From Ectothiorhodospira lacustris (GTDB taxonomy: Bacteria > Pseudomonadota > Gammaproteobacteria > Ectothiorhodospirales > Ectothiorhodospiraceae): a DNA stretch of 64,000 nucleotides. Positions 1-64,000 of this stretch are shown piece by piece; position 1 is the stretch's first letter; each line of letters starts with the position of its first letter. The position numbers were made by a program, and so were the translations under genes. Under the pieces are notes generated by a model. That model was not told the origin of the DNA, did no database searches, and saw only the letters and a program-made list of their open reading frames with translations. The stretch is taken from assembly GCF_022227845.1 (NCBI RefSeq), contig NZ_JAJNQN010000011.1, forward strand, positions 1 through 64,000. The letters run 5' to 3'.

Positions 1-46
1 TCAGGGCCAAAAGCCCCGCCAGCAGGCACTTGCGTGATCGTGACAT
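1..46 (-). CDS. Start of an exported protein (partial, runs off left edge)
   Basis: An ATG at 44-46 on the minus strand is preceded by a good ribosome binding site (AGAGGAA at about 52-58). It opens a frame reading MSRSRKCLLAGLLAL, which looks like the basic and hydrophobic parts of a signal peptide. Only 15 residues are inside the window, so the function cannot be named. It lies 49 bases after the stop of the TonB-dependent receptor in the same direction, so it is probably the third gene of that operon. Confidence 0.55.
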   Translation of the reverse strand, partial: MSRSRKCLLAGLLAL

Positions 47-70
47 GGAAATTCCTCTTGCCGATTCGGG

Positions 71-84
71 CCGGTGATCACCGG
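71..84. other. 14-bp perfect palindrome between two operon genes
   Basis: CCGGTGATCACCGG is fully self-complementary and lies in the short gap between the receptor gene and the next minus-strand gene. It could be an RNA hairpin that tunes expression of the downstream gene, or a protein site. No U-run follows it, so it is not a standard terminator. Confidence 0.35.
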
Positions 85-95
85 TCAGTGTCGTT

Positions 96-2624
96 TCAGA
101 AGTCATATTTCAGGCTGACCCAGTAGTAGCGACCGATCTCCACACCGCTCTGCCCCGGGGTGACGGTATGGGTGCGTTCGTTGAACAGGTTGTTGATCTG
201 TAATTGGGCGGTGAGCAACGTGGAACGCGGCATTGGCTGGGCATAGCTCAGACGCAGGTCGGTGATGAAGGTGACCGGTCTGCTTTCTCGCTCGTACACA
301 TCCAGGCTCTCGTACACCACCTCGCCGCCGGGCAACTCGATGCGATTCCCTTCCACCACCCGGCCGGTGCGGTTGATGATGGAATGGCGCCCCCGATAAC
401 GGGTGTTCAGATCCACTACGACCCGCTCACCCATGGGACGGGACAGACTGAAGTTGGCCACCCAGGGACGGGAAAAATCCTCCCTCAGGATGTCCAGCTC
501 GCCGTAGCGGACACGCCTGCCCTGATAGGAGACATACTCACCGGAACCGGTGGCATCCACCGGATCGTCATAGTCGGCATTGGAGGTCCTGGTTTCCGAG
601 TAAGTCAGGTGCAGTCCCACCAGGGTCTGGCCGAACTCCCCGAACCAGGCCGTGGACAGGCCCCGGTAGCGGCTGCGTCCTTCGTTGTTCATGATGTAGT
701 AGCGGTAGCCATCGGGCTGGACAGCGGTAGTGGTGCGGGCAAATTCATCCCGGTTCTCCCGCTGCACCAGCTGCAGGTTGAACAGGCCACCCAGCAGGGC
801 CTGCTGCACACCGATCATGACTTCATCGCTGTAGGGGGTATTCAGATCATGGAAGACGTAGCGGAAGGTGCCCTCCCCTGAATCCAGTTCCCAGTCCCGG
901 ACGATGTTCTGGGTGGTCCCCCGATACTCCCGATAGAAGGGTGACCGGGCCTCCCGCAGCTTGTAGGTGAGCAGCGCCGCACCGTAATAGCGGTTCACCC
1001 CGGCCCGAACCACGGTACGGCCGTCGCCAAAGACGTCCAGGCTTCCCCGGGTGCGATAGGCCACGTCGTGGTTGCCGAGAAAGTCGTCGTGGTCGTAGCG
1101 CAGCCCGAAGGTGCCCGACAAGCGCTGCCAACCCAGGGTGGTCTCTGCGAACAGGCCGGTTTCGTTGAGGGACACCTCCACGTCATCGGCGGGATGCACG
1201 TTGCGGGTAGAGAAATACTGTTCCCGCTGCAGACAGTCGTCACTGTTGCCACGGCACTGGACCTCGCTGTTCACCACGGGATTCTGGAAAATGTAGAGAT
1301 CCTCGTCCCGCTGAAAATGGTAGCGCTGGTGATTGACCTCGGCCCCGAAACGATGACGGATCCGGACCTGGCCGACCTGTCCACCCGGGGTCTGGGCCAG
1401 CCAGCGCCCCGACAGGCTGGCCTGCTCCTTGTCGAGATCACCAAAGCCCCCCTGGCGGCTGTTGCCCACATCCGCCCGGCGCCCCCAGTCCACACTGCGG
1501 GTATTGGCCCAGTTGAAGAAATCCTTGGGGGCAGAACGGCTGTTTTCACTGTAATTCAGACCCACCCGGAACTGCTGGTCCAGGCGATCCCCGGCGTATT
1601 CCAGGTTGCCGGTCATGCTGTAGCCACCGCCTTCGATGGTGAAATCGCTGTCCTTCACATCCGTGATAAAGCGCTCGTTCCGGTAAGGGGCATAGCCAAG
1701 ACTGAAATCCAGCAACCCCCGATCCCCGGCGGGTGTGGTCAACTTCATCAGCAGATTGGTGTTTTCCTGGTCCTGGGAGCGGCTGCGCCCCAGGGTCACC
1801 TCCGGGGTAGAAGATCGGGACTGATTGATGCCCAGCACCAGCCCGGATGCCTCTCCCACTGGCGTGGAATAATTCAGCGCCAGACGATCCCGGCTGAATT
1901 CAGGGGTACCGGGGGGCTCCGGCGGCAAGGCGCCGGAATCCGGGTCCCAGTCCCGGGTAAAGGTGCGATAGCTCACCCAGTCGCTGCGGGTGGCGCTGTA
2001 GGAGACGCTGCCTTGCGGCGTTGAACCCGCACGCCGGGTCTCCACCTCCACCACACCGCCGGTAAAGCGGCTGTATTCCGCCGGGACGTTGCTGTCGAAT
2101 ACCCGGATTTCACCGATCAGCGCACTGTCAATGAACTGGGACTGCTCATGGCCGGGGATATCGTCGATGGCATTGGGTGTATTGGCCGCGGGATCCAGAC
2201 GATTGCTGATGCTTACCCCATCCAGCAGGAACTGGTTTTCATAAAAGCGCCCGCCGGAGATGGAAAAGGATTCCGGCCTCAGGTCAAACAGGGATTCCGG
2301 CGTCAGCGCCGACTCACCGAACTGGAGTCCCGGCACCAGCCGGAGTACGCCGTCCACGCTGCCGTCGGCGCCCACGAAGCGCTCGATGTAACGGGCATCG
2401 AAGCGATAACGACCGGCGGCGGTCGTTTCACCGCCCAGGGGGGTCCGATCGGTGGGGCGCACCTCGATGGTATCCAGTCGGGCGTCGGCAGGCAGTGTCA
2501 CCACCGTTGCCTCCTCCGCCTGTACCAGGGCGGGCAATCCGGAAATCACCAGGGTCAGTATCCAGACCGGGCCGGGCTTGAAGCCGGCACGGCACATCGG
2601 GCATGGATCACAGCGGTTCGTCAT
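96..2624 (-). CDS. TonB-dependent outer membrane receptor
   Basis: This is an 842-residue outer membrane transporter of the TonB-dependent family, which imports a bound ligand using energy passed from TonB-ExbBD. An N-terminal export signal ends near ALVQAEE (about residue 37). A plug domain follows, with the typical VDGVLRLVPG and FLLDGVSI segments (about residues 80-140) and GGVVEVETR at its end. A long beta-barrel then runs to the C-terminus, which ends in the expected aromatic residue (YYWVSLKYDF). The start codon overlaps the stop of the upstream lipoprotein gene (ATGA), so the two are translationally coupled. The ligand cannot be read from the sequence, but the upstream Fur-like site points to iron or another scarce nutrient. 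Confidence 0.88.
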   Translation of the reverse strand: MTNRCDPCPMCRAGFKPGPVWILTLVISGLPALVQAEEATVVTLPADARLDTIEVRPTDRTPLGGETTAAGRYRFDARYIERFVGADGSVDGVLRLVPGLQFGESALTPESLFDLRPESFSISGGRFYENQFLLDGVSISNRLDPAANTPNAIDDIPGHEQSQFIDSALIGEIRVFDSNVPAEYSRFTGGVVEVETRRAGSTPQGSVSYSATRSDWVSYRTFTRDWDPDSGALPPEPPGTPEFSRDRLALNYSTPVGEASGLVLGINQSRSSTPEVTLGRSRSQDQENTNLLMKLTTPAGDRGLLDFSLGYAPYRNERFITDVKDSDFTIEGGGYSMTGNLEYAGDRLDQQFRVGLNYSENSRSAPKDFFNWANTRSVDWGRRADVGNSRQGGFGDLDKEQASLSGRWLAQTPGGQVGQVRIRHRFGAEVNHQRYHFQRDEDLYIFQNPVVNSEVQCRGNSDDCLQREQYFSTRNVHPADDVEVSLNETGLFAETTLGWQRLSGTFGLRYDHDDFLGNHDVAYRTRGSLDVFGDGRTVVRAGVNRYYGAALLTYKLREARSPFYREYRGTTQNIVRDWELDSGEGTFRYVFHDLNTPYSDEVMIGVQQALLGGLFNLQLVQRENRDEFARTTTAVQPDGYRYYIMNNEGRSRYRGLSTAWFGEFGQTLVGLHLTYSETRTSNADYDDPVDATGSGEYVSYQGRRVRYGELDILREDFSRPWVANFSLSRPMGERVVVDLNTRYRGRHSIINRTGRVVEGNRIELPGGEVVYESLDVYERESRPVTFITDLRLSYAQPMPRSTLLTAQLQINNLFNERTHTVTPGQSGVEIGRYYWVSLKYDF

Positions 2625-5600
2625 GCGTCACAACCGGCGCAATAGGGGGTACGATCCTGGGTATCGGGAATGCCATCCCCGTCGATGTCGTCATCCAGGG
2701 ACAGGGGAGACGCGGCACGATCCGCCGCACTGCTGCCGGGACTAAAGAAGTCCGGACGCCCGTCGCCGTCAAAGTCGAAGCGAGCCAGGGCCGTGCCCGG
2801 GAAGTCATCGGCGGTGCTGATGCCGTTGGCAATATTCAGCAACTGCCGGTGACGCTCCGGCGCCGTTTCAATGCCCATGGCCACCATCCTGGCCGTCTCA
2901 TACTGGCGGGCGGAGGCCAGCCAATTGACCACTGAGTTGATCTGGGTGGTGCGGTCGTTGGCGGCAAACAAAGCGTCGATCATTGCCAGCGATCCCGGCC
3001 AGGTACCCGGCAGGGCGTCATCCCCCGACGCCAGCATGCGTGCCCGTTCCCGGGCCATGGCCACCTGATGGCGCTGGGTCTCATCGGCCCAACCGGTCCG
3101 GGTGATGGTCTGGCGAAGATCCCGGGCGACCCGGACGTAGCTCTCCATCAGCGAGTCACGTCTTTGTCCGGTGCGGATAAAGGCCACCAGGTCCAGCGCC
3201 TGATTGATGGCGGCCTGATCGCTGGAGGAGGTTGCCACCTGGGTAAGCATCTCCACCGCCTCGTCCAGCGCCGACAGGGCTGCTTCGGGATCGCCACCGC
3301 TGCTGCGCAGCAGGGCCACTTCCATGAGGTTACGGATGCGGGCCACCGGATTGCTCAACACGCTGCCCAGGGCATGGAGGCGATCGATCAGCTCTGCCTC
3401 TCCCGCCATGTCCAGTTGCTGATAAGCCGCGGCCAGGGACCCGGCCACCCACAGCAAATCATCCGTTGTCACGTTTGCATCGTGAAGGACTGAGTCCACA
3501 TGCCGACGGCAAGACTGCATGCGATCAGAGGCCAGCGCCTGTTGATCCATGCGACTGAGGATCAACGCGGTCTTCCGGCACCCCTGGTCCAGAAAATTCC
3601 GTGCGGAGATGAGTTGATGGGTCAACTCATCCACAAACCGCTCGGACATGGCCAGTTCCCAGGCTGCGTCCATCACCTGCCTGGCTTCATCCAGGGCACC
3701 TTGACGCCAGAGCAGCACGGCCAGGTGAGGCGTGCCGACATCACTGGCTCCCATACCCACCTGGGTCAATTGCGTGATGGCGGCCTGTACGGTGTCGGCC
3801 TGCGCCGCCACCTGGTTGATGGCCCCTTCAACATCACCGCCGAGCGCACGATCAAGGGCCTGATAAAGCACCGCATTATCCCGGGCCGAGTCGGCGTTGG
3901 ACTCGTTGATCGGACGGACATGTCCCTCAATCCAGGCCAGATAGGTCTGAATGTCTCCCAGTTCGCCATGAATCGGCGCCATCCGGGGGCTCATGGTGGC
4001 ACCATAGGTCAGATTGCAATCCGTGGTGGCCAAGCCCCGAAAATCATCAATGGCCTGCCGCATACCCGTGGTGCTACCCAGACGCCGATAGAAATCGGCG
4101 TAGGCCGTCACCATCAGGGTCTTCATGGCCTCGCAACGACCAGCCAGCGGCTGACGACCGGTCCCCAGGGTGGCCTCCCGGAAAAAATCCACCGCGTTCA
4201 GCGCATCGTTGAACGCCCTACCCGACAGACCCGTCGCTTCGGCCACATCCACGGCCGCCGAGGCAGCATCTCTCAAGCTGACCATAATCCGGCCATAAGC
4301 GGTGGTATGGGGCTGCCCCCGCTGGGATTCGATAAACTCCCGCACGGCCAGAAGGGCCGTCTCGGCATCGTCCCTGAATCCGGCGTTGAGCAGATCGCTG
4401 TTGAGGGACTGGAAGAACGCGGCGTCATCACCCTCCAGATTGCTGATGCCCTTGCCTTCCCTCAAGGCGGTTTCGTAGGTCTGACGTGAGGCATTCCAGT
4501 ACACGCGGGCCGTTTCAAGATCGTTGACCCCACTCAACGCCCGGGCCACCTGCAGCTGTGCCATGGCCCGCTCGGTGGGCTGGAAGATGGCGGCCCGCAG
4601 GGTCAGTTCGGCCTCATCCAGCAGTCCCGCCGTGGCGAGATTGTAGGCGTTGGCCCGGAACATGGGGTCCAACACGCCGTCATCCAGCACCCCATCGAAC
4701 AGGCGTTCGGACAGATAAGTGGGAGACACATCGGAGCGGAAGAAGTAGGCGGCCCGGGCATCGTTGTCCATGCCCAGGGTCTCGCCGCCGGCCAGGGGAA
4801 TGGTATGGTCGATCACCCGCAGGGCGGCCAGATCCCGGAGGATGACATCATGACGGATGTCATCCAGGGGCAAGTCAGCCGCCGGATCGCTCAGATCGCC
4901 AGGCATCTCATGCACCTGGAACACGTAGCGGATGATGTTGAGCAGGGCCGGTCCCTCGGCGGGGACGCCTCGTCTCCCCATGCCTTCCCAAAGGGCACCG
5001 GACAAAGTGACCAGGTGGTTGTCATGGATGGGTTGCCCCGCAATCTCGAAGAAGCGGGTCAGGCCATGCCCCAGGTTCTGCAACGCCAACGCACGGATCA
5101 TCTCCTGGGCGGATGCCGCGGCATCCAGGCTCAGCAGATATTCGGCGCGTTCGGCCACGCCTTCAAGCCTGTCACCCACCGGACCAGCGTGATCCAGGGC
5201 AAGGCGCTGGGCCACCTGGTCCAGGCGCCCGGGGGCCATGCCGTTCATGGCGTCCTCCAGCAGCTGCCACGGATCGGCCTGGCCTTCCAGTGCCACCAGG
5301 ATTTCGGTCATCAGCAGGCTGGCCCGCTGGGCGGAGGCATCACCGGCCGGATCGGCCATGACCACCGCGGGACTCAGAGCCAGACGGGAGGCCACGGCGG
5401 ACAGGGCCTGGTCCCGACTCATGCCACCCTCACGCATGGATCGATCCACCAACGTGGTCAATGGTGATACCAGCATGTCATCAACGGCACCGCCTTCGAG
5501 CGGCGCGCTCAACATCAGATTGCCCAGGACCTGGCCCGTCACCGTGTCGATCCCGCCCCGCGCCAGGATCCGGTGCACCTCCCTGGCCAGGTCTTGCGTC

Positions 5601-5842
5601 AGGGTCACACTGAAGCGGCCATCGCTGCCGGTGAGTTCCAAGGTGGACAGGGCATCGCCCTGGGCATTCACCAGCCTTACCGCGGCCCCCTCGATCGGCG
5701 GGTCCGTCACCAGGCCGGACAGATGCACAGAAGCGTCTCCCCCCGAGGAGGACCCTCCCCCGCCCGTGCAGGCGACGATAAGGGCAAGGGACAGTACCGC
5801 AGCGGACGTCCGCAGGGACGAAACAATGACAGGAAAACCCAT
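2621..5842 (-). CDS. Very large lipoprotein with TPR-like repeats and calcium-loop tail
   Basis: About 1073 residues from the chosen ATG at 5840-5842, which has a GGTGAGG ribosome site; an in-frame ATG lies at 5857 and a further upstream start at 5893. A signal peptide ends in the lipobox ALIVAC, followed by a Gly/Ser-rich linker. Next comes a small beta domain of the carboxypeptidase-regulatory type (LVTDPPIEGAAVRL..DGRFSV). A long helical region with TPR-like repeats (for example LATAGLLDEAELTLRAAI) fills most of the protein. The C-terminus carries two acidic loops (DFDGDGRPD and DDDIDGDGIPD) like thrombospondin type 3 calcium loops. I do not recognise a named family. Coupling to the receptor gene suggests a surface partner that captures a ligand for it; that role is inferred. 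Confidence 0.75.
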   Translation of the reverse strand: MGFPVIVSSLRTSAAVLSLALIVACTGGGGSSSGGDASVHLSGLVTDPPIEGAAVRLVNAQGDALSTLELTGSDGRFSVTLTQDLAREVHRILARGGIDTVTGQVLGNLMLSAPLEGGAVDDMLVSPLTTLVDRSMREGGMSRDQALSAVASRLALSPAVVMADPAGDASAQRASLLMTEILVALEGQADPWQLLEDAMNGMAPGRLDQVAQRLALDHAGPVGDRLEGVAERAEYLLSLDAAASAQEMIRALALQNLGHGLTRFFEIAGQPIHDNHLVTLSGALWEGMGRRGVPAEGPALLNIIRYVFQVHEMPGDLSDPAADLPLDDIRHDVILRDLAALRVIDHTIPLAGGETLGMDNDARAAYFFRSDVSPTYLSERLFDGVLDDGVLDPMFRANAYNLATAGLLDEAELTLRAAIFQPTERAMAQLQVARALSGVNDLETARVYWNASRQTYETALREGKGISNLEGDDAAFFQSLNSDLLNAGFRDDAETALLAVREFIESQRGQPHTTAYGRIMVSLRDAASAAVDVAEATGLSGRAFNDALNAVDFFREATLGTGRQPLAGRCEAMKTLMVTAYADFYRRLGSTTGMRQAIDDFRGLATTDCNLTYGATMSPRMAPIHGELGDIQTYLAWIEGHVRPINESNADSARDNAVLYQALDRALGGDVEGAINQVAAQADTVQAAITQLTQVGMGASDVGTPHLAVLLWRQGALDEARQVMDAAWELAMSERFVDELTHQLISARNFLDQGCRKTALILSRMDQQALASDRMQSCRRHVDSVLHDANVTTDDLLWVAGSLAAAYQQLDMAGEAELIDRLHALGSVLSNPVARIRNLMEVALLRSSGGDPEAALSALDEAVEMLTQVATSSSDQAAINQALDLVAFIRTGQRRDSLMESYVRVARDLRQTITRTGWADETQRHQVAMARERARMLASGDDALPGTWPGSLAMIDALFAANDRTTQINSVVNWLASARQYETARMVAMGIETAPERHRQLLNIANGISTADDFPGTALARFDFDGDGRPDFFSPGSSAADRAASPLSLDDDIDGDGIPDTQDRTPYCAGCDA

Positions 5843-5891
5843 GATCGGCCTCACCATAATAAACACGATCAGGAATTTACAATAAAATACC

Positions 5892-5910
5892 AATGATAAC
5901 CAATATCATT
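5892..5910 (-). promoter_or_regulatory. Fur-box-like operator upstream of the lipoprotein-receptor operon
   Basis: AATGATA-ACCAA-TATCATT is a perfect 7-bp inverted repeat. In the 7-1-7 Fur model (TGATAAT-n-ATTATCA) it matches 12 or 13 of 14 informative positions. It lies about 50 bases upstream of the lipoprotein start, in an AT-rich stretch that probably holds the promoter, and in the 206-bp gap shared with the divergent telA gene. Iron-dependent repression of the receptor operon follows naturally but is inferred. Confidence 0.65.
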
Positions 5911-6048
5911 TCGATATATTTTCAGGCACCACTTCTTCAGGGCGAATGATCACATAGGGTATACACTAGGCCCAGGAGCATCGACGCCTCTTCCCGGCGG
6001 CCTTCTCGGGCAATTGATGCGACGTTGGATCAAAACTCTGGAGGCAGC

Positions 6049-7269
6049 ATGAACCCCAACCACTCAGAGCCCCCCGCAAACCCGGCGTTCAACCTTTCCC
6101 TGCCGCCGCTTGCGGAAGTGGAGACGGAGATCAAACGGGACTCGGACCCTGAGCAGACCATCGACGACCCGGAACTCCTGCGCATTGCGGATACCTTCCT
6201 GTCGGAGTTGCTGAAAGACCAGGATCAGGCGCAGATTGACCCCCGGCAACGCCGGGCTGTGGACGAGATGGGGCTGGACATACAGCGTCAGGCGGCCCAT
6301 CGCAGCAAGTTGTTGCAGACCCCCATCCGCAAGCTGGCCCATCAGGGGGATGAGGGTGGGCCGGTGGCCCGTTCCCTGATCGATCTGCGTACCCGCATGC
6401 TGGAACTGGACCCCCGCAATCACAATCTGAGCCGTGAAGGGATCGGCCGCATCCTGGCCTTGATCCCCGGGGTCGGCACCCCCCTGCAGCGTTATTTCCA
6501 CAGGTTCGAAACCGCCCAGGAGGCCCTGGACGCCATCATCAGGGACCTGGAGGCGGGCAGGGACATGCTGCACCGGGACAATCTCACCCTGAGCGATGAC
6601 CAGCAGTCCCTGCGGGAGAGCCTGGTGCAGCTCCAGCGGCAGATCGCCCTGGGACGGATCATCGACCGCAAGCTGGCCGGCGAGGCCGCCACCCTGCCCC
6701 AGGACGCCGCCAAGCGCCGATTCCTGGAAGAGGAGCTGCTGTTTCCCCTGCGCCAGCGGCTCGTCGATCTGCAGCAACAACTGGCCGTCAGTCAGCAGGG
6801 CATCCTCGCCCTGGAGGTGGTGATCCGCAATAACCGGGAACTGATGCGGGGTGTTGACCGGGCCATCAATGTGACCGTCTCGGCGCTGAATGTGGCGGTG
6901 ACGGTGGCCCTGGCCCTGGCCAATCAGCGGCTGGTGCTGGATCGGGTCGAGGCCCTCAACACCACCACCTCCAGCCTCATCGCCGGTACCGCCGAGGCCC
7001 TGCGAACCCAGGGGGTGGAGATCCAGAACCGGGCCGCCTCCACGGTGCTGGACATGGAGCAACTCGAATCCGCCTTTACCAACGTCATCGGCGCCATCGA
7101 CGAAGTCTCCCGCTATCGCCGCGAGGCCCTGCCCAGGCTGGATGCCCAGATTGACCGTCTGGAGGCGCTGGCGGCCCAAGGGGATGCGGCGATCCGGCGC
7201 ATGGACAAGGGTGACGGGATCGAGATGGACAAGGTGGTGGCCCGGCAGGGCGCAAATGATATCCCGTAG
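6049..7269 (+). CDS. telA: TelA/YaaN family toxic-anion resistance protein
   Basis: About 406 residues from the ATG at 6049, which follows a strong GGAGG site; an upstream in-frame start at 6025 is less likely. The family signature region is present: an IPGVGTPLQRYFHRFETAQ segment, then long alpha-helical coiled coils (DMLHRDNLTL..., VQLQRQIALGRIIDRKL). TelA proteins are cytoplasmic and have been linked to tellurite and other envelope-stress resistance, though the biochemical activity is unclear. The gene stands alone, divergent from the lipoprotein operon, and is followed by a repeat array. No ter genes are nearby. Confidence 0.85.
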   Translation: MNPNHSEPPANPAFNLSLPPLAEVETEIKRDSDPEQTIDDPELLRIADTFLSELLKDQDQAQIDPRQRRAVDEMGLDIQRQAAHRSKLLQTPIRKLAHQGDEGGPVARSLIDLRTRMLELDPRNHNLSREGIGRILALIPGVGTPLQRYFHRFETAQEALDAIIRDLEAGRDMLHRDNLTLSDDQQSLRESLVQLQRQIALGRIIDRKLAGEAATLPQDAAKRRFLEEELLFPLRQRLVDLQQQLAVSQQGILALEVVIRNNRELMRGVDRAINVTVSALNVAVTVALALANQRLVLDRVEALNTTTSSLIAGTAEALRTQGVEIQNRAASTVLDMEQLESAFTNVIGAIDEVSRYRREALPRLDAQIDRLEALAAQGDAAIRRMDKGDGIEMDKVVARQGANDIP

Positions 7270-7284
7270 AGGGGCACAGCCTCG

Positions 7285-7600
7285 CACCGGGGCATTCCCA
7301 CGTGCGCGGGAATCCAGCTTTGCCCGGCACCACCCGACCGACCAGAAAGCCGTCATTCCCGCGCACGCGGGAATCCAGGCCAGGCCGGCAGTGACCAGCC
7401 AGGCGAGGCTCAGTCATTCCCGCGAACGCGGGAATCCAGGGGGGTAGCTGTACTTGCCCTGCTCCCTATCCCGTCATTCCCGCGAACGCGGGAATCCAGT
7501 CAACTGTTGAAGGCTGAAAATCCTTGACTCCCGCTTTCGCGGGAGTGACAGCATGGGTAATACGGGAGTGACGGCATGGGTAGCGCCGGAGTGACGAAAT
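7285..7600. repeat. Array of REP-like palindromic repeats
   Basis: This fills the 7270-7675 gap after telA. Copies of GTCATTCCCGCG-nnn-CGCGGGAATCCAG occur at about 7352-7379, 7413-7440 and 7473-7499, with a diverged copy at about 7290-7317. An inverted variant (TGACTCCCGC..GCGGGAGTGAC) lies at 7525-7549 and shorter GGAGTGACGG pieces run to about 7600. Each unit can fold into a GC-rich hairpin. The same family recurs at 12267-12331, 35045-35118 and 50890-50959. I see no coding capacity. Confidence 0.85.
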
Positions 7601-7675
7601 ATGCAGCGCGGGAATACCTGCGTCGGCGCGATGTCGTAGACTGGATTCCCCTCTCCCCTGCCCGCCTGGAACCCC

Positions 7676-8038
7676 ATGCCTTCGAACCCGACCTCCGACC
7701 TGCCTGTCCACCACGCGGTGATCGCCTACTTCTGGGCGCCCTGGCATCTTCGCCGGATGCCGAGGGCCACGCCGGAAGACCGGATGACTCGGGCCGTCTG
7801 GTGCCGGGATCACTGCGCCACCCTGGCGGGACGCTGGATCCTGCTGGGCTTTGCCCTGTGGATGATCCAGATTTCCCCGCTGGGCTTTGTGTTCGTGATC
7901 GGGGGCTGGCCGGTACTGGGCCTGCTGTTTCCGGTGACCTTCATGGTGGGCATCGGTCACCTGGTGGCCCATCTGGTGGCCCAGAAAAAGGCCGGACCAC
8001 CGAAGATCGATCCGCCGGTGGAACGGGACGAGGAATGA
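7676..8038 (+). CDS. Small two-helix membrane protein, unknown function
   Basis: 120 residues with two clear hydrophobic segments: WILLGFALWMIQISPLGF (about 54-71) and FVIGGWPVLGLLFPVTFMVG (about 73-92). A His-rich start and charged ends flank them. I do not recognise the family. The frame has the GC-rich codon bias of neighbouring genes, and a longer overlapping frame (7576-8121) lacks any protein-like character. The ribosome site is weak, so the start is uncertain. Confidence 0.55.
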   Translation: MPSNPTSDLPVHHAVIAYFWAPWHLRRMPRATPEDRMTRAVWCRDHCATLAGRWILLGFALWMIQISPLGFVFVIGGWPVLGLLFPVTFMVGIGHLVAHLVAQKKAGPPKIDPPVERDEE

Positions 8039-8155
8039 GCGACCGAACCCGCCGCCGCCGTATCCCTAACTCTCATGAATCTTGGTGGCGATACACCCTC
8101 GATGATGAAGGACGGCCATAGGGCGTGTCTGTGACTGAACCCGGCTTCTTTCACG

Positions 8156-9169
8156 TTAACGGTTGCGCCAGCGCTGGAATGAGGGGTATGCCTCGTAACC
8201 CCGGGTGAGCACATATTCCAGCACCGCCTGCAGGCGATGCAGGCGGATCACCGAGTCCACCCGCAGGACCTCCTCTCCCAATTCATCGAAGAACACCAAG
8301 GTGGGGGCATAGAACAGGTCCATCTCCTCGGCCCACTGTCGGGCCGTCAGGTGACGGCCATTGGGTGTCACCACCGGGGTGTCGGACCACATGTCCAGCT
8401 GCACCACATCGAACAGGGACAACAGTTTCAGCACCTCAGGATCACCCAGCGGCTCGGTGTGCAGCACGTCGCAGGCATGACATTCCCCCTGCTCGAAAAA
8501 CACCACCAGGGGTCGTTCGGCCGCCACCTGCGAGCGATCCAGCTGATGGGGAGGCGCACTGAAAAAGTCCCGATGATTAAGATCATCGGCATCAAAGCGC
8601 GGCGGCGGATCGGCCCGGGCCAGGTAATCTCGGAAGCTCTCGCGCTGGTAGTGGGCGTCGGCCACGTATTCCAGCGCGGCACGGAAACGGTAGGGGGAAT
8701 GGTAGCCCCGCAGGATGAAGACTGGCTCCCCTTCCAGATCATGGAAGAGGAAGGAGGGGGTAAAGTTCAGGCGCTGCCGGATGGCGAACTCCCGTTCCGT
8801 GAGTGACCGACCTTCCAGGGTGATCATGGTACGACTGCCCAGCACGTCCAGGGCCACCACCAGAAAGTGCCGACGGGTGTATTCGACGATGTCCGGCTGC
8901 TGGAAATTGACCTGGAACAGGGCCTCGCAGTAGGGACAGTCATCCATGCCCAGATAGACCACCAGCCCGCGCTTGCCCTCATCGCGGGCTGTCTGCAGGT
9001 CCTCGCCCAGGTCCAGGAACGACAGATGGAACCAGTCCGGGGCCTGCAGGCCGATGAGCCTGGGACGGTCATCGATCGGCGGCTGGTCGTCAGCGCAGAC
9101 GACACCGGCCAGGATCAGGACCAGCCATCCGAGAATCAGTCGGGCAAGGCGGGATGACAGTCTCGGCAC
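8156..9169 (-). CDS. Periplasmic protein with two thioredoxin-like domains
   Basis: 337 residues starting at a GTG with a clear GGAGG site seven bases upstream. A signal peptide ends near GVVCADD. The first thioredoxin-like domain carries CPYC (in MDDCPYCEALF, about residues 77-80); the second carries CHAC (in GECHACDVL, about residue 230). Each is followed by the expected TPSF or APTL strand with the cis-proline type motif. SoxW and related periplasmic thioredoxins look like single copies of this unit, so a disulfide-handling or reducing role in the periplasm is likely. It lies 19 bases after serS in the same direction and may be cotranscribed with it. Confidence 0.75.
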   Translation of the reverse strand: MPRLSSRLARLILGWLVLILAGVVCADDQPPIDDRPRLIGLQAPDWFHLSFLDLGEDLQTARDEGKRGLVVYLGMDDCPYCEALFQVNFQQPDIVEYTRRHFLVVALDVLGSRTMITLEGRSLTEREFAIRQRLNFTPSFLFHDLEGEPVFILRGYHSPYRFRAALEYVADAHYQRESFRDYLARADPPPRFDADDLNHRDFFSAPPHQLDRSQVAAERPLVVFFEQGECHACDVLHTEPLGDPEVLKLLSLFDVVQLDMWSDTPVVTPNGRHLTARQWAEEMDLFYAPTLVFFDELGEEVLRVDSVIRLHRLQAVLEYVLTRGYEAYPSFQRWRNR

Positions 9170-9188
9170 GGTTCAACCTCCAGCGGGA

Positions 9189-10574
<1,386 letters not shown>

Positions 10575-10611
10575 TCAGACCTGAATGCCCGGCAAGCGCA
10601 AGGAGTCCGCC

Positions 10612-12129
10612 ATGGCTGACCATGATCCCGCTCGCGACCCGCTCTATCCCGACCCTCGGCGCCAGGTCTCCCCCCAGGAGCGAGACGCCCTGATTGCGGC
10701 CCTGGACCAGGTGCTCCCCAAGGACGCCCTGCTCCACCACGGGGAAGACCTGCGGCCGTACGAGTGCGACGGCCTGTCCGCCTATCGGCGTCTGCCCCTG
10801 GCGGTGATCCTGCCCCATGATCTGGACCAGGCCCGGGCCGCCCTCGGCATCTGCCGGGAGCGAGGCATCCCGGTGACGGCCCGGGGCGCCGGCACCGGCC
10901 TGTCCGGCGGTGCCCTGCCCTTTCCCGACGGCGTGCTGCTGAGCCTGGCCCGCTTCAACCGCATCCTGGAACTGGACCCGAACCGCCGTATCGCCCGAGT
11001 CCAGCCCGGGGTCCGCAATCTGGCCATTTCCGAGGCTGCCACACCCCATGGTCTCTACTATGCCCCCGATCCGTCTTCCCAAATCGCCTGCTCCATCGGC
11101 GGCAACGTGGCGGAAAACTCCGGCGGGGTGCACTGCCTGAAATACGGCCTGACGGTCCACAATGTGCTGGCCGTGCAGATGCTGACCATCGATGGTGAAC
11201 TGCTCACCTTGGGTGGCGAGGCCCTGGACAGCCCGGGCTATGACCTGCTGGCCCTGGTCCACGGCTCCGAAGGCATGCTCGGCATCATTACCGAGGTCAC
11301 GGTCAGGCTGCTGCCCAAACCGGAACGGGCACAGGTGCTGATGGCGGCCTTTGATGATGCCCAGAGCGCTGGCGAGGCGGTGGCCGGCCTGATCGGGGCC
11401 GGGATCATCCCCGGCGGCCTGGAAATGATGGACAACGACGCCATCCGGGCGGCGGAGGATTTCGTTCATGCGGGCTATCCGGTGGACGCCGCCGCCATCC
11501 TGCTCTGTGAGCTGGACGGCACCGAAGCGGAGGTCTCGGAACAGGTGATACAGGTACGCAACCTGCTGCTGGAAAGCGGCGCCACCGAGGTGCGCACGGC
11601 CCGGGACGAACAGGAACGCATGCGCTTCTGGGCCGGCCGCAAGGCCGCCTTCCCGGCGGTAGGCAGGATCTCCCCGGATTACTACTGCATGGACGGCACC
11701 ATTCCCCGGCGCCATCTGGGTAAGGTCCTCGGGGGCATCGCCGAGCTATCCCGCGCCTACGGGCTGCGGGTGGCCAACGTCTTTCATGCCGGTGACGGCA
11801 ACCTGCACCCGCTGATCCTGTTCGATGCCAATGTGTCCGGAGAGCTGGAAAAGGCCGAGGAACTGGGCGGGCAGATCCTGGAGCTGTGCGTGGAGGTGGG
11901 CGGCACCATCACCGGGGAGCACGGGGTGGGCATCGAAAAGATCAACCAGATGTGCGTGCAGTTCCAGCCGGCGGAGCTGACCCAGTTTCATGCAGTCAAG
12001 GCGGCCTTTGACCCGAAAGGCCTGCTCAATCCGGGCAAAGCAGTGCCCACCCTGCATCGCTGCGCCGAATTCGGCGCCATGCACGTGCACCGCGGGCAGC
12101 TCCCCTTTCCCGATCTGCCTCGATTCTAG
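10612..12129 (+). CDS. glcD: Glycolate oxidase subunit GlcD
   Basis: 505 residues from the ATG at 10612, which follows AAGGAG. It is an FAD-linked oxidase: the FAD-binding segment ARGAGTGLSGGALPF and the SIGGNVAENSGGVHCLKYGL block are near-identical to my memory of E. coli GlcD, and the C-terminal GEHGVGIEKINQM completes the family. GlcD works with GlcE and GlcF to oxidise glycolate to glyoxylate at the membrane. Neither partner is adjacent here; they must lie elsewhere, or the protein uses other partners. Malate synthase G at 18.6-20.8 kb would consume the glyoxylate. Confidence 0.9.
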   Translation: MADHDPARDPLYPDPRRQVSPQERDALIAALDQVLPKDALLHHGEDLRPYECDGLSAYRRLPLAVILPHDLDQARAALGICRERGIPVTARGAGTGLSGGALPFPDGVLLSLARFNRILELDPNRRIARVQPGVRNLAISEAATPHGLYYAPDPSSQIACSIGGNVAENSGGVHCLKYGLTVHNVLAVQMLTIDGELLTLGGEALDSPGYDLLALVHGSEGMLGIITEVTVRLLPKPERAQVLMAAFDDAQSAGEAVAGLIGAGIIPGGLEMMDNDAIRAAEDFVHAGYPVDAAAILLCELDGTEAEVSEQVIQVRNLLLESGATEVRTARDEQERMRFWAGRKAAFPAVGRISPDYYCMDGTIPRRHLGKVLGGIAELSRAYGLRVANVFHAGDGNLHPLILFDANVSGELEKAEELGGQILELCVEVGGTITGEHGVGIEKINQMCVQFQPAELTQFHAVKAAFDPKGLLNPGKAVPTLHRCAEFGAMHVHRGQLPFPDLPRF

Positions 12130-12266
12130 GACGCCGGCCAGCCGGCGCAATGCCCGGCCACCCCCGGCAAAACGTTATCAATCGCCCGGCACACTGCCGG
12201 GGAGAGCGGGATTTTTTGCTTTTGAAGCCTGCAGGGAAAATACGGAACAAGCGCCCCTGCCCTCCC

Positions 12267-12331
12267 TCCCGCGCTCGCGGGAATCAATGATTTTCAGCCT
12301 GTTACCGGATCCCCGCGGGCGCGGGAATGAC
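12267..12331. repeat. Two REP-like palindromes in the glcD-prpE gap
   Basis: TCCCGCGCTCGCGGGA (12267-12282) and a second CCCCGCGGGCGCGGGAATGAC element (to 12331) belong to the same family as the array after telA. The 12130-12546 gap also holds a short hairpin just after glcD (CGCCGGC..GCCGGCG, 12132-12147) and the prpE control region. I see no gene in it. Confidence 0.75.
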
Positions 12332-12372
12332 TGACTCAGAACATTCTGACCGACGCAGAACAGTCTAAAGGA

Positions 12373-12435
12373 ATGACCTTAGTCCAAAACCTGCACCAGG
12401 ATTGTTGACACTTTTCAAAAATCCTCTAAGGTCAT
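12373..12435 (+). promoter_or_regulatory. prpE promoter region with PrpR-like operator inside a 10-bp inverted repeat
   Basis: A -35-like TTGACA (12405-12410) lies within ATTGTTGACACT (12401-12412). That sequence resembles the dyad before the GntR regulator gene (14570-14581) and the ATTGTCGACAAT consensus I recall for GntR-type PrpR. A perfect inverted repeat, ATGACCTTAG (12373-12382) and CTAAGGTCAT (12426-12435), brackets this core. A weak -10 (TAAGGT) would overlap the right arm. Propionate-responsive control of prpE is inferred. Confidence 0.55.
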
Positions 12436-12546
12436 GCCCTGACAAGATAACCACAAGCACCCCGGCCGAGGGTGCGGACACCACGATGCCGCGCAGACGC
12501 AGGCAGCACTACCCCCGCCTGGGGCACTAACAAGCAGGAGCGAGTC

Positions 12547-14451
12547 ATGGGTTATGCAGAGGTTTACGCACGCGCAGTAAACGATCCCGAAGGCTTCTGG
12601 GCCGAGGCCGCGCAGGCACTCACCTGGTCCAAGCCGTTTGAGAAAGTGCTGGATGACAGTGCCGCCCCCTTCTACCGCTGGTTCGCCGGCGGGGAGATCA
12701 ATACCTGTTATAACGCCGTGGACCGGCACGTGGAAAACGGCCGTGGTGAGCAGACGGCCATCATCTACGACAGCCCGGTCACGGACACCAAGCGCTGCAT
12801 CAGCTTCCGCGAATTACAGGACCAGGTCGCACGCTTCGCCGGCGCCCTGGCCGACATGGGTGTGACCAAGGGTGACCGGGTCATCATCTACATGCCGATG
12901 GTGCCCGAGGCCCTGGTGGCCATGCTGGGCTGTGCCCGCCTGGGGGCGATCCACTCCGTGGTGTTCGGCGGTTTCTCTGCCCGAGAGCTGGCCACCCGCA
13001 TTGACGACGCCACCCCCAAGGTGGTGGTGGCCGCCTCCTGCGGCATCGAACCCTCCCGGGTAGTGAAATACAAACCGCTGCTGGACCAGGCCATCGAGAT
13101 GTCCACCCACAAGCCTGAGCGGACCCTGATCCTGCAGCGTCCCCAGTCCCCCTGCGACCTGATCCCGGGACGGGACATGGACTGGACCGCGGCCATGGCC
13201 GCCGCGGCCCCTCATGACTGCGTCCCCGTCTCCGCCACCGACCCTATCTACATCCTGTACACCTCCGGCACCACCGGCAAGCCCAAGGGGGTGGTGCGTC
13301 ACAACGGCGGTCATGCGGTGGCCCTTAACTGGAGCATGAAGCATATCTACGGCATGGAACCCGGCGAGGTGTTCTGGGCCGCCTCCGACGTGGGTTGGGT
13401 GGTGGGACACTCCTACATCGTCTACGGTCCCCTGCTCTACGGCTGCACCACGGTGGTCTACGAGGGCAAGCCGGTGGGCACCCCGGACCCCGGCGCCTTC
13501 TGGCGGGTGATCGAGGAATACAAGGTCTCGGTGATGTTCACCGCCCCCACCGCCTTCCGTGCCATCAAGAAGGAAGACCCCGGCGCCGAACACCTCAAGC
13601 GCTACAACCTGGATCAGTTCCGCGCCCTGTTCCTGGCCGGTGAGCGTTGCGATCCGGACACCCTGGAATGGGCACAGAAGATCCTGCAGCGTCCGGCCAT
13701 CGACCACTGGTGGCAGACCGAGACCGGCTGGGCCATCGCCGGGAACTTCCTGGGGATCGAACAGCTGCCCATCAAGCCCGGTACCGCCGGCAAGCCCACC
13801 CCGGGTTATGACGTGCAGATCCTGGATGACAGCGGCAAGCCGGTATCCGCCGGAGAGATGGGGCGGATCATGATCAAGCTGCCCCTGCCACCTGCCTGTC
13901 TGCCCACCCTGTGGAACAACGACGCACGCTTCAAGGAGTCCTATCTCAGCGCCGAACCCGGTTACTACCTCACCGGAGACTCAGGCTACATGGACGAGGA
14001 CGGTTTCCTGTACGTGATGGGGCGGATCGACGACACCATCAATGTGGCCGGGCATCGCCTGTCCACCGGTGCCATGGAAGAGGTGCTGGCCTCTCATCCG
14101 GCCGTGGCCGAATGTGCGGTCATCGCCGTGGCGGATGAACTCAAGGGCTCGCTGCCCATGGGTCTGGTGGTGATGAAATCGGGTGTGGACCAGGCCCCGG
14201 AGGCCCTGAGCAAGGAACTGGTGAATCTGGTACGCGAGCGCATCGGACCCGTGGCCGCCTTCAAGCTGGTGGCCGTGGTCAGCCGCCTGCCCAAGACCCG
14301 TTCGGGCAAGATCCTGCGGGCCATCATGCGCAAGATCGCCGACAACGAGGCCTATCAGACCCCGGCCACCATCGATGACCCGGCGATCCTGGACGAGATC
14401 CGGGAAAGCCTGAGCCGGATGGGATATGCAGAGGGTCGGGAAACGGCCTGA
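12547..14451 (+). CDS. prpE: Propionyl-CoA synthetase
   Basis: 634 residues from the ATG at 12547 (ribosome site CAGGAG). It is an acyl-CoA synthetase of the acetyl-CoA synthetase family: the AMP-binding loop YTSGTTGKPKGVV, the WWQTETGW motif and the C-terminal catalytic lysine segment KTRSGKILR are all present. Propionate plus ATP and CoA gives propionyl-CoA, the entry step of the 2-methylcitrate cycle. The prpE assignment over acsA rests on the downstream prp genes and on sequence features (GYAEVYARAVNDPEGFW start, RIDDTINVAGHRLSTGAMEE). Confidence 0.88.
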   Translation: MGYAEVYARAVNDPEGFWAEAAQALTWSKPFEKVLDDSAAPFYRWFAGGEINTCYNAVDRHVENGRGEQTAIIYDSPVTDTKRCISFRELQDQVARFAGALADMGVTKGDRVIIYMPMVPEALVAMLGCARLGAIHSVVFGGFSARELATRIDDATPKVVVAASCGIEPSRVVKYKPLLDQAIEMSTHKPERTLILQRPQSPCDLIPGRDMDWTAAMAAAAPHDCVPVSATDPIYILYTSGTTGKPKGVVRHNGGHAVALNWSMKHIYGMEPGEVFWAASDVGWVVGHSYIVYGPLLYGCTTVVYEGKPVGTPDPGAFWRVIEEYKVSVMFTAPTAFRAIKKEDPGAEHLKRYNLDQFRALFLAGERCDPDTLEWAQKILQRPAIDHWWQTETGWAIAGNFLGIEQLPIKPGTAGKPTPGYDVQILDDSGKPVSAGEMGRIMIKLPLPPACLPTLWNNDARFKESYLSAEPGYYLTGDSGYMDEDGFLYVMGRIDDTINVAGHRLSTGAMEEVLASHPAVAECAVIAVADELKGSLPMGLVVMKSGVDQAPEALSKELVNLVRERIGPVAAFKLVAVVSRLPKTRSGKILRAIMRKIADNEAYQTPATIDDPAILDEIRESLSRMGYAEGRETA

Positions 14452-14457
14452 AGCAAA

Positions 14458-14486
14458 GCCCTTCTCCCCTCAGGGGGGAGAAGGGC
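14458..14486. terminator. Hairpin after prpE
   Basis: GCCCTTCTCCCC / GGGGAGAAGGGC forms a strong stem just after the prpE stop. There is no U-run, and the arms match the dispersed CCCTTCTCCCC repeat seen at four other places, so it may be a repeat copy acting as an mRNA 3' hairpin rather than a classical terminator. Confidence 0.5.
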
Positions 14487-14569
14487 CTCTGGCTCCGGCA
14501 AACAGGGACAGGCGCAGATTGTCACCAGAAATACCACTTTATCTCCAGGAAAAGGCCTGATACCCTAAT

Positions 14570-14581
14570 ATTGTCAACAAT
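14570..14581 (+). promoter_or_regulatory. GntR/PrpR-type operator dyad
   Basis: ATTGTCAACAAT differs at one base from the ATTGTCGACAAT consensus I recall for GntR-type PrpR. It ends 10 bases before the regulator ATG at 14592 and overlaps a -10-like TAATAT (14566-14571). A second copy lies before prpE. Autoregulation of the gntR-prpB-prpC unit is the natural reading. Confidence 0.6.
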
Positions 14582-14591
14582 CGGACGACAT

Positions 14592-15350
14592 ATGCCAGAT
14601 TTCAACGACCAACTCGGGCAACAGGGCGTCACCTTGGCGGATCGGGTCTTCGCGCGCCTGCGCCAGGCCATCGTCGAGGGTGAGATCCCTTCGGGCACCA
14701 AGATCAGCGAACCGGAACTGGCCGGCGAATACGGCATCAGCCGTGGCCCGCTCAGGGATGCCATCGGTCGTCTGGAAGCCTGCCACCTGGTGGAACGTCG
14801 CCCCAATGTGGGTGCCCGGGTGGTCTCCCTCACCCAGGAAGACCTGCTGGAACTCTACCTGCTGCGAGAAGCCCTGGAGGGCATGGCCGCCCGTCTGGCC
14901 GCGGAGCGCATGTCCGGCCGGGACATCGATGAGCTGCGCAAGCTGCTCAAGCAGCACCAGGAACGGGCGGAACTGCAGGAAGGCATCGCCTATTTCCAGA
15001 CCGAGGGCGATCTGGACTTTCATTACCGCATCATCAAGGCCAGCGGCAATGCCCGCCTGATCAAGCTGCTGTGCGACGACCTCTACCACCTGATGCGCAT
15101 GTACCGTTTTCAGTTCGGCATGGCCAGCTCCCGGGCCCTGATCGCCTTTCGGGAACATGGCCACATCGTCGAGGCCATTGCCGACCGGGACCCGGAGATG
15201 GCAGAACTCATCATGCGCCGCCATATCCGCAGTTCACGGATCAACGTGGAACTGCTGTTTGACGAGAAGGCGCCCAAGGGAGCCAAGGCCACCCCGGCCA
15301 TCCGCTCCGCCGGCGCCGGGAACAGCGCCGGCGCACCTCCGCCGCTCTGA
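14592..15350 (+). CDS. prpR: GntR-family (FCD) regulator of propionate catabolism
   Basis: 252 residues from the ATG at 14592; a TTG seven codons upstream is also in frame. An N-terminal winged helix-turn-helix (LRQAIVEGEIPSGTKISEPELAGEYGISRGPLRDAI) precedes an FCD ligand-binding domain with the typical LYLLREALEGMAARLAAE helix and metal-site histidines (DLDFHYRI, HGHIVEAI, MRRHI). It sits 36 bases before prpB in the same direction. With operator-like dyads before itself and before prpE, it is most likely the local repressor that responds to a cycle intermediate such as 2-methylcitrate. The gene name is by context. Confidence 0.8.
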   Translation: MPDFNDQLGQQGVTLADRVFARLRQAIVEGEIPSGTKISEPELAGEYGISRGPLRDAIGRLEACHLVERRPNVGARVVSLTQEDLLELYLLREALEGMAARLAAERMSGRDIDELRKLLKQHQERAELQEGIAYFQTEGDLDFHYRIIKASGNARLIKLLCDDLYHLMRMYRFQFGMASSRALIAFREHGHIVEAIADRDPEMAELIMRRHIRSSRINVELLFDEKAPKGAKATPAIRSAGAGNSAGAPPPL

Positions 15351-15386
15351 CCACCCCGCATCATCCCCTCAACACAAGGAGATCCA

Positions 15387-16271
15387 ATGACCGAGCCATC
15401 CACGCCAGGCGCGCGTCTGCGTCGCGCCGTTGAAGAAGAGCACCCGCTGCAAGTGGTGGGCACCATCAATGCCTATCACGCGATGATGGCCGAACACGTG
15501 GGCTACCGGGCACTGTACCTGTCCGGTGGTGGTGTTGCCGCCGGCTCCCTGGCCCTGCCGGACCTGGGTATCAGCACCCTGCACGACGTGCTGGAAGACG
15601 TGCGCCGCATCACCTATGTGACCGATGTCCCCCTGCTGGTGGATGCGGATACCGGTTTTGGCCCCAGCGCCTTCAACATCGGGCGCACGGTCAAGGAACT
15701 GATCCGCGCCGGTGCTGCCGGCTGCCATATCGAGGACCAGGTGCAGGCCAAGCGTTGCGGCCATCGCCCCGGCAAGGCCATCGTCACCAAGGAAGAGATG
15801 GTGGACCGCATCAAGGCCGCTACCGACGCCCGTGACCGGGATTTCGTCATCATGGCCCGCACCGATGCCCTGGCCGTGGAAGGCATGGACTCCGCCATCG
15901 AACGGGCCGTGGCCTGCGTCGAGGCCGGCGCCGACATGATCTTCCCCGAGGCCATCAACACTCTGGAGCAGTACCAGCAGTTCGTAGACGCCGTCGGCGT
16001 CCCGGTACTGGCCAATATCACCGAGTTCGGCAGTACCCCCCTTTTCACCACTGAAGCGCTCAAGGGCGTGGGCGTGAGCCTGGTGCTCTACCCCCTGTCC
16101 GCGTTCCGCGCCATGAACAAGGCGGCCCTGAACGTGTTCGAGGCCATCCGCCGCGACGGCACCCAGCAGGGCGTCATCGATACCATGCAGACCCGCATGG
16201 AACTCTACGAGCACCTGGGCTACCACGCCTACGAAGAAAAACTGGACCAGCTATACCGCAAAGGCGGCTAA
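15387..16271 (+). CDS. prpB: 2-methylisocitrate lyase
   Basis: 294 residues with a strong ribosome site (AAGGAG). It belongs to the isocitrate lyase/PEP mutase superfamily: the catalytic KRCGH motif is present (in [12 protein letters not shown]), with DADTGFG for Mg binding. It cleaves 2-methylisocitrate to pyruvate and succinate. It forms one transcription unit with the GntR gene before it and prpC after it (8-base gap). Confidence 0.95.
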
Positions 16272-16279
16272 GACGGAGA

Positions 16280-17443
16280 ATGATGAAAATGAGTGAGACC
16301 GAAATCGCCAAGCCCAAACCGAAAAAGTCGGTAGCCCTGTCGGGCACGACCGCCGGCAATACCGCCGTCTGCACCGTGGGCCGTACCGGCAACGACCTGC
16401 ATTACCGGGGCTATGACATCCTGGACTTTGCCGATGAGGCGGAGTTCGAGGAAATTGCCCACCTGCTGATCCACGGCACCCTGCCCAATGCCGCCGAGTT
16501 GGCCCGCTACAAGGCCCGTCTGAAATCCATGCGCGGTCTGCCGGCCGCCCTGCAGAGCGCCCTGGAGCAGATTCCGCCCTCCGCCCACCCCATGGACGTG
16601 ATGCGCACCGCCGTGTCCATGCTGGGCACCCTGGAGCCGGAAAAGGAAGACATGAACGTGGCCGGTGCCCGCCTGATCGCCGACCGCCTGTTGGCCTGCC
16701 TGGGTTCCGCCCTGCTCTACTGGTACCACTTTGCCCATAACGGCCGCTGCATCGACGTGGAGACCGATGACGACAGCGTGGGCGGTCACTTCCTGCACCT
16801 GATGCACGGCAGCACCCCACCCGAGGCATGGGTGCGGGCCATGCACACCTCACTGAACCTGTATGCGGAGCACGAGTTCAACGCCTCCACCTTCACTGCC
16901 CGCGTGGTGGCCGGTACCAACTCGGATATCTACTCCGCCATCACCGGCGCCGTCGGCGCACTGCGGGGTCCCAAGCACGGCGGTGCCAACGAGGCGGCCT
17001 GCGACATCCAGCAGCGCTATCACAACGCCGACGAGGCCGAAGCGGACATCCGCGAGCGCGTGGCCCGCAAGGAGATCGTGATCGGCTTCGGCCACCCGGT
17101 CTACACCATCAGCGACCCGCGCAACAAGGTCATCAAGGACGTGGCCCGCCGCCTGTCCGAGCAGGAGGGCTCCATGCGCATGTATGACGTGGCCGATCGC
17201 CTGGAAACGGTGATGTGGGACCTGAAGAAGATGTTCCCCAATCTGGACTGGTTCTCCGCCGTGTCCTACCACATGATGGGCATCCCCACCGCCCTGTTCA
17301 CGCCGATCTTCGTCATTGCCCGTACCACCGGCTGGGCGGCTCACGTGATCGAGCAGCGTCAGGACGGCAAGATCATCCGTCCCAGCGCCAACTATGTCGG
17401 CCCGGAAAACCAGTCCTGGCTGCCCCTGGACAAGCGGGCCTGA
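16280..17443 (+). CDS. prpC: 2-methylcitrate synthase
   Basis: 387 residues of the citrate synthase family in the methylcitrate branch. The catalytic histidines lie in [11 protein letters not shown] and GFGHPVY, and an aspartate lies in the FPNLDWFSA region. It condenses propionyl-CoA with oxaloacetate. It is shorter than, and clearly distinct from, gltA at 47.7 kb. Several ATGs are possible at the start (16280, 16283, 16289). A strong terminator follows, so no prpD or acnD-prpF gene is cotranscribed here. Confidence 0.94.
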
Positions 17444-17465
17444 GTCTGACGGTCCGGCAGTTCGG

Positions 17466-17503
17466 AAAGCCCCTCTTTCCCAGGTGGAAAGAGGGGCTTT
17501 TTT
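17466..17503 (+). terminator. Rho-independent terminator of the prp operon
   Basis: A 15-bp perfect stem (17466-17480 with 17486-17500) and a five-base loop are followed by a T-run. It stands 22 bases after the prpC stop. Confidence 0.92.
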
Positions 17504-17564
17504 GTCGTGAGCCCTATTTTTTGTAGCCTGGGAACATCATCTCAATCACCCGAGGAGCCCTTTG

Positions 17565-18527
17565 ATGAATCAACCTCACTTCCAGGACCTGGACCATGGC
17601 ATCACCCTCATCGATGCCCAGGTGGTGCGCCCCGGTCTGGCCGCCAGCTATCTGATCGTGGAAAACGGCCGCGCCGCCTTCGTGGAGACGGGCACATCCC
17701 ACTCCGTGCCGATGCTGCTCAAGGCGCTGGAACAAAAGGGTCTGTCACGGGAACAGGTGGACTACGTCATCCCCACCCATGTGCATCTGGACCATGCCGG
17801 TGGTGCCGGGACCCTGATGGAGCAGCTTCCCAATGCCGAACTGGTGATCCATCCCCGAGGTGCCCGGCACATGATCGATCCGTCCAAGCTCATTGCCGGT
17901 GCCACGGCGGTGTACGGTGAAGCGGTCATGGCGCGGGATTTCGGCACCATCCTGCCGATTCCGGAATCCCGAGTCATTCAGGCGGATGATGGTGGGAGTG
18001 TGTCGCTGAATGGCCGTGAACTGGTATTCCTGGACACCCCGGGACATGCCCGGCATCACTTCTGTGTGGTGGACGCAAAGGGCCGGGGCATCTACACCGG
18101 TGATACCTTCGGTATTGCCTATCGGGAACTGGATACCGAGCGCGGGGCCTTTGTGTACCCCACCACCACGCCGGTGCAATTCGAACCGGAGGCCCTGCAT
18201 GCCTCGGTGGATCGACTGGTCGGCCAGGGGCTGGATTACATGTATCTGACCCATTTCGGACGGGTGGGCGGCGAGGAATTGAGCCGGCTGCAGACCGAGC
18301 AGCATGAGATGATCGAGGAATTTCTTTTGCTGGGTCGCGCCCACAGGAAGGATGGCGAAGGAAGGCACCAAGCCCTGTGCGATGGCATGATGGCCCTGTT
18401 CGTGAAACGACTGGCCGCCCATGGCTGCCGGCTACCGGAATCCAGGATTCGGGAACTGCTGGCGATGGACGTGGAACTGAACGTGCAGGGGCTGGAGGTG
18501 TGGCTGGACAAGCAGCCGGCGGGGTAG
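17565..18527 (+). CDS. Metallo-beta-lactamase-fold hydrolase
   Basis: 320 residues from the ATG at 17565 with a GAGGAG site. The metal signature THVHLDHAGGAG, the later TPGHARHHF histidine and YTGDTFG aspartate, and a C-terminal THFGR histidine give a complete two-metal MBL site. The substrate is not evident. It has its own unit after the prp terminator, and nothing in the context fixes its role. Glyoxalase II-like and quinolone-oxygenase-like enzymes of this fold are equally possible. Confidence 0.85.
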   Translation: MNQPHFQDLDHGITLIDAQVVRPGLAASYLIVENGRAAFVETGTSHSVPMLLKALEQKGLSREQVDYVIPTHVHLDHAGGAGTLMEQLPNAELVIHPRGARHMIDPSKLIAGATAVYGEAVMARDFGTILPIPESRVIQADDGGSVSLNGRELVFLDTPGHARHHFCVVDAKGRGIYTGDTFGIAYRELDTERGAFVYPTTTPVQFEPEALHASVDRLVGQGLDYMYLTHFGRVGGEELSRLQTEQHEMIEEFLLLGRAHRKDGEGRHQALCDGMMALFVKRLAAHGCRLPESRIRELLAMDVELNVQGLEVWLDKQPAG

Positions 18528-18584
18528 ATCGACCTCCCGGGTGCCCTGGGTCCGGCTTATTGCCGAAGGTCGGCCCCCCTCATC

Positions 18585-18632
18585 CCCGGCCCTTCTCCCC
18601 AGGGGGAGAAGGGAGAGGGGTTGGGGTGAGGG
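18585..18632. repeat. CCCTTCTCCCC / GGGGTGAGGGG dispersed repeat
   Basis: A GC-rich hairpin-forming element (CCTTCTCCCC..GGGGAGAAGG) with a GGTTGGGGTGAGGGG tail lies in the convergent gap between the hydrolase and malate synthase. Similar copies occur at 14458, 36570, 58268 and 60583. Confidence 0.75.
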
Positions 18633-18647
18633 GAATCAGGGCTACGA

Positions 18648-20822
18648 CTACCGCAGACCCTTCGCCTTGGCCTCAATGCGACGACGGTGCAGGACCGGCT
18701 CGGTATAGCCGTTGGGCTGCTCCCGACCACGGAACACCAGATCGCAAGCGGCCTGGAAGGCCACGGAAGCTTCGAAGTCCGGGGCCATGGGACGGTAGGC
18801 CGGATCGCCGGCATTCTGCTCATCCACCACACCGGCCATGCGCTTCAAGGTCTCCATCACCTGCGCTTCGGAGCAGATGCCGTGATGCAGCCAGTTGGCA
18901 ATGTGCTGACTGGAAATGCGCAGGGTGGCCCGATCTTCCATCAGGCCCACGTTGTTGATGTCCGGCACCTTGGAACAGCCGATGCCCTGGTTGATCCAGC
19001 GCACCACATACCCCAGGATGCCCTGGGCATTGTTGTCCAGCTCCTGCTGGATCTCCTCGGCCGTCCAGGCGGGACCGGCTTCCACCGGAATGGTAAGGAT
19101 GTCGTCCAGACCGGCGCGGCGTTGGCCCGCCAGCGACTCCTGCACCTGGGCCACGTTCACCTGGTGATAATGCAGAGCATGCAGGATGGCCGCCGTGGGG
19201 GATGGCACCCAGGCGGTGTTGGCACCGGCCTTGGGATGGGCCACCTTCTGCTGCAGCATCTGCGCCATCAGGTCCGGCATGGCCCACATGCCCTTGCCGA
19301 TCTGGGCGCGGCCCTTGAGACCACAGGCCAGACCCACGTCCACGTTCCAGTCTTCATAGGCGGATAGCCAGCGGGCCGCCTTCATGGCGCCCTTGCGCAT
19401 CATGGGGCCGGCCTCCATGGAGGTGTGCATCTCGTCGCCGGTGCGATCCAGGAAACCGGTATTGATGAAGACGATGCGTTCCTTCACGGCACGGATGCAG
19501 GCCTTGAGGTTCACCGTGGTGCGGCGCTCCTCGTCCATCACGCCCATCTTCAGGGTGTTGCGCTTCATGCCCAGGACATCTTCCACCCGGGCGAAAAGTT
19601 CGTCGGCAAACGCCACTTCCTCCGGGCCGTGCATCTTGGGCTTGACGATGTAGACCGAACCGCAGCGGGAGTTGTGCAGACCGTCGCCGCGCTTGAGATC
19701 GTGCAGGGCGATCAGACTGGTGAACATGGCGTCCAGGATGCCCTCGGGCACCGGGTTACCGTCCTGGTCCAGCACGGCGTCGATGGTCATCAGATGACCT
19801 ACGTTGCGCACGAACATCAGGGAACGCCCCGGCAGGGTCAGGGTGCCGCCCTGGGGGCGGGTGTATTCCCGGTCCGGTTCCATGCGCCGGATCACTTCCC
19901 GGCCGGCCTTGTGGAAGCTGGCGGTGAGATCCCCTTTCATCAGGCCCAGCCAGTTGCGATAGACCACTACCTTGTCCTCGGCATCCACCGCGGCCACGGA
20001 GTCCTCGCAGTCCATGATGGTGGTGAGGGCCGCTTCCATAAGCAGGTCCTTGATGCCGGCACTGTCGGTCTTGCCGACCGTGCTGGCGGCATCGAACTGG
20101 ATCTCGAAATGCAGATCATTGTGCCCCAGCAGGATGGCCTTGGGTGCCCCGGCATCGCCCTGGTAGCCGCGAAGCTGTGCCGGGTCCTTGAGTTCACTCA
20201 GGCTGCCGTCGGCCAGGGTGACTTGCAGAACGCCCTCCACCACGGCATAGCCCCGGGAACCCACATGACTGCCGCGGGCCAGGGGCGCAGCCTGGTCCAG
20301 GAAGTCACGGGCAAAGGCGATGACCCTGTCGCCGCGCTTGGGATTGTAGCCAGTGCCGCGCTCGCAGCCATCATCTTCGCTCAGGGCGTCGGTGCCGTAG
20401 AGGGCATCATAGAGACTGCCCCAGCGGGCATTGGCGGCGTTCAGGGCGTAGCGAGCATTCATTACCGGCACCACCAGCTGGGGTCCGGCCTGGCGGGCGA
20501 TCTCCGGGTCCACCTGTTCGGTGGTGACCTGGAAATCCTCCCCTTCCGGCTGCAGGTAGCCGATCTCGGTCAGGAAGGTCTTGTAGACCGCCATGTCCAC
20601 GGCACCGAGATGCTGTCGATGCCAGGTGTCGATACGGACCTGGAGATCATCCCGTTTGGCCAGCAGTTCGCGGTTTTTCGGCGCCAGCTCGTGGATGACG
20701 GCATCCAGACCGTTCCAGAAGGCATCGGCGGCCACACCCGTGCCGGGCAGCGCCTCGTTATTGATGAAGTCGTGCAGCTCCCGGGCAACCCGCAGGCGAC
20801 CCGCTGAGACGTAATCATTCAT
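18648..20822 (-). CDS. glcB: Malate synthase G
   Basis: 724 residues, the usual length of the monomeric G-type enzyme that condenses glyoxylate with acetyl-CoA to malate. The family-specific blocks are present ([66 protein letters not shown]). An AGAGGA site precedes the ATG. No isocitrate lyase gene is in the window; the glyoxylate could come from glycolate through GlcD. Confidence 0.96.
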
Positions 20823-20882
20823 GAAAGCTGTCCTCTGCTCGAAATTCAGGAGGGTGGGTCGTCAACACCCCACGCAACTCGA

Positions 20883-21542
20883 CTACTGGATCACCACCAG
20901 CGAGCCGTCGGGCATCAAATCGTACAGTTCTATCACATCCCGGTTGGTCATGCGCACACAGCCCTCGGAAGCCGGGCGTCCGATCAGGCCTTCCTCATCG
21001 GTACCGTGGATATAGATGAACCGGGAGAAGGAATCGATCCCCTCCCCCCGATTGATGCCGTATTCCAGCCCTTCCAGCCACAGGATGCGGGTGGTGATGT
21101 TGTCCTCGGGGGTGCGCCGGGGGTCGGTGACGATCTCGGCGATGCGGCCGGTATCCACCCGCCCGCGGAACACGGTGCCCAGGGGCGCCTCATCGCCGAT
21201 CTTCTGGCTGATCCGGTGCACGCCCAGAGGGGTCCGATAGCTGCCCGCCTGGTTGCCGATGCCATGACGGGAGGTGGAAATGGGATATTCCCGCTGGATC
21301 CGCCCCTCCCTGACCACATAAAGACGCTGACTGGCCACGTTCACGATAGCCACCGGGTCCGCCATGAAGTATTCGGGAAAATCCGACTCCAGCCGTTCCA
21401 TGACGGGCTGATACCAGGGCAGCACGATCTTGTCATCGTCATGCACGGGATCGGTCTCCTCCAGCGCCCAGGCCCCCACCGAATTCAAGGGAAACAGACA
21501 CACACATACCCAGCATGCCAAGGCCAGGCACAGGCGTCTCAT
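20883..21542 (-). CDS. L,D-transpeptidase (YkuD domain)
   Basis: 219 residues from the ATG at 21540-21542, one base after the purF stop (TGACATG), so probably coupled to purF. A signal peptide (MRRLCLALACWVCVCLFPL) leads to a periplasmic YkuD domain with the catalytic motif HGTDEEGLIGRPASEGCVRM, the cysteine in SEGC. Such enzymes form 3-3 peptidoglycan crosslinks or attach lipoproteins to the wall. An upstream in-frame start (21608) lies inside purF and is unlikely. Confidence 0.9.
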   Translation of the reverse strand: MRRLCLALACWVCVCLFPLNSVGAWALEETDPVHDDDKIVLPWYQPVMERLESDFPEYFMADPVAIVNVASQRLYVVREGRIQREYPISTSRHGIGNQAGSYRTPLGVHRISQKIGDEAPLGTVFRGRVDTGRIAEIVTDPRRTPEDNITTRILWLEGLEYGINRGEGIDSFSRFIYIHGTDEEGLIGRPASEGCVRMTNRDVIELYDLMPDGSLVVIQ

Positions 21543-21543
21543 G

Positions 21544-23052
21544 TCAGGCGTTGTTGTGCAGATCCAGGTTGGCGTATTCGCGGTCCTTCTTCCGTTTTGC
21601 CAGATCATTGCGGCGTTGTTCCAGGTGTGTCAGGTAGTCGGGGCTGATCTGAGTGACGTATTCACCGGTGAATACGGAACAGTCAAACCGTTCCAGCCGT
21701 GGGTTGCCCTTGCGCACGGCGCCCATCAGGTCATCCAGATCCTGATAGATCAGGCGATCGGCCGCAATAGCCTCACAAACCTCGTTTTCGGTCCGCCCGT
21801 GGGCGATCAGTTCCTGGGCGGCGGGCATGTCGATGCCGTAGACGTTGGGGTAGCGCACCGGCGGTGCGGCGGAGGCGAAATAGACCTTCCTGGCCCCGGC
21901 CTCGCGGGCCATCATGACGATCTCCCGCGAGGTGGTGCCGCGGACAATGGAGTCATCCACCAGCAGCACGTTCTTGCCCTTGAACTCCAGGCCGATGGCG
22001 TTGAGTTTTTGGCGCACCGATTTTCTGCGCTGAGTCTGGCCCGGCATGATGAAGGTCCGGCCGATGTAACGATTCTTGATGAAGCCTTCCCGGTATTTCA
22101 CATTCAGCTCATGGGCCATTTCGATGGCCACGGTGCGACCGGTATCCGGGATGGGGATGATCACGTCGATATCGTGATCCGGCCATTCCCGCAGGATCTT
22201 CTTGCCCAGGCGTGTCCCCATGCGCATGCGGGCCCGATGCACCACCACATCGTCCATCACCGAGTCGGGGCGGGCGAAGTAGACATACTCGAAAATGCAG
22301 GGAGACAGGACGGGATTCTCCACACACTGCTGCAGATGCACCGTGCCATCCATCTCGATGTAGATGGCCTCACCCGGTGCCAGGTCACGCACCAGCTCAA
22401 AGCCCAGGGTGTCCAGGGCCACGCTCTCGGAGGCCACCATGTATTCCGTACCCTCCTCCGTCTCCCGCCGGCCGTAGACCACCGGCCGGATGCCGTGGGG
22501 ATCACGAAAGCCCAGGATGCCGCGCCCGCAGAACATGGCCACCACCCCATAGGCACCCTGGCAGCGCCGGTGCACACCGTTCACCGCCCGGAACAGGGCC
22601 TCGGGATTCAGGGACAGATTCTCCTGACGGATCAGTTCCTGGGCCAGGATGTTGAGCAGGATCTCGGAATCGGATTCCGTGTTGATGTGGCGCCGGTCCT
22701 GCAGGAACAGTTCGCGCTTGAGCTCGGCGGCATTGGTGAGATTGCCGTTATGCCCCAGGGTGATGCCGTAGGGGGAGTTTACATAGAAGGGCTGGGCCTC
22801 CGCCGAGGAAGCACTGCCGGCGGTGGGATAGCGCACATGGCCGATCCCCATGTTGCCGGTCAGACTGCGCATGTGCTGCTGAGTGAATACGTCCCGCACC
22901 AGACCGTTGTCCTTGCGCAGATGAAGATGACCATCCTCGTCGCAGGTCACGATACCGGCAGCGTCCTGACCGCGATGCTGCAATACCAGGAGGGCGTCGT
23001 ACAGCGCCTGATTGACGGGGCTGCGACCGACTATTCCGACTATCCCGCACAT
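21544..23052 (-). CDS. purF: Amidophosphoribosyltransferase
   Basis: 502 residues. The N-terminal MCGIVGIVG supplies the class II glutamine amidotransferase cysteine (Cys2), and the PRPP-binding motif [14 protein letters not shown] is intact in the C-terminal half. It catalyses the first committed step of purine synthesis. The order dedD-cvpA-purF matches other gammaproteobacteria. An AGAGG site precedes the ATG. Confidence 0.98.
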
Positions 23053-23094
23053 GGGGTGTGCCTCTTTGGTGATTCTGGGAAGACAGGGAGCTGA

Positions 23095-23589
23095 TCAGCC
23101 CCCGAAAGAAAAGTGAGACGCCAGATCCGGTGGCAGATAATCGCGCAGCCAAAGGGCGATGCGCTCAAAGTGGGGAACCAGAAGGCTCTCCTGCCACCAG
23201 GGTTCCTGCGGAATCACCGTCAGGCCCATGAGCAGGATCACCACGGCCACGATCAGACCGCCGCGGGCCAGACCGAACACCGCACCGATGCTCCGGTCCG
23301 TCCCCGACAGGCCCGTCTTCTTGACCATCTGACCGGCCAGGACATTGACGATCCCGCCCACCAGCAAGGTAACGATGAACAGGATGGCAAAGGCAATGCC
23401 CAGCCGGAGGGTGGGATCTTCCAGACCGAACGGCAAATGCCCGGCCAGGACACCGGAATAAGCCAGGGAGACCCAGAAGGCCAGAATCCAGGTGGCCAGG
23501 GAGATGGCCTCCTTGACGAAGCCACGAAACAGGCTGATCACCGTGGAAACCGCCACGATACCCAGGATAACGAAATCGATCCAGATCAT
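23095..23589 (-). CDS. cvpA: CvpA family membrane protein
   Basis: 164 residues from the ATG at 23587-23589, matching the MVWIDYAI start of E. coli CvpA as I recall it; a GTG two codons earlier is in frame. Four hydrophobic segments (WIDFVILGIVAVSTVISLF, LATWILAFWVSLAYSGVL, LGIAFAILFIVTLLVGGIVNVL, GGLIVAVVILLMGLTVI) mark an inner membrane protein. CvpA was first linked to colicin V production; its general role is envelope-related and poorly defined. It precedes purF in the same direction. Confidence 0.9.
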   Translation of the reverse strand: MIWIDFVILGIVAVSTVISLFRGFVKEAISLATWILAFWVSLAYSGVLAGHLPFGLEDPTLRLGIAFAILFIVTLLVGGIVNVLAGQMVKKTGLSGTDRSIGAVFGLARGGLIVAVVILLMGLTVIPQEPWWQESLLVPHFERIALWLRDYLPPDLASHFSFGG

Positions 23590-23666
23590 ATTCACAGAGA
23601 TGAAATTATCATGACGCGGAGTTTAACAGAGATTGGGGCGTTCATCGGCAACCGGATGGCGAGCCG

Positions 23667-24329
23667 TCAGGGATGGCTGACGACAATCCCTCTGAGTGAG
23701 TGTTCATGCTGAAGCCTGACCTGCAGGGACTGGGCGGCATGACGCTCCAGTTCCGGGCCCACCTTGACCCGGTAGAAGACGCGGCCATCGGCGCTCGTGC
23801 GCTCCACGAAGGCCGGAAACCCTGCCTGGCGCAGCCGGTCCGCCTCGCCTCGCGCATTGGTCTCCTGACCGAAGCTGCCCACCTGGACCACCCAGCCGCC
23901 GGCAACCGGTGTATTGGGGTCGGGAGAACGCACCGGAGTCGGACTGCGGGATTCCGCGGGCGGGGGTGGCGGCGGCGACGCCTCCGGCACGGACCGGGCC
24001 TGGGGCCGGACCTGAGGGGGAGGCGTAGAAGGCACCGGCGAGTCAACCGGCGACGGCGGGGCCATGGTGGCCGGGCGCCGCTCCTGGATCGGTGCCGGCA
24101 CGGGGCGCTCAAAGAGCGGTTCCGGCGGCACCGGTTCCGACAGGCTCAGGCGTGCCTCCCGTCCAGCACCATCCAGCAGCATGGGAAGGAAGATGACGGC
24201 CAGGGCCACCAGCACGGCAGCCCCGACAAGGCGTTGTTTCAATGGTGTTTCCACGGCTTGGGCGTCCTCGGGCGGCAAGTATAAACCATTCCCCTCCCCA
24301 AGGCCCCCTTCCGCTTCAATCCCCCTCAT
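23667..24329 (-). CDS. dedD: SPOR-domain cell-division protein, DedD-like
   Basis: About 220 residues. A short cytoplasmic start, one membrane helix (LVGAAVLVALAVIFLPMLLDG), a long proline-rich periplasmic linker, and a C-terminal SPOR domain (GGWVVQVGSFGQETNARGEA) that binds denuded septal glycan. Position before cvpA-purF fits DedD. It overlaps the end of the GNAT gene by about 14 bases. folC, often upstream of dedD, is absent here. Confidence 0.85.
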   Translation of the reverse strand: MRGIEAEGGLGEGNGLYLPPEDAQAVETPLKQRLVGAAVLVALAVIFLPMLLDGAGREARLSLSEPVPPEPLFERPVPAPIQERRPATMAPPSPVDSPVPSTPPPQVRPQARSVPEASPPPPPPAESRSPTPVRSPDPNTPVAGGWVVQVGSFGQETNARGEADRLRQAGFPAFVERTSADGRVFYRVKVGPELERHAAQSLQVRLQHEHSLRGIVVSHP

Positions 24330-24828
24330 CGAATTCACGTCGCCCCAGCCTCAGATGCATGAGCACACCGGCACGCCCCTGAGCATCCTCATGGCGATCC
24401 ATGCCGTAGGGCATGAAGCCCTTCTCGTAGCACATGAGCAACGCCGGGACATCCTCGGTGGAGACCCGCACATGCATCTCCCGGCAACGCACCTCCCGAA
24501 AGGCGCAACCCATGAGATGGTCCAGCAGACGGGAGCCGATACCACGCCCCCTCAGATCGGCGCGTACCACCAGGTGCCCCACAAAACCCGCCGCCCCCGG
24601 CTCCAGGGATTCCAGGGTACCGAAAGCCACCACCTCGCCCCGATATTCCACCACCTGCGCGCGGGCACTGTCGGCAACCACCCTCTGCAGCCATTCCGGC
24701 GACACCGGATGGGCCGCGCCGGGAAATACCCAGTCCGCCTCACGGGCATCCTCCGGCAATTGAGTGATGACGCCCAGATCGCTCGACGACACAGGGCGGA
24801 TGAGAAGACGCGATGGATCGTACTTCAC
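24316..24828 (-). CDS. GNAT-family N-acetyltransferase
   Basis: 170 residues from a GTG at 24826-24828. The acetyl-CoA binding motif LVVRADLRGRGIGSRLLDHLMG and the flanking strands (LLIRPVSSSDLGVI, VAFGTLESLEPGAAGFVGHL) define the fold. The start is uncertain: the frame stays open to 24981 with ATGs at 24939 and 24924, but that leader is rich in Pro, Gly and Ser and leaves almost no room for a promoter before the divergent hpnC. The substrate is unknown. Confidence 0.75.
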   Translation of the reverse strand: MKYDPSRLLIRPVSSSDLGVITQLPEDAREADWVFPGAAHPVSPEWLQRVVADSARAQVVEYRGEVVAFGTLESLEPGAAGFVGHLVVRADLRGRGIGSRLLDHLMGCAFREVRCREMHVRVSTEDVPALLMCYEKGFMPYGMDRHEDAQGRAGVLMHLRLGRREFDEGD

Positions 24829-24965
24829 GTTCGATGAAACCTCGTTGGTTTGGTCCGGCAGAGCCGTCCAGGATCCCGGCCCGGGGGCACGTCCCGCAGA
24901 CGATAACGGTCGCTCCGGTGGCATGGTAGACTGACCCATTCCCACATTGCCTGCGACCCGACGCG

Positions 24966-25835
24966 ATGCACGCCGTTTCACTCAGCACCCGGGAAGCCTA
25001 TCGCGAATGCCTGCGGCAGGCCCACAGTCACTATGAAAACTTCCCGGTGGCCTCCAAGCTGGTGCCGGCCCGTCTGCGCGGACCCATCGCCGCCATCTAC
25101 AGCTTTGCCCGCCGCGGCGACGATCTCGCCGACGAGGGGGAGCGCCCCGCCCCGGAACGCCTGGCCGCACTGGATGACTTGGCGGCCCGCCTGGATGCCG
25201 CGGTGGCGGGGACGCCGGACCCTGACCCGACCTTCATCGCCCTGGCCCATGCCATCCCCGCCCACGACCTGCCCCCATCGCTGTTCCACGATCTGCTGAA
25301 TGCATTTCGCCAGGATGTCGTCAAGACCCGCTACGAGGACTTCGGCGAGCTGGTCCAGTACTGCCGCTGCTCCGCCAACCCGGTGGGCCGCCTGCTGCTT
25401 CACCTGAGCGGCGAGGCCGACGAGCGGCGCCTTGCCCTGTCCGATGCCGTCTGCACCAGCCTGCAGCTGATCAACTTCTATCAGGACCTGGCCCAGGACT
25501 ATCACGAGATGGGGCGGATCTACATCCCCCGGGATGACATGGCGCGCTTTGGCGTCACCGAGGCCCATTTCCGCGACCGCATCACCGACCCGCCCTTTCG
25601 CAGCCTGATGCGCTACCAGTACCAGCGCGCCGACCAGCTGCTACGCAACGGCGCCCCTCTGGGCGGCCTGCTGAAGGGACGCATCGGCCTGGAGATCCGC
25701 CTCATCATTGTGGCCGGCGCCCGGGTCCTGTGGCACCTGCAACGCCAGCAGGACGACCTGTTTTCCCGACCTCGCCTGCGGGCCCGGGATTATCTGGTCA
25801 TTCTGCGCGACGGCCTCATTCCCCGTCGCCGCTGA
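24966..25835 (+). CDS. hpnC: Squalene synthase-like HpnC (hydroxysqualene synthase)
   Basis: 289 residues of the squalene/phytoene synthase family. The two aspartate-rich metal sites read RRGDDLADE and NFYQDLAQD, followed by the HpnC-type YHEMGRIYIP segment. In the HpnCDE route HpnD makes presqualene diphosphate from farnesyl diphosphate, HpnC converts it to hydroxysqualene and HpnE reduces that to squalene. It is the first gene of a tight plus-strand operon. The ribosome site is poor. Confidence 0.92.
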   Translation: MHAVSLSTREAYRECLRQAHSHYENFPVASKLVPARLRGPIAAIYSFARRGDDLADEGERPAPERLAALDDLAARLDAAVAGTPDPDPTFIALAHAIPAHDLPPSLFHDLLNAFRQDVVKTRYEDFGELVQYCRCSANPVGRLLLHLSGEADERRLALSDAVCTSLQLINFYQDLAQDYHEMGRIYIPRDDMARFGVTEAHFRDRITDPPFRSLMRYQYQRADQLLRNGAPLGGLLKGRIGLEIRLIIVAGARVLWHLQRQQDDLFSRPRLRARDYLVILRDGLIPRRR

Positions 25836-25887
25836 AGACCCGACCTGTGGTAGTTTAAGCCCCTGGCGACAACCAGAACCAAGGCCC

Positions 25888-26751
25888 ATGACCCCCGACC
25901 AGTACTGTCAGGAAAAGGCCGCCGGCAGCGGCTCCAGCTTCTATTACAGCTTCCTGTTCTTACCCCCGGAACGGCGCCGGGCCATCACGGCCCTGTACGC
26001 CTTCTGTCGGGAGGTGGACGATGTGGTGGACGAGTGCCATGACCCGGCCGTGGCCCGCGCCAAGCTGGACTGGTGGCGGGAGGAAGTCACCCGCACCTTC
26101 CAGGGTCAGGCCACCCACCCGGTCTGCCAGGCGCTGCAGCCCTTGCTGGAACGCTTCAACCTGCCGCAGGAGCATTTCCGGGAAATCATCGACGGCATGC
26201 AGATGGATCTGGACCATGATGCCTATCCCACCTTTACGGAACTCTCCCTGTATTGCTATCGAGTGGCTTCGGTGGTGGGTCTGATGTCGGCGGAGATCTT
26301 CGGCTACGAGGATCGCCGGACCACCCGCTACGCCCACGATCTGGGCATGGCCTTCCAGCTCACCAACATCCTCAGGGACGTGCTGGAAGATGCCCGGCGA
26401 GGCCGCCTCTACATCCCCCTGGATGAACTCAAGCAGTTCGACGTACAGCCGGTGGACCTGCAAAGACCCCAGACCTCCGAACACCTCCAGGCCCTGTTCG
26501 CCTTTCAGGCGGACCGCGCCCGGGAGTACTACCGCCGCGCCTTCGAGCATCTGCCGGAGGGTGATCGCTATGCCCAGCGCCCCGGCATCATCATGGCGGG
26601 CATCTACCGCACCCTGCTGGATGAGATTGCCGCCGACGGCTACCGGGTGCTGGAACAGCGGGTCCGGCTGACGCCCCTGAGAAAATTCTGGATCGCTTGG
26701 CGGATTGCCCGGCAGGAAAAACGTCGTCACAGAAAGGCCGGACGGCAATGA
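25888..26751 (+). CDS. hpnD: Presqualene diphosphate synthase HpnD
   Basis: 287 residues from the ATG at 25888 (AAGG just upstream). Squalene/phytoene synthase family: FYYSFLFLPPERRRAI start, first metal site REVDDVVDE, and second NILRDVLEDARRGRLYIP. Its stop overlaps the hpnE start (ATGA), so the two are translationally coupled. Confidence 0.94.
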   Translation: MTPDQYCQEKAAGSGSSFYYSFLFLPPERRRAITALYAFCREVDDVVDECHDPAVARAKLDWWREEVTRTFQGQATHPVCQALQPLLERFNLPQEHFREIIDGMQMDLDHDAYPTFTELSLYCYRVASVVGLMSAEIFGYEDRRTTRYAHDLGMAFQLTNILRDVLEDARRGRLYIPLDELKQFDVQPVDLQRPQTSEHLQALFAFQADRAREYYRRAFEHLPEGDRYAQRPGIIMAGIYRTLLDEIAADGYRVLEQRVRLTPLRKFWIAWRIARQEKRRHRKAGRQ

Positions 26752-28082
26752 ACCACCCTGATACCGACATCTGTATCGTGGGCGCCGGCTGGGCCGGGCT
26801 GAGCGCGGCGGTGCAGCTGGCCCAGGCGGGTCGACAGGTCACGGTACTGGAAGCGGCCCGAACCCTGGGGGGACGGGCACGGCAGGTGGACCTGGACGGT
26901 CTTCCCCTGGATAACGGCCAGCATCTGCTGCTGGGCGCCTATACCCATGTCCTGCGGATGATCGAAACCATGGGTCTGCAGGAGTCCCGTATCTTCCTGC
27001 GCCTGCCCCTGGACCTGAGCATGCGGGAATCGGGGATGCCGGAACTGTCCCTGTCCAGCCTGTTCCTCCCGGCCCCCTTCCATCTACTGGCCGGGCTGCT
27101 CACCGCCCGCGGCATGCCCGGCAAGGACCGCCTGCAGGCCCTGCCCGGCCTGGCGCGGCTGATGCGGTGGAAGGGTCCGGAAGACATGCCGGTATCCCGA
27201 CTGCTGCATGAACACAAGCAACCCGACACACTGATCCGGCAGCTCTGGATCCCCCTGTGTCTGGCCACCCTCAACACCCATCCCGCCGAAGCCTCGGCCC
27301 GGCTGTTCACCGCTGTGCTGCAGGGTACCTTCTCCGGTCATCGCAGCCATGCGGACTTGCTGATTCCCAAGGTCAGCCTGAGCGAGGTCCTGCCGGAGCC
27401 TGCCCGCCGCCATCTGGAATCCCTGGGTGGGGCGGTCATCACCGGCGCCCGGGTCCAGGCCGTGCAGCGCGACGGCCACGGTTTCCGGCTGCAGCTGCGG
27501 GAAGGGGAGGCATATCGGTGCCGGCAAGTGATTCTGGCCACGCCCCACGGGATCGCCGCCCAGCTGCTGACCGATTTTCCCGCCCTGGCGGAGACGGCTG
27601 CCAATCTTGAAGCCCTGCCCTGCGAACCCATCTGCACCGTCTACCTGCGCTATCCGGAAGACACCCGCCTGAGCACGCCTTTCCACGGCATGCTGGGCAC
27701 CACCGGACAATGGGTCTTCGACCGGCGCTTCACCGGCCAGCCCGGGGTCATGGCGGTGGTCATCTCGGCCTCCGGCCCGCACATGGACCTGGACAATCAG
27801 GCCCTGGCGGCCCAGATCCAGGCTGAGTTGCACATGCTCTTTCCCGCCTGGCCCACCCCCCTGCAGCACTGGGTGATCCGGGAAAAGCAGGCCACCTTCA
27901 AGGCGGCGGTGAACTGCGACCAACTGCGCCCCGGCAATCGCACCGCCGAGACCGGCCTCTGGCTGGCAGGCGACTACACGGCCAACGGCTTGCCGGCCAC
28001 CCTCGAAGGGGCGATCATCAGTGGTCTGGAATGCGCCGAATCACTGCTGCAATCGAATGATTCAACCACGGAATACCCATGA
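26748..28082 (+). CDS. hpnE: Hydroxysqualene dehydroxylase HpnE
   Basis: 444 residues. The N-terminal FAD-binding motif is IVGAGWAGLSAAVQLAQAG; family blocks such as LDNGQHLLLGAYTHVLRMI and the C-terminal LWLAGDYTANGLPATLEGAI identify the squalene-associated FAD-dependent desaturase family. It finishes squalene synthesis. Start overlaps the hpnD stop and its stop overlaps the next start (ATGA both times). No squalene-hopene cyclase (shc) is in the window. Confidence 0.93.
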   Translation: MNHPDTDICIVGAGWAGLSAAVQLAQAGRQVTVLEAARTLGGRARQVDLDGLPLDNGQHLLLGAYTHVLRMIETMGLQESRIFLRLPLDLSMRESGMPELSLSSLFLPAPFHLLAGLLTARGMPGKDRLQALPGLARLMRWKGPEDMPVSRLLHEHKQPDTLIRQLWIPLCLATLNTHPAEASARLFTAVLQGTFSGHRSHADLLIPKVSLSEVLPEPARRHLESLGGAVITGARVQAVQRDGHGFRLQLREGEAYRCRQVILATPHGIAAQLLTDFPALAETAANLEALPCEPICTVYLRYPEDTRLSTPFHGMLGTTGQWVFDRRFTGQPGVMAVVISASGPHMDLDNQALAAQIQAELHMLFPAWPTPLQHWVIREKQATFKAAVNCDQLRPGNRTAETGLWLAGDYTANGLPATLEGAIISGLECAESLLQSNDSTTEYP

Positions 28083-28825
28083 TCCCGCAACAACTGCTCA
28101 CCTATTCTCCGGCCCCGGATCTGCTCAAGGACCGGGTCATCCTGGTGACCGGTGCCACGGGCGGCATCGGCCGTACCCTGTCTCTGACCTGCGCCGCCCA
28201 TGGCGCCACCGTGATCCTGCTGGACAAAGTGATCAAGTCACTGGAAAAGGTCTACGACGAGATCGAAGCCGCCGGTGGTCCCCAGCCGGCCATCTACCCC
28301 ATGAACCTGGAAGGTGCCACCGCCAAGGACTATCAGGATCTGGCGGAGAACGTGGGCAACGAGTTTGGCCGTCTGGACGGTCTGGTCCACAATGCCGCTT
28401 TCGTGGGCTACCTGACCCCACTCAAGCACTATGACCTGGAGCTGTGGGCCAAGGTCATGACAGTGAACCTGCATGCCCCCTTCCTACTCACTCACGCGGT
28501 GCTGCCGCTGCTGGAACAATCCCCTGACCCGGCCGTGGTGTTCTCCACCCATGACTGCCAGAAGGCATACTGGGGAGGATTCGGGGTGGCCAAGGCAGGA
28601 CAGCAAGGCCTGATGGACATTCTGGCCAAGGAGTATCAGGGGGACCGCAAGATGCGGGTCAACGGCGTAGACACCGGCCCGATCCGCAGCCGGTTGCGGG
28701 CGGAGCAGTATCCGGGTGAGGACCCCACCACGCTGGCCACCCCTGAAGAGGTCATCGGGCCGTATCTGTATCTGCTGGGACCGGACGCCGGTCAGACCAC
28801 GGGACAGAACCTCAAGCTGGCCTGA
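28079..28825 (+). CDS. YciK-like short-chain dehydrogenase with altered active site
   Basis: 248 residues of the SDR fold, closest to YciK by my reading. The NAD(P) motif VTGATGGIGRTLS and the NNAG-equivalent HNAAF are present. The catalytic YxxxK motif reads F168-G-V-A-K172 (in WGGFGVAK), so the tyrosine is phenylalanine and only the lysine remains; the usual serine loop is also changed (VVFSTHDCQKAYW). The start overlaps the hpnE stop (ATGA), tying it to the squalene operon. It may be a catalytically altered or non-catalytic member. Its last 34 bases overlap the convergent glycosylase gene. Confidence 0.82.
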   Translation: MIPQQLLTYSPAPDLLKDRVILVTGATGGIGRTLSLTCAAHGATVILLDKVIKSLEKVYDEIEAAGGPQPAIYPMNLEGATAKDYQDLAENVGNEFGRLDGLVHNAAFVGYLTPLKHYDLELWAKVMTVNLHAPFLLTHAVLPLLEQSPDPAVVFSTHDCQKAYWGGFGVAKAGQQGLMDILAKEYQGDRKMRVNGVDTGPIRSRLRAEQYPGEDPTTLATPEEVIGPYLYLLGPDAGQTTGQNLKLA

Positions 28826-29457
28826 CACATCGCCCGCAAGGGGCAGCTTTCGCAACGGGGCCGGGGCCGGCAAAAGGTCTTGCCGTGGGCGACGATCAGG
28901 GCATGGAACTCGTTCAGGGCTGGGACATCCTCCCCCAGCACCGCCTCGACTCCGGTCCTGAGCACGTCATAGGGCTCATCTCCCCCGGCCAGTTCCAGGC
29001 GGGCAAACAGGCGCCGGGTATAGGCGTCCACCACGAACACCGGCCGCTCAAAGGCGTACAGCAGGATGTCGTCCGCCGTCTCCGGCCCCACGCCCTTCAC
29101 CGACAGCAATCCCCGGCGCAGGGCCTCGGTGGACCAGCCCCGCAGGGCGGTCTCCCCGCCCTGCTCCAGATACCAACAGCAGAAGGCCTGAAGCCGCCCC
29201 GCCTTGACGTTGAAATATCCGGAAGGCCGGATCAGACCGGCAAGATCATTGCGAGACAGGGCCGCCAGGCTCTCCGCGTCCAGCACTTCGGCCGCTTTGA
29301 GGTTGGCGATGGCCCGCTCCACGTTGGTCCAGGCGGTATTCTGGGTGAGGATCGCCCCCACCATCACCTCGAAAGGCGTCTCCCCCGGCCACCAGTGCAT
29401 CGGCCCGTAATGGGCCGATAGCCGTTCCAGGACCGGATGAAGACGCTCCGGATTCAC
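28792..29457 (-). CDS. Endonuclease III-related DNA glycosylase (MagIII-like HhH-GPD)
   Basis: 221 residues from a GTG at 29455-29457 that overlaps the rluB stop (GTGA). The helix-hairpin-helix and GPD region reads VKGVGPETADDILLYAFERPVFVVDAYTRR, with the catalytic Asp in VVDAY. The lysine of true Nth is replaced by glutamate (GPETAD), as in MagIII-type 3-methyladenine glycosylases. A C-terminal iron-sulfur motif is present (C-X5-C-X2-C-X5-C in FCRPRPRCESCPLRAMC). Likely removes alkylated bases as a monofunctional glycosylase. Confidence 0.85.
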   Translation of the reverse strand: MNPERLHPVLERLSAHYGPMHWWPGETPFEVMVGAILTQNTAWTNVERAIANLKAAEVLDAESLAALSRNDLAGLIRPSGYFNVKAGRLQAFCCWYLEQGGETALRGWSTEALRRGLLSVKGVGPETADDILLYAFERPVFVVDAYTRRLFARLELAGGDEPYDVLRTGVEAVLGEDVPALNEFHALIVAHGKTFCRPRPRCESCPLRAMCQASLRFCPVV

Positions 29458-30245
29458 CGCCCGGGGGCTCGACGGGTCTTGGGAGGACGGATGATGCGCG
29501 CCTTGCGGGGCGGCTTCCAGGACAGGCCCGCCTGCTGATACAGGGCCTTCATCTCCTGGGACTCCAGCTCCCGCCAACGGCCCAGGCGCAGCCCGGTCCC
29601 CAGCTGGATGCAGCCGTAGCGTACCCGGATCAGGCGGCTGACGGTGATGCCCTGGGACTCCCACAGGCGCCGCACCTCACGGTTGCGGCCTTCCTTGAGG
29701 GTCACGTGGTACCAGTGATTGGCGCCGGTACCCCCAGCCTCCCGGATATCATCGAAGCGGGCCGGGCCATCCTCCAACTCCACGCCGGCCAGCAGCCGCT
29801 GGATTACCGCCGGTTCCACCGCGCCCAGCACCCGCACGGCGTATTCCCGCTCCACCTCGGTGGAAGGATGCATGAGCCGGTTAGCCAGCTCGCCGTCGGT
29901 GGTGAACAGCAACAATCCGGAGGTGTTGAGGTCCAGCCGGCCGATGCTCACCCACCGGCCCTGGCGCAGCCGGGGCAGGTGTTCGAACACGGTGGGGCGA
30001 CCTTCGGGGTCGGAGCGGGTGGTCACTTCCCCTTCCGGCTTGTGATAGACCACCACCCGTTGTGCGGGGGCCTCCACTGAGACGGGGCGCCCGCGCACGG
30101 CGATCTGGTCTTCCGGGCCGGCCTGATCCCCTAACTGGGCCACCTTGCCGTTGACGGTCACCAGGCCCTGGGCGATCCAGCGCTCCACCTCTCGACGTGA
30201 ACCCAGACCCGCCTGGGCCAGCAATTTGTGGAGACGTTCGGTCAT
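29454..30245 (-). CDS. rluB: 23S rRNA pseudouridine(2605) synthase RluB
   Basis: 263 residues: an N-terminal S4 RNA-binding domain (MTERLHKLLAQAGLGSRREVERWIAQG region) followed by the RsuA/RluB catalytic domain with the active aspartate in SIGRLDLNTSGLLLFT. A basic C-terminal tail (PPRKARIIRPPKTRRAPGR) is typical of RluB. It follows scpB in the conserved order, apart from moaB inserted on the other strand. Confidence 0.93.
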   Translation of the reverse strand: MTERLHKLLAQAGLGSRREVERWIAQGLVTVNGKVAQLGDQAGPEDQIAVRGRPVSVEAPAQRVVVYHKPEGEVTTRSDPEGRPTVFEHLPRLRQGRWVSIGRLDLNTSGLLLFTTDGELANRLMHPSTEVEREYAVRVLGAVEPAVIQRLLAGVELEDGPARFDDIREAGGTGANHWYHVTLKEGRNREVRRLWESQGITVSRLIRVRYGCIQLGTGLRLGRWRELESQEMKALYQQAGLSWKPPRKARIIRPPKTRRAPGR

Positions 30246-30318
30246 GATGTGTTATCCATCGCTGTCAAACCGGTAGTGTACTGATCCGCCCCCCCTTTCC
30301 GCCACAGGACGATCCGCC

Positions 30319-30840
30319 ATGAGCGACACCCGCGACTTCATTCCACTGGACATCGCCGTACTGACGGTCTCCGATTCACGCACCCTGGCGGAGGATACCT
30401 CCGGGCAGGTGCTGGTGGACGGGCTGACCCAGGCGGGGCATCGGGCAGCCGACCGGCAACGGGTGGCGGACGACATCTACCAGATCAGGGCCGTGGTCTC
30501 GGCCTGGATTGCCGACCCGGAGATTCAGGTGATTCTCACCACCGGCGGCACCGGCATCACCGGTCGGGACGGGACACCGGAGGCGGTGGCGCCCCTGCTG
30601 GACAAGGAAATCGAGGGGTTCGGCGAGCTGTTCCGGATGCTCTCCCACGAGGAAATCGGCACCTCCGCCCTGCAGTCCCGGGCTCTGGCGGGGGTGGCCA
30701 ACGGCACCTATGTGTTCTGTCTGCCCGGCTCTTCCGGTGCCTGCCGCACCGCCTGGACCCGGCTGATCCAGTCCCAGCTTGACCACCGGACCCGGCCCTG
30801 CAACCTGGTGGTGCTGATGCCCCGGCTGAAGGAGCAATAG
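30319..30840 (+). CDS. moaB: Molybdenum cofactor biosynthesis protein B
   Basis: 173 residues of the MoaB/MogA fold: LTVSDSRTLAEDTSGQ start, then the MPT-binding TTGGTGITGRD motif and VFCLPGSSGACRTAW. MoaB adenylylates molybdopterin (as MogA does) or assists in cofactor assembly. It stands alone on the plus strand between scpB and rluB, which are both on the minus strand. Nitrogenase uses a different molybdenum cofactor, so the link to nif is not direct. Confidence 0.92.
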   Translation: MSDTRDFIPLDIAVLTVSDSRTLAEDTSGQVLVDGLTQAGHRAADRQRVADDIYQIRAVVSAWIADPEIQVILTTGGTGITGRDGTPEAVAPLLDKEIEGFGELFRMLSHEEIGTSALQSRALAGVANGTYVFCLPGSSGACRTAWTRLIQSQLDHRTRPCNLVVLMPRLKEQ

Positions 30841-30851
30841 GGCTCTGCCCC

Positions 30852-31427
30852 TCATTTCCGACCCTGCTCCCCCGAGGGGGGAAGCGGGTCAAGGGCTGAG
30901 CCCAGGTCCCTTAGTGCCATCAAACTGGGCAACTCATCCAGGGACGACAGATTGAAATAGTCCAGAAACCGGGGTGTCGTCCCGTACAGGGCCGGCCGCC
31001 CCGGCACCTCCTTATGACCCAGCACACTCACCCACTCCCGTTCCGTCAGGGTCTTGATGATCTGGGTGCTCACCGTCACCCCGCGCACTGCCTCGATCTC
31101 CGCCCGGGTGATGGGCTGACGGTAAGCAATCAGGGCCAGGGTCTCCAGCAGGGCGCGGGAATAGCGGGGCGGCCGTTCTTCCCACAGACGGGCGATCCAG
31201 GGCGAGAGCGACTCCCGCACCTGGAAACGGTAGCCGCTGCCCACCTGACGCAACTCGTAGCCCCGGTCGTCACAGGCCTGGGCCAGGGCATCCAGGGCCT
31301 TGCGCAGTTCGGCCCGGGAAGGCCGCTCGGCGTCCTCGAACAGCCGTTCCATCTGTTCCAGGGAGAGGGGGCGATCAGCGGCCAGAAGGGCGCCTTCCAG
31401 AATGCGGCAGAGCAGTTCAGGTGTCAT
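30852..31427 (-). CDS. scpB: Segregation and condensation protein B
   Basis: 191 residues from the ATG at 31425-31427; an ATG three codons upstream (31436) is equally possible. Two winged-helix domains are visible: ILEGALLAADRPLSLEQMERLF and RALLETLALIAYRQPITRAEIEAVRGV. With ScpA it forms the kleisin complex on SMC for chromosome segregation. It overlaps the end of scpA. Confidence 0.93.
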   Translation of the reverse strand: MTPELLCRILEGALLAADRPLSLEQMERLFEDAERPSRAELRKALDALAQACDDRGYELRQVGSGYRFQVRESLSPWIARLWEERPPRYSRALLETLALIAYRQPITRAEIEAVRGVTVSTQIIKTLTEREWVSVLGHKEVPGRPALYGTTPRFLDYFNLSSLDELPSLMALRDLGSALDPLPPSGEQGRK

Positions 31428-32262
31428 GGGCAACATCGGCGCGTCTTGCCGCGCTCAGATAGATGGGGGCAAACAGTTCCGCCTGCGCCAGCTCCACCAG
31501 ATGGGCCTTGAGCAGTTCCAGCACCGCCAGGAAGGTGACCACCACCCCCCGCCGGCCTTCTTCCAAGGTGAAGAGGGCCGCGAACGGCACCGGCCCTTGC
31601 CCCAGGGCTTCCAGCACCCGGGACATGCGCTCGCGCACCGACAGGGGTTCCCGCCGGATCTGGTGATGAGTGAACATATCCGCCCGCTGCAGCACCTCGC
31701 GCAGGGCCAGCAACAACTCGTCCAGCCCCACCTCCGGCAGCGGTCGCTCACCCGTGAGCGGCGGCGGCGCCAGGGTGGCCGGGAAGAGGTCCCGCTCCAG
31801 CCTGGGCAGGTCATCCAGGTCCTGTGCCGCCTGCTTGAACTGTTCGTATTCCTGCAACCGCCGCACCAGTTCGGCACGGGGGTCGTCCTCATCCTCCACC
31901 GCGGCGGACCGGGGCAGCAGCATGCGTGACTTGATCTCCGCCAGCATGGCCGCCATCACCAGATACTCCGCCGCCAGTTCCAGACGCATCTCCTGCATCA
32001 GCTCGATATACCCCATGTACTGGCGGGTGATCTCGGCAATGGGGATGTCCAGGATATCCAGGTTCTGACGCTTGATCAGGTACAAGAGCAGATCCAGCGG
32101 CCCCTCGAAGGTCTCCAGGAAGACCTCCAGGGCATCCGGTGGGATGTACAGATCCCGGGGCACCAGGGTTAGCGGCTCCCCTCGGACAATGGCCAGAGGC
32201 GGACCCTCGGCCTGCCCGGCACCGTCCGGCGCCGGTGACAGGGCCGCGGGTTCGGCATTCAT
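31417..32262 (-). CDS. scpA: Segregation and condensation protein A
   Basis: 281 residues of the kleisin ScpA: VFLETFEGPLDLLLYLIKRQNLDILDIPIAEI is the hallmark N-terminal block, and the C-terminal winged helix (FLAVLELLKAHLVELAQAELFAPIYL) binds SMC. Its start overlaps the trpS stop (ATGA). Confidence 0.95.
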   Translation of the reverse strand: MNAEPAALSPAPDGAGQAEGPPLAIVRGEPLTLVPRDLYIPPDALEVFLETFEGPLDLLLYLIKRQNLDILDIPIAEITRQYMGYIELMQEMRLELAAEYLVMAAMLAEIKSRMLLPRSAAVEDEDDPRAELVRRLQEYEQFKQAAQDLDDLPRLERDLFPATLAPPPLTGERPLPEVGLDELLLALREVLQRADMFTHHQIRREPLSVRERMSRVLEALGQGPVPFAALFTLEEGRRGVVVTFLAVLELLKAHLVELAQAELFAPIYLSAARRADVAHDT

Positions 32263-33476
32263 CGGTAAGCCAACCCCATGCTGCGCCGGACTTCGTCCAG
32301 CGTGTCCCGGGCGATGTCGCGGGCGGCCTCACAGCCTTCCGCCACCACGGACCGGACCAGGTTCGGATCGGCCTCGTATTCGCGGGCACGGGCCTGCATG
32401 GGCCGCAGTTCGTCAAGCACCGCATCCACCACCGGCTGCTTGCATTCCAGACAGCCGATGCCGGCACTGCGACACCCCTCCTGCACCCACTGATGGACAT
32501 CCTCGCCGGTGTAGATCTGGTGCAGGGACCAGACCGGGCACTTGTCCGGATTGCCGGGATCGGTGCGACGCACTCGGGCCGGGTCCGTCGGCATGGTGCG
32601 AACCTTTTTCTCCACCTCTGTCGGCTCATCCCGCAGGGAGATGGTGTTGCCGTAGGACTTGGACATCTTCTGGCCGTCCAGGCCCGGCATCTTGGAGGCC
32701 TTGGTGAGCATGGGATGGGGCTCGGGCAGGATGATACGTCCGCTGCCTTCCAGATAGCCGAACAGACGCTCCCGGTCTCCCAGGGAGATGTTCTGCTGGC
32801 TCTCCAGCAGGGCGCGGGCCACGTCCAGGGCCTCGTCCTCGCCCTGCTCCTGATAGCGGCGACGCAGATCCCGGTACATGCGGGCGTTCTTCTTGCCCAT
32901 CTTGTTGGCGGCCGCCTCGGCCTTTTCTTCGAAGCCGGGTTCGCGCCCATAGAGATGGTTGAAGCGACGCGCCACCTCGCGGGTGATTTCCAGATGGGCC
33001 ACCTGGTCCTCGCCCACCGGTACTAAACCCGCCTTGTAGATGAGGATGTCCGCGCTCTGCAGCAGCGGATAGCCCAAAAAACCGTAGGTGGCCAGGTCCT
33101 TTTCCTTGAGTTTTTCCTGCTGATCCTTGTAGGTGGGCACCCGCTCCAGCCAGCCCAGGGGGGTGATCATGGACAGCAGCAGATGCAGTTCCGCATGTTC
33201 CGGCACCCGGGACTGAATGAAGATGCGCGCCGAACCGGGGCTCACGCCCGCCGCCAGCCAGTCCACCACCATGTCCCAGACGCTCTCGCCGAGGATGCTC
33301 GGATCTTCGTAATGGGTGGTGAGGGCGTGCCAGTCGGCCACGAAGAACAGACATTCGTAGGAATGCTGCAATTCGACCCAGTTCTTGAGGACGCCGTGAT
33401 AATGACCCAGATGCAGTCGGCCCGTCGGGCGCATGCCGGACAGGACGCGCTGATTTTGTGCAGGCAGGGAACTCAA
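32259..33476 (-). CDS. trpS: Tryptophanyl-tRNA synthetase
   Basis: 405 residues if started at the TTG at 33474-33476, which has an ideal AAGGAG site five bases upstream; the frame is open further upstream without a good start. The class I signatures are present: HLGH (in GRLHLGHYHG) and KMSKS (in GQKMSKSYGN). It charges tRNA-Trp. A C-terminal CLECKQP cysteine pair precedes the anticodon-binding part. It heads the trpS-scpA-scpB unit. Confidence 0.94.
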   Translation of the reverse strand: MSSLPAQNQRVLSGMRPTGRLHLGHYHGVLKNWVELQHSYECLFFVADWHALTTHYEDPSILGESVWDMVVDWLAAGVSPGSARIFIQSRVPEHAELHLLLSMITPLGWLERVPTYKDQQEKLKEKDLATYGFLGYPLLQSADILIYKAGLVPVGEDQVAHLEITREVARRFNHLYGREPGFEEKAEAAANKMGKKNARMYRDLRRRYQEQGEDEALDVARALLESQQNISLGDRERLFGYLEGSGRIILPEPHPMLTKASKMPGLDGQKMSKSYGNTISLRDEPTEVEKKVRTMPTDPARVRRTDPGNPDKCPVWSLHQIYTGEDVHQWVQEGCRSAGIGCLECKQPVVDAVLDELRPMQARAREYEADPNLVRSVVAEGCEAARDIARDTLDEVRRSMGLAYR

Positions 33477-33525
33477 GTGGACTCCTTGGGTGTGTTCAGT
33501 CGCAGGGGTTTGAAGGGAAAGGGTG

Positions 33526-34206
33526 CTACATGCGCCATGACGGCAGCGCAAACAGGGTCTGGATCAGGTCCACGAAGAACCCGAAGACAGGAAGGAGGAT
33601 CGCCCACAGCACGCCCGTGAGCAACAGACCCAGGACGATCACCAGACCATAGGGCTCCACACGCTCGTAGCGGGCGGCGATCCGGGCCGGCAGGAAACCG
33701 GCCACCACCCGCCCCCCGTCCAGAGGCGGGATGGGTAATAGATTCAGCACCATCAGCAGGATGTTGATGGTGATCCCCGCCATGCCCATGTAGATCAGCG
33801 GCACGGCCGCCCAGTCGAAGGACCCCTGCAACAGCAGGCCGATCTTGATCATCAGCGCCCAGAACAGGGCCATGAGCAGGTTGGCGGTGGGGCCGGCGGC
33901 GGCCACGATGGCCATGTCCCGCTGGGGATTGCGCAGATTCCGGGTGTTCACCGGCACCGGCTTGGCCCAGCCGAAGACAAAGGGAGGCGCCGGGGTCAGG
34001 GCCGTGAAGATCAAAAGACCGATGGGCACGGCGATGGTCCCCACCGGATCGATGTGCTTGATGGGGTTGACGGTCAGACGACCCAGCATCTTGGCGGTGG
34101 GGTCTCCCAGCTGCTTGGCCACCCAGCCGTGGGAAGCCTCGTGCAGGGTAATGGCGAACAGCACCGGCAGGGCCCAGATGGCGATGATCTGCAGGATACC
34201 GTCCAT
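33526..34206 (-). CDS. Site-2 protease family (M50) membrane metalloprotease
   Basis: 226 residues from the ATG at 34204-34206 (GGAGGAG site). The zinc motif HEASHG (HExxH) lies in the first membrane segment and the second metal motif NLLPIPPLDGGR in a later one. Five or six hydrophobic segments place it in the inner membrane. It cuts within or near membranes; the substrate is unknown. No PDZ domain is present, unlike RseP. Position between yciO and trpS is conserved in gammaproteobacteria. Confidence 0.9.
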   Translation of the reverse strand: MDGILQIIAIWALPVLFAITLHEASHGWVAKQLGDPTAKMLGRLTVNPIKHIDPVGTIAVPIGLLIFTALTPAPPFVFGWAKPVPVNTRNLRNPQRDMAIVAAAGPTANLLMALFWALMIKIGLLLQGSFDWAAVPLIYMGMAGITINILLMVLNLLPIPPLDGGRVVAGFLPARIAARYERVEPYGLVIVLGLLLTGVLWAILLPVFGFFVDLIQTLFALPSWRM

Positions 34207-34234
34207 CAGCCGCTCCTCCGTATCGCCACCGGCA

Positions 34235-34861
34235 TCACTCCTCCACCCCGGGAGGCACTTCGCCCTTGCCGCGACGCACCAGTCGGGGGACATCGCTTTC
34301 CATATCGATCACGGTGGTGGGCTCCAGGCCACAGGGACCCCCATCGATGATCAGGTCAACCTGGGGGGACAGGCGTTCCTGAATCTCGTAGAGGTCGGTC
34401 AGCGGCAGATCATCGCCGGGCATCTCCAGACTGCTGCTCATGAGCGGCTGGCCCAGGGACTTGAGCATGGCCTGGGTGATGGGATGATCCGGCACCCGCA
34501 GACCCACGCTCTTGCGTTTGGGGTGCTGCAGCCGTCGGGGCACCTCATGAGTGGCCTTGAGCAGGAAGGCGTAGGGACCGGGGGTGAGGCTCTTGAGCAG
34601 TCGGTAGGACGTATTGCCTACTTTGGCATAGGTGGCGATCTCGGACAGATCGCGACAGACCAGAGTGAGGTAATACTGTTCATCCAGCTGGCGGATGCGA
34701 CGGATGCGCTCCATGCCGGACTTGTTGCCGATGGCGCAACCCAGGGCATAACAGGAATCCGTGGGGTAGACGATGACCCCTCCGCCCTGTACCACCTCCA
34801 CCACCTGCTGGATCAGGCGGGGCTGGGGGTCTACCGGATGGATCTCGATCACGCGGCTCAT
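34235..34861 (-). CDS. yciO: YciO/Sua5/YrdC family (threonylcarbamoyl-AMP synthase fold)
   Basis: 208 residues from the ATG at 34859-34861. The YrdC fold signature is visible: GGVIVYPTDSCYALGCAIGNK, LCRDLSEIATYAKV, GPYAFLLKATHEVPRR and the SVGLRVPDHP block. Relatives (TsaC) make threonylcarbamoyl-AMP for tRNA t6A; YciO is the paralogue and its true role is less certain. The frame continues upstream to 34951 without a convincing start. Confidence 0.9.
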   Translation of the reverse strand: MSRVIEIHPVDPQPRLIQQVVEVVQGGGVIVYPTDSCYALGCAIGNKSGMERIRRIRQLDEQYYLTLVCRDLSEIATYAKVGNTSYRLLKSLTPGPYAFLLKATHEVPRRLQHPKRKSVGLRVPDHPITQAMLKSLGQPLMSSSLEMPGDDLPLTDLYEIQERLSPQVDLIIDGGPCGLEPTTVIDMESDVPRLVRRGKGEVPPGVEE

Positions 34862-34970
34862 GGCAATTCCAGGTTGTTCGGTATCGGAGGTTGATTTTAT
34901 CAGACCTGCGGGCTTGTGCCCGAATGATCTTGGCAGTTCTGAAAAAGCCAACCCTTCACGGCCATCCCCT

Positions 34971-35047
34971 CGTCACCGTCATTCCCTCCTCACCGTCATT
35001 CCCCCTCACCGTCATTCCCTCCTCACCGTCATTCCCTCCTCACCGTC
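34971..35047. repeat. Tandem CCTCACCGTCATTCC repeat
   Basis: About five head-to-tail copies of a 15- to 17-base unit (TCACCGTCATTCCCTCC) differ by small length changes. The unit is the first part of the REP-like element that follows directly, so the array probably grew by slippage from it. With the next two entries it fills most of the 34862-35371 gap, in which I see no gene. Confidence 0.8.
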
Positions 35048-35118
35048 ATTCCCGCGAAAGCGGGAATCCAGGGGTGTCTGTCGGCCCCGCACTGGATTCC
35101 CGCTTTCGCGGGAATGAC
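35045..35118. repeat. Head-to-head pair of REP-like palindromes
   Basis: GTCATTCCCGCGAAAGCGGGAATCC (35045 onwards) and its reverse complement (to 35118) flank a 20-bp spacer. As a pair they form a large cruciform, like BIME-type units in enteric bacteria. Confidence 0.8.
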
Positions 35119-35270
35119 GTAGTTCTGGACCGTAGCGTCCTCAGCCTTCAGGAATGACGCAGTTCTGGATCGTAGAGTCCTCAGCCGTCAGGAATGACGT
35201 AGTTCTGGACCGTAGCGTCCTCGGCCATCAGGAATGACTGGGTTCCGAACTATAAATCCTCAACCACGCG
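35111..35270. repeat. Four contiguous 40-bp tandem repeats
   Basis: Units start at 35111, 35151, 35191 and 35231, each beginning GGAATGAC. The first three differ at only a few positions, while the fourth is clearly diverged. The unit starts with the end of the REP element, so REP sequence seeded the array. There are no spacers. Confidence 0.88.
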
Positions 35271-35371
35271 GGAACGAAGTCCTAACTGAATTTGGTGACC
35301 CGTACCCTGTGCCGACCCGCCGCCATGCGCTACCCTAAGCGCCATGATCCATCAACCAGGGAACCCCATCG

Positions 35372-35671
35372 ATGCTCTACGCCATCATCAGTCAGGACGT
35401 GGAAGACAGCCTGGAGCAGCGCCGCGGCGCCCGGCCCGCCCACCTGGAACGCCTGCAGATCCTGCAGGATGCGGGGCGTCTGGTACTGGCCGGACCTCAC
35501 CCGACCCTGGACACGGAAGACCCCGGCCCGGCGGGATTCACCGGCAGCCTGGTGGTTGCCGAATTCGATTCCCTGGATGCCGCCAAGGCCTGGGCCGACG
35601 CGGACCCTTATGTGGCGGCCGGTGTCTATGCCCAGGTGATCGTCAAGCCCTTCAAGCAGGTGTTTCCCTGA
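35372..35671 (+). CDS. yciI: YciI family protein
   Basis: 99 residues of the YCII/ferredoxin-like fold: [28 protein letters not shown] with the conserved R-x-H region, LAGPHPTLD, and the [23 protein letters not shown]-type C-terminus. The conserved His and Asp suggest an enzyme, but the substrate is unknown. It is 46 bases before the parvulin lipoprotein in the same direction. Confidence 0.9.
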
Positions 35672-35717
35672 TCCCCCTGCCTGGAACCCGCCCATTTCAA
35701 CAAGGACCCCATTGCAG

Positions 35718-36554
35718 ATGCACCCCTTCAAGCTGATTCCCCTGGCAGCCGCCCTGGCCTTCACGCTGTCGGCCTGCTCCGGCAACGACCCCGAAACAAC
35801 GATCGATGCCGGGCGCGGCGAGCCGGTGGCCATGGTCAACGACACCCCCATCTATGAAAGTGATCTGGCCGACTTTCTGTCGCTGAGCCGCATGTCCGGC
35901 CACCAGGGTGGCATGCAACCCCCGGAGATGGCTCTAAATGAGCTGATCAACATGGAACTGCTGCGCCAGACAGCGGTGAAGGCCGGCCTGGACAAGGAAC
36001 CCGAGGTGATGCGCCAGATGGAGCGCATGCGCACCAATCTGCTGATCAATGCCCAGGTGGAGCGGTACCTGCAGAACCTGCGCTTCACCGAGGCGGATCT
36101 GCGCGCCGAATATGATCGCCAGGTGGCGGAGATGGACACCCAGGAGTTCAGGGCCCGTCATATCCTGGTGGCGACAGAGGAAGAAGCCGCCGCCCTGATC
36201 GCACGCATCAAGGCGGGAGAAGACTTTGCGACCCTGGCCCGGGAACATTCAGAGGATGGCTCCGCCGCCGCCGGCGGTGACCTGGGCTGGTTCAGTCGGG
36301 ACATGATGGTCCCGGATTTTTCCGATGCAGTACTGGCGTTGGGCGATGGCCAGTTCACCCAGGAACCGGTGGAAACGGAATTCGGCTGGCATGTCATCCT
36401 GCGGGAAGGCGCCCGGGAGAGCGAGCCGCCGGCCTTTGAAGGCGTACAGGACCAGTTGGAACAGATCCTGACCCGGCAGTCCCTGCAGGATTATGTGGAC
36501 GGGCTGTGGCAGGACGCGCAGGTGGAGGTGTTTGAGGATCGCCTGATGCGCTGA
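35718..36554 (+). CDS. Parvulin-type peptidylprolyl isomerase lipoprotein
   Basis: 278 residues from the ATG at 35718; a TTG at 35712 has better spacing from the AAGGA site and is possible. A signal peptide ends in the lipobox LSAC. An N-terminal SurA/PrsA-type helical domain (VNDTPIYESDLADFL...) is followed by a rotamase domain with ARHILVATEEEA and GGDLGWFSRDMMVPDFSDAV. It probably aids folding of envelope proteins in the periplasm. Confidence 0.9.
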   Translation: MHPFKLIPLAAALAFTLSACSGNDPETTIDAGRGEPVAMVNDTPIYESDLADFLSLSRMSGHQGGMQPPEMALNELINMELLRQTAVKAGLDKEPEVMRQMERMRTNLLINAQVERYLQNLRFTEADLRAEYDRQVAEMDTQEFRARHILVATEEEAAALIARIKAGEDFATLAREHSEDGSAAAGGDLGWFSRDMMVPDFSDAVLALGDGQFTQEPVETEFGWHVILREGARESEPPAFEGVQDQLEQILTRQSLQDYVDGLWQDAQVEVFEDRLMR

Positions 36555-36569
36555 TCCCGTCTTGTGTGT

Positions 36570-36645
36570 GCGGCCCTTCTCCCCCGAGGGGAGAGGGGAG
36601 CAAGACAAGCCCCTCGCCCTTTGGGAGAGGGGTTGGGGTGAGGGA
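36570..36645. repeat. Dispersed CCCTTCTCCCC..GGTTGGGGTGAGGG repeat
   Basis: The element lies in the convergent gap between the parvulin gene and the phosphomannomutase gene and shares arms with the copies at 18585 and 60583. It can fold as a hairpin and may serve as a shared 3' end. Confidence 0.72.
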
Positions 36646-36654
36646 AAAGAGGAC

Positions 36655-38016
36655 TCAGGCCTCCTGAATCAAGCCGGATAGCAGCGCCGTCTGGGTGCGC
36701 ATCAAGGCCTCGTCACCCCGTGATTCCACATTCAGCCGGATCACCGGCTCCGTGTTGGAACCCCGCAGGTTGAAGCGCCAGTCGCCAAACCCCATGCTCA
36801 GGCCGTCTGTGTCATCCTCTTCCAGGGCCCGACCCCGGAATGCCGAGCCAATTCGGGCAATGGTCCGCCCTACATCGACCACCCGGAAATTGATCTCGCC
36901 GCTGCAGGGAAAGGCCTGCATCCGCTCATCCACCAGGGCCGAGAGGGGCTGGCCGGTCCGGCACAGGCGCTCGGCCACCAGCAGCCAGGGGATCATGCCG
37001 CTGTCGCAGTAGGCAAAGTCCCGAAAGTAATGATGGGCCGACATCTCCCCGCCATAGAGGGCATCTTCAAGACGCATCCGCTCCTTGATGAAGGCATGTC
37101 CGGTCTTGCTCATCACCGGCACCCCGCCGGCTGCCTGCACCATCTCCAGCGTGTTCCAGGTCAGACGGGGATCATGGACGATCTTCTCTCCCGGAGAACG
37201 TTCCAGCAACTGGGCCGCCAATAGTCCCACCACGTAATAGCCTTCCACGAACCGGCCCTGCTCATCGAACAGGAAACAGCGGTCAAAGTCACCATCCCAG
37301 GCGATCCCCAGATCCGCCCCGTGGGCCTTCACCGCGTCGGCGGTGGCGCTGCGATTGTCCGGCAGCAGGGGATTGGGAATGCCATTGGGGAACCGACCGT
37401 CCGGCTCATGGTGCACCCGGGTTACCCGGAAGGGCAGCCGGGCGGCCAGGGCATCGAAGGTGGGACCAGCGGCCCCATTGCCCGCATTCACCACCAGATG
37501 CAGGGGCTTGAGCACCGTCCCATCCACCAGACCCAGTACCCGTTCCACATAGCCGGGCAACACGTCCAGCGGCTCATCCCGTCCCGCTTGAACACCGGCC
37601 TCGACCGGGACGGGATCACGGGCCAGTACCTCGATCTCGTTCAGACCGCTGTCACCGCTGACGGGCACGGCGCCCGCCTGCACCAGCTTCATGCCGTTGT
37701 AGTCCATGGGATTGTGGCTGGCGGTGACCATGATGCCGCCCCCCATGCCGTGCAGTGACGCGGCATGGTAGACGGTCTCCGTGCCGCACAGGCCCAGGGA
37801 TCGGGTATCCACCCCGGCCTCATTCAACCCCTGCACCAGCGCTCGCGCCAGCGCCGGACTGCTCAGACGGATGTCCTCCCCCACCGCCACCGGCCCCGCC
37901 GGGCGGATGACACGGGCATAGGCCCGACCGATGCGCCGGGCCAGTTCCGGATTCAGTTCATCGGGGACACGACCGCGGATGTCATAGGCCTTGAAACAGG
38001 CAAGACGCTCAGTCAT
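36655..38016 (-). CDS. Phosphomannomutase/phosphoglucomutase
   Basis: 453 residues of the alpha-D-phosphohexomutase family. The phosphoserine loop is TASHNP, the metal loop DGDFDRC, and the sugar-specificity segment [13 protein letters not shown] (GEMSAHH). The C-terminal [15 protein letters not shown] phosphate-binding loop is intact. AlgC or ManB-type enzymes interconvert hexose 6- and 1-phosphates for surface polysaccharide. It heads away from the two nucleotide-sugar genes upstream in the same direction. Confidence 0.93.
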
Positions 38017-38049
38017 TCAATCATCCTTATGCTGACACCAGGAAAAGGA

Positions 38050-39057
38050 TCAGACCCGGTAGAAATCCCGATACCAGCGCACGAAGTTTTCCACCCCCTG
38101 CTCCACCGGCGTGCAAGGTCGATAGCCCACGTCTTTCGCCAGGTCCTGCACGTCTGCGTAGGTATCCGGCACATCTCCCGGCTGCAGGGGCAGCAGGTTC
38201 TTTTCCGCCTTCATGCCCAGGCAGTCTTCCAGCACCTGGATGTAGTGGAGCAGTTCCACCGGCTGATTGTTGCCGATGTTGTAGAGCCGGTAGGGGGCAA
38301 AGCTGGTGGCGGAGTCGGGGTCGGCTCCGGACCAGGCAGGGTTCGGTGCCGCCACCCGGTCCAGGGTACGGATCACCCCTTCCACGATGTCATCAATGTA
38401 GGTGAAGTCCCGGCGATGGCGACCGTAGTTGAAGACATCGATGGGTTTGCCCTCCAGGATGTTGCGGGTGAACATGAACAGGGCCATGTCCGGGCGCCCC
38501 CAGGGGCCGTAGACGGTGAAGAAACGCAGCCCCACCGTGGGCAGGCCGTAGAGAGAACTGTAGGTATGGGCCATGAGTTCGTTGGCCTTCTTGCTGGCGG
38601 CGTAGAGGCTCATGGGGTGATCCACGTTGTCGTGGACGGAGAAGGGCATGGTGGTGTTGGCCCCGTAGACGGAGCTGGAGGAGGCGTAGACCAGATTCTC
38701 CACCCCGTGGTGACGGCAGCCTTCGAGGATATTGATGAACCCCACCAGGTTGGTTTCCACATAGGCGTGCGGATTCTCCAGGGAATAGCGTACCCCGGCC
38801 TGAGCCGCCAGATTCACCACCCGCTGGGGCTTGTGACGGGCGAACAGGTCTTCCATGGCGGCCCGATCGGCGATATCGGCCCGCACGTCCGTGAAGCCGG
38901 GATGGGCCTTCACCCGCTCCAGGCGGGCCAGTTTCAGGTTGACGTCGTAATAGTCGTTGAGATTATCGACACCGATGACCTCATCGCCCCGCGCCAGCAG
39001 GCGCAGGGCCAGGGCCGAGCCGATGAATCCGGCAGTGCCGGTGACCAGAATTTTCAT
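38050..39057 (-). CDS. NAD-dependent sugar epimerase (UDP-glucuronate 4-epimerase type)
   Basis: 335 residues of the extended SDR family. NAD-binding [15 protein letters not shown], the catalytic YAASKKANE (YxxxK), and the [19 protein letters not shown] segment typical of UDP-glucuronate 4-epimerases are all present. It follows the nucleotide-sugar dehydrogenase with no gap (its ATG touches the upstream TAG), so the two act in turn to make a uronic acid donor for surface polysaccharide. Confidence 0.9.
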
Positions 39058-40339
39058 CTACAGACTCCAGTAGGCCTGGGAGGCCCCCACCACGGACGGA
39101 GACAAGGCCGATTTCACGTCGATCAGCACGCCGCCGGAAACCAGGCGTCGGGCAAAGCTGTCGGGCCCCGCCGCCAGATAGGCCCGGTGAGGCACGGCCA
39201 GGATCAGCCCGTCCAAGTCCTGGAAGGACTCCAGGGGCGAGAGGGTCAGACCATATTCATGGTGCGCCTCCCGGGCATCTGCCAGTGGGTCGTGGATCAG
39301 GGGTTCGATGCCGAACTGACGCAGCTCCTTGATGATATCGGGCACACGGGAGTTGCGAAGATCCGGGACGTTTTCCTTGAACGTAAGCCCGAGGATACCC
39401 ACCCTGCCCTGCTTCACCGGACGGTCCTGCTCGATGAGCAGCTTCACCAGGCGTTGGGCCATATAGGCCCCCATGCCGTCATTGATGCGTCGCCCGGCCA
39501 GGATCACCTGGGGGTAGTACCCCACGGCCTTGGCCTTGGTGGTGAGGTAATAGGGGTCCACCCCGATGCAGTGCCCCCCCCACCAGACCGGGACTGAAGG
39601 GCAGGAAGTTCCACTTGGTACCGGCGGCGGCCAAGACATCCCGGGTGCGGATGCCCAGACGATCGAAGATCAGCGCCAACTCGTTCATCAGGGCGATGTT
39701 CAGATCCCGCTGGGTGTTCTCGATCACCTTGGCGGCTTCGGCCACCTTGATGGTGGGTGCCCGATGCACGCCGGCCTCGACGATGCGCCCGTAGGCCTCG
39801 GCCACCCGCTCCAGCGTCGCCTCGTCCTCGCCGGAGACCACCTTCACGATGCGGGTCAGGGTATGTTCCTTATCACCGGGGTTGATGCGCTCGGGAGAAT
39901 AGCCTAGCTTGAAATCCACGCCCTGACGCAAGCCGGAAATGCGGGCCAGGAGTGGTCCGCAGATCTCCTCGGTCACCCCGGGATAGACCGTGGATTCGAA
40001 CACCACCACCGCTCCGGGGGACAGTACCCGCCCTACGGTCTCGCAAGCGGACAGTACCGGTCGCAGATCGGGCTGACGATTGTCATCGATGGGGGTGGGG
40101 ACGGTGACCACGAAGAAGGTGGTTCCCACCAGATCCCGAGGATCGGTGGTGCATTGGAGGGTACTGGCTCCGAGTTCTTCGGGCGTGACCTCACCCGTGA
40201 AATCATGGCCTTCCCGGAGTGTGCCGACCCGACGTTCACTGATATCAAAGCCGACCGTTCCCGGATAATGGGCTGCAAACCCCATGGCCACGGGCAGCCC
40301 GACATACCCGAGACCGATGACACCGATCTTTTCGCTCAT
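39058..40339 (-). pseudogene. UDP-sugar 6-dehydrogenase (WbpO/TviB type) frameshifted at a G8 run
   Basis: The first frame (40339 to about 39574) reads a normal nucleotide-sugar dehydrogenase N-terminus: [58 protein letters not shown]. It breaks after SPGLVGG and goes on into nonsense (ALHRGG...). The second frame resumes exactly at [11 protein letters not shown], including the catalytic cysteine, and runs to 39058. The break is a run of eight C on the plus strand (39574-39581); seven would restore one protein of about 427 residues. The rest is well conserved, so the loss is recent, reversible, or a sequencing error. Confidence 0.9.
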
Positions 40340-40417
40340 TGCGTTGGGTTCCTTGGAAAGGGAGTGTTCCTGAATGTCCGCAAGATACCGGAAATCCCAG
40401 GTGCTGGCGACAGGACA

Positions 40418-43400
40418 TCAGGCCCCCAGCAGGTCTTCGATCATGCGGGCGTCGATGGGGGGTGAATCCGGCGCCCGCTCGCCACCGCGATAGATCTGAT
40501 CCGCCAGTTGCTGCTTGCGGGCCTGCAGGGCCAGTATCTTCTCCTCCACCGTATTCTCGGTGATGAGTTTATAGACGAAGACCGGCTTGTCCTGACCGAT
40601 GCGATGGGCCCGGTCGGTGGCCTGCGCCTCCACGGCGGGATTCCACCATGGGTCGTAGTGAATGACGGTGTCCGCCTGCGTGAGATTGAGCCCGACCCCG
40701 CCCGCCTTGAGACTGATCAGCATCAGCGGGACGTGACCGTCACAAAAGCGGCTGATCACTTCTTCCCGTTTGCGGGTCTGACCGGTCAGTTTGGTATAGG
40801 TGATCCCTGTCGGGGCCAGTTCCTGTTCGATCAGTCCCAGCATGGTGGTGAACTGGGAAAACAGCAGCACGCGCCGCCCCTCGCTGATCAGCTCCGGCAG
40901 CATCTCCATGAGCATCTCCAGCTTGGCCGAGGGGACCTTCTTCCCGCCGCCCCCGCGCAACGCCTCCGGCAACAGGCGGGGATCACAGCAGACCTGACGC
41001 AGTTTGAGCAGGGCATCCAGGATGGTGATCTGACTCCGGGCCAACCCCTTTTGCGCAATGGCATCGCGCACCTTCTTTTCCATGGCCAGGCGGATGCTCT
41101 CATACAGCGCCGCCTGCTTGCCGCCGATGGGGGTACTTCGCAACAGCTCGGATTTCTCCGGCAGTTCCCGGGCCACCACATCTTTGGTGCGTCGCAACAT
41201 GAACGGGGTGATGCGCCGGGTGAGCCGTTGCAGTTTCTCACCATCACCGTGTTTTTCGATAGGCGTGCGGTAGTTGCGGGTGAACAGTTCCTGAGTGCCC
41301 AGAAAGCCTGGCAGCAGAAAATCGAACTGAGCCCACAGTTCGCCCAGATGATTTTCCATGGGAGTACCGGTCAGGCACAACCGGTGATCGGCCTGCAGGC
41401 GCCGAACCACCTGTGCGGCTTGGGCGCGGGGGTTCTTGATCTGCTGGGCTTCATCCAGAATCAGATGGGAAAAATGCTGCTCCAGCAGGCGCTTGCTGTC
41501 CCGGGGGAGCAGCGGATAGGTGGTGAAGATAAGATCGTAATCATCCAGGGTGTCGAAATGGGACTTGCGATCCACCCCGTGCAGTACCAGGGTCTTGAGC
41601 GCCGGACAGAACTGGGCCGCTTCGCGACGCCAGTTGCTCAGCAAACTGGTGGGAGCCACGATCAGGCTGGGTCGGGTGAGCCGTCCGGCCGCCTTCTCCA
41701 CCATCAGATGAGCCAGGGTCTGAACGGTCTTTCCCAGGCCCATGTCGTCCGCCAGCACGCCGGCCAACTCGTGTTCCCGCAAGAACTGCATCCAGTCCAG
41801 ACCATGCTGCTGGTAGGGACGCAGCCGACCGACAAACTCCGGCGGGAGCGGCACCGTGCGCAGGCCGTCGAAGTGGGCAAGCTGCCGGGCCAGTCGTTCG
41901 ATGCCCTCGCCACCTTTCACCGGAATCGGCCCCAGTTCCAGCACCCGAGGGGCATCCAATCGTGACAGGCGCAATTCGTCCTGATCCGCGCTCAGGTGAT
42001 CATGCAGATCCACCAGGGTCTGCAGCACTGGTTCGATTTGTTCCCGGGCTACTCTCACATACTGCCCCCCCTCCATGGGCAACCACAGGGTCTCCGGCAA
42101 GGTGCCGGGCACATAATCGGCCAACAGGTGGGTGACTAGGGGCAACAGGGGGATCCTGCGCCCATCCACCTCCAGGTCAAACCTCAGATCAAACCAACCC
42201 TGACCCTCCTCCACCCGGGCCTGCAGTGCATCGGCCCGCAGCAAACGGGGGGCATCGCCCTGGACATGTTTGATGCGCCAGCCCTGGACTTGCAGGCGCG
42301 GCAGCACCGTGTCCAGCACCTCGAACCAGCGACCCAGGGCGGTCTGGCGATCCACCTCGCCCATGGCGGGGCGCCACAACTCCGGCCGCTGGGGCCAGGG
42401 TTCCAGCCCCTCGGCGCGGATCACGTCCAGTGCTTGCTGTTCGGCGGCCCGGTGGCGGTGAACATCCAGCAGTTCACCGTTCGCTTCCCCCCTGACCAGG
42501 TCATGGGGGGCATGGGGCATCACCACCACGTCGTCTTCATAAATGAAATGGAATAACAATCCCGATTGCAGCAGATCCGGGTCGTACAGCATCACCGCCA
42601 GGGCCGGCGTCGGCGCCTGGTCACGGATCTCGCGTCGGGACACCGGCGTGGGCGTGGGTAAATCGGGAAACTGTCGTGCCAGACCCAGGCTGACCTGTTC
42701 CACCTCGGTGGCGGCCACCGGCGGTGAGCTGGGTATCCTGGCCAGGCAGGCCGGGTCCATGCCTGTTGGGATTTCCAGGGCACCAACCTGAAGATCCAAC
42801 GGGTCCAGATAACAGAATGGGTGAACCAGAATCAGATGGATCTTGCGGTCCTGGTTGGCCCGCGGCACCAGGCGATACTGATCATCGGCAACCTCCCAGG
42901 CCAGTTCTAGCTGTCGTGATGCGCCTCGCGTCAACGGCCGATCCGGCACTTCCGACCAGTACAGCCGTCCGGAATCGAGCATCATCTCCAGTGCCAATGC
43001 ACCGGCACGGCCCTTGAGACGGGTGCCTTGGCCATCACGAGCATGGCGGTGATAGGCGGTACGTTGATAAGCCGTATTGCTCCAGCTTGACAGTTGCTGC
43101 GCGATATCCCTGTCCAGTTCGGTCATCGCTCGCTGGGTGGACCCATAGGGTTCCAGCAGACTGGCCAGCCTCACCTCCCGCCCTTTGGTCGGTGTGCCGT
43201 CCTTGCGGTATATGGCCACCCGGAAGCTCACGCTGGTACTGCCATCGGCGGCATGGAAGGTCAGCTGGTACAGCAGACATTCCTGGTTCGGCACAGCCTC
43301 CGCGGCCTGATTGGATGCCTGTGATGACTGCTCGGACACGTGTTCCAGCCACTGCAGGAACATGGGTCTGCCCAGAGAGGAGGCCGCCAGGTCATATGTC

Positions 43401-43723
43401 TGTTCACGCAGGGCCAGGGCTGCCGATACGACGTGCTTACAGTTATCTCCCACGGGGCAGCCGCACTCACCATGCAGCACCACAAGCTCCTGCCCATTAT
43501 CCGTCTGCAGACGGATGAACCGGACGAACTGTTCATAGGTGCGGCCATCACTGCCCTGTGTCACCGCCTGACAGCTCAACTCCTTCTCGTCGCGCCGGAT
43601 GATCCTGACTTGGCCGGTACGTCCTTCCTCGAAATAGCGGGTACCGCGCTCGTAGCTTCTTTGTCCGCAATCGCGACGAATGCCGCTCAGGCTAATCCAC
43701 TGTTTCTGTTTTTTCGAGGCCAT
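40418..43723 (-). CDS. SWIM zinc-finger SNF2-family helicase
   Basis: 1101 residues from the ATG at 43721-43723. An N-terminal SWIM zinc finger (ECGCPVGDNCKH, about residues 84-95) precedes a long unclassified region, then the SNF2 motor: Walker A DDMGLGKT (about 658), DEAQ (about 756), and helicase motif VI in ATDRAHRIGQ (about 1040). Bacterial HepA-like proteins of this type act on DNA or on stalled transcription or replication complexes. It is a single-gene unit, and no restriction or defence partners are nearby. Confidence 0.92.
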   Translation of the reverse strand: MASKKQKQWISLSGIRRDCGQRSYERGTRYFEEGRTGQVRIIRRDEKELSCQAVTQGSDGRTYEQFVRFIRLQTDNGQELVVLHGECGCPVGDNCKHVVSAALALREQTYDLAASSLGRPMFLQWLEHVSEQSSQASNQAAEAVPNQECLLYQLTFHAADGSTSVSFRVAIYRKDGTPTKGREVRLASLLEPYGSTQRAMTELDRDIAQQLSSWSNTAYQRTAYHRHARDGQGTRLKGRAGALALEMMLDSGRLYWSEVPDRPLTRGASRQLELAWEVADDQYRLVPRANQDRKIHLILVHPFCYLDPLDLQVGALEIPTGMDPACLARIPSSPPVAATEVEQVSLGLARQFPDLPTPTPVSRREIRDQAPTPALAVMLYDPDLLQSGLLFHFIYEDDVVVMPHAPHDLVRGEANGELLDVHRHRAAEQQALDVIRAEGLEPWPQRPELWRPAMGEVDRQTALGRWFEVLDTVLPRLQVQGWRIKHVQGDAPRLLRADALQARVEEGQGWFDLRFDLEVDGRRIPLLPLVTHLLADYVPGTLPETLWLPMEGGQYVRVAREQIEPVLQTLVDLHDHLSADQDELRLSRLDAPRVLELGPIPVKGGEGIERLARQLAHFDGLRTVPLPPEFVGRLRPYQQHGLDWMQFLREHELAGVLADDMGLGKTVQTLAHLMVEKAAGRLTRPSLIVAPTSLLSNWRREAAQFCPALKTLVLHGVDRKSHFDTLDDYDLIFTTYPLLPRDSKRLLEQHFSHLILDEAQQIKNPRAQAAQVVRRLQADHRLCLTGTPMENHLGELWAQFDFLLPGFLGTQELFTRNYRTPIEKHGDGEKLQRLTRRITPFMLRRTKDVVARELPEKSELLRSTPIGGKQAALYESIRLAMEKKVRDAIAQKGLARSQITILDALLKLRQVCCDPRLLPEALRGGGGKKVPSAKLEMLMEMLPELISEGRRVLLFSQFTTMLGLIEQELAPTGITYTKLTGQTRKREEVISRFCDGHVPLMLISLKAGGVGLNLTQADTVIHYDPWWNPAVEAQATDRAHRIGQDKPVFVYKLITENTVEEKILALQARKQQLADQIYRGGERAPDSPPIDARMIEDLLGA

Positions 43724-43864
43724 GGGGTCCAATCTTGAGTTCTTGAGTGTCGAAAGCGCCTGGGGGATATTCGCGGATCCGGGATTGGCGCCTCTACGCG
43801 TTAAATCCCGGGAATTTTTGCACAGCTTTGGGTATGTCATCGAAGCATAACGAGCGCCTGCGTG

Positions 43865-44866
43865 TCAGGGCATCCCACGCGAGAGGATCAGAAACACCAG
43901 GCCAGCCAAGAGGAGCGTGCCAATCAACAGCCAGATGAACCAGTCCTTCGGGGTGAATCGCTCTACATGCCCTACGCCCACCCACCGACGAGGCCTGACA
44001 CCCTGGAACAGGAATACGAACTGGGCTGCGATAACCACGCAGATCACATTGACGCCGAGCAGTAGCGCCGCACCGGTGGCCAGCTCGAATTCCCCTTTGC
44101 CCAGCAGCATGCCCAATACGGAAGCAGGCGGTAGCAAGGCAACGGCCACCATGACCCCCACCAGTCGGGTGGTGATGCCGCTGGTGAGGGCGAGGACACC
44201 CGCGGCACCCGCGGTGAGGGCAAGCACCACATGAGCCAGATTGACCCCGGTGCGCGTCATCACTTCCTGGCTGCTGATGCTCACCGGCCACAGATAACCG
44301 ATGATCAGGCTCAGCAGGATGGCCAGGCCCAGCCCGACAACCGCAGTGAACAGGGCGCGCATGGCCAGGGCCCGCACGCCCATGGAGATACCGAAGGCAA
44401 AAGTGATGACCGGTCCCAGCAATGGGGCAATCACCATGGAACCGATGACCACCGCCGTGTTGTCTTCGGCCAGGCCGATGGTGGCGGCAATGGTGGACAG
44501 GAAAATCAGCATCACATAGTTGCGATCCAGATTTCCCTCCTTGGCCATCCTGGTATACAGCTCCTCAAGGGTGAGATCCCTGCCCCCCGGGGTGTTGGGC
44601 CGGGGGGCAGTGCCCGGTTGCCCCGGCATCGGCACCGTGGTTTCAACGGGCAGCACGACGATGCGCGCCGTGGGTTCTTTCAGCATCGTGCCCTGCAGGG
44701 CCTCCATCAACCGCTGGGTATTTTCCGCGCCGACGACCATGCGCACGGAGATTCGGCCGTCCTCATTGGTGGCCCCGCACCAGGCGTCGATGGCATGATG
44801 GGCGTGTGCCAATGCCAGCAAACGTGGCCGCAGATACTCGGGGCTGATGACTTCTATGAGTCGCAT
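43865..44866 (-). CDS. DUF389/TIGR00341 family membrane protein
   Basis: 333 residues. A soluble N-terminal part (about 1-115) precedes the DUF389 core with its hallmark segments TIAATIGLAEDNTAVVIGSMVIAPLLGPV and LLPPASVLGMLLGKG. Seven or so membrane helices follow, ending in WFIWLLIGTLLLAGLVFLIL. The function is not established. It is divergent from the DUF2721 gene across an 82-bp gap. Confidence 0.9.
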   Translation of the reverse strand: MRLIEVISPEYLRPRLLALAHAHHAIDAWCGATNEDGRISVRMVVGAENTQRLMEALQGTMLKEPTARIVVLPVETTVPMPGQPGTAPRPNTPGGRDLTLEELYTRMAKEGNLDRNYVMLIFLSTIAATIGLAEDNTAVVIGSMVIAPLLGPVITFAFGISMGVRALAMRALFTAVVGLGLAILLSLIIGYLWPVSISSQEVMTRTGVNLAHVVLALTAGAAGVLALTSGITTRLVGVMVAVALLPPASVLGMLLGKGEFELATGAALLLGVNVICVVIAAQFVFLFQGVRPRRWVGVGHVERFTPKDWFIWLLIGTLLLAGLVFLILSRGMP

Positions 44867-44948
44867 GACGTATCTCCATGCTCCTGCCCCCCGTGGCCTG
44901 CATTGCGGTATCGGAAATCACATACCTCAACCGCAAGGAGCCTTTCAG

Positions 44949-45434
44949 ATGACAGAAGGCACTTCACCGGTCCTGATTTCTCAGGTCATCCAGTTTTCCG
45001 TCGCCCCGGTGTTCCTATTGGTGGGAATTGCCGGATTCATCAATGCCTTCGTGGTGCGTCTGGCCAGGATCGTGGATCGTAAGCGGGAACTGGCAGACAG
45101 GTTGCGGGCGCCCGAACCCGTGCGGTTTGAACTGCATCGCCGGGAAATAGACATCCTGGATGAACGCGCGGGCCTGATCAACCTGAGCATCAAACTCAGC
45201 ATCGCCACGGCCATGCTGGTCTGCCTGACCATCCTGACCGTGTTCATCGATTTCCTGCTGAGCATGGAACATCCGCGCCTGATCGGCACCATGTTCGTGT
45301 TTGCCATGGCAAGCCTGATCGCCTCCTTGGGGATGTTCGTGCGCGACCTGCAGCTGGCCTCGGCGGCCATGGCACTGGACGACGAGGACGTGCCGCGTAC
45401 CCGGAACACTGCCCCGGACACACCGGCACAATGA
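44949..45434 (+). CDS. DUF2721 family membrane protein
   Basis: 161 residues from the ATG at 44949 (AAGGAG site). An N-terminal helix (FSVAPVFLLVGIAGFINAFVV), the conserved RLARIVDR motif, then two more membrane helices (LSIATAMLVCLTILTVFIDFLL and LIGTMFVFAMASLIASLGMFV) fit DUF2721. The function is unknown. Confidence 0.88.
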   Translation: MTEGTSPVLISQVIQFSVAPVFLLVGIAGFINAFVVRLARIVDRKRELADRLRAPEPVRFELHRREIDILDERAGLINLSIKLSIATAMLVCLTILTVFIDFLLSMEHPRLIGTMFVFAMASLIASLGMFVRDLQLASAAMALDDEDVPRTRNTAPDTPAQ

Positions 45435-45477
45435 CCCCCGGGCCGGCGATGTGCCGGTGGCCCGAGACTGACAAGAC

Positions 45478-46125
45478 TCAGCCTCCGCCGATATCCCGCA
45501 GTCGTGCCATGATGGCCTGCAGCTCCGTCCGGGTATCCTCCGAGGCCTGGATCCGGCCCTGCATCTCCGCCAGGGCCGCCGTGGCCTTCTGCAGTTCGGC
45601 AAGGGCCTGATCCCGTTCCGCCGTCAGGGTCGTCAGGGCCTGCCGCAGTTCATCAGCGTCCTCATTACGGCGCTCCGGCAGCGTTCCCGGTGACGCCGGT
45701 GCCTCTCCCTGGCAAGTCACGATCACCCGGCGGCCATGGCCATGGGTGCGATGCTCCCACAGGAAAATTCCCTGCCAGGTTCCCAGGGACAGACGCCCCC
45801 GGGCGAAGGGCGCGGTCAGGCCGGCGCCGGTCAGCACGCTGCGGATGTGGGCCGACATGTCATCCGGCCCCTCCATGTCGTGAGCATACCGGGGATCACC
45901 GTCGGGAATGGTCCGGACCAGATGTCCCTCCAGGTCCTGCAGTACCGTAGGATCCGCGTTTTCAGTGATGGTCAGAGACGCACTGGTGTGGCAGCAGAAC
46001 ACATGACACAGCCCCGTTTCCAGGCCGGACTGCTGCAGGAGTTCATTGACACGGTGGGTGATCTCGACCGGGCCACGGCCCAGGGTGGTGACGGCGAACT
46101 GCGCTTGGTGAATGGGCATGGGCAT
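45478..46125 (-). CDS. yjbQ: YjbQ/UPF0047 family protein with a coiled-coil C-terminal extension
   Basis: 215 residues from the ATG at 46123-46125 (46143 and 46119 are alternatives). The first ~140 residues are a complete YjbQ domain: CCHTSASLTITENADPTV with its histidine, DMEGPDDMSAHI, and GTWQGIFLWEHRTHGHGRRV. E. coli YjbQ ends here. The extra ~70 residues (LRQALTTLTAERDQALAELQKATAALAEMQ...) are a clear coiled coil. YjbQ proteins have weak thiamine-phosphate synthase activity; the true role is unsettled. Confidence 0.88.
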   Translation of the reverse strand: MPMPIHQAQFAVTTLGRGPVEITHRVNELLQQSGLETGLCHVFCCHTSASLTITENADPTVLQDLEGHLVRTIPDGDPRYAHDMEGPDDMSAHIRSVLTGAGLTAPFARGRLSLGTWQGIFLWEHRTHGHGRRVIVTCQGEAPASPGTLPERRNEDADELRQALTTLTAERDQALAELQKATAALAEMQGRIQASEDTRTELQAIMARLRDIGGG

Positions 46126-46253
46126 CGTCCGGGGCTTTGGCATGGCATGAGTCTATCCTGTCCCGGCGGCAAAATGGCGATATGTCCCGCGGCCGAGCGG
46201 CGGGGACGGGATGCTCTCCTTGCAGGGAATTTGTGCCATAATTATCGACGTTC

Positions 46254-46280
46254 GCGCTCCGGCACCCGGAGTGCTTTTTT
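46254..46280 (+). terminator. Intrinsic-terminator-like hairpin directly before tRNA-Arg
   Basis: GCGCTCCGG-CAC-CCGGAGTGC (one G-U pair) is followed at once by six T and ends three bases before the tRNA. No plus-strand gene lies upstream that needs a terminator. AT-rich sequence around 46227-46245 could hold a promoter. It may act on the tRNA transcript or end a short leader RNA. Confidence 0.6.
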
Positions 46281-46283
46281 ACT

Positions 46284-46360
46284 GCCCCGGTAGCTCAGGT
46301 GGATAGAGCGTCCCCCTCCTAAGGGGAAGGTCCCACGTTCGAGTCGTGGTCGGGGCGCCA
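46284..46360 (+). tRNA. tRNA-Arg (anticodon CCT)
   Basis: A 77-base cloverleaf. The acceptor stem pairs GCCCCGG with TCGGGGC, the discriminator is G and CCA is encoded. The D arm is GCTCAGGTGGATAGAGC, the anticodon stem TCCCC/GGGGA holds the loop CTCCTAA (anticodon CCT, codon AGG), and the T arm is CCACG-TTCGAGT-CGTGG. Confidence 0.96.
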
Positions 46361-46457
46361 AACAGGCTGCCAGCCCGAAGAATCCCGCATGGGTCGTTCC
46401 TGTCGGCCTCAAGCTTATTGCCGGCATTCACTTTCCCGGGCGGTTTTTTGCGAGAGG

Positions 46458-46483
46458 ACCGTGGGGAACTGGTTCCCCACGGT
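46458..46483. terminator. 12-bp perfect hairpin between tRNA-Arg and bfr
   Basis: ACCGTGGGGAAC and GTTCCCCACGGT pair across two bases, 10 bases after the bfr stop on the minus strand. There is no adjacent U-run, although six A/T pairs lie about 12 bases on. It probably ends or stabilises the bfr transcript. Confidence 0.55.
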
Positions 46484-46492
46484 GGACCCCGA

Positions 46493-46957
46493 CTACAGCA
46501 TGGACTGTTCGTACTTGGTCAGTCCCAGGCGCTCTATCAGCTCCAGCTGAGTCTCGATCCAGTCGATGTGCTCCTCCTCCTCGGCCAGGATGGCGGCAAA
46601 CAGATCCCGGCTGGGATAGTCTCCCACCTTCTCCGCGTAGGCCACGGCCTCCTTGTAAACGGCATGCCCCTCATGCTCCAGCTTGAGGTCGCACTCCAGG
46701 ATTTCCTTGGTGTTTTCACCGATGTAAAGCTTGCCCAGATCCTGCAGGTTGGGTAGGCCCTCAAGGAACAGGATGCGCTCGATGAGCTTGTCCGCATGCT
46801 TCATTTCATCGATGGACTCGTGATATTCGTATTCGTCCAGCTTGGTCAGCCCCCAGTTCTTGAATATGCGGGCGTGCAGAAAATACTGGTTGATGGCGGT
46901 GAGTTCGCCTTTGAGGGCCTTGTTCAGGTATTCGATGACTTTCTTGTCGCCTTTCAT
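46493..46957 (-). CDS. bfr: Bacterioferritin
   Basis: 154 residues from the ATG at 46955-46957, with AAAGGAG well placed; the longer upstream frame is not coding. Ferroxidase ligands (Glu18, Glu51, His54, and the later EEEEH) and the haem ligand Met52 (in [10 protein letters not shown]) are present. It stores iron as a 24-mer with haem between subunits. It lies downstream of bfd in the same direction, 168 bases away. Confidence 0.96.
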
Positions 46958-47004
46958 GGTGGGATCTCCTTTAAAGCGGATTGGGCCTGGATCGGCACCT
47001 CTAT

Positions 47005-47036
47005 CTCTATAGCTCTCTATAGCTTGCTCTATAGCT
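47005..47036. repeat. Three copies of CTCTATAGCT upstream of bfr
   Basis: Direct repeats at 47005-47014, 47015-47024 and 47027-47036 lie 48 to 79 bases before the bfr ATG. The helical spacing (10 and 12 bases) suggests binding of several protein copies or a duplicated -10-like TATAGA. An imperfect dyad, TTAGA-ATTAC-TCTAA, lies just upstream (from about 47055). Confidence 0.6.
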
Positions 47037-47125
47037 TGCCTTTCCAATAAAGACTTAGAATTACTCTAAAAGTTTAACCCAAGACCGCAAGGACGTCACC
47101 CGCTACCCACCACAGCGGGCAGTCC

Positions 47126-47359
47126 TCAGCCCACCACACACCGCGGCACGTCACACCGCGGCACATCTGCCAGAGGCATATTGACGGCGGGCGCCGTATT
47201 CAGGGTGTCGCGAAGCAGACGATTAGCGCAAACGCCACATTTACCACAGTCGGTGCAGACCCCGAGCTGTCGGCGCAGATCCCGCATGCTATCGGCGCCT
47301 TCGGCCACCGCCCGGCGGATCTGATGATCCGTAATTCCCTTGCAAAGACAGACATACAT
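47126..47359 (-). CDS. bfd: Bacterioferritin-associated ferredoxin
   Basis: 77 residues with the [2Fe-2S] cysteines in MYVCLCKGITDHQ and VCTDCGKC. Bfd reduces bacterioferritin-bound iron to release it. The C-terminal tail (after ~residue 55, with VPRCDVPRC) is longer than the ~64-residue norm and has two extra cysteines. It lies upstream of bfr in the same direction. Confidence 0.93.
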   Translation of the reverse strand: MYVCLCKGITDHQIRRAVAEGADSMRDLRRQLGVCTDCGKCGVCANRLLRDTLNTAPAVNMPLADVPRCDVPRCVVG

Positions 47360-47416
47360 GCCGTTAAATCCTCGCCAGTTTATCCGACACCACAGCTAGG
47401 AATTTGCTCCTGAATG

Positions 47417-47436
47417 GTAATCAATGTCAATATCAT
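47417..47436 (-). promoter_or_regulatory. Candidate Fur site upstream of bfd
   Basis: On the minus strand the sequence reads as three successive hexamers GATATT-GACATT-GATTAC, fitting the Fur hexamer-array model imperfectly. It lies about 60-80 bases before the bfd ATG. Fur control of bfd is common in gammaproteobacteria. This site is weaker than the one at 5892. Confidence 0.45.
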
Positions 47437-47463
47437 CTGATCTGATTTTCTTGCGCATCGCCG

Positions 47464-47477
47464 TCTAACCGGTTAGA
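47464..47477. promoter_or_regulatory. 14-bp perfect palindrome in the bfd-gltA gap
   Basis: TCTAACCGGTTAGA is an exact dyad typical in size of a GntR, MarR or TetR-type operator. The 47360-47671 gap also contains the Fur-like site and the dyad at 47616; I see no gene in it. Confidence 0.5.
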
Positions 47478-47615
47478 AAGCACGATCTGGACCAACCGGG
47501 CATCTCCTGAACACCGCCCTTTTCTTGCAGGAAAACATGGACTCAGGGTGCTGCATCGCAATAAAGTGTGCCCCCTCGGGGCCACCTGCAAGGGCTGGTC
47601 ACAAGAATAAGGGTC

Positions 47616-47632
47616 GGGACCTGACAGGTCCC
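47616..47632 (+). promoter_or_regulatory. Hairpin or operator in the gltA leader
   Basis: GGGACCTG-A-CAGGTCCC has perfect 8-bp arms around one base and ends 39 bases before the gltA ATG. It could fold in the mRNA leader or bind a dimeric regulator. Confidence 0.45.
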
Positions 47633-47671
47633 TGAACCTCCAAACTGAACAACGGATGACGAGGACAACTC

Positions 47672-48970
47672 ATGAAACCCCGTACCGTCACGGTCATTGA
47701 TAACGCAACCGGCAAGCAGGTAGAGCTACCCGTCCTGGAGGGCACCGTCGGTCCCGCCACCGTGGACATCCGCCCCCTGTCCAAGGAACTGGGCTACTTC
47801 ACCTACGACCCGGGGTTCATGTCCACCGCCAGCTGTCGCAGCGACATCACCTACATCGATGGCGACAAGGGCATCCTGATGTACCGCGGCTATCCCATCG
47901 AGCAGTTGGCCGAACACAGCAGCTACCTGGAAACCTGCTACCTGCTGCTCTACGGTGAATTGCCCACCGCCACCGAGCTGGAAAATTTCACTCGCATCAT
48001 CCAGAAGCACTCCATGCCGCATCAGGCCATTCGCCGTTTCTATGACGGTTTCCGCCACGATGCCCACCCCATGGCCATCATGGTCGGCGTGTTCGGTGCC
48101 CTGTCCGCCTTTTTCCACGACAGCACCGATGTGCACAATCCCCGGCATCGGGAGATCTCGGCCCACCGCATGATCTCCAAGATGCCCACCATCGCCGCCT
48201 GGTCCTACAAGTACGCCATCGGCCAACCCTTTCTGTATCCGGATAACGAACTGGGCTACGCCGAGAACTTCCTGCGCATGATGTTCGGTGTCCCCACCGA
48301 GCGTTACGAGCCCAATCCCATCTTCGCCAAGGCCCTGGATCTGATCCTGATCCTGCATGCCGACCACGAGCAGAACGCATCCACCTCCACCGTGCGGCTA
48401 TCCGCCAGCTCCGAGGCCAACCCGTTTGCCGCCGTGTCCGCCGGCATCACCTCCCTGTGGGGTCCCCTGCACGGCGGCGCCAATGAGGCGGTGGTACGCA
48501 TGCTGGAGCAGATCGTGGAAAGCGGTCAGGGCGTGGATCATTTCGTCAACCGCGCCAAGGACAAGGATGATCCCTTCCGTCTGATGGGCTTTGGGCACCG
48601 GGTGTACAAGAACTACGATCCGCGGGCCCGGATCATCCGCAAGATGTGTCACGAACTGCTGGCGCAGATGGGTGCCGACAACCAGCCCCTGTTCGAGGTG
48701 GCCATGGAGCTGGAGCGCATCGCCACGGAAGACGACTACTTCAAGGAGCGCAAGCTGTACCCCAACGTGGACTTCTACTCCGGTCTGATCCTGCGGGCCA
48801 TGGGCATCCCGCTGAACATGTTCACCGCCATTTTCGCCCTGGCGCGCATCGTCGGCTGGAACGCCCACTGGTGCGAGATGATGCAGGACCCAGAATCCCG
48901 TATCGGTCGCCCGCGTCAGCTCTACACCGGCGCAGCCGCCCGGGACTACGTGCCCATTGAGAAGCGCTAG
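47672..48970 (+). CDS. gltA: Citrate synthase
   Basis: 432 residues of the large hexameric gammaproteobacterial type: [20 protein letters not shown] start, [12 protein letters not shown] and [15 protein letters not shown] with the two catalytic histidines, and the YPNVDFYSG aspartate region. It condenses oxaloacetate and acetyl-CoA in the TCA cycle. A GAGGA site precedes the ATG. Distinct from prpC. Confidence 0.97.
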
Positions 48971-48983
48971 ATCCACCTGTATA

Positions 48984-48997
48984 TTAGGAAAACCTAA
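48984..48997 (+). promoter_or_regulatory. TTAGG-AAAA-CCTAA dyad before the DUF2892 gene
   Basis: A perfect 5-bp inverted repeat in an AT-rich patch lies between gltA and the DUF2892 gene. It recalls the AT-rich ATTAG..CTAAT operators of the ArsR-type BigR/YgaV regulators that control similar genes, but no such regulator is nearby. Confidence 0.35.
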
Positions 48998-49011
48998 AAA
49001 ACAGGAGAGCC

Positions 49012-49218
49012 ATGCCCATGACGATTGATCGTGCTGTATTTGCCTTTGCCGGTGGAATGATCCTGCTCAGCCTGCTGCTGTCCCTGGCCAGCCCGCTGTG
49101 GCTTTGGCTGACCGCCTTTGTGGGCCTGAACCTTCTGCAGTCGGCCTTCACCGGGTTCTGCCCGCTGGCCATCGTGCTGAAGAAGGCCGGCTTCAAGCCG
49201 GGGCAGGCGTTCGATTGA
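49012..49218 (+). CDS. DUF2892 (YgaP-type) small membrane protein
   Basis: 68 residues with an AGGAGA site. Two hydrophobic helices ([17 protein letters not shown] and [30 protein letters not shown]) and the conserved TGFCP motif identify DUF2892. In E. coli the same module is the membrane tail of the rhodanese YgaP; here the rhodanese domain is absent. A terminator follows. Confidence 0.88.
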
Positions 49219-49235
49219 TCTAAAGCGGCTCTGAT

Positions 49236-49267
49236 CGGTGCGCCCTTAAGGGCGCACCGGTTTATTT
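49236..49267. terminator. Terminator after the DUF2892 gene
   Basis: CGGTGCGCCC-TTAA-GGGCGCACCG is a perfect 10-bp stem followed by GTTTATTT. It touches the stop of the convergent membrane protein gene and may serve both strands. Confidence 0.8.
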
Positions 49268-49975
49268 CGTTCTTGTCCGACCATAATTCGTCCCCGGCGG
49301 CAGAATCCGCTGCAACTGGATGGCCGGCTCATTCCATTCCCTGTCCTCTGCCCTGCCAAGGCGACGCTTCCCACCCTTTGCAACGCCGTTCGCACGAGAC
49401 GTTCCGGGGGCACCCGAACGCCCGCCGTTATCCGATGGGTCACCCGGTTTCCGTCGCAGCAACATCTCCAGCGTCGGCTCAGGCTCCTTGGCCGTGTTCG
49501 CGGGCAACGGCAAGGCATCTTTCAATGACGGCCCCTGAAGCCACGGGCTGATGCCAAGAGCAGCCACGCCGCCGAGAAATATCAACCCCGGCACCCATGC
49601 CGACACCCCCATGACGGTCAAATAGACCGCCAGCAGCACCCCGCCCACCCCGGCCATCTCTGCCCAGCGCCGGCCCTGCCCGTACAGCACGGTTCCAGCC
49701 GCCGCCAGCATCAGCAGGGTCCCAAGACCCACCGGCAGCCCATGCTGCCAGAATACGGGCACGAGGATGCCGGCCAACAATTGGGCATCCATGTCGGGCG
49801 TGCTGAAGCTGAAGTCCCTCTTCAGGGCCGCTTCAAACAACGCCAACAGCAGGACCGTCAAAAGATGCAGCAATGCCGCCAGAGCGGCCGCCATCATGGC
49901 TATTGCCGCCGCAGGCCGGGCCAGACGGTCCACCAATGGAGATGCCTTTTCGCTCGGGTCTGTCTCCTCGTTCAT
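49262..49975 (-). CDS. Membrane protein of unknown function
   Basis: 237 residues with about four hydrophobic segments (AIAMMAAALAALLHLLTVLLLALF, LAGILVPVFW, LGTLLMLAAAGTVLY, and MAGVGGVLLAVYLTVMGVSAWVPGLIFLGG). A hydrophilic, basic C-terminal tail (about 165-237) follows. I do not recognise the family. A good ribosome site (GGAGG) lies upstream. It is divergent from the hydrolase gene at 50100. Confidence 0.7.
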   Translation of the reverse strand: MNEETDPSEKASPLVDRLARPAAAIAMMAAALAALLHLLTVLLLALFEAALKRDFSFSTPDMDAQLLAGILVPVFWQHGLPVGLGTLLMLAAAGTVLYGQGRRWAEMAGVGGVLLAVYLTVMGVSAWVPGLIFLGGVAALGISPWLQGPSLKDALPLPANTAKEPEPTLEMLLRRKPGDPSDNGGRSGAPGTSRANGVAKGGKRRLGRAEDREWNEPAIQLQRILPPGTNYGRTRTK

Positions 49976-50099
49976 CCTGCCAGCACCTCCTTCCGATCGG
50001 CCCCACGCTCTTCCCGGTCAATATACCTGCCTGTTCCAGTAACATGGACCCCTGCCCGGCCAACCGGCCGGCCCATGTTCGGCATTTGGGAGCCCTTTC

Positions 50100-50798
50100 A
50101 TGACTAATGACAAGCCTTACCGGATCCACGCCCTGGAACTGGGCCCCATGAGCAACCGGATCTATCTTATTGAGGATAGCGCCTCCGGCACCGCTGCCGT
50201 GGTTGATCCAGCCTGGGAAGTGGAAGAAATCACCGATCTGGCCCGCGCCCGACGACTGCAGATCACCCATATCCTGCTCACCCATACCCATCAGGATCAC
50301 GTCAACGGCCTTGAGCGCCTGCGGACACAGGCCCCTGATGCCCGGGTGCATCTGCTCCGGGCCGAGGCTGCGCTATGGAGCGACTGCCCGGCGGATGCAC
50401 ACCTGCACCAGGACGGTGATCTGATCCCTCTGGGCGACACCACGATCCGGGTGCTGCATACCCCCGGGCATACGCCGGGATCGGCCTGCTACCACTTGGG
50501 CGATGACCTCATCAGCGGTGACACCCTGTTTGTTTTCGGCTGCGGTCGCTGTGACTTGAAGGGAGGGGACCCCGCCGTCATGTTCCATACCCTGGCCCGC
50601 CTGCGGCAGACACTACCCGGCGATACCCTGATCCATCCGGGCCACGACTACGGCGTGAAGCCGCAGTCCACACTGGAGGAACAGGCGGAGGGGAATCCGT
50701 TCATGCAGTTTGATGACGTGGCGGCATTCACCCGGTATCGGATGCATGACCATGATCAAATACGAGATATGCCCTATGGGCCGGTGAGGTTGCGGTAA
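50100..50798 (+). CDS. Glyoxalase II-like metallo-beta-lactamase hydrolase
   Basis: 232 residues. The metal motif LTHTHQDHVNGL, HTPGHTPGSACYHL, SGDTLFVFGCGRCD and HPGHDYG give a complete two-metal site of the hydroxyacylglutathione hydrolase/persulfide dioxygenase group. The CGRCD spacing and HDY are typical of this group. Whether it acts on a glutathione thioester or on a persulfide cannot be told from the sequence alone. Confidence 0.87.
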   Translation: MTNDKPYRIHALELGPMSNRIYLIEDSASGTAAVVDPAWEVEEITDLARARRLQITHILLTHTHQDHVNGLERLRTQAPDARVHLLRAEAALWSDCPADAHLHQDGDLIPLGDTTIRVLHTPGHTPGSACYHLGDDLISGDTLFVFGCGRCDLKGGDPAVMFHTLARLRQTLPGDTLIHPGHDYGVKPQSTLEEQAEGNPFMQFDDVAAFTRYRMHDHDQIRDMPYGPVRLR

Positions 50799-50844
50799 TG
50801 CGCATGCCGCAGCATCGCCATTCCGGCGAGGAGACTGCTGACGC

Positions 50845-51030
50845 CCCGGATCGTCATTCCCGCAAGTGATGCTGCTGATGCCCCGGATCGTCATTCCCGC
50901 GCAAGCGGGAATCCAGTGGCAGGCTGAAAATCATGGACTCCCGCTTTCGCGGGAGTGACGGCAGAAGGGGACGGGAGTGACGGCAGAAGGGACGGGGGTG
51001 ACGGAAAGAGGGCCGGAGTGACGGACATGG
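50845..51030. repeat. REP-like palindromes and a GGGAGTGACGG tandem array
   Basis: This fills the 50799-51115 gap. A REP element (50890-50916), an inverted partner (50936-50959) and then about four copies of a 21- to 22-base unit (GGGAGTGACGGCAGAAGG-type) run to about 51030. As at 34971 and 35111, the tandem unit starts with the end of the REP element. No gene is visible. Confidence 0.82.
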
Positions 51031-51115
51031 AATTAGGTAACGGACAGGGGTTTAAGGTGTGCGGGACAGGTCGGGGAGTAACGAACAGGTCGGGGAGTAA
51101 CCCAAAGGGAGTGGG

Positions 51116-51961
51116 TCACCCCAGGGACTCCAGCCAAGCCCGCCGGCAATTGGCCTGGCGCCGCTGCTCCAGTACCTGACGGATGCGGCCTCCGGCTTCG
51201 TCCAAAGTGACCAGCCCGGGGGGGTGAATGGTTTCGCAGTAGAGCAGATGCAGGCCCACCTCCGTCTGTACCGGGTCGCTCACCGTGCCGGCCGCCATCT
51301 TGAACAGCACGTCATCCAGTTCCGGGTAAAGATTCCCCTCGGGCATCCGCCCCAGCAGACCGCCCTTGAGGGCGCTGGGACACTCGGAATGGCGCATGGC
51401 CAGATCGGCGAAGGTCCCCAGGTCACTGAGCAAAGTGTCACGGATCATCTCGAGACGTGCCCGGGCCGCCTCCGAGGTATTTTCAGGGTAATCCGGATTG
51501 ATGGTGATCAGGATCTGCCTCACCGTGCGGGTCTCCGGGCGCTCCAGCCGGGTCTTGTGGCACTCATAGTATCGGGTCACCTCCTCGTCCGTCACCGGTT
51601 CGGCCCGGGCGGCAACCCGCTCCAGCAGGACCTCCAGACGCAACTCCCGGTAAAGGGCCTGCCGCAGGGCCTCCCGGTCCAGGCCATGGTGCCGCAGCTC
51701 TTCCTGGAACTGCTTCGGCTCCGGATAGCGCGACTCGATCTCCTGCAAGGCCCGGATCACCTGCCCCTCGGGCACATGGATATCCCTGGCCTCGCTGGAG
51801 GCCAGGGCACGCGCGCCGATGTCATAGGCCTTGAGGGCACGATTGCGAACGATCTTGCGCTCGTCATCGGAGAGACTGCCCAGGGGCTTACTGAAGTAGT
51901 CCAGGGCGGCCCGCAGTTCGATGTAGAGCAGTTCGGGACGCTGTTCCAGTACAAGGGTCAT
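51116..51961 (-). CDS. nifM: NifM peptidylprolyl isomerase for nitrogenase iron protein
   Basis: 281 residues: a helical N-terminal domain and a C-terminal parvulin domain (TVRQILITINPDYPENT... GGLLGRMPEGNLYPELDDVLFKMAAG). NifM is needed to mature NifH. Its start overlaps the nifZ stop (ATGA), and the order nifV-W-Z-M is the conventional one. Confidence 0.93.
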   Translation of the reverse strand: MTLVLEQRPELLYIELRAALDYFSKPLGSLSDDERKIVRNRALKAYDIGARALASSEARDIHVPEGQVIRALQEIESRYPEPKQFQEELRHHGLDREALRQALYRELRLEVLLERVAARAEPVTDEEVTRYYECHKTRLERPETRTVRQILITINPDYPENTSEAARARLEMIRDTLLSDLGTFADLAMRHSECPSALKGGLLGRMPEGNLYPELDDVLFKMAAGTVSDPVQTEVGLHLLYCETIHPPGLVTLDEAGGRIRQVLEQRRQANCRRAWLESLG

Positions 51962-52410
51962 GAAGGGTACTCCTCGGACGGGTCGGTCAGCGCCTTTTCC
52001 GGCACCTGCAGGACCCGTCCGTCAAAGTTCACGTGATAGGCCACACCATCGGGCAGATCCCGCAGGACCTTGCAGACCTCGCCCACGGTCCCCGGCGCCA
52101 CCACCGCCTCGCCGTTGATGCCCAGGGGGATCGCCGGGGTGACCTTGTCGCGAAACTCGTACCGGGTGGGCACCCAGTGGGCATCGGCGTCGATCAGTTC
52201 TTCCTGGCGGCAGCCCACCACACGGCCCGCGTCCAGAAAGTTGACGGTGTAGATCACCTGATCCTGCAGGAAGGTGCCCCTGCCGATGACCACCCCGACA
52301 CTGCCCCTAGGCACCAGCAGCTCGCCCCGGTCCATGCCGGGATAGGTGCCGTCGTTGCGCAAGGGTCGAACCACCCTGACCTGCTCACCGTATTCTCGAT
52401 ATTGCTCCAT
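51958..52410 (-). CDS. nifZ: Nitrogen fixation protein NifZ
   Basis: 150 residues from the ATG at 52408-52410; the upstream extension overlaps nifW and is not coding. Two SH3-like repeats (YREYGEQVRVVRPLRNDGTYPG and GEAVVAPGTVGEVCKVL) are typical of NifZ, which helps in P-cluster formation on the MoFe protein. It follows nifW by four bases. Confidence 0.92.
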   Translation of the reverse strand: MEQYREYGEQVRVVRPLRNDGTYPGMDRGELLVPRGSVGVVIGRGTFLQDQVIYTVNFLDAGRVVGCRQEELIDADAHWVPTRYEFRDKVTPAIPLGINGEAVVAPGTVGEVCKVLRDLPDGVAYHVNFDGRVLQVPEKALTDPSEEYPS

Positions 52411-52414
52411 GGGA

Positions 52415-52747
52415 CTATCTCCGGATGAATGCCTGTTCCAGCGGCACCACGGTGACGCCCGGGGCCGCTCGTTTGAAGACCTTGAACACCTTTTCGGTGC
52501 GGGCATCGGATTCCACGAAGTCCGCATAGGCCTGCATCAGCAGACTGCGATAGACATCCCGACGGGCCGACAGGTCCGTGGGCAGGTTGTCCAGAGTGCC
52601 GGAGAGGTAATCATGAAAACGCTGCAGGATATGCAGGCGATTCACCCGTACGACGGCTTCATCGTAAGGAATGTTGAAATACTCCAGAAACTCCTCGGCG
52701 GACCCCATTTCCTGCAGGTCTTCTTCAAGTTCGGTGGTGTCAGTCAT
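52415..52747 (-). CDS. nifW: Nitrogenase-stabilising protein NifW
   Basis: 110 residues with the family pattern: SAEEFLEYFNIPYDEAVVRVNRLHILQRF start and SLLMQAYADFVESD..EKVFKVFK. NifW helps protect or assemble the MoFe protein. It lies 41 bases after nifV and just before nifZ. Confidence 0.94.
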   Translation of the reverse strand: MTDTTELEEDLQEMGSAEEFLEYFNIPYDEAVVRVNRLHILQRFHDYLSGTLDNLPTDLSARRDVYRSLLMQAYADFVESDARTEKVFKVFKRAAPGVTVVPLEQAFIRR

Positions 52748-52788
52748 GGTTCAGACCTCGATGGTGGATATCAACGAAAGAGGAGGCC

Positions 52789-53934
52789 TCATGCCACAGC
52801 CCCGCTTAGATGGGTGAGTTCCGCATACCAGGTGGCCAGCTCATGCTCCGTCGGCGGCCGCTTGGATTGGGAAACGGATCGACGCAGACGGCTCAGCAGC
52901 AGGGCTGCCTGGGCCTTGTCCAGTGTCACCCCCATACGCGCATAGGCCGCCATCACGCCATGGGCGCCGGAGTGCTTGCCCAGCACCAGGCGGTGCTCCC
53001 GCCCCAGCTCAGCCGGGTCCACCCCCTGATAATTGACGGGGTCCTTGAGCAGGCCGTCCACATGAATGCCGGCCTCGTGGGTGAACACCCCCTCCCCCAC
53101 CAGGCTCTTCTGCCAGTGGATGGGACGGCCGGAAGCGGTCTCCACCAGGTGGGACAGGGCCGGAAAGCGGCGCAGCTCCACGCCGGTCTCGATGCCGTGG
53201 AGCCGGCGCAGCCCCATGACCACCTCTTCCAGGGCGGCGTTACCGGCCCGTTCACCGATACCGTTGACGGTGGTGTTCACGTGGGTGGCGCCGCCGAGGA
53301 CGGCAGCCAGGGTGTTGGCGGTGGCCAGGCCCAGGTCATCGTGGGCATGCATCTCGATCTCCAGATCGGAGACGGCGCGAAGCTGCCGGATACGCGCCAG
53401 CACGCCGAAGGGTTCCATGATGCCCACGGTATCGGCGAAGCGGAAACGCCGCGCCCCGGCGGCCTGGGCGGTTTCTATCACTTGGCAGAGGAAATCGGAA
53501 TCGGCCCGGGAGGCATCTTCTCCCCCCACACCCACCTCCAGTCCCAGCTCCAGGGCCTGGGCCACGTGCCGACGGATGCTCTTCAGCACCCAGTCACGAT
53601 CCCGACCCAGCTTGCGCTGGATCTGCTGATCCGAAACCGGTATGGACAGATCCACCATCTGAACCCCCAGATCCGCGCAGTCGGCCAGGTCATCGGCGCG
53701 CATGCGGCTCCACACCAGCAGACGGGCCTTGAGTCCCAGCTGAGCCAGCAGGGCGATGGATTCCCGCTCCTCGGGGCCCATGGAGGGAATGCCGATTTCC
53801 AGCTCGGGAACGCCCAGGTCGTCCAGCCCCTTGGCGATGGCCACGCGCTCGGCGTCATTGAAGGCCACGCCAGCGGATTGTTCGCCGTCTCTCAGGGTGG
53901 TGTCGTCGATGACGATGCCGGGCGGGGTGGTCAT
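52789..53934 (-). CDS. nifV: Homocitrate synthase
   Basis: 381 residues of the DRE-TIM family: IDDTTLRDGEQSAGVAF is the catalytic strand, EMHAHDDLGLATANT the metal histidine motif, and THVNTTVNGIGERAGNAAL the conserved C-terminal block. It condenses acetyl-CoA and 2-oxoglutarate to homocitrate, a ligand of FeMo-co. It is the first gene after the inserted block and has its own sigma-54-type promoter. Confidence 0.95.
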   Translation of the reverse strand: MTTPPGIVIDDTTLRDGEQSAGVAFNDAERVAIAKGLDDLGVPELEIGIPSMGPEERESIALLAQLGLKARLLVWSRMRADDLADCADLGVQMVDLSIPVSDQQIQRKLGRDRDWVLKSIRRHVAQALELGLEVGVGGEDASRADSDFLCQVIETAQAAGARRFRFADTVGIMEPFGVLARIRQLRAVSDLEIEMHAHDDLGLATANTLAAVLGGATHVNTTVNGIGERAGNAALEEVVMGLRRLHGIETGVELRRFPALSHLVETASGRPIHWQKSLVGEGVFTHEAGIHVDGLLKDPVNYQGVDPAELGREHRLVLGKHSGAHGVMAAYARMGVTLDKAQAALLLSRLRRSVSQSKRPPTEHELATWYAELTHLSGAVA

Positions 53935-53974
53935 GGATGTCCTCGTTGGGCTGGTAGGGCCATGCAGAGGATTT

Positions 53975-53990
53975 AGCGATTATCGTGCCA
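53975..53990 (-). promoter_or_regulatory. Sigma-54 (RpoN) promoter of nifVWZM
   Basis: On the minus strand TGGCACG-ATAA-TCGC matches the -24/-12 consensus TGGCACG-N4-TTGC at all but one position. The invariant GG and GC are separated by the required 10 bases. It stands about 41 bases upstream of the nifV ATG. Confidence 0.78.
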
Positions 53991-54065
53991 GGTCATCAAC
54001 CTAATGATTTGGAATGATTATTTAATGACGGAGTGATGGTGGTTGTGTGACCTGACGGGGTAGAT

Positions 54066-54081
54066 TGTGGGATTTACTACA
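54066..54081. promoter_or_regulatory. NifA upstream activator sequence
   Basis: TGT-N10-ACA is an exact match to the NifA UAS. It lies about 85 bases upstream of the -24 element of the nifV promoter, the usual distance, with an AT-rich stretch (54000-54035) between that could bind IHF. The end of the transposon relic is 12 bases further upstream. Confidence 0.75.
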
Positions 54082-54093
54082 AAGCACCTTACC

Positions 54094-54420
54094 TTGACAT
54101 CCTCCCCTCCCTCTCGCTGATGCTCGCCGCCCGAGGGCGAAAACGAAGGGGATTCCTACCGTGTTCAGCCCGCCAGGGTTGAATCACCTCGGTGGGTTCC
54201 TGCTGCTGGCGACCTGACTGCATCGCTCACTTCACAGGCGAACCGGGCGTGTCCCGCCCTTAAAACGGTCAAGCTGGAAGCGGCAACCGCCATCGGTCGG
54301 AAGAATGGCAGGGTTCCATCCTGATCGTGAATTCGCGCGCACGGTAAATGATATAAGTGGGGAAGACACTTCCCGTCGGGGCCGGCCATGGCGACACCAG
54401 AGTGACCCGCCTCCATACAC
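54094..54420 (-). mobile_element. IS200/IS605-family (IS1341-like) tnpB element relic with right end
   Basis: On the minus strand, a tnpB C-terminus is followed by a hairpin-rich end that reads GGTAGGAATCCCC..GGGGAGGATGTCAA (54154 down to 54094), the usual right end of TnpB elements and the scaffold of their omega RNA. Most of the transposase gene and the left end are missing, so the upper boundary is approximate. The sequence just beyond the end (54093 downwards) is the position of the omega-RNA guide. Confidence 0.72.
54165..54263 (-). pseudogene. C-terminal fragment of tnpB
   Basis: The frame reads VLRAGHARFACEVSDAVRSP and AAGTHRGDSTLAG to a stop, which matches the common NVLRAGHARLACE..PAAGTHR ending of IS605/IS1341 TnpB proteins as I know them. 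The zinc ribbon and RuvC-like nuclease parts are absent upstream, so it is inactive. Confidence 0.7.
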
Positions 54421-54462
54421 GTTTCGGGAGATATCCTAGATGCCTGCGCCAGAACAACCTCG

Positions 54463-57400
54463 GTGACCCAAAGCCCGCCGCCTGGGGATGACCAGCACCG
54501 TCACATCGCGCTCAAGGCCTGGATACTCTATCTGGGCTTTTGCCTGGCGCTGGCCCTGGTGATCGCCTGGGACCTGACCACCTCCAGAGCGCAGGACATG
54601 GAGGCCGCCCGCCAGCGCACCCATTCCACCAGCGTACTGGTGAGCGAATGGCTGTATGCCGCCTTTGAGACCAGCGGTGCCCTGCTCAGCAGCATGGCCG
54701 GCGAGATCCGCCCCGAGCACCTCCCTCCGCCCGATGACGACCCCGAAGCCCACGCCCGAATCAACCAGTGGCTCGAACGGCATCTGCGTCTCCTGCCCCA
54801 TGCCCAGGCCATCGCCCTGTTCGATCACGAAGGGGTGATGACGCATACCTCCGGCGGCCCCCAAGAGATCGATCACGACATCAGCGATCACAGCCATTTT
54901 CAGGCCCTGCGCGCTGATCCCGGCCTGGAGCGCCAGGTTTCCCGCACCTTCTGGTCCCCTGAGGGCAAACGGTTTCTCGTCGCCCATGCCCAGGCCCTTC
55001 GTGATACCGAGGGCCGGTTTGCCGGGCTGCTGGGGGTACGGCTGGACCTGGGGTTTTTCGACCACTGGCTGGAGCGTACCGAGCTCACACCCGGTAGCAG
55101 TCTGACCATCCTGGATCGCGAGGGCAGGTTGCTGGCACGGCGACCCCGGGATAGCGTCCCGGACTTCGAAGCCCAGCTCGGTCACCCGGTGGGGGACGGC
55201 GAAGTGGAACCCCTGCTCCATAACGCGTTGGATACCGTGCATTTCAACATTGTCTCGCCGGTGGACGGGATGCACCGCTCCTACACGGCCCAGATAGTGC
55301 GAGATCTGCCCTTCCTGGTGGTGGCCGGCGAGGCGCGACACACGATCATGGCCGCCTGGTGGCGGAAATTGTGGACGTTGAGCCTCGCCTGGCTGGTCAT
55401 TGCCGGCCTGGGTTTGCTGTTACTGCACGGCTATCTGCGCACCCTGCGGTCCGATCTGGAACTCCAGCGCAGTCATCGCTCCCTGGAAAACGCCAACCAG
55501 ATACTGAGCCAGGGGATCCATGAGCGTCAGTTGGCGGAACGGGCCATCAAGTCCAGCGAGGAACGCTTTCGGGCCTTGTTCGACAACTCCCTCAGTGGTG
55601 CGGCCATGCACGACATCATCCTGGATGAGCGGGGCGAACCATGCGACTACGTCTTCACCATGGCCAATCCGGCCTTCGAGAACCACACCGGCATGAAGGT
55701 CGCCGACGTACTGGGTCGACGCGCCACCGAGATCTACCCGGTGCCGGAGCTGCCGCTGCTGATTCGTCGATTCGGGCAGGTGGCGCTCACGGGAGGGGCT
55801 ATAGCCTTTGAGCAGCACCTGGAGTCCGTGGATCAGTATTTCAGCATCGGCGCCTTCCAGATCGGCCCGGGCAGTTTCGCCGCCATCTTCGACAACATCA
55901 CGGCGCGCAAGCACACGGAAATGGATCTGCGGCGTTCCGAGGAGAAATACCGCTTTCTGGTGGAAAACAGTTACGACATCATCTATCTGTTTTCCCCCGA
56001 TGGACATATCCGGTTCGTTTCGCCCAGCTGGAAGACCCTCATGGGTCACGATCCTGAAAGTGTCCTGGGTCGCCATTTCTCCGAATTCGTCCACCCGGAG
56101 GATCTCCACATCTGCCGGCAGACGTTTGCCGACGTCATGCACCACGGCCACCATGTGCAGGATATCGAATACCGGGTGCAGCATTCGGATGGCAGTTGGC
56201 GCTGGCATAGCTCCAGTGCCCTACCCTCACGGGACGAGGCGGGCCAGATCACCGGCTTCCAGGGGATCGCCCGGGATATCACCGCCCGCAAGCAGGCCGA
56301 GGACGAGATCAGAACCCTGGCTTTCTACGACCCGCTGACCCAGTTGCCCAACCGGCGCCTGCTCACCGAACGCTTGGAGGCGTCCGTCGACCTCTGCCGG
56401 CACGAGAACCATCATGGAGCGCTGTTGTTCATCGATCTGGACAACTTCAAGATCCTCAACGACACCCTGGGTCATGACCAGGGTGACCGCCTGCTCACGC
56501 AGGCGGCCAGGCGCATCAGCGGCTGCGTGCACAAGGCCGACACCGTGGCCCGTTTGGGTGGAGATGAGTTTGTGGTCATGCTGCACAGACTCAGCCACGA
56601 AGCCCAGGAGGCCACGCAACAGGCAGAGATTGTCGCCGACAAGATCCTGGCTGCTCTGAACCATCCCTATCTCCTCGGCAGCCAGGAGCATCACAGCACC
56701 GCCAGTGTCGGCATCACCCTGTTTCATCGTGAGCCGGTGAGCGTGGACGAACTCATGAAGCGGGCCGACCTGGCCATGTATCAGGCCAAGGCGGCAGGGC
56801 GCAACACCCAGCGGCTGTTCGACCCGGCAATGCAGGCCTCAGTGACGGCTCGAGCCGCCCTGGAAAGCGACCTGCGCCGGGCGCTCACGGAAGAACAGTT
56901 CCTGCTGCATTATCAGGCCCTGGTGGACGACGACGGCCAGTTAACGGGTGCCGAAGCCCTGCTGCGCTGGCGGCACCCGGATCGGGGCCTGGTGCCCCCC
57001 GGAGAGTTCATTGCCCTGGCGGAGGACACGGGGCTGATCCTGCCCCTGGGGCAGTGGGTGCTGGAGACCGCCTGTGCCCAATTGGCCGAATGGGCCCGGG
57101 ACCCTTCCCTGAAACACCTGAAGGTCGCGGCTAACGTGAGCGCCCGCCAGTTCCGGCATCCGGACTTCGTGCCGGGTGTGCTGCGGGCACTGAATACCAC
57201 CGGTGCCGACCCTCACCGTCTCAAGCTGGAGATCACCGAAAGCCTGTTACTGGAGGACGTGGAGGAAGTGATCGGCAAGATGCGGCAGTTACGGGCCCGG
57301 GGCGTCACGTTTGCCCTGGATGACTTCGGCACGGGCTACTCTTCCTTGAGCTATCTCAAGCGCCTACCCCTGGACGACGTGAAGATCGACCAGTCGTTCG

Positions 57401-57693
57401 TCCGCGATGTGCTCAACGATCCCAACGACGCGGCCATTGCCCGGACCATCGTGGCCCTGGCAGGTACACTCGGCCTGAGGGTGATCGCCGAGGGGGTAGA
57501 AACCCGGGAACACTGGGAGTGGCTAAGCCGCAATGGCTGCCACACCCACCAGGGCTATTATTTTGGCCGCCCGGGGCCGGTGGGGATCATCCAGGAGGCC
57601 ATCCCGAACCGGACCCCTCCCACCCAGCGGGCAAGCTCCCCGATACGGGCTAACCCCCGGCCGGATGCGGATAAGCGGCCTGGAAGTAGATGA
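54463..57693 (+). CDS. Membrane GGDEF-EAL protein with PDC sensor and two PAS domains
   Basis: 1076 residues starting at a GTG. One membrane helix (about 19-38), a periplasmic double-Cache (PDC) sensor (about 45-290), a second helix (about 300-323), two PAS domains (about 355-490 and 495-620), a GGDEF domain with an intact RLGGDEF (about 697-703), and an EAL domain with EALLRW (about 831) and DDFGTGYSSL. It could make and break cyclic di-GMP in answer to an external signal. It is opposite in direction to the nif genes on both sides. Confidence 0.93.
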   Translation: MTQSPPPGDDQHRHIALKAWILYLGFCLALALVIAWDLTTSRAQDMEAARQRTHSTSVLVSEWLYAAFETSGALLSSMAGEIRPEHLPPPDDDPEAHARINQWLERHLRLLPHAQAIALFDHEGVMTHTSGGPQEIDHDISDHSHFQALRADPGLERQVSRTFWSPEGKRFLVAHAQALRDTEGRFAGLLGVRLDLGFFDHWLERTELTPGSSLTILDREGRLLARRPRDSVPDFEAQLGHPVGDGEVEPLLHNALDTVHFNIVSPVDGMHRSYTAQIVRDLPFLVVAGEARHTIMAAWWRKLWTLSLAWLVIAGLGLLLLHGYLRTLRSDLELQRSHRSLENANQILSQGIHERQLAERAIKSSEERFRALFDNSLSGAAMHDIILDERGEPCDYVFTMANPAFENHTGMKVADVLGRRATEIYPVPELPLLIRRFGQVALTGGAIAFEQHLESVDQYFSIGAFQIGPGSFAAIFDNITARKHTEMDLRRSEEKYRFLVENSYDIIYLFSPDGHIRFVSPSWKTLMGHDPESVLGRHFSEFVHPEDLHICRQTFADVMHHGHHVQDIEYRVQHSDGSWRWHSSSALPSRDEAGQITGFQGIARDITARKQAEDEIRTLAFYDPLTQLPNRRLLTERLEASVDLCRHENHHGALLFIDLDNFKILNDTLGHDQGDRLLTQAARRISGCVHKADTVARLGGDEFVVMLHRLSHEAQEATQQAEIVADKILAALNHPYLLGSQEHHSTASVGITLFHREPVSVDELMKRADLAMYQAKAAGRNTQRLFDPAMQASVTARAALESDLRRALTEEQFLLHYQALVDDDGQLTGAEALLRWRHPDRGLVPPGEFIALAEDTGLILPLGQWVLETACAQLAEWARDPSLKHLKVAANVSARQFRHPDFVPGVLRALNTTGADPHRLKLEITESLLLEDVEEVIGKMRQLRARGVTFALDDFGTGYSSLSYLKRLPLDDVKIDQSFVRDVLNDPNDAAIARTIVALAGTLGLRVIAEGVETREHWEWLSRNGCHTHQGYYFGRPGPVGIIQEAIPNRTPPTQRASSPIRANPRPDADKRPGSR

Positions 57694-57806
57694 GCGAGTT
57701 GAAAGATACCTGAGTTCAAAACTGAAGCAGTAGAGCGAGATTTTGGGAGGCCCACGACTCCGCCGAACACCTGGACTGGCGTCAGGAAAAAGTATGTGGA
57801 TTTTTA

Positions 57807-58130
57807 CTACTTATAGAAAACAGCCAGCCAAACGGTGATCTCATCTGGATCTGTCCAGGCCACCTTGTGTTTGACGTGTGCCGGTATATTAATGTAGTCA
57901 CCCGCTGATAAGTCACATTTCGATCCATCTTCAAAAATCAAGGATGCCTTACCCTCGACAACCATTACCCATTCGTTCTCGTCCTGATCGTACCATCCGC
58001 TATCAGGTGAGGCATGCCCCTTGGAAACAATACGTTCAATTCTCACCGGTGAAGAACGAACAATATCTTCAAAAACCTCTGATTTAAGGTCCTTGGGAAG
58101 CGAATCAAATATATTCAGCGCTTTATGCAT
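57807..58130 (-). CDS. Small cupin-domain protein
   Basis: 107 residues with a single cupin barrel: DENEWVMVVEGKASLIFEDG and the second motif YINIPAHVKHKVAWTD with histidines. Its base composition is visibly richer in A and T than the neighbours (many AAA, AAT and ATA codons), suggesting acquisition from outside. The start overlaps the stop of a dead toxin fragment (TAATG), so it was once part of that operon. The substrate is unknown. Confidence 0.85.
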   Translation of the reverse strand: MHKALNIFDSLPKDLKSEVFEDIVRSSPVRIERIVSKGHASPDSGWYDQDENEWVMVVEGKASLIFEDGSKCDLSAGDYINIPAHVKHKVAWTDPDEITVWLAVFYK

Positions 58131-58210
58131 TATTCGTAGCGATTCCAGAGCCGGAGAACTTTAACCACCCGTTCTTCATCAATCACTTAGCATACCAGGC
58201 GGCGCTGAAC
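58130..58210 (-). pseudogene. RelE/ParE-type toxin C-terminal remnant
   Basis: Minus-strand translation gives NVQRRLVC, a stop, then VIDEERVVKVLRLWNRYE and a stop. This resembles the C-terminal strands of RelE-superfamily toxins (QRRLVY.VIDEERVVKVLR). The internal TAA and loss of the rest of the gene make it non-functional; no antitoxin is visible. The final stop overlaps the cupin start. Confidence 0.6.
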
Positions 58211-58267
58211 ATTAATCCACCGTAAAACAGATTTATAGCGACGGGAGGGTTGATTGGCGCCCAGCGC

Positions 58268-58303
58268 CCAGCACCTACCCCTCTCCCACAGAGGGAGAGG
58301 GAC
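58268..58303. repeat. Dispersed CCCCTCTCCC repeat copy
   Basis: TACCCCTCTCCCACAGAGGGAGAGGGAC forms a hairpin of the same family as the copies at 18585, 36570 and 60583. It lies between the toxin remnant and the nifS stop and marks the right end of the inserted block. Confidence 0.65.
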
Positions 58304-58331
58304 TTTCCTGAGAGACCGATCGCATCCCAAA

Positions 58332-59540
58332 TCAGGCATACGCAGGCGCAAATACTTTTTCCGGGTCCGTGACCGGGCCGTCCACGCCCCAGTAGGGGGA
58401 CATCTTGCGCAGTCTGGCCACGATCTCGGGCATGACTTCGATCACCCGGTCGATCTCGGCCCGGGTGTTGTAGCGGGAGAGGGAAAACCGCACCGAACCA
58501 TGGGCCGCGGTGTAGGGAATCCCCATCGCCCGCATGACGTGGGAGGGCTCCAGGGAACCGGAGGTGCAGGCGGAGCCGCTGGAAGCGGCGATCCCCACCT
58601 GATTCAGCAGCAGCAGGATGGATTCCCCTTCGATGTACTCAAAGGCCATGTTCAGGGTGTTGGGCAGCCGGTTGTCCTGATCCCCCATCACCAGGGCATG
58701 GGGAATGCGTGCCGCCAGACCCGCCTGCAGGTGGTCCCGCAGGGCACGAACCTCTTGGTTTTCAAAGTCCATGTGGCCCATGGCCAGCTCGGCGGCCTTG
58801 CCCAGAGCGACGATGCCGGCACTGTTCTCGGTGCCGGCCCGCCGACCCCGTTCCTGATGGCCGCCCCGCAGCAGGGGCCTAAAGCGTAGGCCACGGCGCA
58901 GGTAGAGTACGCCGATGCCCTTGGGGGCATGCAGCTTGTGACCTGAGAGGGAAAGCATATCGATGGCGGAGGATTTCAGGTCGATGGGCAGCTTGCCCAC
59001 CACCTGCACCGCGTCGGTGTGAAACATCACACCGGCTTCCCGTGCCATCCGGGCCATGGTTTCCACCGGGAACAGGGTGCCGGTCTCGTTGTTGGCCCAC
59101 ATCACCGTCACCAGGGCCACCTGGTCCGACAGCAGGACGGCGTAGTGGTCCAGGTCCAGTCGTCCCTTGCCATCCACCGGTAGTCGATGGATGGTGTAGC
59201 CCTCTTTTTCCAGTTGTTCGCACACGTTGAGGATGGCCGGGTGTTCCACCACGGTGGTGATGATCTCCCGGCGCTGGGGCTGGGCCTTCACCGCCGAGAA
59301 GATGGCGGTGGAATCGGACTCGGTGCCGCAGGAGGTGAACACGATCTCCGAATCATGCTCCGCCCCCAGCAGGGACTGCACCTGGCCCCGGGCCTGCTTG
59401 ATGGCGTGCCCCACCCGGTTGCCGAAGCTGTGGATGGAAGATGGGTTGCCGAACTGCTCGGTGAAGAAGGGCAGCATGGCCTCCACCACCGCCGGGTCCA
59501 CCCGGGTGGTGGCGTTGTTGTCCAGGTAGATGGGCTCCAT
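58332..59540 (-). CDS. nifS: Cysteine desulfurase NifS
   Basis: 402 residues from the ATG at 59538-59540, which has GGAGG at the right distance; an ATG two codons earlier overlaps the nifU stop. The PLP lysine lies in SLSGHKLHAPKG (about 200) and the active cysteine in ASSGSACTSGSLEPSHV (about 326). It supplies sulfur for nitrogenase clusters, with NifU as scaffold. nifV, its usual downstream neighbour, is displaced by the inserted block. Confidence 0.95.
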   Translation of the reverse strand: MEPIYLDNNATTRVDPAVVEAMLPFFTEQFGNPSSIHSFGNRVGHAIKQARGQVQSLLGAEHDSEIVFTSCGTESDSTAIFSAVKAQPQRREIITTVVEHPAILNVCEQLEKEGYTIHRLPVDGKGRLDLDHYAVLLSDQVALVTVMWANNETGTLFPVETMARMAREAGVMFHTDAVQVVGKLPIDLKSSAIDMLSLSGHKLHAPKGIGVLYLRRGLRFRPLLRGGHQERGRRAGTENSAGIVALGKAAELAMGHMDFENQEVRALRDHLQAGLAARIPHALVMGDQDNRLPNTLNMAFEYIEGESILLLLNQVGIAASSGSACTSGSLEPSHVMRAMGIPYTAAHGSVRFSLSRYNTRAEIDRVIEVMPEIVARLRKMSPYWGVDGPVTDPEKVFAPAYA

Positions 59541-59542
59541 GA

Positions 59543-60229
59543 TCATTCCTCCATGGCCACGGATCGTACCGACATCTTCGGCATGGTGCGGACCGTAGCC
59601 CCACGACGGGCATCGGCTGGCTGAGCGGTGACATGGTTTTCCGGGTCAAACGCCTCGCCCCGTTCGGCCAGCATCCGTACCAGGATCTCCTCGATGCCCT
59701 CGTGGCAGGCGCTGCAGCCGCCGCCGGCCTTGGTGTAGAAGGTCACGTCCTGGACCGTGCGCAGGCCGTTCTCTCGGATGGTCTGCTCGATCTTGATGGC
59801 ATCCACGGCAAAGCACTTGCAGACCAGGGCGCCTTCTTCGTGATCATCCTTCCAGACCTCGCCGCGATAGTGGGCGATGGCCGCTTCCAGGGCCTCCCGC
59901 CCCATGACGGAACAGTGCATCTTCTCCGGCGGCAGGCCGTCCAGGAAGCCGGCGATGTCCTCGTTGGTCACTTCCAGGGCCTCATCCAGAGTCATGCCCT
60001 TGATGAGTTCGGTCAGGGCAGAGCTGGAGGCGATGGCGGAACCACAACCGAAGGTCTGGAAGCCGGCATCCAGGATCACCTGGCTCTCCGGATCCACCTT
60101 CAGGGTGAGGCGAAGGGCATCCCCGCAGGACAGGGAACCCACCTCGCCGATGGCATTAGCCCCTTCGACCGCACCGGCGTTGCGGGGGTTGAAGAAGTGC
60201 TCTTTGACCTTTTCGGAATAGTCCCACAT
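59543..60229 (-). CDS. nifU: NifU scaffold protein lacking the C-terminal Nfu domain
   Basis: 228 residues, against about 300 for typical NifU. The N-terminal IscU-like domain is complete (Cys35, Cys62, Cys106). The central [2Fe-2S] domain is complete too (Cys137, Cys139, Cys172, Cys175). After about residue 190 there is only a short Ala/Arg-rich tail; the C-terminal Nfu domain with its CxxC is absent. It still precedes nifS directly, so it should form the [Fe-S] scaffold for nitrogenase, minus the second assembly site. Confidence 0.93.
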
Positions 60230-60256
60230 GGCTTCTGTCCTCCGGGATTCTATCGT

Positions 60257-60547
60257 TCAGCTCGCCAGAGCGGCGGGCGCATGGGTATGGCAGTTCTTCG
60301 GGCAGACCTTGGCGCAGGCCTGGCAACCGATGCAGTCCATCGCATCCAGCAGGCGCATGACCATGGAGGCATCGTCGTCGAAATCATCGTCGTCATCGTC
60401 GACCTCCCGTTCCGCCAGTTCGAAGCAGTTACGGGTGCAGACCTTGTAGCAGCGGCCGCAACCGATGCAGTTTTCTTCCTTGAGTTCGGTGATGAAGGCC
60501 GGTGTCCAGGGGGTCCCGCCCCGGGTGAGGCCGGTGATCTGGGTCAT
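60257..60547 (-). CDS. fdxB: Nif-specific ferredoxin III (FdxB)
   Basis: 96 residues with two 4Fe-4S motifs: CIGCGRCYKVC and CIGCQACAKVCPKNC. The GGTPWTPAFI start and an acidic linker rich in Asp between the motifs are typical of FdxB proteins found in nif clusters. It probably donates electrons in cofactor synthesis. It is followed by nifU after 27 bases. Confidence 0.92.
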   Translation of the reverse strand: MTQITGLTRGGTPWTPAFITELKEENCIGCGRCYKVCTRNCFELAEREVDDDDDDFDDDASMVMRLLDAMDCIGCQACAKVCPKNCHTHAPAALAS

Positions 60548-60582
60548 GGGTGTCGCCTCTTCTCTATGTTTGTTTTTTGTCT

Positions 60583-60692
60583 CCCTTCTCCCCCAGGGGG
60601 AGAAGGGCCGGGGATGAGGGATGGGCGTGGCACCGTGCCGTGGGCCTTCCCCTCACCCCACCCCCTCTCCCGCAAGGGGAGAGGGGCTTGTT
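60583..60692. repeat. Two dispersed GC-rich repeat copies between fdxB and the NifX-associated gene
   Basis: CCCTTCTCCCCCAGGGGGAGAAGGGC (60583 onwards) and a second block, CCCTCTCCCGCAAGGGGAGAGGG (to 60692), fill the 180-bp gap. Their presence inside the nif run shows that these elements insert or persist within operons. Confidence 0.75.
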
Positions 60693-60727
60693 TGTCATGC
60701 CCCTTTTCGATGAAAGGGGCTGGTTTG

Positions 60728-61186
60728 TTACATCCCGGCCACGTCCGGGTGATCGCCGACGATGTTCAGGGCCACCGACAGCAGCTTGTCCGACTCGGTC
60801 TTCATCTTCGACAGGCTGTCGAAACCGAAGCGATGGACGTCACGCAGGGTCTTGTCCACCACCAGCAGCTTGCCCACGGAGATGATCACGCGACCAAAAC
60901 CCTCCCCGTTCAGGCTGAGCATGACCGTGGCCATGCGGCCGCATTCCTTCTCGATCAGCACCGCGACGGCGTTGTAGAACGCATTCACCCGTACCAGGGT
61001 GGCCCGGTCCATGTCGGCGACCAGGGGAATCTCCTTGCGCTTTTCCGGGGTGATGACGAACTGGGACAGCAGCTGTTCTTCGGCTTGCCCATCCCGGGTT
61101 CCGAAGGTGTCCAAGGCCCGCATCTGACGGACCATCTCCTTCATGAAATCGGTTTCCAGAATGGGATCAGCGGTGGTATTGCTCAT
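60728..61186 (-). CDS. NifX-associated nitrogen fixation protein (DUF269)
   Basis: 152 residues from the ATG at 61184-61186. FMKEMVRQMRALDTFGTRDG and the SKMKTESDKLLSVALNIVGDHPDVA ending are typical of the NifX-associated protein family, which accompanies nifX in many diazotrophs. Its exact role in FeMo-co synthesis is not settled. It follows nifX by 34 bases. Confidence 0.92.
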   Translation of the reverse strand: MSNTTADPILETDFMKEMVRQMRALDTFGTRDGQAEEQLLSQFVITPEKRKEIPLVADMDRATLVRVNAFYNAVAVLIEKECGRMATVMLSLNGEGFGRVIISVGKLLVVDKTLRDVHRFGFDSLSKMKTESDKLLSVALNIVGDHPDVAGM

Positions 61187-61220
61187 GGATGTCTTCCCCA
61201 AATGTCCACAGGTTGATGGA

Positions 61221-61661
61221 TCAGGCTTCTTCCCATGGCTCGGCGGCCATGGCGTCAAACCGGTCCGGGTCCGAACGTCCCTGCTGCATGGCCTTGGCCA
61301 GCCAGGGTGGCGGACTGCCGTCCCGAATCACATCCTGAAGCTCGCTCAGCAGCGGACCGATACGGGTCCCGTGAGCCACCTTCAGGGGTTGTACCCCCAG
61401 GGCCAGGAGTTGCTTCACCGCCGAGGCGCCCGCTGCTTCGCAATACACGGCGGCGCAGCCCTGCAGGGCTTCGAACTTGGCCATCAGCTTGTCCTCATGG
61501 CCGTCCTGGGACTGCAGACCGAACTGCACGGCCTCCACCAGTGCAGCCCCCTCACCGTCCAGGCGGTAGATGGCCAGACACTGGGCGGACCCGAAATGCT
61601 GGTCCACCCGTTTGAGGTCCGTACTGGCAAAGGCAATCAGAATCGAGGTTGGCAATGACAT
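61221..61661 (-). CDS. nifX: NifX, FeMo-co precursor carrier
   Basis: 146 residues from the ATG at 61659-61661. The dinitrogenase iron-molybdenum cofactor fold is visible: IAFASTDLKRVDQHFGSAQCLAIYRL and LLALGVQPLKVAHGTRIGPLLSELQ. It binds NifB-co or VK-cluster in transit to NifEN. It follows nifN by 10 bases. Confidence 0.94.
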   Translation of the reverse strand: MSLPTSILIAFASTDLKRVDQHFGSAQCLAIYRLDGEGAALVEAVQFGLQSQDGHEDKLMAKFEALQGCAAVYCEAAGASAVKQLLALGVQPLKVAHGTRIGPLLSELQDVIRDGSPPPWLAKAMQQGRSDPDRFDAMAAEPWEEA

Positions 61662-61671
61662 GGCGGCGGTC

Positions 61672-63102
61672 TCAGTGACAGGTGGCGTAACCACCTGCAG
61701 GCGACGCTGAAGTCCCATGGCGAGGACCCTCCGGAAGGTCGGTGTCGGGAGAACGGTCGTAGATGGAGCGGTACGGGGTCACGCCGTGATGGGACGCCAC
61801 CCGCAGGTTGGCAAGATCGAACAGGGCCTGTTGCGCCCCCGCATAGCCGATCCAGGTCCGCCGGAAGCCACCCAGCCAGTCATACTGGGGGAACCCGGCC
61901 CGCAACAGGGGGATGCCCAGTCGCTGGGCCGAGGCCACCCCATGGGCATTGGCAATGAGCAGTTCCGCCCCCTGCTCCCGGGCCATGGCCTCCAGGTCTT
62001 CCAGGTCGCCGATCTTGATGGTGCGTACTGTAAGGCGATCCAGTACCGGCGCCTTGACGGGCACGGCGGCGGCCACCACCTCGCTGCCCACTTCCCGCAG
62101 CAGGGCCGAAAAGCCCGCCAGCAGGTCCGCCTCGCCGGCCACGGCAATGCGTGCCAGCCCCATCATGAAATGGGTGTCGAGCATCGCGTCCTGCAGACGG
62201 GCGCGCTGGCGGCGCAGGCGCGCCGGCACCGGCCGGCCGCTGAGCCGGGACAGGGCCAGCAGCAGTTCATCCGTGGCATCCATGCCCATCAGGCCGTCAA
62301 AGCGTAGATCCGACACCCCGGTGCGGGCCTTGAGCAGATCCGCCGCCGTGGCCATGGAGGCCCCCACCACCAGAGTGGCCTGGGCATTCCCCAAAGTGGC
62401 CAGGGCGGACAGGGGCGTGCCGCCGGTGGTCAGGGCGGACAGGCGCGCCTCGTCCAGATGACCGTCCAGGGAGGCGGACAGATCCGGCAGGACCACCGGT
62501 TCCAGGTCGAACGCCTCGATGATCTCCTTGAGATGGTCCACATCGCCCGGGGTCAGGCTTGACCCGACCAGCACGTTGAGCTGCCGGGGCCGACTGCCGG
62601 GGACCGTCCCGGCCGCCTTCGCCTCGGGCACCAGGGTGTCGATGAGGGCGGTCACCGCCAGGGCAAAGCCGGTCTCCGCCGAGCCGCAATAATCCGGGGT
62701 GTTCACCGGCACCACCGCCACTTGGGCGAATTCAGGATGCTGCATCCGGAACTCCCGCACCACCCGGTGGATGTCGGCCCCTTCCGTTTCCGACAGCCCG
62801 GTGGTGACGATCCCGATCAGAGCCGGCGCGGACTTATTGCAGATGGTGGCCAGGCCTTCCAGCAGGGCCTCATCCGCCCCCATGACCGCGCTCACCTGGT
62901 CCATGGCGGTGGTCTGCAGGGGGATGGGTTCCCGGAAGTGACGCACCAGGAATACCTTGGCAAAGGCGGTACAGCCCTGGGCGCCATGGAACATGGGCAT
63001 GGCCCGATCCATGCCCAGGAACGCCAGGGCGCCGCCCAGGGGCTGGCTGGCCTTGAGGGGGCTGACGGACAGGGCCTTGTTGCGCTTGAGGATCTCGGGC
63101 AT
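61672..63102 (-). CDS. nifN: Nitrogenase FeMo-co scaffold subunit NifN
   Basis: 476 residues from the ATG at 63100-63102, one base after the nifE stop (TGACATG); longer in-frame readings are inside nif[33 protein letters not shown] with its cysteine, [17 protein letters not shown], and the C-terminal [17 protein letters not shown] match NifN. With NifE it forms the scaffold on which FeMo-co is completed. Confidence 0.95.
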
Positions 63103-63103
63103 G

Positions 63104-64000
63104 TCAGCGGACCTCCACGGTGACGGGCATGCCGTCGGCATCCCAGGGTGCGGGTTCACGGACCCGGGGCCAGATGGGGCTTTCCAGGGTGATGGCCAGC
63201 TGACGGGCCAGTTCCAGCATCCCTTCATAGCCGGCATAGGCGTGCTCCCGTTCCTGGTTGATGTCCAGGAAGGGCATGCGGGCCTTGAGGGCGGTGTAGA
63301 GGTTGCGGCCACCGGCGATAAGCATGTCGGCCTGTGTCTCTTCGTAGATACGAAGCAGATTGGCGGGACTGCCGTCCTCGATCATGACCGCGTCCTCCCC
63401 CATCAGCTGACGGATCCGGGCCTTGTCGGCGTCGGTGGACTTGCGGGTGCCGGTGGCCACCACGGTCATGCCCAGATCCTGCAGGGCGGACACCACGGAC
63501 CAGGACTTGACCCCACCGGTGTAGAGCAGCACCCGTTTGCCTCGCAGGCGATCCCGCCACGGTGCCAGGGCGGCATCAATGCGGGATTCTTCCCGGGCGA
63601 TGAGATCCTCGGTGCGCCGGGTCAGATCCGGATCATCAATCAGGCAGGCAAAGTCACGCAGGGCCTGGGACATGTCCTGTACCCCGTAGAAGCTGCCCTC
63701 GAACCAGGGGGTGCCGTAGCGCTCTTCCAGCTTTCTGGCCACGTTGATCATGGCCTTGGAACAGACCAGCATGTTGGCCTGACTGCGGTGCATGGACTGG
63801 ATCTGGTGGAAGCGGGCGTCCCCGGACAGGGTGCAGAGGATGCGCAGGCCCAGTTCGTCGAACAGGGGCAGCACGTGCCAGAACTCGCCGGCGATGTTGT
63901 ATTCGGCAATGAGATTGACCTGATGGACCCGGATGCCGGGGCGAACCGCGGAGTCGGGGATGGGGTCCGGCTCCCGCGTGCCCACCACCTTCTTCACCAT
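63104..64000 (-). CDS. nifE: NifE, FeMo-co scaffold subunit (C-terminal part, runs off right edge)
   Basis: 298 residues of the C-terminal part of Nif[86 protein letters not shown] and [22 protein letters not shown]. The start and first cysteines lie outside the window. The nif genes further upstream (probably nifHDK) would be expected to the right. Confidence 0.95.

Follow-up and report, generated by a model that had tools for sequence, protein, structure and literature searches.

Gene content of the locus

The window – the whole stretch of DNA that was analysed, 64,000 nucleotides long – comes from Ectothiorhodospira lacustris, a salt-loving purple sulfur bacterium, and is the start of contig C3 in an assembly of 49 contigs. 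Near its beginning, a gene for a large lipoprotein, lipoprotein A (P0001), is followed by one for a TonB-dependent receptor (P0002), and both are preceded by a Fur-box-like site (Table 1). An earlier note, made from the sequence alone, had described a 1073-residue lipoprotein sharing an ATGA junction with a TonB receptor; the ORF, its lipobox and the four bases at the junction all agree with that description. The note does not mention lipoB, a second lipoprotein gene whose start lies at the contig end.

Table 1. Features of the lipoprotein–receptor operon and of lipoprotein A
Feature	Position	Strand	Details
lipoB start, 35 codons of the second lipoprotein gene	2–106	minus	runs off the contig end; overlap with the receptor stop
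TonB-dependent receptor (P0002), FusA/YddB family, 842 aa	96–2624	minus	ATG at 2624, stop at 96
ATGA overlap	2621–2624	minus	lipoprotein stop / receptor start
Lipoprotein A (P0001), 1073 aa	2621–5842	minus	ORF: ATG at 5842, TGA at 2621
Fur-box-like site	5889–5910		ACCAATGATAACCAATATC at 5889–5907; 7-bp dyad at 5892–5910
P0001 lipobox	signal peptide		IVAC
P0001 beta-sandwich	residues 38–125		predicted structure
P0001 helical domain	residues 127–344		predicted structure
P0001 TPR-like superhelix, helical hairpins	about residues 360–1013		predicted structure
P0001 Asp-rich calcium-type tail	residues 1012–1066		sequence alignment

The divergent neighbour of lipoprotein A (6025–7269) looks by eye like a TelA-type toxic-anion-resistance gene and is kept in two related loci, L028 and L031. 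Among named organisms, Ectothiorhodospira shaposhnikovii (93%; L002, L004) and E. marina (70%; L003) are the nearest relatives.

A lipoprotein family without a name

P0001 had no match in NCBIfam and only sub-threshold matches in Pfam (TPR_12, carboxypeptidase regulatory-like, Ig-like and bMG3). The family is nameless in both databases, and the earlier note had not recognised it; neither database assigned it to a known, unrelated family. Membership of the SusD group was rejected – no SusD family matched in Pfam at E values up to 1 – and SusD was absent among the structural matches listed for the model by Foldseek and VIA-align.

The beta domain and long TPR-like region proposed from the sequence are both predicted in an AlphaFold model of medium confidence (7 alignment rows, mean pLDDT 64.9, pTM 0.41), in which the tail has no confident structure. 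A seven-row lipoprotein profile matched consensus TPR designs in the PDB (best E 8e-7). Foldseek and VIA-align gave mainly generic alpha-alpha repeat proteins, the best structural match being VPS35 (Z 15.3, 257 residues, rmsd 4.0), while residues 39–131 resembled fragment 3e8v (Z 9.1, 75 residues, rmsd 2.1).

The TPR region and tail can be aligned over all 16 lipoprotein rows, with 22 invariant columns that include a cysteine pair (C755 and C778 in P0001 numbering) and tail aspartates. The motif D1023-x-D-x-D-G and most of D1050..D1063 are invariant across the 16, in accord with the calcium-loop tail that had been proposed. The N-terminus differs among lineages: the lipoproteins of L034, L064, L066, L070 and L120 begin with bacterial Ig/cadherin-like domains, not with the Ectothiorhodospira-type N-terminus (four of the four non-Ectothiorhodospira-type proteins scanned, with L120 the fifth). 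A lipobox pattern matched in 21 of the 22 lipoproteins compared, missing that of L068 (LFGC); in the L118 protein it caught an earlier stretch, and LAGC comes after. In none of these rows is the lipid cysteine followed by aspartate, as expected for outer-membrane sorting.

The receptor belongs with FusA and YddB

P0002 had only a sub-threshold plug match in Pfam. Searched against the PDB with phmmer, it matched only FusA (4zgv, E 7e-68) and YddB (6ofr, 6e-42). A 13-row receptor profile reached the same two at 3e-135 and 7e-94, and the next TonB receptors followed at 6e-5. On these searches the generic label "TonB receptor" was replaced: P0002 is, judging by sequence, a member of the family of FusA, the ferredoxin receptor, and E. 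coli YddB. Two of 13 receptor matches in plasmid-collection records are annotated yddB. A structure model, inspected for a 22-strand barrel with extended extracellular loops, had a mean pLDDT of 26.

FusA imports plant ferredoxin; its grip on this protein comes from extended extracellular loops, and the extracellular loops are the most variable part among FusA homologues (PMC5095587, sections covered here). Grinter et al. (2019) placed FusA homologues in 24 clusters across the Proteobacteria, with FusC homologues in 12 of the 24 and cytochrome c peroxidases in multiple FusC-less cases (PMC6793856, main text).

Lipoprotein and receptor occur together

The pair was found at 26 loci in 25 genomes (the window, L028–L032, L034, L063–L071, L116–L123, the two contig ends L124 and L125 of genome G640, and L142). 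At 24 of the 26, both genes lie on one strand and the lipoprotein gene comes directly before the receptor gene, at a distance of −53 to 123 nt; the L120 genes are neighbours that diverge, and those of G640 lie on the two contig ends. Several loci are near relatives (L117/L119, L121/L123 and the Ectothiorhodospira loci), so the counts are not counts of independent events. Chance or artefact as the source of the pair was rejected, the pair being intact in the window and its relatives.

The fairest test of co-occurrence is the order sample of 325 genomes. A full-length lipoprotein was found in 11, and a receptor at E < 1e-290 in the same 11, of which three supplied rows to the profiles and eight were new to them. 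In fourteen further genomes of this sample the FusA-like receptors score 3e-58 to 3e-75, and a full-length lipoprotein is absent. In the family sample both genes were found in 10 of 118 genomes (lipoprotein rows were in the profile), and within Ectothiorhodospira five of ten genomes have both genes and five have neither. The class sample (369 genomes) included one, G216, with a weaker FusA-like receptor beside a peroxidase-like ORF and no lipoprotein, an arrangement seen also at L072 of G509. In the phylum sample (398 genomes), the full-length lipoprotein was found in three: the window genome, G184 and G992, the last a new case with lipoprotein, receptor and peroxidase in a row. Every full-length lipoprotein falls within the class of the window. 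Profile rows came partly from genomes that were later searched, and the absences in the samples are soft, since few candidates were scored per genome (2–3 in the large samples).

Two sets of partial matches to P0001 were not counted as members. Weak N-terminal matches in nine class genomes and in G010 were read as an N-terminal module that these lipoproteins share and that comes without the TPR part; the matches in G461, G496, G630, G871 and G952 covered the tail only.

In a tree of 31 receptors, nine of them without a lipoprotein, the 22 linked to one all lie on one side of a branch with support of 99/97 and form one clade. The window rows apparently entered MAFFT as gapped rows (length 1265); MAFFT strips gaps from its input, and these rows were placed with their close relative. 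Pairwise distances among lipoproteins and among receptors were correlated (r 0.91; the best of 2000 permutations reached 0.34). The lipoprotein tracks one receptor clade and evolves in parallel with it, and the two genes form a unit. This bears out the suggestion that they belong together, and the profile search for co-occurrence that had been proposed as a check found the pair well beyond the window.

Fur-like sites precede the operons

The perfect 7-bp dyad reported before both genes (AATGATA-N5-TATCATT) is present ca. 50 bp before the lipoprotein ATG. Three such sites with at most three mismatches occur in the window against 0.36 expected, a number reached in 0 of 100 shuffles. A better Fur-type reading lies 3 bp over, with ACCAATGATAACCAATATC matching the E. 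coli Fur consensus at 14 of 19 positions; taken alone, this site is modest (P 0.03). It is kept in L028 and in L031 despite differing L031 flanks; the L031 dyad has one mismatch and the Fur-type core is unchanged.

For each operon, the 120 bp ahead of the lipoprotein start were scanned for the 19-mer closest to the Fur consensus. Over 12 operons (that of the window and one from each of the loci L032, L034 and L063–L071; L028–L031 were left out), the matches summed to 162, against 134 in 500 dinucleotide shuffles (sd 3.4, maximum 146). A second set of eight operons found later, which left out L119 and L142, gave 106 against 89 (sd 2.9, maximum 98). Single operons vary, with P > 0.15 in five of the 12 and three of the eight. 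A peptidase gene opens the operon at L029 and L030, and the match upstream of it is 13/19 and 12/19. By this measure, Fur-box-like sites are enriched before the operons in both sets. The link to iron is likely, because the receptor falls in the FusA/YddB family, Fur-like sites precede the operons, and a haem-uptake cluster adjoins the operon in one relative (L029).

That cluster (L029:1–4869: a haem receptor, ChuX/HutX and a periplasmic binding protein) is transcribed divergently from the lipoprotein operon. Just upstream of the G992 lipoprotein operon, on the same strand (L142:11249–12178), lies a 309-aa ORF whose C-terminus looks AraC-like by eye; it is perhaps the regulator of that operon.

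Partner enzymes

At 18 of the 26 loci, the receptor gene is followed by a gene for a di-haem CCP/MauG-type enzyme with at least two CxxCH motifs; two genes intervene in L070, and a short one in L125. L122 encodes an M16 protease, a DUF4920 protein and a PepSY-TM protein in place of the peroxidase, and is the only one of the 26 loci with an M16 protease. No partner enzyme is adjacent at L032 or L120. Where a FusA-like receptor lacks the lipoprotein, an M16 protease gene is often close by (L126, L127, L131).

The enzyme of L034, scanned as the one example with NCBIfam, scored well below the cut-offs of both equivalogs (MbnH, 214 of 363 bits; MauG, 195 of 444) and well above that of Pfam CCP_MauG (182 bits, cut-off 25.6). 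An MbnP/MbnH copper system was rejected on these scores.

The Ectothiorhodospira loci carry lipoB and lack a peroxidase. A search for CCP_MauG found nothing in the window genome, and the downstream side of the operon there is truncated by the contig end. No FusC-type M16 protease lies beside the receptor at L028–L031, nor is any neighbouring ORF there of M16 size, except an S9 peptidase (PF00326, checked against Pfam) at L029:5184–7943, directly before lipoprotein A, and its counterpart before lipoprotein A at L030:13091–15841, judged by ORF size and start. Against the lasso-peptide isopeptidase model, the L029 peptidase gave a weak, sub-threshold 119 bits (cut-off 400).

A DUF4920 and PepSY-TM-like pair recurs beside FusA-type receptors at L070:4139–5162, L122:13284–14403 and L126:7889–8951 (checked against Pfam in L070 and L122, recognised by a look-alike start in L126). 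The pair could provide a reduction step.

Comparison with known import systems

The Fus system of Pectobacterium has the same receptor family and an iron context, and the L122 relative shares its M16 protease. The Fus operon consists of fusA, fusB (TonB-like), fusC and fusD, with no lipoprotein in the sections of PMC5095587 covered here, whereas the present operons include a gene for a TPR lipoprotein, and in most of them a cytochrome c peroxidase takes the place of the protease. The receptor family is also that of YddB/PqqL and of the FusA-like clusters in Grinter et al., where peroxidase genes likewise lie beside FusC-less FusA homologues; the words "lipoprotein" and "TPR" have no occurrences in that main text (PMC6793856).

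A TonB receptor gene next to one for a TPR-bearing outer-membrane lipoprotein is also found in SusC/SusD and RagA/RagB; here the receptor is of the FusA type, the lipoprotein is about twice as long, and the phylum is different. TbpA/TbpB and other surface-lipoprotein receptor pairs likewise combine a receptor with a lipoprotein and take iron from proteins, but P0001 has no TbpB-type Pfam match, and its predicted helical repeats differ from the beta-barrel lobes of TbpB.

The suggestion that the system was perhaps undescribed stands, within the searches made here, for the lipoprotein partner. It does not hold for the receptor family and its cytochrome c peroxidase link, which were already published in 2019 (PMC6793856, main text). 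A TPR lipoprotein as a fixed FusA-type partner was not found in the literature searched (for PMC6793856, its main text), and no lipoprotein partner appears in the text covered of PMC7567364, PMC5095587, PMC12702245, PMC11658791 and PMC6793856. Many related bacteria have this gene pair as well, which points to a lipoprotein component of FusA-type importers of which no description was found.

Proposed function and alternatives

We favour, with a probability of about 0.5, an importer that takes up an iron-bearing protein under Fur control and in which the lipoprotein is the partner that captures or handles the cargo. From the sites, Fur would repress the operon while iron is plentiful; when iron is scarce, the cell would make the FusA/YddB-type receptor and the large outer-membrane lipoprotein. 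By analogy with FusA, the receptor may bind and pull in a small iron-bearing protein or protein fragment, and the lipoprotein, held by its lipid anchor with the TPR superhelix and calcium-type tail reaching out, may capture this cargo or guide it at the receptor. Inside, in other lineages, the di-haem cytochrome c peroxidase or M16 protease encoded beside the receptor would free the iron, and an S9-peptidase-type gene lies there in two Ectothiorhodospira relatives. Several points speak against this importer: the window genome lacks a CCP_MauG match, the only M16-sized protease genes beside the operon at the Ectothiorhodospira loci are the S9 peptidase genes of L029 and L030, the window site is modest alone, and the lipoprotein model is of medium confidence. 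In E. coli, moreover, yddB and pqqL deletions had no growth defect in iron-limited LB (PMC6793856, main text).

The side of the membrane on which the lipoprotein lies separates this reading from a serious, if rather unlikely, rival, a periplasm-facing TPR scaffold under the receptor that hands the imported protein to the iron-freeing peroxidase or protease. Outer-membrane lipoproteins can face the periplasm, and those of Gammaproteobacteria face inwards by default; TPR superhelices are common docking scaffolds, and most loci link the lipoprotein gene to processing enzymes of periplasmic type. The Ig/cadherin-like N-termini of most lineages and the calcium-type tail would suit the outside better, though neither is proof, and FusA-like systems with M16 proteases work without a lipoprotein. 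An outer-face position is preferred because of these domains and tail, and because lipoprotein-less FusA-like receptors often have M16 protease genes nearby. The same cadherin-like domains and tail would fit a calcium-dependent adhesin or structural surface protein that merely shares the promoter, which is highly improbable given how exactly the presence of the lipoprotein tracks one receptor clade (325 genomes) and the parallel evolution of the two.

An iron-regulated system could also take up ligands of other kinds than iron proteins, such as peptides, haem-peptides, siderophore-like molecules or other metal complexes. MauG/MbnH-like enzymes serve copper systems too. The L029 operon adjoins haem uptake, and its S9 peptidase is weakly like a lasso-peptide isopeptidase. 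The receptor family is the sole indicator of a protein ligand, and extracellular loops are what differs most among FusA homologues (PMC5095587). FusA binds whole ferredoxin, YddB has the same large binding site (PMC5095587 and PMC6793856, sections covered here), and the L122 relative, like Fus, encodes an M16 protease; we regard ligands other than an iron protein as improbable.

The import of an iron-bearing protein also has a bolder form, to which we give little credence: a giant TPR surface lipoprotein, of gammaproteobacterial origin independent of SusD, would cap the FusA-type receptor and feed it folded iron proteins, from which the di-haem peroxidase would strip iron by redox chemistry, not proteolysis. 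If true, the capped receptor and iron release by a peroxidase would be a new architecture for whole-protein import.

The import of whole proteins, as by FusA-type receptors, is rare, and for most of these receptors neither ligand nor helper is known. A lipoprotein dedicated to a single receptor clade offers a handle, as bait, for finding the ligand. Its pairing with the receptor suggests that a two-component outer-membrane import machine is possible outside the Bacteroidota, the loci offer a case in which a peroxidase may replace an iron-freeing protease, and a lipoprotein family missing from Pfam and NCBIfam now has a boundary.

The second lipoprotein gene

In four relatives (L028–L031), lipoB follows the receptor gene with an 11-nt overlap, and its product is 36–44% identical to lipoprotein A. 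All that was found of lipoB in the window genome is the first 35 codons and, on contig C20, the last 19. The C20 end (L062:5838–5919) fuses a signal-peptide-like stretch to the lipoB tail, so the gene appears to be internally deleted or misassembled in this genome.

The two lipoprotein genes of L029 (A, 8027–11239; B, 13757–17104) have 98–100% DNA identity over ca. 450 bp of the N-terminal region, a near-identity absent from L028 and L030, and mostly 47–63% after about 1200 bp. From the sequence, this pattern looks like gene conversion.

Follow-up and report, generated by a model that had tools for sequence, protein, structure and literature searches.

In Klebsiella- and Pseudomonas stutzeri-type systems nifV follows nifUS in one operon. 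In the 64-kb stretch of Ectothiorhodospira lacustris DNA analyzed here (the window), nifS and nifV are separated by 4.4 kb with two genes, one for a cupin and one of the GGDEF/EAL type. What, then, controls nifV and the genes behind it? The original prediction placed a complete NifA/sigma-54 control region directly before nifV, and we consider it very probable that a NifA-activated, sigma-54-dependent promoter starts a separate nifV-nifW-nifZ-nifM unit; activator binding, DNA looping, the start of transcription and the extent of the operon we infer from the sequence.

Both predicted sites could be located (Table 1). The -24/-12 element, with its 10-base GG-GC spacing, stops 41 bases short of the nifV ATG (53976 to 53934). 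Above it lies the exact TGT-N10-ACA of a NifA upstream activator site (UAS), which reads TGTGGGATTTACTACA on the plus strand (54066-54081) and TGTAGTAAATCCCACA on the minus strand (54081-54066). The distance of about 85 bases given for it beforehand is acceptable: the measured gap is 75 bases and the start-to-start distance 91, and the UAS centre falls ~110 bases before the predicted nifV start. The predicted leader is ~30 nt long, with GAGGA ahead of the ATG. The consensus of nif promoters is TGGCACG-N4-TTGCW, together with a UAS of the form TGT-N10-ACA (PMC4999443; for the UAS also PMC2820453). Compared with such NifA/sigma-54 promoters, the region before nifV shows the same two sites in the same order and usual spacing range, with a nif gene downstream and with NifA and RpoN encoded. 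It differs in the -12 half, which is TCGC where the consensus has TTGC, and this C for T at -14 recurs in all nine Ectothiorhodospira nifV promoters; most other nifV promoters that we surveyed have TTGC.

Membership among NifA promoters was judged by a UAS roughly 80-150 bases upstream, an IHF site being common but not required. What we find is GG-N10-GC, a UAS at the usual distance, nifA and rpoN in the genome, and conservation among relatives. Upstream of the -24 element there is also a possible IHF site with an AATCA core that does not vary among nine genomes; this is statistically weak, as shuffled spacers give an equally good match in 4-25% of cases, depending on the genome. An Rfam search of 53900-54600 gave a sole match, which was discarded as a chance match.

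Table 1 Features of the nifV region in the window, with the evidence for each
Feature	Position	Strand	Details
sigma-54 -24/-12 promoter element	53976..53990	minus	TGGCACGATAATCGC, GG-N10-GC
NifA upstream activator site (UAS)	54066..54081	not assigned	exact TGT-N10-ACA
predicted transcription start of nifV	53964	minus	12 bases past the -12 C; inferred from position of the -12 element
possible IHF site	53997..54009	minus	AATCATTAGGTTG, one mismatch to WATCARNNNNTTR; weak
IS200/IS605-type relic	54091..54275	minus	C-terminal end of tnpB plus the right end; adjoins the UAS
GGDEF/EAL (PAS) gene	54463..57693	plus	in the nifS-nifV interval; orientation divergent to nifV
cupin-domain gene	57807..58130	minus	downstream of nifS; Pfam Cupin_2, 42.5 bits
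nifV, homocitrate synthase	52789..53934	minus	TIGR02660, 529 bits, over cut-off
nifW	52415..52747	minus	NifW models, E 6e-26, below curated cut-off; position after nifV
nifZ	51958..52527	minus	Pfam NifZ domain, 105 bits
nifM	51116..51961	minus	TIGR02933, 191 bits, over cut-off

Do the relatives share this arrangement? We located nifV in 16 of 116 genomes, the window's own included, and compared the upstream regions. All eight congeners with nifV, including two strains of E. shaposhnikovii as well as E. magna, E. haloalkaliphila and E. marina, carry both the UAS and the -24/-12 element, the latter in the form TGGCA[CT]-N5-TCGC and with the UAS preceding the -24 element by 90-101 bases, start to start. 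Measured from the UAS centre to -12, the distance is about 97, 105 or 107.5 bases, defining three groups among Ectothiorhodospira. Within the motifs 15 of 16 columns are invariant, compared with 38 of the 177 columns that make up the intergenic stretch (hypergeometric P 1e-10, an optimistic value because related genomes are taken as independent). Aligning the sequence before nifV across relatives had been named beforehand as a check, and it bears the prediction out. Two congeners (G001 and G008) lack a close nifUS both at the nif cluster and elsewhere, having only IscS-like NifS homologues of ~45% identity, and their nifV keeps both sites, which argues that the promoter belongs to nifV. Judged by this distribution, the predicted promoter goes back to the ancestor of the genus, and its conservation in every Ectothiorhodospira relative with nifV implies that nifV carries its own control wherever the neighbouring DNA moved.

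The junction itself differs within the genus. Some 230-310 bases separate nifS from nifV in E. magna, E. haloalkaliphila and E. marina, and the cupin and GGDEF/EAL genes are absent there. E. shaposhnikovii DSM 243 has a glucose/sorbosone dehydrogenase gene in this place. In strain beta1 a dehydrogenase gene and a GGDEF gene stand ahead of nifV, with nifS on a different contig. Strain beta1 also has an IscB-like gene with RRXRR and HNH domains upstream of nifV (L031:1902-3314). No junction compared shows any disruption between UAS and ATG. Could the promoter have arisen after the insertion, as a rescue of nifV? This idea is rejected: relatives that lack the insert, with nifS and nifV still ~210-310 bases apart, have the promoter too, and so it is not a consequence of the insertion.

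It had also been claimed that foreign DNA separates nifV from nifS. The separation is real, and a tnpB relic marks its boundary: 88 bp are 95% identical to C9:484-571, a segment itself inside a TnpB-like zinc-finger C-terminus, and the right end we assign to the IS200/IS605 family. A foreign origin of the whole insert was not accepted. Homologues of the GGDEF/EAL gene occur in all eight congeners (43-77% identity; elsewhere in the genome except in strain beta1), which makes a rearranged resident gene as likely as a foreign one, and its GC content is in line with that of the surroundings; the cupin stretch alone is lower, at ~54%.

The whole 3.28-Mb genome offers a further view on specificity. 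A composite pattern of a -24/-12 element with TGT-N10-ACA 70-100 bases upstream occurs in three places, before nifV, nifH and a flavodoxin gene, and nowhere in the reversed control. The nifH site (C3:70111-70239) has the same UAS/-24/-12 architecture but a gap of 98 bases to the UAS, against 75 for nifV, and TTTGC at -12 where nifV has ATCGC. The third site (L126:5389-5508; G000 C23:217389-217508) precedes a gene at L126:5720-6262 whose product we take to be NifF-like; its leader is long and contains an inverted repeat. As for the regulators, nifA reaches 705 bits with TIGR01817 (cut-off 529) and stands next to a NifL-like gene, presumably nifL judging by its sequence and its place before nifA, and the one rpoN of the genome scores 491 bits against TIGR02395, over the cut-off. 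With the conservation in the congeners, the two encoded regulators and the shared composite, the NifA-type architecture proposed for nifV is upheld. The nifL-nifA operon (contig C11) has two TGT-N10-ACA sites and a near-consensus TGGCCCGGATTTTGC. These control sites lie at L029:6267-6430 (G000 C11 about 24268-24430), and rnf-like genes, which may have a TGGCAC element themselves, run divergently from the operon.

Could short consensus sequences have been matched by chance? Taken singly, they might. TGT-N10-ACA is found once in the window where 7.9 matches are expected, so the UAS by itself is unremarkable and carries no weight; TGGCACG-N4-TYGC is also found once, against 0.16 expected from shuffling, and the looser TGGCAC-N5-TYGC gives 15 matches in the genome against 8 in the reversed control, which makes single elements noisy. 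It is the co-occurrence of both sites that is very unlikely by chance, and together with their orientation and their conservation in eight relatives and beyond the genus it refutes this explanation, to which we give practically no credence. A real sigma-54 promoter driven mainly by an activator other than NifA, for instance NtrC or a NifA-like protein, is a somewhat better candidate, given more than 12 further sigma-54 activator AAA domains in the genome, and still a quite improbable one: none of these exceeds the NifA family cut-off, which full-length NifA does, the site conserved upstream, TGT-N10-ACA, is the pair of half-sites for NifA, and the composite pattern appears only before nif-type genes.

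The reading in which nifVWZM relies on read-through from nifUS or on a housekeeping promoter, the motifs being vestigial, draws on other lineages, and for these we surveyed 80 nifV loci from named genomes (five of them Ectothiorhodospira congeners), 77 with enough upstream sequence. A sigma-54 element lies within 250 bases in 43 of the 77 and both sites are present in 31, compared with none in reverse complements and 0.06 on average in shuffled sequences; the strict motif is missing from many nifV genes of the Chromatiaceae. Among loci with nifS on the upstream side, the seven whose nifS-nifV gap is at most 45 bases all lack a nifV promoter of their own, as read-through would have it, while all 20 with a larger gap have one (Fisher P 1e-6, again optimistic since related loci are treated as independent). 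In the window, a transcript from nifS must cross 4.4 kb including an opposed 3.2-kb gene, a scan of 53900-58500 found no sigma-70-like promoter, and the motif columns are selectively conserved. Read-through is thus a most improbable account of this locus, and the NifA-activated promoter is the reading we retain.

How would such a promoter work? When fixed nitrogen and oxygen are low, NifA would be freed from NifL and bind TGT-N10-ACA at about -110. There it would contact the sigma-54 RNA polymerase, which waits in a closed complex on the -24/-12 element, through looping of the DNA, possibly aided by IHF at the conserved AATCA site. ATP hydrolysis would then open the complex and transcription would begin near 53964. 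Because the promoter is packed into a block of ~146 bases immediately ahead of nifV, DNA that later entered between this gene and nifS would have left nifV control intact. More tentatively, the nifS-nifV junction may be a tolerated insertion site for the very reason that this UAS-to-ATG block makes nifVWZM self-contained, the nifS-nifV distance predicting a NifA promoter of its own and TCGC being tuned; we find this possible but rather doubtful. If true, the conserved TCGC would be a tuned, weaker -12 element, and nifV would be more strictly NifA-dependent than nifH.

Set against known systems, the predicted element is a textbook NifA/sigma-54 promoter, of low novelty and with no new mechanism. 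The same genes are under NifA control in Klebsiella- and P. stutzeri-type nifUSV operons; the difference is that nifV has its own promoter here and in many gamma- and betaproteobacteria. The nif island of P. stutzeri A1501 is predicted to hold 11 NifA/sigma-54 units (PMC2820453). Among the papers searched for nif regulation in Ectothiorhodospira there was no earlier report of this nifV promoter; the matches were, by their titles, genome descriptions of other organisms, and one of them, PMC4465626, holds nothing on nifV. The nifV region adds a well-supported predicted NifA target in a phototrophic halophile and gives an example of an operon that was split by insertions without loss of control. 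For annotation, nifVWZM in Ectothiorhodospira is best treated as a NifA-controlled operon of its own.
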